A DNA stretch of 13,130 bases from Cudoniella acicularis (Eukaryota; Ascomycota; Leotiomycetes; Helotiales; Helotiaceae). The translations under genes and the position numbers were made by a program. Under the pieces are notes generated by a model. The model was given only the letters and a program-made list of their open reading frames with translations. It did not search any database and had not been told where the DNA came from. Position 1 is the stretch's first letter. Every line of letters starts with the position of its first letter. The stretch lies in NCBI GenBank assembly GCA_013054445.1, contig JAAMPI010001557.1, positions 1-13,130 on the forward strand, written 5' to 3'. Below, in pieces: positions 1-13,130 of the stretch.

Positions 1-400
1 GAGGCATGACTCTATATATGGGTGCAAGCAGTGCAACGTTTACTTATGTCAAAATAGGGGTTGTTTTGATGTATTTCACCGGCAAAGTTGAGAATTGATG
101 CTTTTGATACGCGAATACCGCTCTCTAATTGGCTATAATTAAGCGAGAATCGATGCGCACGGGCCAGGGCGCTCTGGTGGCAGCGTAGCGGATAGGGCAT
201 TTTACAAGTAAATCAAAAATTAAAAATCGTAAGTTTTAAAAAGGTAATTAATAAATACTATCTTTATCTTCTAAAACTCGCGATTATTTATATTATAAAC
301 TATAATTATTCTTAGTTATTTTGTAACTTCAAAGTGATCGCGGCAAGTCTAGTTTTTAGAAGCCTGAAGGAAGGGTCGCGAAGCCTAAAAATCGCTTAAA
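1..400. other. AT-rich gene-poor flank
   Basis: Roughly 200-330 is very AT-rich, made of T/A runs with many stop codons in all frames, and no intact gene is visible. The composition is unlike the coding DNA that starts near 435. In filamentous fungi such blocks are usually decayed, RIP-mutated transposons. That origin is inference here; the sequence only shows the base composition and the lack of coding. Confidence 0.6.
12..200 (-). pseudogene. Possible Tc1/mariner-type transposase N-terminal relic
   Basis: The minus strand reads open for 62 codons. It carries a stretch around residues 20-39 (LNYSQLESGIRVSKASILNF) that resembles the helix-turn-helix of fungal Tc1/mariner or pogo-like transposases, which often read 'G.sYsqi...tGVSksTi..i...A...g'. 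A basic, Arg-rich start and a following Asn/Pro segment also fit loosely. No catalytic DDE part follows, so at most this is an N-terminal fragment. The resemblance is from memory of the family pattern and could be chance. Confidence 0.25.
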
Positions 401-401
401 A

Positions 402-1016
402 ATGCCCTGTAAGAACCAGACTTCTGACCTCAGGCTCGTAACCTCCTCTCACGTTTCCCTTTACCTAACAACATACGGTCCACCTATTGGTACTGCACTT
501 GGAATCTGTGCTTGGCTCGAGACTACCAAGGGAACGTACGGAACGATCAACATCGACACCACGTTTGAGAATTGGCCTATGTTCACAGGCTGTCTCGTCA
601 GTCTTGTAATTCCGCTCTTGATGTGGGGTGCCATGCGACCATTTATGAAAGAGGCTTATGATTGGGATCTTCTTTTCCTAATGGTTGCTCGGGATCCCGG
701 ACCGGGTGATAAAAGCTTTACGCACGAAGATGATGACAGTTTAGGATTAGGCTACGACACTAAGGAACTTCCCCAGGCGTCATTTATGGAGAAAAGTGTA
801 TCTGCGGTTCTTTGTCTGATATTCTTGATTATTATTCCGTTTCCGATGTATGGGAGCGGACATGCCATGTCTAGAAAGTTCTTTATTGTGTGGACTGTTC
901 TAGTATTCTTGTGGAGTTGGACAGCAGCGTTGATGATTTGGTTTATGCCCGTTTGGCCGTCGAGGAAAGCTTTGGTAAAGGTTGCGAAGGGAATTTTCGA
1001 CCGGGAAGAAGGCTGA
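402..1016 (+). pseudogene. C-terminal fragment of DUR3-type urea/polyamine symporter
   Basis: This open frame of 204 codons matches the end of fungal DUR3/UreA proteins, plasma-membrane proton symporters of the sodium:solute symporter family that import urea and polyamines. Visible family marks are TYGPPIGTALG and a YG..N.DTT segment, then a hydrophobic helix after WPMFTG, the cytosolic YDWD motif (residues 86-89), a last loop, PFPMYGSG, and two more transmembrane stretches. It ends near a basic tail as the family does. Full DUR3 proteins are about 650-700 residues, so about two thirds are missing. The frame is open upstream only to position 360, where a stop occurs, and the family likeness begins near 460. 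A CTGAC..CTCAG stretch at 426-433 looks like an old intron acceptor, so the surviving piece may be the last exon. Upstream is AT-rich DNA with no further exon. The ATG at 402 is therefore probably not an original start. A working gene with a very long intron reaching outside the window is possible but unlikely. Confidence 0.7.
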
Positions 1017-2149
1017 GCGCCCGCGGAGAGTGTGCGCGGTGTTGACGTTGATGGTGTGAATGAGGTAGTGGAGGTGAAGCATGACTTGAAGGTCTAGTTG
1101 AGCCTGATGCTCTGCTGCTTATTGCAATATCAGGCTTCTTTACCTCGAGTACCCTCCTTGAATCTGAACATCCGTGCAATTTTTCAACTGCGGGAAATTC
1201 ACAGACATTGTTGGGTTCAAATAACAATCAACGAGCCAACAAATTCTAGTTTTGCCATCGCTATTGAGTTCAGGGTTCGGACTTCCAATAAGCTTAGCTT
1301 TCTTAGCTAGACCGAACTGTCGGCCTGAATTGAAGTGAGAAGAGCTGAAGGATCGGTCGCTATCTGAGCACCAGCGGTGGCATTCTGGAGGACTAATCCA
1401 TAAGTTGAAATATCCTAAGTCATATTTGTGATATTATTCATTACGAAAAATCCTGTATCACTGCCCATTATCTGTATTCTTCGTAGACTCCGTCTGATAA
1501 TAAAATTCAATATCCAACACGGCAAAGAGAGTAATCTCAACTGCCAGTGTAAACTGTCCCACGGCCCAAACAGGCTTATCTGTTAGCGAGTGCGGATCAC
1601 AAGTATCTGCAACATTTCAGCCCTGACTTCGGCCGTGACCGTAATATCCACGACCTTCAAATCGATGGTCGCTTTAGCAAGGAGAGCAACCAAGACAAGA
1701 ACTTCGAAGAATAATCTTTCAAACGAGGTTTTTAACAACCAAATTTGCGAAGTGCAAATTTGCAGGATTTCAAGGGGGTATGTCTACCTCCGTCGCAGAA
1801 AACGACGTACCGCGGATTTGCTCGAAGAGAGCACAAGATAGCTTTGGTGGTGTTGAGTGGCTCTGAACGGGCGATCATAGACAAGAACCAAGCATGAAGA
1901 CGCACGACTAATGATGGAAAAATAATTCATGCCACCGAAATCGCAGACACAGAGCAAAACTTCCAAAAATAAGCTTGTGAGGTGCAGTAGATATGATAGA
2001 AATATAGCTGTCATGTAAAGAAAATGGTATCAATATAGATTAAATTAAATTATGCAGTGTCGTGAGCAGGGTCATCTGACCCTTTAGCTAGATTTTCCTC
2101 CTCTTGATACTGAAAATCTATCCTTGTCCAATCAATCGTCTCCAGGTTG
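1017..2149. other. Gene-free interval downstream of the transporter fragment
   Basis: I see no gene I can support. Short open frames exist (for example 1590-1841 on plus), but they show no family motif, no convincing start context and no partner exons. The base composition is mixed, less AT-rich than 200-330. One clear inverted repeat lies at 1740-1762. The part nearest 2149 should hold the 3' untranslated region of the minus-strand gene ending at 2150. Confidence 0.5.
1740..1762. repeat. Perfect 9-bp inverted repeat with 5-nt spacer
   Basis: CAAATTTGC at 1740-1748 is followed by the spacer GAAGT and then GCAAATTTG at 1754-1762. Each arm also contains the 8-bp palindrome CAAATTTG, so the site can be read either as a hairpin or as two copies of one palindrome. 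No function is assigned. Confidence 0.6.
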
Positions 2150-4116
2150 CTAGCTTTTTATAGAGCTTGAGCTGGCTGTCATTTTATCTATACTTGACGT
2201 ACTGGGAGGGTCAAGACTGTTCCACCCTTTAATTCCTGTCTCTGAAGTTGCTGTTGCTTCGTCCGCTGTCGTGCTCGCGGTGTCATCTGCTGCAGTTCCA
2301 AGCATGCCCATTAAGAAATGGTCTTGATTCTCGATCATAAACACCAGCGTGTCGGCTGCTCGAACATGGTCGAGAACCGACATCCCAACACTTGCCTCTC
2401 TCGCAAGCAAGCTGGGTTGAAATGCTGCTACCATTCGCGCAGAAGTCATCTTGTTCGTGTTGGACTTTTCTATAAACACTGCAATGGCATCGAGGAGATA
2501 AAGAAGAAGTTGTCGATTGAGAGGAGGGAATTCTGCGATGTGTTGTTGAAGGGTCGAAATGGCGACGTCGATCGAGAATGCGTTGCGGTCATAACCTTCA
2601 TCGTTTTCATAAACAGTAGGACCGAGTATAGACGTACATTTGTCGTAAAATTCATACGGTATCACAGGTTCGGGAAGGCGCTTGAGATACCTCAAAAGGC
2701 ATGTTGCGGCCTCATAAACAGAATACCCTGTCCAATCAAGTTTCCTGCCGTAGTTTTGATCCGGTCCCGGAGTGTCGAAACGCATCTCAAGTTCATGAAC
2801 ACGAACTGCTGAACCATTGCGAGCAAAAATATCTTCACTTGTTGTCCCTGTATAGTCTGTCAGCGGTAGCTCGGAGGAGAATAGAAGTCAACATACCCTT
2901 TTCCTTGAGATATACACCAATCTTCGCGACCACAACAGGCAAATAGCCATATATATAGGACCTTCCACCTGCATCAGCCAGACTGATAGAAGCATTGGCG
3001 TACGCAATGCTACGGCGGAGTGGTACTCCAAATATCATTGTGGGAATGTCTACACTTCCTGCGTCGGCTTGAGGAGGTGTTGTACGTCGAGCCCACCATG
3101 ACTTGAGAGCCTTCTTCGTTTCAGAGGTAACCTTACTTGAGCCGCTCTGTTTCTCGGGAATGTTCTTGTTTGCATTACCAAAATCAATTTGAGTACCAGT
3201 AAAGTCTCCAAAGCTGTAGATATTACTGTTGCTTAGATCTTGTTCATAGATCGGGAGAGCTTGCACCGCAATAATCGAAATATTGTCTGCGAGACTCAGA
3301 CCTGATAACATCGACCATGACGCAGTCCTGCCTGCTGAAGAAATGGCAGAGAATGCGCCATTGTCGGTCCTTACCGCTGATCGTTTGTACACCCAGGAAT
3401 TACCCAGTTCCTCTTCAAAGGCAAAACCTTGTGCGTTCCGCTGAAAGTTATCAGGTGCTGGCTGTATATTCTCGATTTTGGTGAATGTCGGCAAGGCTGC
3501 AGGGAGTTGGATTGTAACTCCAAGTCCTACTTCTATAGAAGCTAGACGTTGTGCAATCAATATATTGCTCTCAAGAACGCGTTGAATCGTCGTTGATAGC
3601 ATATCAACTGCATCTTCCGCCATTCTCATAGACTCACTAAAACGGAATGTGAACAAGGGCATTATGTATTTGAATAAAGCAAGCTCACCAAGTTAGGATG
3701 GTCATCATCAAAGTCAAAGTGCTTTTGTGCACCTCCAATTTTTGCATATGTTCCTGAATGGTCGAAGTCTTAGTTGCCCAGCGTAGGCGATCCAGCAGTC
3801 CCATGTTAGCATCTGCCCCCAGAGTTTCCACAAAGACATCGAGGTCTGAAAAGGTGGTCACACAAGCCGAAAGTGTAATGACAATCTGTTCGACCAGAAT
3901 CAATGAAGTGCGATTTCGGCCGACTTGAGATTTTCCGATTAGCATCAATTGCAACTGCGATAGTACAATTCTGATACCATCGACGCTTGACTTCATCTCT
4001 TTGATCTCCTCGGGTGCATTGGCAGCCTTCTTGATAAGCGGCTGTAATGTGGATGAGACCTGATCTGCTGCCGTCAAGAGGCCAATAATGGCCATAGTAA
4101 CACTGAGAGGATCCAT
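2150..4116 (-). CDS. HeLo-like_N (STAND-type N-terminal) + RhoGAP fusion protein, three exons
   Basis: I join three exons on the minus strand: 4116-3689, 3636-2897 and 2847-2150. The introns are 3688-3637 (GTGAGC..TTTTAG, 52 nt) and 2896-2848 (GTATGT..TACAG, 49 nt, with a GCTGAC branch site). Together they give 621 residues in one frame. Residues 1 to about 190 start with MDPLSVTMAIIGLLTAADQV and run through 'LTLMMTIL-TCES' across the first splice into a long helix ending 'RLASIE'. This is the pattern of the fungal N-terminal domain of STAND/NLR proteins (HeLo-like_N). Residues about 210-300 hold a linker seen with this N-terminal type (FAFEEELGNSWVYKR, then WSMLSGLSLAD). Residues about 345-565 are a Sac7-like RhoGAP domain: FGVPLRRS, YIYGYLPVVVAK, LDWTGYSVYEAA, RYLKRLPEPVIP, LNRQLLLYLLD, NKMT, FQPSLL and IENQDHFL. 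Such domains normally switch off Rho1-type GTPases. Here the splice join reads EDIFARNGS, so the arginine-finger position is Ala398, with an Arg one place later. The conserved Asn after NKMT is Arg527. Catalytic activity is therefore doubtful. No NACHT, NB-ARC or repeat domain is present. The last ~55 residues are Ser/Thr-rich. The start ATG at 4116 is favoured by the domain beginning exactly there. Confidence 0.85.
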
Positions 4117-4360
4117 GATTGAGGGTCTCGAGACTGAAACCTCTCTTGAGGTTGTACTGAGATGGAAGTGAACAAATGTGCGACGAAGTGCATATCAATG
4201 AGGCTGGGGCTGAGCGGTAATCAGCTGCAAGCCCGCATCCTTCGTGAGCTGTATAATAGACCTGCTATCTACCTTCCAAGCCGGAATACATACACTCCTT
4301 TTGGGCAGAAATAATAGGCCGATACTAGCACACCGGATAATCGAGGAACATCAAGGAGAC
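4117..4360 (-). promoter_or_regulatory. Upstream region of the HeLo-like/RhoGAP gene
   Basis: About 240 bp of mixed-composition DNA precedes the ATG at 4116 before the AT-rich block begins. It should hold the 5' untranslated region and core promoter. I see no clear TATA box or named factor site. A longer alternative start in another frame (up to 4198) has no family support. Confidence 0.35.
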
Positions 4361-4503
4361 TTCAATTTCATTGCTATATTTAATAGTACAAATAGTTTGT
4401 TAAACTTATGAAACGTAGTATATGTATTCCGTAGAAAGTAAAATACTAAGGCTTAAAGTTTTAACGAGGAATGATTTGTTATATCCGAAATAATCTAGTG
4501 TCA

Positions 4504-4539
4504 GGGGAGTGTGTCAATATTGACCACTCATTTCTCCCC
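4504..4539. repeat. Imperfect palindrome centred on TCAATATTGA
   Basis: The core GTCAATATTGAC (4513-4524) is flanked by GAGTG on the left and CACTC on the right with one inserted base. After a four-base ATTT bulge on the right, the outer arms GGGG(AG) and (CT)CCCC also pair. It could form a hairpin or mark the end of a mobile element. No function is assigned. Confidence 0.5.
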
Positions 4540-4625
4540 CGAGGAGATACATTAATTATTTAGCGAGCGCGTAAGCAATTGCCCGCAAAGAAAAAAGAAC
4601 ATATGATTTCGCGGGGTAAGAACAC

Positions 4626-4641
4626 CAAAAGTCGACTTTTG
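4626..4641. repeat. 16-bp perfect palindrome centred on a SalI-type GTCGAC
   Basis: CAAAAGTC followed by GACTTTTG is an exact palindrome. With one extra G on the right, the pairing extends outward to CAC (4623-4625) and GTG (4643-4645). It lies in the gene-free AT-rich block about 90 bp after the previous palindrome. Confidence 0.6.
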
Positions 4642-5138
4642 CGTGCCAAACAGCTAGGAATTATAAGCGCACGACGACGGCTTTTTATTAATTCGCGAGC
4701 CTTGTATACAATTTTAATTTATTACTTGGAGAATTAATAAAAGATGTGTATGTCGCCGTAAATGAATTTATATCGTGTTCAGAATCGTTTATTAGTGAGT
4801 AATTAATTAATTAAGATTAGAATTTCAAATATAAAATCACGGGGTAATTTAATCTCGCTCACTAAGAATACTTAATAAATACTAGGTACTCTTAGGGGCC
4901 ATATGCGCCTAATGAACGCTAGCGAAAGAAAGAAGCAAAATTAGGTCTCTAGGAATCCTTAGAACAAGTAAGGGGAGCAGAACAGGCGTCCCCGGGTGGG
5001 AAACTACAGCCGAGTCGGATGTAACGTTAGTTTAAGGTAATACATTTTGGGGTTGAATGAGGCTGGTGAAGTTTGAGCCATTCGAGAGTCGGTAAAAAGA
5101 TTATATATAGTTCAACCCGCGGAAAAGATAAGGGGCTA

Positions 5139-5201
5139 TGTAAGACAATGTCTCTGACGATGAGGCTATAAGGTAACTTTCATGTCGTTGTAAGACATTG
5201 T
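5139..5201. repeat. 13-bp imperfect direct repeat spaced 50 bp
   Basis: TGTAAGACAATGT at 5139-5151 recurs as TGTAAGACATTGT at 5189-5201, one mismatch in 13. The core AAGACAATGTC/GACATTGT also contains a partly inverted GACA..TGTC element. The function is unknown; chance is possible in AT-rich DNA. Confidence 0.4.
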
Positions 5202-5617
5202 AGGGCGTATCCCCGAGAACTTAAGATATAATACTTCATCAGGTAAATAACTGAAAGGTCTGGATATCAGAAGATAGAACATACCCCGGGCGGAAGAAAA
5301 ATCTGGAACACTTGTAAATTAAAGCCCTTGCACTTAAACATTCGACCCCCTAAGTGACAGAAGACAACTTCGTACACGATATAAGAAAGGAATGCAAAAC
5401 AAACGGAGAGGAATATCCGAAAAAGGAAGCAAACAAGAGTAACGAATGGAAGTTATTTAAGATAACAGACGTTGTCTATTTAGATATAGTATACCTATAG
5501 CTTCTACAACCATAATTGGCCGGTAATACAAAACCATCGCTATGCAGATGCAGCAATCTATTTCACTATGCCGCCATACGCCATGCCTTGAACGCCATAT
5601 CCTATGTTGAGACACCA

Positions 5618-7954
5618 CTACCTCTTCGGCGCCCAGTTCTCCAACCACTTCCTCGCATCATCAAGCCTTCCCGCCTCAGCTTCGCAGGCAGCAACGCACC
5701 ACTCGAAATCAAAGATACTCTCAGCAGCCAGCATTTCCGCCAATTTCCTCCGCTTTTGACTTGAGTCATCAACACAGAAATACATCGCTGCACTCCGATC
5801 CTCATATATGGCCATAAGTGGTCTCACCATCGGCAGAGCTTCCTGCGCAGAAAGAGATTCATTGCCTTTTCCGGCTTTGGCTCTAGCAGTCTTGCAGAAT
5901 TCGTTCGTGCACCAGGCGTTGCCGCAGCCTTTGATTAATTGGCCTAGGTATCGGCGCTCAACTCTTCGTTTTAGAGCTTTGCCTTCGGGGTCGAAGATGC
6001 TGACATATAGGGGACCAAAGCAAATACTGCAGATTCCGAGGTCGTTTCCAGGTCCTTGTCCCATTCGACTTCCGGCTCCAATTCCACCATTCTTGCCTAC
6101 GCCATGAAGTGTACGGCCGCAGTTGACGTTTCTGCATATGGCAGGTTTAGATCGCGATGCCTTTTCCAAGTCATGATGTCGTAAATGGGTGGCCATGTCT
6201 CGAAGCCGTATAATCTTGGAGCAGAGGTGGCAGTCGGTTGTTCTTGCGCCGTCGGCGAGTTCATGTGCTGTTAATCCTGAAATGAGAGCCTCGGGAGAAG
6301 GATCGAAGGGATCGCCCTCTTGTGGTACTTCGAGATGACAAAATTGGCAAAGGATGATTTTCCCAGGACATATCGAAGTTCGGTGGGTGGCAAAGTCTCT
6401 GAGATTTGAGGCTTCGTATGGACAGTTGGGACAGGGTCGAGATTGATGCGTGATTTCATCGTGTTTTAATTTGCTTGACGTGGTGTTTCCATGTGCAAAA
6501 TCATAAGGACAATGCCAATGATCTTCCCACTCCCGAGACTTCTTTTGGAAAACATTCGAGCAGTGAGGGCATAGAATGTTATTTCGTAAACAGAAATTCT
6601 CGTGAAGCATCATGGTTCGTTTTGGAATCCATTTTTGACAATTTTTGCATTGTTCCTCATCTGGAGAATGCATTTCTGTATCTTCATCCAATGATACGGG
6701 GTTCTTTGCAGAGCCTGCGCCAGCTTCTTTTGGTATTAGTTGTACTCGCAGAGAGAATTTGCGCGGGACTGATGCTTGCCCATCTCCGACAGGGTGTGCG
6801 CGGACGGAAACAAGTAAGGCTTCTGCATTTTCCAATTCGACATTTGTAGGTTGTATGACGATCTTCTTCGAATCATCATTGCTGAAGTCCCCAAAAACAT
6901 GCTCGTCCTCTCTTGGCCTCGCTCTCTGTCGTGGTGAGAAGGGACTTACAAACAGCTGCACATCCTCGCCGTCTTCAGTAGCCAATTCGATATCAATCAC
7001 TTGCGTTCGATCCCAAGAGGGCAGTCGGTAATCAACATAATCTCCGTTCAGCACCTGCCCGGTTGTTACTTTCCATATACTCAAATCACCCCCCACAGAA
7101 CTTCCTTCAGCAGTTCCAGGAGCCTTTTGTGCTTTCGCCGCAATTTGCTTCAATGTCTCCCGCGCTTGTTCCTCATTCAGAGCCTCAATATCCACTTCCA
7201 AATCTGTATCTACAACGCATATGCCATCTCCTTCTGGTGCGAGCTTATCGATCAGGAACCGGAATTCTTCTGACTTCGATGACCCTCGGACGGTGAGTAT
7301 TTCCCCACTTGTCAATGTCGTGAAGTTTTCTCGCAGATGTCTTTCCAACAATGACTTCCAGTCCTCGGGATTGTATCCTGCCTCTAGAGGGCGCAATCGA
7401 ACGTATGCTCCTTTCGGTAATTGTTTTGCATGAACAGTGATTTGCGGAGGCTCCTCGTCGTCATCATCATCGTCCCCGGTAAGGTCGATTGGCTGGGTAA
7501 GGTCCACGGGCGCAGAAGGAGATCCAGTGCCGTTGGAGTGTATAGACGAACGTTTGGACCGTGGTTTCGGCTCTTCGACTCCCAATGCCTCCAGCAGAAA
7601 TGGACTCAATTCGACCTCTCCTTCTTCCGCCGAAAACTCCCGAATCCCCGCGTGTACCACATTGCCGTTCTTCGAATTTACCAGGCGAAATGTAAGAGGG
7701 TGTGGGAGCTGTTGTTGGGTATCCCGCCACTCGGATTGCTGTGCGCGCGCTGCTGCGAGGGAATATGGATTGAATGGATCGAAGGTGGCGTTTAGTGGCC
7801 GAGTCGTAGAGGTGACTGTGACTGTAGATGCGGCGAGGAGCTGCTCAAGTGCAGATTGTGGGAGGAGGATCTTGTCCCCTGGCAGAGTCTTGTTGCTCCT
7901 GGCTGCTACCTTGAAGACGGCAGACCAGGCAAGAGAGATCTCGGGCATGGTCAT
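5618..7954 (-). CDS. UFD1-family protein with zinc-finger array and C-terminal AZUL-type domain
   Basis: This is a single uninterrupted reading frame of 778 residues. Residues about 1-255 match the UFD1 double-barrel fold: DKILLPQSALEQL near 27-39, HPLTFRLVN near 85-93, VELSPFLLEALGV, then VRLRPLEAGY and DWKSLLERHLRENFTTLTSG near 185-217. UFD1 works with NPL4 and the Cdc48/p97 ATPase to extract ubiquitinated proteins for the proteasome. An acidic D-rich patch lies at 160-168. A run of Cys/His pairs at 436-595 (C436-C439, H451, C455, C462-C465, H479, C482, C508-C511, C536-C539, C575-C578) looks like TRAF-type/C2H2 zinc fingers. C607-C612 and C642-C645 lead into RRYLGQLIKGCGNAWCTNEF (668-687), closely like the AZUL zinc domain of the UBE3A ligase. 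It is about twice as long as yeast Ufd1 (361 residues), which suggests a filamentous-fungal UFD1-like family rather than the core subunit. ATGs at 7954 and 7948 are both usable. It faces an F-box gene across a shared promoter. Confidence 0.9.
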   Translation of the reverse strand: MTMPEISLAWSAVFKVAARSNKTLPGDKILLPQSALEQLLAASTVTVTSTTRPLNATFDPFNPYSLAAARAQQSEWRDTQQQLPHPLTFRLVNSKNGNVVHAGIREFSAEEGEVELSPFLLEALGVEEPKPRSKRSSIHSNGTGSPSAPVDLTQPIDLTGDDDDDDEEPPQITVHAKQLPKGAYVRLRPLEAGYNPEDWKSLLERHLRENFTTLTSGEILTVRGSSKSEEFRFLIDKLAPEGDGICVVDTDLEVDIEALNEEQARETLKQIAAKAQKAPGTAEGSSVGGDLSIWKVTTGQVLNGDYVDYRLPSWDRTQVIDIELATEDGEDVQLFVSPFSPRQRARPREDEHVFGDFSNDDSKKIVIQPTNVELENAEALLVSVRAHPVGDGQASVPRKFSLRVQLIPKEAGAGSAKNPVSLDEDTEMHSPDEEQCKNCQKWIPKRTMMLHENFCLRNNILCPHCSNVFQKKSREWEDHWHCPYDFAHGNTTSSKLKHDEITHQSRPCPNCPYEASNLRDFATHRTSICPGKIILCQFCHLEVPQEGDPFDPSPEALISGLTAHELADGARTTDCHLCSKIIRLRDMATHLRHHDLEKASRSKPAICRNVNCGRTLHGVGKNGGIGAGSRMGQGPGNDLGICSICFGPLYVSIFDPEGKALKRRVERRYLGQLIKGCGNAWCTNEFCKTARAKAGKGNESLSAQEALPMVRPLMAIYEDRSAAMYFCVDDSSQKRRKLAEMLAAESIFDFEWCVAACEAEAGRLDDARKWLENWAPKR

Positions 7955-8536
7955 GATTGTGACAAAGGCGAGGAGTTTTGAAGGTATTCCCAGTGGCTAA
8001 TGCGCATTTCAAGAACAACAGATGAAGTGCGATTTGGAGGAGAGAGAAACAAGGCTTTGTACCCAGCGAACAAGTATTAACGAGTCCTAGAAGTGAGGAT
8101 TTGTGACGAGGTTTTGTCAGCCTTTCGAGAAGATGCTATTGCCGCGACCGCACGTGATTATCACGATAAGGCGATAACGGTTAAGCTTAAATTCGGGTAA
8201 ACCCCGGGTGAGAAAACAAAGGCACGTGCCTCAACATTTGGCTGGCGCTGGTCCGCTAAATGATGAATGGGCCGATGCGAAGCGCTCATGAGCTCATCCA
8301 AGATCCAGTTCCCCGACTTCCAACCAAAGGAGTTCGCCAACCTTCAACATTGGGGATCCCAGCGTGTCTCACACCGTCTGCAGTTGCCTGGCCACATCTC
8401 CATCTGTATCTACATCTAAATACCCATTCGCATCCTCGTATATTTCCCATCTTTCTATACTTCCCACCTTTCCATCCTTCTTGGGCCCTCGCATTCCACC
8501 GCATACCACCGCATAGGAAAAGTACTGGCCATTGCC
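7955..8536. promoter_or_regulatory. Divergent promoter with CACGTG and GATA sites
   Basis: This 582-bp interval separates two head-to-head genes. It contains CACGTG at 8151-8156 and the 10-bp palindrome GGCACGTGCC at 8221-8230. Three HGATAR-type sites sit within 20 bp: TTATCA 8158-8163, CGATAA 8164-8169 and CGATAA 8172-8177. CACGTG is the site of bHLH factors such as Cbf1, and HGATAR that of fungal GATA factors (AreA, SreA and others). The grouping is seen directly; use by these factors is inference. The part close to 8536 is CT-rich. Confidence 0.5.
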
Positions 8537-10392
8537 ATGGATACAACCTCCACCACACCCCCAACCCACGCTGATCTGTCCACCAGTCTTCTCCAATTGC
8601 TCTCCAACCCGCTGGTCCTTTACCATACCGCTCCATATCTTCCCGTTCCAGCTCTCTTGGCTCTGGGCGCATCGAACAAATCCTTCCAGTCGCTCGTCCA
8701 CGGAACTCCCGGAGTATTCAGACATCTCGACCTCACGCAGATCAAGGCGGCGCAATTCCAGCTTGCGGCCATCGACCACGGCGGAGAAGTTTGGCGAAAT
8801 GTCCAACTCGACGAGAATGTCACTGAGGACGAGTCGGTGTCACTCTGGATCCTGAAAGACGCGTGTTAATGGAGTCGCAGCTTCTATGGCGGGCCCCTAC
8901 GGGGCATCTTCAGCAAACTTCAGCGACAGCACATCCTACAAGATGTCCAGACATTGATCCTCGACGGTCTCTCGGTAACGTCCGACTTGGTCAGCGAGAT
9001 AATCTGCAGCGACACCTTCAATGTTCGAATTCTGTCGGTCCGGGAAGTCCATCATCTCAACGAGAGAAAACTACAGCAGGCTCTGCTGTATGTCATCCGA
9101 CCTTCGAGAGCACCTAATACCCCAAAGCTCGAGGCTTTGTACATATTCGGACCCAAGGATGTCGCGCCAGTATCCCGTTTTGAAAGGCACCTCAATCGTT
9201 ACCCCGCGGGCATTGCGCCAATCGATACAATTCCATCATATGGAGGCGTCACATATTCACCAGGAGCACAAATTGGGGCGAAATGGAATCAGAAATCCGG
9301 CGACACATTGGCAGACGAAATAAAGAAGAATGGAGACAAGTGGTACCAACGAAGCGGGAAAGTAATTGCCAAACCTCCCTCTGAAGAGTGGGCAGAGACA
9401 ATCCGGGCTTGCGAAGGCATTATAAGTTTTGATGCTGTTCTCTGCCACGGCCCTCGCCATACCCACCCCATCTCTGCTGACAAGCTTCAAAAATCAACCC
9501 CTTGGTACAAACAACGCGAAGCCCATCTACCACCACGAATCGCCACCTGCGCTTTACGCAGTTGCTGCAAGTGCAAGACCTCGCCCGAGGGATCTTCGAT
9601 GTTTGGCAGATCGCCAATCGAGCATTTCCCATTACTTGCTCCACCACCACTTCACTCGTCTACAGGCAAGGCAGCAAAGACACCATCGGCCGAAGACACT
9701 CCTGACAAGAAGCTTCTCGTTCGATGCCTAGAGTGTCTTTGGAATCGATACTGCGAGAGCTGCCACAAATGGTGGTGTGAGGATTGTTATGAAGTTCCAG
9801 ATCCAGCTTTCCATTCATCCGTGGCGCCACAACCTTGGGAATCAGTTGGAAGTACGACTGGTGGAAATCCAGAAAATGACGTCAAGGTACATATGGGTCT
9901 CTGTGTTGAAGATTGCTTGGTGGCAGAAATGATGTCTGGCGCCGGTAGTAATGGCATGTGGGGTTGAATGACTTCACAGAGGAAACGTATGGCGAAGACT
10001 GATTTCTTTTCGTTGCCTTGCGAGGAGAATGTAGCTGATGCTTCAAATAGTCTGGAGTCTGGAGAAGCTGTTTCGAATGCGGGTTGACAGTAAGTCTTTT
10101 GAACTGATGTATTTTCACTGCTAACCCGTTTAGTGCGCCGAATGTATATACCGAACGCAGCTCATGTGCAAAGTGTGCGGAGGAGGTTATTGCACGGTCC
10201 ATAATGAGGGATCCACCTTGACTACTGCAGGTCGCCATGCAATCGATGGCTGTAGATGTTGATGCTGACTAGGCTTTCCGTAGTGCGATTGTATGCGGGC
10301 TCCAACTGCTTGCATTTTGAAGCTGTAGAGTAATTGCTAACAGTCGTTTAGGGTGTTCCAGAAGTGGTCGTCGAGCGCGAGAGCTGTATTAG
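8537..10392 (+). CDS. F-box-like, Cys-rich protein (multi-exon, uncertain C-terminus)
   Basis: Exon 1 is 8537-8832 and exon 2 starts at 8881. The 48-nt intron (GTCGGT..CGCAG) removes a TAA at 8867 and keeps the frame, giving DENVTED-DFYGGPLRGIF. Residues about 14-70 (PLVLYHTAPYLPVPALLALG, then SNKSFQSLVHGTPGVFRHLD) look like an F-box, the part that binds Skp1 in SCF ubiquitin ligases. The middle region (NERKLQQALLYVIRPSR, then YIFGPKD) is like conserved fungal F-box proteins. A zinc-knuckle-like block has C381-C384, C390-C393, C398 and C401 (CLECLWNRYCESCHKWWCED). Read straight on, exon 2 ends at TGA 9965-9967 after EMMSGAGSNGMWG, giving 460 residues. If spliced at AAG|GTACAT (9887) it continues into Cys-rich exons up to TAG 10390-10392, giving about 493 residues. 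The start has a good context (GCCATGG). The exon 1 donor GTCGGT is not a strong consensus. The substrate is unknown. Confidence 0.75.
10051..10392 (+). other. 3' exons encoding a zinc-ribbon-like tail, with a 7-nt micro-exon
   Basis: Exons at 10051-10089, 10134-10226, 10284-10290 and 10352-10392 read in one frame as a Cys-rich tail: SGVWRSCFECGLTCAEC, then MCKVCGGGYCTVHNEGST, then CDWCSRSGRRARELY and stop. The Cys pattern CxxC..CxxC..CxxC..YC..H..CDWC is that of a zinc-binding tail I associate with fungal F-box proteins. The introns are 10090-10133 (GTAAGT, branch CTAAC, TTTAG), 10227-10283 (GCAGGT, branch CTGAC, CGTAG) and 10291-10351 (GTATGC, branch CTAAC, TTTAG). The acceptor AAATAG at 10048-10050 starts the block in phase 0, which matches a donor at 9887. 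The middle intron starts with GC rather than GT. If a GT donor at 10231 (phase 1) is spliced straight to 10352, CDW is lost. Confidence 0.55.
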
Positions 10393-11520
10393 CATATTAA
10401 TATGTCTCCAAAAACTCCACTCGATTGTTTTAACGAAGATACCCTACTCTTTCGACACGAAAAGGGCGATTCAATGACGGGAATGCGATGTCTGTCAATT
10501 TCGGAGACGTGGCTCTGGTTCGGAGATTGAATTGTTAATGCTGAATGAAGCAGTATTCGACATGATCTCTCGACTCGTATCAGGGTTATGGCTAATGATG
10601 GTCCAACGGACTTTGGAGTGGTTGGTTTGCTTGGTGGTGTGTAACGGACGCAAGATCCATTCCATGATCCCGGGATGCCATCCCCATTTTACGAGGCAGA
10701 GTCTTTGTGATAAAAGCCTGTCGCCACAATCTACTATTTTTGTCCGACGTGTTAGAGAGTACGCCTTGCCCAGTGAAACGCCCCAGCTTTAATCATGATA
10801 TACTCCATAGAATACCTCAACGTTGGCGGCCGGACCAAGGACAATACTCGACAACATAATAGAGAGATGTTGGGGGAAGTTTCCGAGCTCTTATCATTGC
10901 TTTGAAGCTCAACATAAGCATGTTTTGTCGTCCGGTCTTTTTGGTACATGCACTACACTTGCTGGGGACCTACCACTGCGCGTTTTGTTTCAATTAATTC
11001 AGCGGTACTGCCAAGAGAAATTTCATAGCTTTGTATTTCCGTTAGTGTTGTTCGCTAAGCCCAAAGTCCACTTTCACATACGCGTCCTCCACTTCCAGCT
11101 GTCATTCAGATCTTCCCTTCGCCTCTCTTGGCATGTTCTGCATCACCCTGCACAACACGCGTCAACATGCACGAGCCAGAAAAGCACCTCCTCATGTTCA
11201 GGACGCGACGCCATAATTACGATCATCATGACCGTTTCGACCTTTCCGGCCAATCATTGCGTCGATATTGGTCAAATATTTACCTCGCTGAGAAAGAACC
11301 TGACTGCCGAAGCCCTACGGTCGCGGAAGGCCCCTTTTAGCCTCCGCTACCGTCTATGTGTCCATCAACGCCTGAGTCAAAATTTGCTGCAGTGCACTAC
11401 TCTCAAAATGTATCCTGACCCAACCTCTGATGCCGTGTACAGTGGACGAGGTACGTATCTCTGCGGAGGTTCTTCACTTGGCAGGCTTTTTGCGGGTAGA
11501 AAGGACTATGGAATCAACAT
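10393..11520. other. Long intergenic region upstream of the dioxygenase
   Basis: About 1.1 kb without a gene I can support. An open stretch on plus runs in frame into the dioxygenase start from 10823, but its predicted protein has no domain and no conserved motif. Another open stretch at 10532-10792 is equally featureless. The region probably holds the 3' end of the F-box transcript and upstream control DNA. Confidence 0.5.
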
Positions 11521-11528
11521 GAGAGAAG

Positions 11529-11659
11529 TATATATAACGTACAATTGTCTTCAGTCTGATTTTTTTTCACTACCCTCCTCTCTTCCATCTTTCCTTCCAT
11601 CTTTCTTTCCAATCAACACTCTCTTATATTCCACCGTCTTCTCCAACTACCCTGTCAAC
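11529..11659 (+). promoter_or_regulatory. Core promoter with TATA box and CT-rich tract
   Basis: TATATATAA at 11529-11537 lies 123 bp before the ATG at 11660. It is followed by a T-run and a pyrimidine tract of repeated TTCCATCTTTCC-like units (about 11570-11625). A TATA box followed by a CT tract just before the transcription start is typical of strongly expressed genes in filamentous fungi. The start itself is ACATGC with an A at -3 (CAACATG). Confidence 0.6.
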
Positions 11660-12864
11660 ATGCAACTCATCACTTCTCTTACTATCGCTGCAACGCTCTT
11701 GGGTAGCAACGTTCTTGCTCACCCCGGACATGATGCCCGCCATGAAATTGAAGAGCGTGCTGCTTTCATGAAGCACAGCAAGAAAGACCTTAGCCACTGT
11801 GCAGCTAAAATGAAGACTAGAGGTTTAGAGCATAGGGCTGTTGCTCGACGAACCGCAGTTGCTAAGGATGCTCGGAGAAAGAGAAGCATTGCTGCAAGTA
11901 AGCATAACCAAATACTTTTGTTAATCTTATGCGGAAATTAACTTTACTAGATGCACCATACCTCAAAGCTCGGGATCTTGCTTCTGTTGTAAACACTACT
12001 CACTTGTCCTCCGTCGACTACGACGCCTCCACAGATGAATCCGTTCTCTTCTCGGGCAACAGCTCCTGCATTCTCAGCCCAGAAGTTACTCAGGGGCCAT
12101 ACTGTTCGTCCTTCATCCCCTATTACTCTAGTTCGAATCGCTAACTTACTCTTCTAGACGTCAGTGGTGAATATGTCCGCAAGGATATCACCGAAGACCA
12201 AGAAGGCGTATCCCTAACCCTAGACACCCAAGTAATCGACATGGCAACCTGCGACCCAGTAACCGACGCCGTGATCGAAATCTGGCACTGCAATTCCACC
12301 GGCGTCTATTCCGGCATCGTCGCCTCAGGAAACGGCGTGGGCACCTCAGACCCCACAAACATCAACAACACGTTCCTACGGGGCCTCCAACCCACCGATT
12401 CCGACGGCGTCGCACAGTTCCAAACCCTTTTCCCAGGCCATTACACCTCTCGCGCAACACACATCCACGTCCTCGCTCACTTCAACGGCACAACCTACCC
12501 CAACGGCACCTACGGCGGCGGCTACGTAAGTCATGTTGGCCAGCTCTTCTTCGACCAAGATCTTATCACGCAAGTTGAAGCCACAGCTCCTTACTCAACC
12601 AACACGCAAGCCATCACCGACAACGCAGACGATAGTATCTTAAGCGAGGAAGCTGCCTCCTCTGATCCCGTTGTTGAATATAGTTTGCTGGGTGATGATG
12701 TGTCTGCTGGTGTTTTTGGCTGGATTGCTTTTGGCATCGATTTGACCAGCGAGCAGACGATTTCTGCGGCTGCGAGTTTGTACGCTGAAGGTGGGGTGGA
12801 GAATGCGAGTTCCAGTGGTGGACCGGGTGGAAATTCGACGGGTGGGGGAGCGCCGCCTTCGTAG
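11660..12864 (+). CDS. Secreted intradiol ring-cleavage dioxygenase
   Basis: Three exons, 11660-11897, 11951-12103 and 12158-12864, give 365 residues. The introns are 11898-11950 (GTAAGC..ACTAG, 53 nt) and 12104-12157 (GTTCGT..TCTAG, 54 nt, branch CTAAC). The enzyme would open catechol-type rings between the two hydroxyls using Fe(III). Residues 1-20 (MQLITSLTIAATLLGSNVLA) are a clear signal peptide, followed by HPGHD. Residues 21-80 form a basic pro-region with RRKRS at about 73-77, a possible Kex2-type cleavage site. The second splice restores QGPYYVSGEYVRKDI (127-141), typical of the extracellular fungal family. The iron ligands are all present: Tyr181 in GVYSG, Tyr226 in PGHY, and His232 and His234 in RATHIH. 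Arg229 is also in place. Several N-x-S/T sites are visible (for example NST, NNT, NGT). The tail is Gly/Ser-rich (GGPGGNSTGGGAPPS). It stands alone with no aromatic-pathway neighbour, consistent with an extracellular enzyme acting on phenolics. The family is clear; the substrate is inference. Confidence 0.9.
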
Positions 12865-13130
12865 GTGGTCTATGGCTGTCATGGGAATGGGTGTGTGAGA
12901 GCATGGGTGGTGAGGGAGGGAGGAGTCTGTCGTTATCGAGCTGTGCGCACTGTTAAAAAAAATCAAAAAGAATTGTCATAAGCTTTCTCGCGCGAGAGTG
13001 GGCATTCGATGTACCTTTGTGCCCATTTCTGCTATGACGTTCCCCAGGAGTACTGTTGTGGCGCTTTGGGCCTTGGCTCTTGAGGGAGAGGTTTGAGGTT
13101 GAGTTTTGGGATTGTTGTGCATGCATATAC
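12865..13130. other. 3' flank of the dioxygenase gene
   Basis: No gene is visible. An A-rich stretch (about 12953-12972) may serve 3'-end formation. A 12-bp palindrome, TCTCGCGCGAGA, lies at 12986-12997, about 120 bp past the stop. The rest is G/T-rich. Confidence 0.4.

Follow-up and report, generated by a model that had tools for sequence, protein, structure and literature searches.

A HeLo-like domain joined to a candidate pseudo-RhoGAP in Cudoniella acicularis and other fungi

The fusion gene and its surroundings

The window (the whole stretch of DNA that was analysed, 13,130 b) is the entire contig C619 of a Cudoniella acicularis assembly of 53.2 Mb in 1,836 contigs. Its reverse strand carries a gene, modelled as three exons and 621 amino acids, which joins an N-terminal HeLo-like module (the N-module) to a RhoGAP domain (Table 1). 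Introns were chosen by enumerating GT/GC..AG candidates, and choices for intron 2 were kept if more than 500 residues remained. This gave a single in-frame candidate for intron 1, in which no match to a CTRAY branch point was found, and 11 for intron 2, among which 2896-2848 yields the 621 residues. The public C. acicularis protein G7Y89_g13393 (P0001, 626 aa) is identical to the model over residues 1-604, and therefore uses both of its introns; it departs only C-terminally, beyond residue 604, via a third intron. The splice junctions and the single 621-residue frame given in the preliminary description are borne out by these results.

Table 1. Coordinates of the fusion gene, its domains and its active-site positions in the window
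Feature	Position	Strand	Basis or remark
Gene, 621-aa model	2150..4116	-	In GenBank 626 aa, with a third intron (2202-2118) and the final exon at 2117-2050
Exon 1 (residues 1-142 and two further bases)	3689..4116	-	Intron enumeration, joined frame
Intron 1, GTGAGC..TTTTAG, 52 nt	3637..3688	-	Only in-frame choice; junction same in P0001
Exon 2	2897..3636	-	Intron enumeration, joined frame
Intron 2, GTATGT..ATACAG, 49 nt	2848..2896	-	Position conserved among relatives
Exon 3	2150..2847	-	Stop codon ends at 2150
PigL_N / HeLo-like_N domain, residues 1-178, split by intron 1	3531..4116	-	PF17111, 33.2 bits; structure model
Conserved middle element, about residues 200-300 (GRTASWSMLSGLSL...ALPIY...N...Y in relatives)	3165..3467	-	Low-confidence model
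RhoGAP domain, about residues 343-572, split by intron 2	2300..3038	-	
Ala398 at arginine-finger position (R85 of p50RhoGAP)	2822..2824	-	Alignment; codon checked
Leu441 at K122 position	2693..2695	-	Alignment; codon checked
Lys445 at R126 position (Asn in Sac7-like GAPs)	2681..2683	-	Alignment; codon checked
Arg527 at N194 position	2435..2437	-	Alignment; codon checked

The position of intron 2 is conserved, because of the 46 hits that cover the GAP domain only in part, mostly environmental ORFs, 43 stop within residues 387-399, adjoining the junction at 389/390, and because P0004, P0014, P0010 and other relatives read through an insert there. The predicted transcript structure is based on this conservation. 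It might be supposed that two adjacent genes have been wrongly joined. However, intron 2 sits within the GAP domain itself. Furthermore, a whole-protein search (best 7,996 candidates scored, each 0.55-1.75 times as long as the query) gave a list of 90 proteins with E<=0.001, and 36 of these carry both Pfam domains in precomputed annotation; the other 35 share 36-54% identity with the window protein. An artefact of this kind is extremely improbable.

Elsewhere in the window, a dispersed repeat of about 229 bp lies at 192-420 on the forward strand, with at least 44 further matches in the assembly at 76-94% identity (40 of 224 candidates scored); it could be SINE-like. Upstream of the fusion gene, 4501-5500 is AT-rich (GC 0.39) with a TA/AT ratio above 1, as in RIP-affected DNA, and one partial copy of 4400-5550 is found on contig C1009 (80% over about 150 bp). 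A 792-aa ORF on the reverse strand (5618-7996) has UFD1 N-terminal subdomains, DUF7590, an XAF1-type zinc finger and an AZUL domain, the make-up of a UFD1-like protein with ubiquitin-ligase-type extras. An ORF of the intradiol-dioxygenase type (PF00775, 41.9 bits) occupies 12145-12864 on the forward strand, and an apparent signal-peptide-like exon can be seen by eye ahead of it, near 11660.

Domains, distribution and alternative partners

Both domains named in the preliminary description were recovered by a Pfam search: PF17111 at residues 1-178 (33.2 bits against a cut-off of 27.2, E 4.5e-8) and PF00620 at residues 376-539 (86.8 bits against 24.5, E 1.7e-24). Beyond these, the 621-aa protein matches no family at E<=1, NACHT and NB-ARC included, in agreement with the earlier statement that there is no nucleotide-binding or repeat domain, and no NLR-type domain was recognised in the fusion gene or in six other scanned ORFs of the window. 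In a structure model of the protein, residues 3-180 form a confident helical region and the RhoGAP fold is present, while residues 200-340 have pLDDT values mostly below 50. The middle element, which falls within this stretch, occurs alongside several partner types. A fold match between the N-terminal bundle and the MLKL and NLR bundles lies within the chance range for helical bundles. PF17111 now bears the Pfam name PigL_N, having earlier been HeLo-like_N; in the literature on fungal NLRs it is termed Helo_like_N, and cell-death proteins associated with NLRs make use of it (PMC9815663).

The GAP domain is 47% identical, over the scored stretch, to that of a Sac7-like ORF of the same genome (on contig C1088), and 19-26% identical to three other RhoGAPs of that genome. 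In a midpoint-rooted tree, the fused and Sac7-like rows fall together, apart from two of these three RhoGAPs and an Absidia protein (93/99). The label "Sac7-like" is our own assumption; NCBI calls several relatives "GAP for Rho1p". The kinship proposed earlier holds, in that the GAP domain is related to Sac7-like Rho1 GAPs.

The 36 two-domain homologues belong to about 30 named fungi. The closest named relative among the matches listed is P0002 of Stipitochalara longipes (74% identity over 89% of the protein). The fusion is found in Cadophora, Leptodontidium and Hyphodiscus, which we take to be Leotiomycetes; in Fusarium, Xylaria and Pyricularia (presumably Sordariomycetes), Endocarpon and Cladophialophora (Eurotiomycetes) and Meristemomyces (Dothideomycetes); and in the lichen fungi Candelaria and Trapelia. 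Searches seeded with the N-module yield further fusions, including those of Helicocarpus and Elasticomyces. The combination of PF17111 and RhoGAP is widespread in fungi and not unique. In searches of the open-access literature, no description of it was found among the titles and abstract openings returned; the words Rho and RhoGAP are absent from the main text of PMC9815663, and in the accessible part of PMC6455062 a fungal RhoGAP occurs only as a reference title.

A survey of N-module partners (best 120 of 395 matches listed, in proteins between 0.55 and 1.75 query lengths) reveals other domains in the position of the RhoGAP. PF17111 misses some of these proteins, there being no match in P0084 and scores below the cut-off in P0086, P0087, P0090, P0102, P0110 and the C. 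acicularis locus C957. In some Fusarium proteins a CRIB/PBD fills the RhoGAP slot: it is over the cut-off in P0102, P0106, P0107 and P0110 and slightly under it in P0094, and the HVTHVG motif is retained in P0102 and P0107. No PBD match was found in a further Fusarium N-module protein, P0103. The 845-aa model of P0106 also contains an MFS transporter ahead of these domains and may be two genes wrongly joined. In Xylaria, a Cdc24-type PH domain follows the N-module (E 2.7e-6 to the own-genome PH_10 protein L027, which is Cdc24-like by eye). A Cdc24-type DH domain in the same proteins is not supported: hhalign to the DH domain of L027 gives a probability of 12% (local) or 38% (global), and no PDB sequence match to such a domain was found. 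The N-module is followed by the NACHT-type NPHP3_N and TPR in Orbilia P0084 and by LIM in Apiospora P0086.

GTPases that lack the catalytic Gln are represented by three single examples. At C957 (L025, 2640-4576, reverse strand), the N-module precedes a Ras-like GTPase and the gene spans several ORFs; one contains the middle element and a P-loop (by eye), the next in the same frame contains Ras (E 6.4e-34), and the stop between the two presumably lies inside an intron. Alignment to solved structures shows that in this Ras the catalytic Gln61 is replaced by Tyr (DTAGQE to DTTGYE) and NKCD by NNSD. By the same means, the G-alpha domain behind the N-module of P0141 (residues 356-682, 302 bits) is found to have Ala for the catalytic Gln (GGQR to GGAR). 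The Ras-like GTPase of Xylaria arbuscula P0115 reads DTPGLGTSD, without Gln, and its best matches are Rap proteins, which are likewise without Gln, as is normal for Rap.

The C-terminal halves of P0099 and P0100 resemble a highly diverged RhoGAP by eye and have no Pfam match at E<=0.01. Two paralogous loci were also seen in C. acicularis. C573 (L023, about 2350-3650, forward strand) is of the N-module/RhoGAP type, is missing most of the helical bundle, contains in-frame stops and looks broken; in C139 (L024) the N-module contains a stop and no partner was recognised.

The active site and the history of the fusion

Four positions of the GAP domain were named beforehand, the arginine finger and those of K122, R126 and N194, whose roles and p50RhoGAP numbering we presume here. 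Of 69 proteins with matches to both the GAP domain and the N-module (a piece of the latter sufficing), ten were excluded because they cover too little of the GAP domain (about 150 columns). The remaining 59 fused rows are 58 relatives and the window protein, which stands in for its duplicate P0001; of 23 rows with the GAP domain only, 22 were kept. All 22 Sac7-like GAPs have Arg at the finger, versus 2 of the 59 fused proteins, P0021 (Candelaria) and P0027 (Trapelia). At the K122 position, Leu is found in 55/59 fused rows and Arg in 22/22 Sac7-like rows; at the R126 position, Lys in 54/59 and Asn in 22/22; and at the N194 position, Arg in 48/57 (two gaps) and Asn in none, versus Asn in 21/22, fused-row counts in which Fusarium is over-represented and the rows are related rather than independent.

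In addition, the 89 columns with a conservation of 95% or more among Sac7-like GAPs were ranked by their retention in the fused proteins, which keep 27 of them at >=90% and 52 at >=70%. The five least kept are 441, 527, 395, 398 and 445, four of which are catalytic; for all four pre-named columns to fall within these five has a probability of 2e-6, assuming interchangeable columns. In six further fused proteins with full-length GAP matches, the finger residues are T, A, A, A, K and I; three of the six have Arg at the N194 position and the others Ser or Lys, a weaker trend. From these alignments, a consistent change at the active site of the fused family is firm, and the canonical GAP active site is lost across nearly the whole family, the finger being absent in 57/59. 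The best two PDB sequence matches to the window protein, 2ngr_B and 5m6x_A, are both chains of p50RhoGAP; their sequence in the alignment reads IFAR, as in the window protein, where active GAPs read IFR. We take 2ngr to be the arginine-finger mutant R85A, and the title of 5m6x names the same mutant, in complex with RhoA. A shifted finger, provided by the Arg beside Ala398 in IFAR, was considered and rejected, this site being unconserved and often T, Q, C, H or other residues in relatives.

In a tree of 83 GAP domains built from all columns, the fused proteins lie on one side of a branch with moderate support (84/86), beside the Sac7-like GAPs. This support for a single origin does not hold once the active-site columns are dropped: the fused rows then form no single group, and three label changes are seen, of which well-supported branches require two or more. 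A single fused clade is not rejected on the reduced data (AU p 0.131), and 48 core fused rows hold together (89/81) in the tree reduced by seven columns. That tree also omits seven fused rows (P0083, P0049, P0075, P0017, P0041, P0079 and P0057), and the other omits 32 columns around the site and the long-branch rows P0083 and P0049. Two divergent own-genome RhoGAPs, own_L001 and own_L004, are present in the all-column tree and absent from both reduced trees; a third, own_L005, is included in none. The finger state requires five changes on either reduced tree. P0021 alone points to an order of events, suggesting that fusion may have come first and finger loss later.

Possible functions and known counterparts

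RhoGAPs accelerate hydrolysis through the arginine finger. Because the canonical active site has been lost in nearly all fused proteins, ordinary GAP activity on Rho1 is unlikely, and of the Rho1 control put forward in the preliminary description, the affinity to Rho1 GAPs stands while GAP activity of the ordinary kind probably does not. The R85A mutant in complex with RhoA indicates that a fingerless domain can still dock on Rho. In plant class III formins, according to PMC2386819, a small residue replaces the finger and Leu replaces Lys, perhaps permitting Rho binding without activation. From these two precedents we infer that the domain of the fusion would be a reader of Rho-GTP, probably of Rho1, which places or gates the N-terminal bundle. 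The CRIB that takes its place in Fusarium binds GTP-loaded Cdc42/Rac and has no catalysis. The architecture suggests a protein that would read Rho signalling instead of switching Rho off.

We place at about even odds (roughly 0.5) the reading in which these proteins form a Pezizomycotina family composed of a HeLo-like bundle, the middle element and a Rho-docking pseudo-GAP. The pseudo-GAP would dock on a Rho GTPase in its GTP-loaded form, Rho1 being the likeliest, and leave the GTP unhydrolysed. The state or location of Rho would thereby decide the site of action of the N-terminal bundle, or whether it acts at all, probably at a membrane or through oligomerisation. However, P0021 and P0027 keep the finger Arg, and the changed residues lie in what we take, from RhoGAP structures, to be the contact surface, so that Rho binding itself may be lost.

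If so, the GAP fold might have given up Rho binding and survive only as a stable protein-interaction fold. The differences from Sac7-like GAPs at all four tested positions would fit this, and the Pfam-unrecognised RhoGAP-like sequence of P0100 and P0099 suggests drift in some lineages. Drift alone is insufficient, however, to explain why the replacement residues are conserved across distant fungi (Leu441 in 93% of fused rows, Lys445 in 92%, Arg527 in 84%), and the alternative G-protein-related partners of the N-module suggest a role with G proteins; a pure scaffold is unlikely. A GAP that has stayed active by using the conserved Arg527 in place of the finger is improbable. Arg at the N194 position does mostly accompany finger loss, and relative to Sac7-like GAPs positive charges are lost at 398 and 441 and gained at 445 and 527. 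Nevertheless, some fused proteins have neither Arg, such as P0010 (Tyr at the finger and Gln at the Asn site) and P0030 (Ala and Ser), and we know of no RhoGAP with a finger relocated in this way. In favour of a relocation, an alternative mechanism using Asn is named for Rap1GAP in PMC2386819.

A signalling or decoy role was also envisaged in the preliminary description, and the hint of a decoy was a good one; a role as Rho guard or decoy is a bold possibility. Here the pseudo-GAP would be an integrated bait that senses attacked or misregulated Rho signalling and frees a HeLo-like death or membrane-damaging domain, which we consider rather unlikely. A long shot is the wider proposal of modular sensors in filamentous fungi, in which the HeLo-like N-module is combined with hydrolysis-disabled or binding-only G-protein parts (pseudo-RhoGAP, CRIB, Cdc24-type PH, and G-alpha and Ras without the Gln). 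As baits, these would watch over Rho, Ras and G-alpha signalling and set off a membrane or death response upon its disturbance. Pyrin provides Rho-guarding immunity, and such sensors would be its fungal counterpart without an NLR. Many fused proteins carry the database names "Rho GTPase activation protein" or "GAP for Rho1p", which imply a function that the active site contradicts; if the pseudo-GAP reading is true, the annotation of a widespread fungal family of Rho regulators is wrong, and a repeated design would connect an effector domain of the immune type with the circuits of Rho, Ras and G-alpha. Whether fungi keep watch on their polarity and cell-wall signalling via disabled copies of its parts would then become a testable question.

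The proteins described here are best regarded as a putative variant of pseudo-RhoGAP and HeLo-like fusions, with a possible link to immune-type signalling. With Sac7-like RhoGAPs they share the GAP fold and the FGVPL..SI.YAN..I start, but they differ in the replaced arginine finger, K122 and N194 positions and in the added HeLo-like N-module. With pseudo-RhoGAPs as a class they share the GAP fold without an arginine finger, and non-catalytic Rho binding would be predicted. The RhoGAP-like domain of OCRL is inactive and, like the BH domain of p85, belongs to an animal protein with other partners. PMC2386819 also names p85 as an inactive relative, one that keeps its arginine finger, unlike the fusion. 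The fusion shares with plant class III formins both the altered finger and the change from Lys to Leu; however, the RhoGAP-like domain of the formins is joined to FH2 rather than to a HeLo-like domain, and a change from Asn to Arg is not described in the accessible part of that paper. Finally, the fusion resembles the HeLo and HeLo-like cell-death proteins and the N-termini of fungal NLRs (PMC9815663) in its PF17111 match above the cut-off, but in place of NACHT or NB-ARC it would carry a pseudo-RhoGAP as its C-terminal partner.
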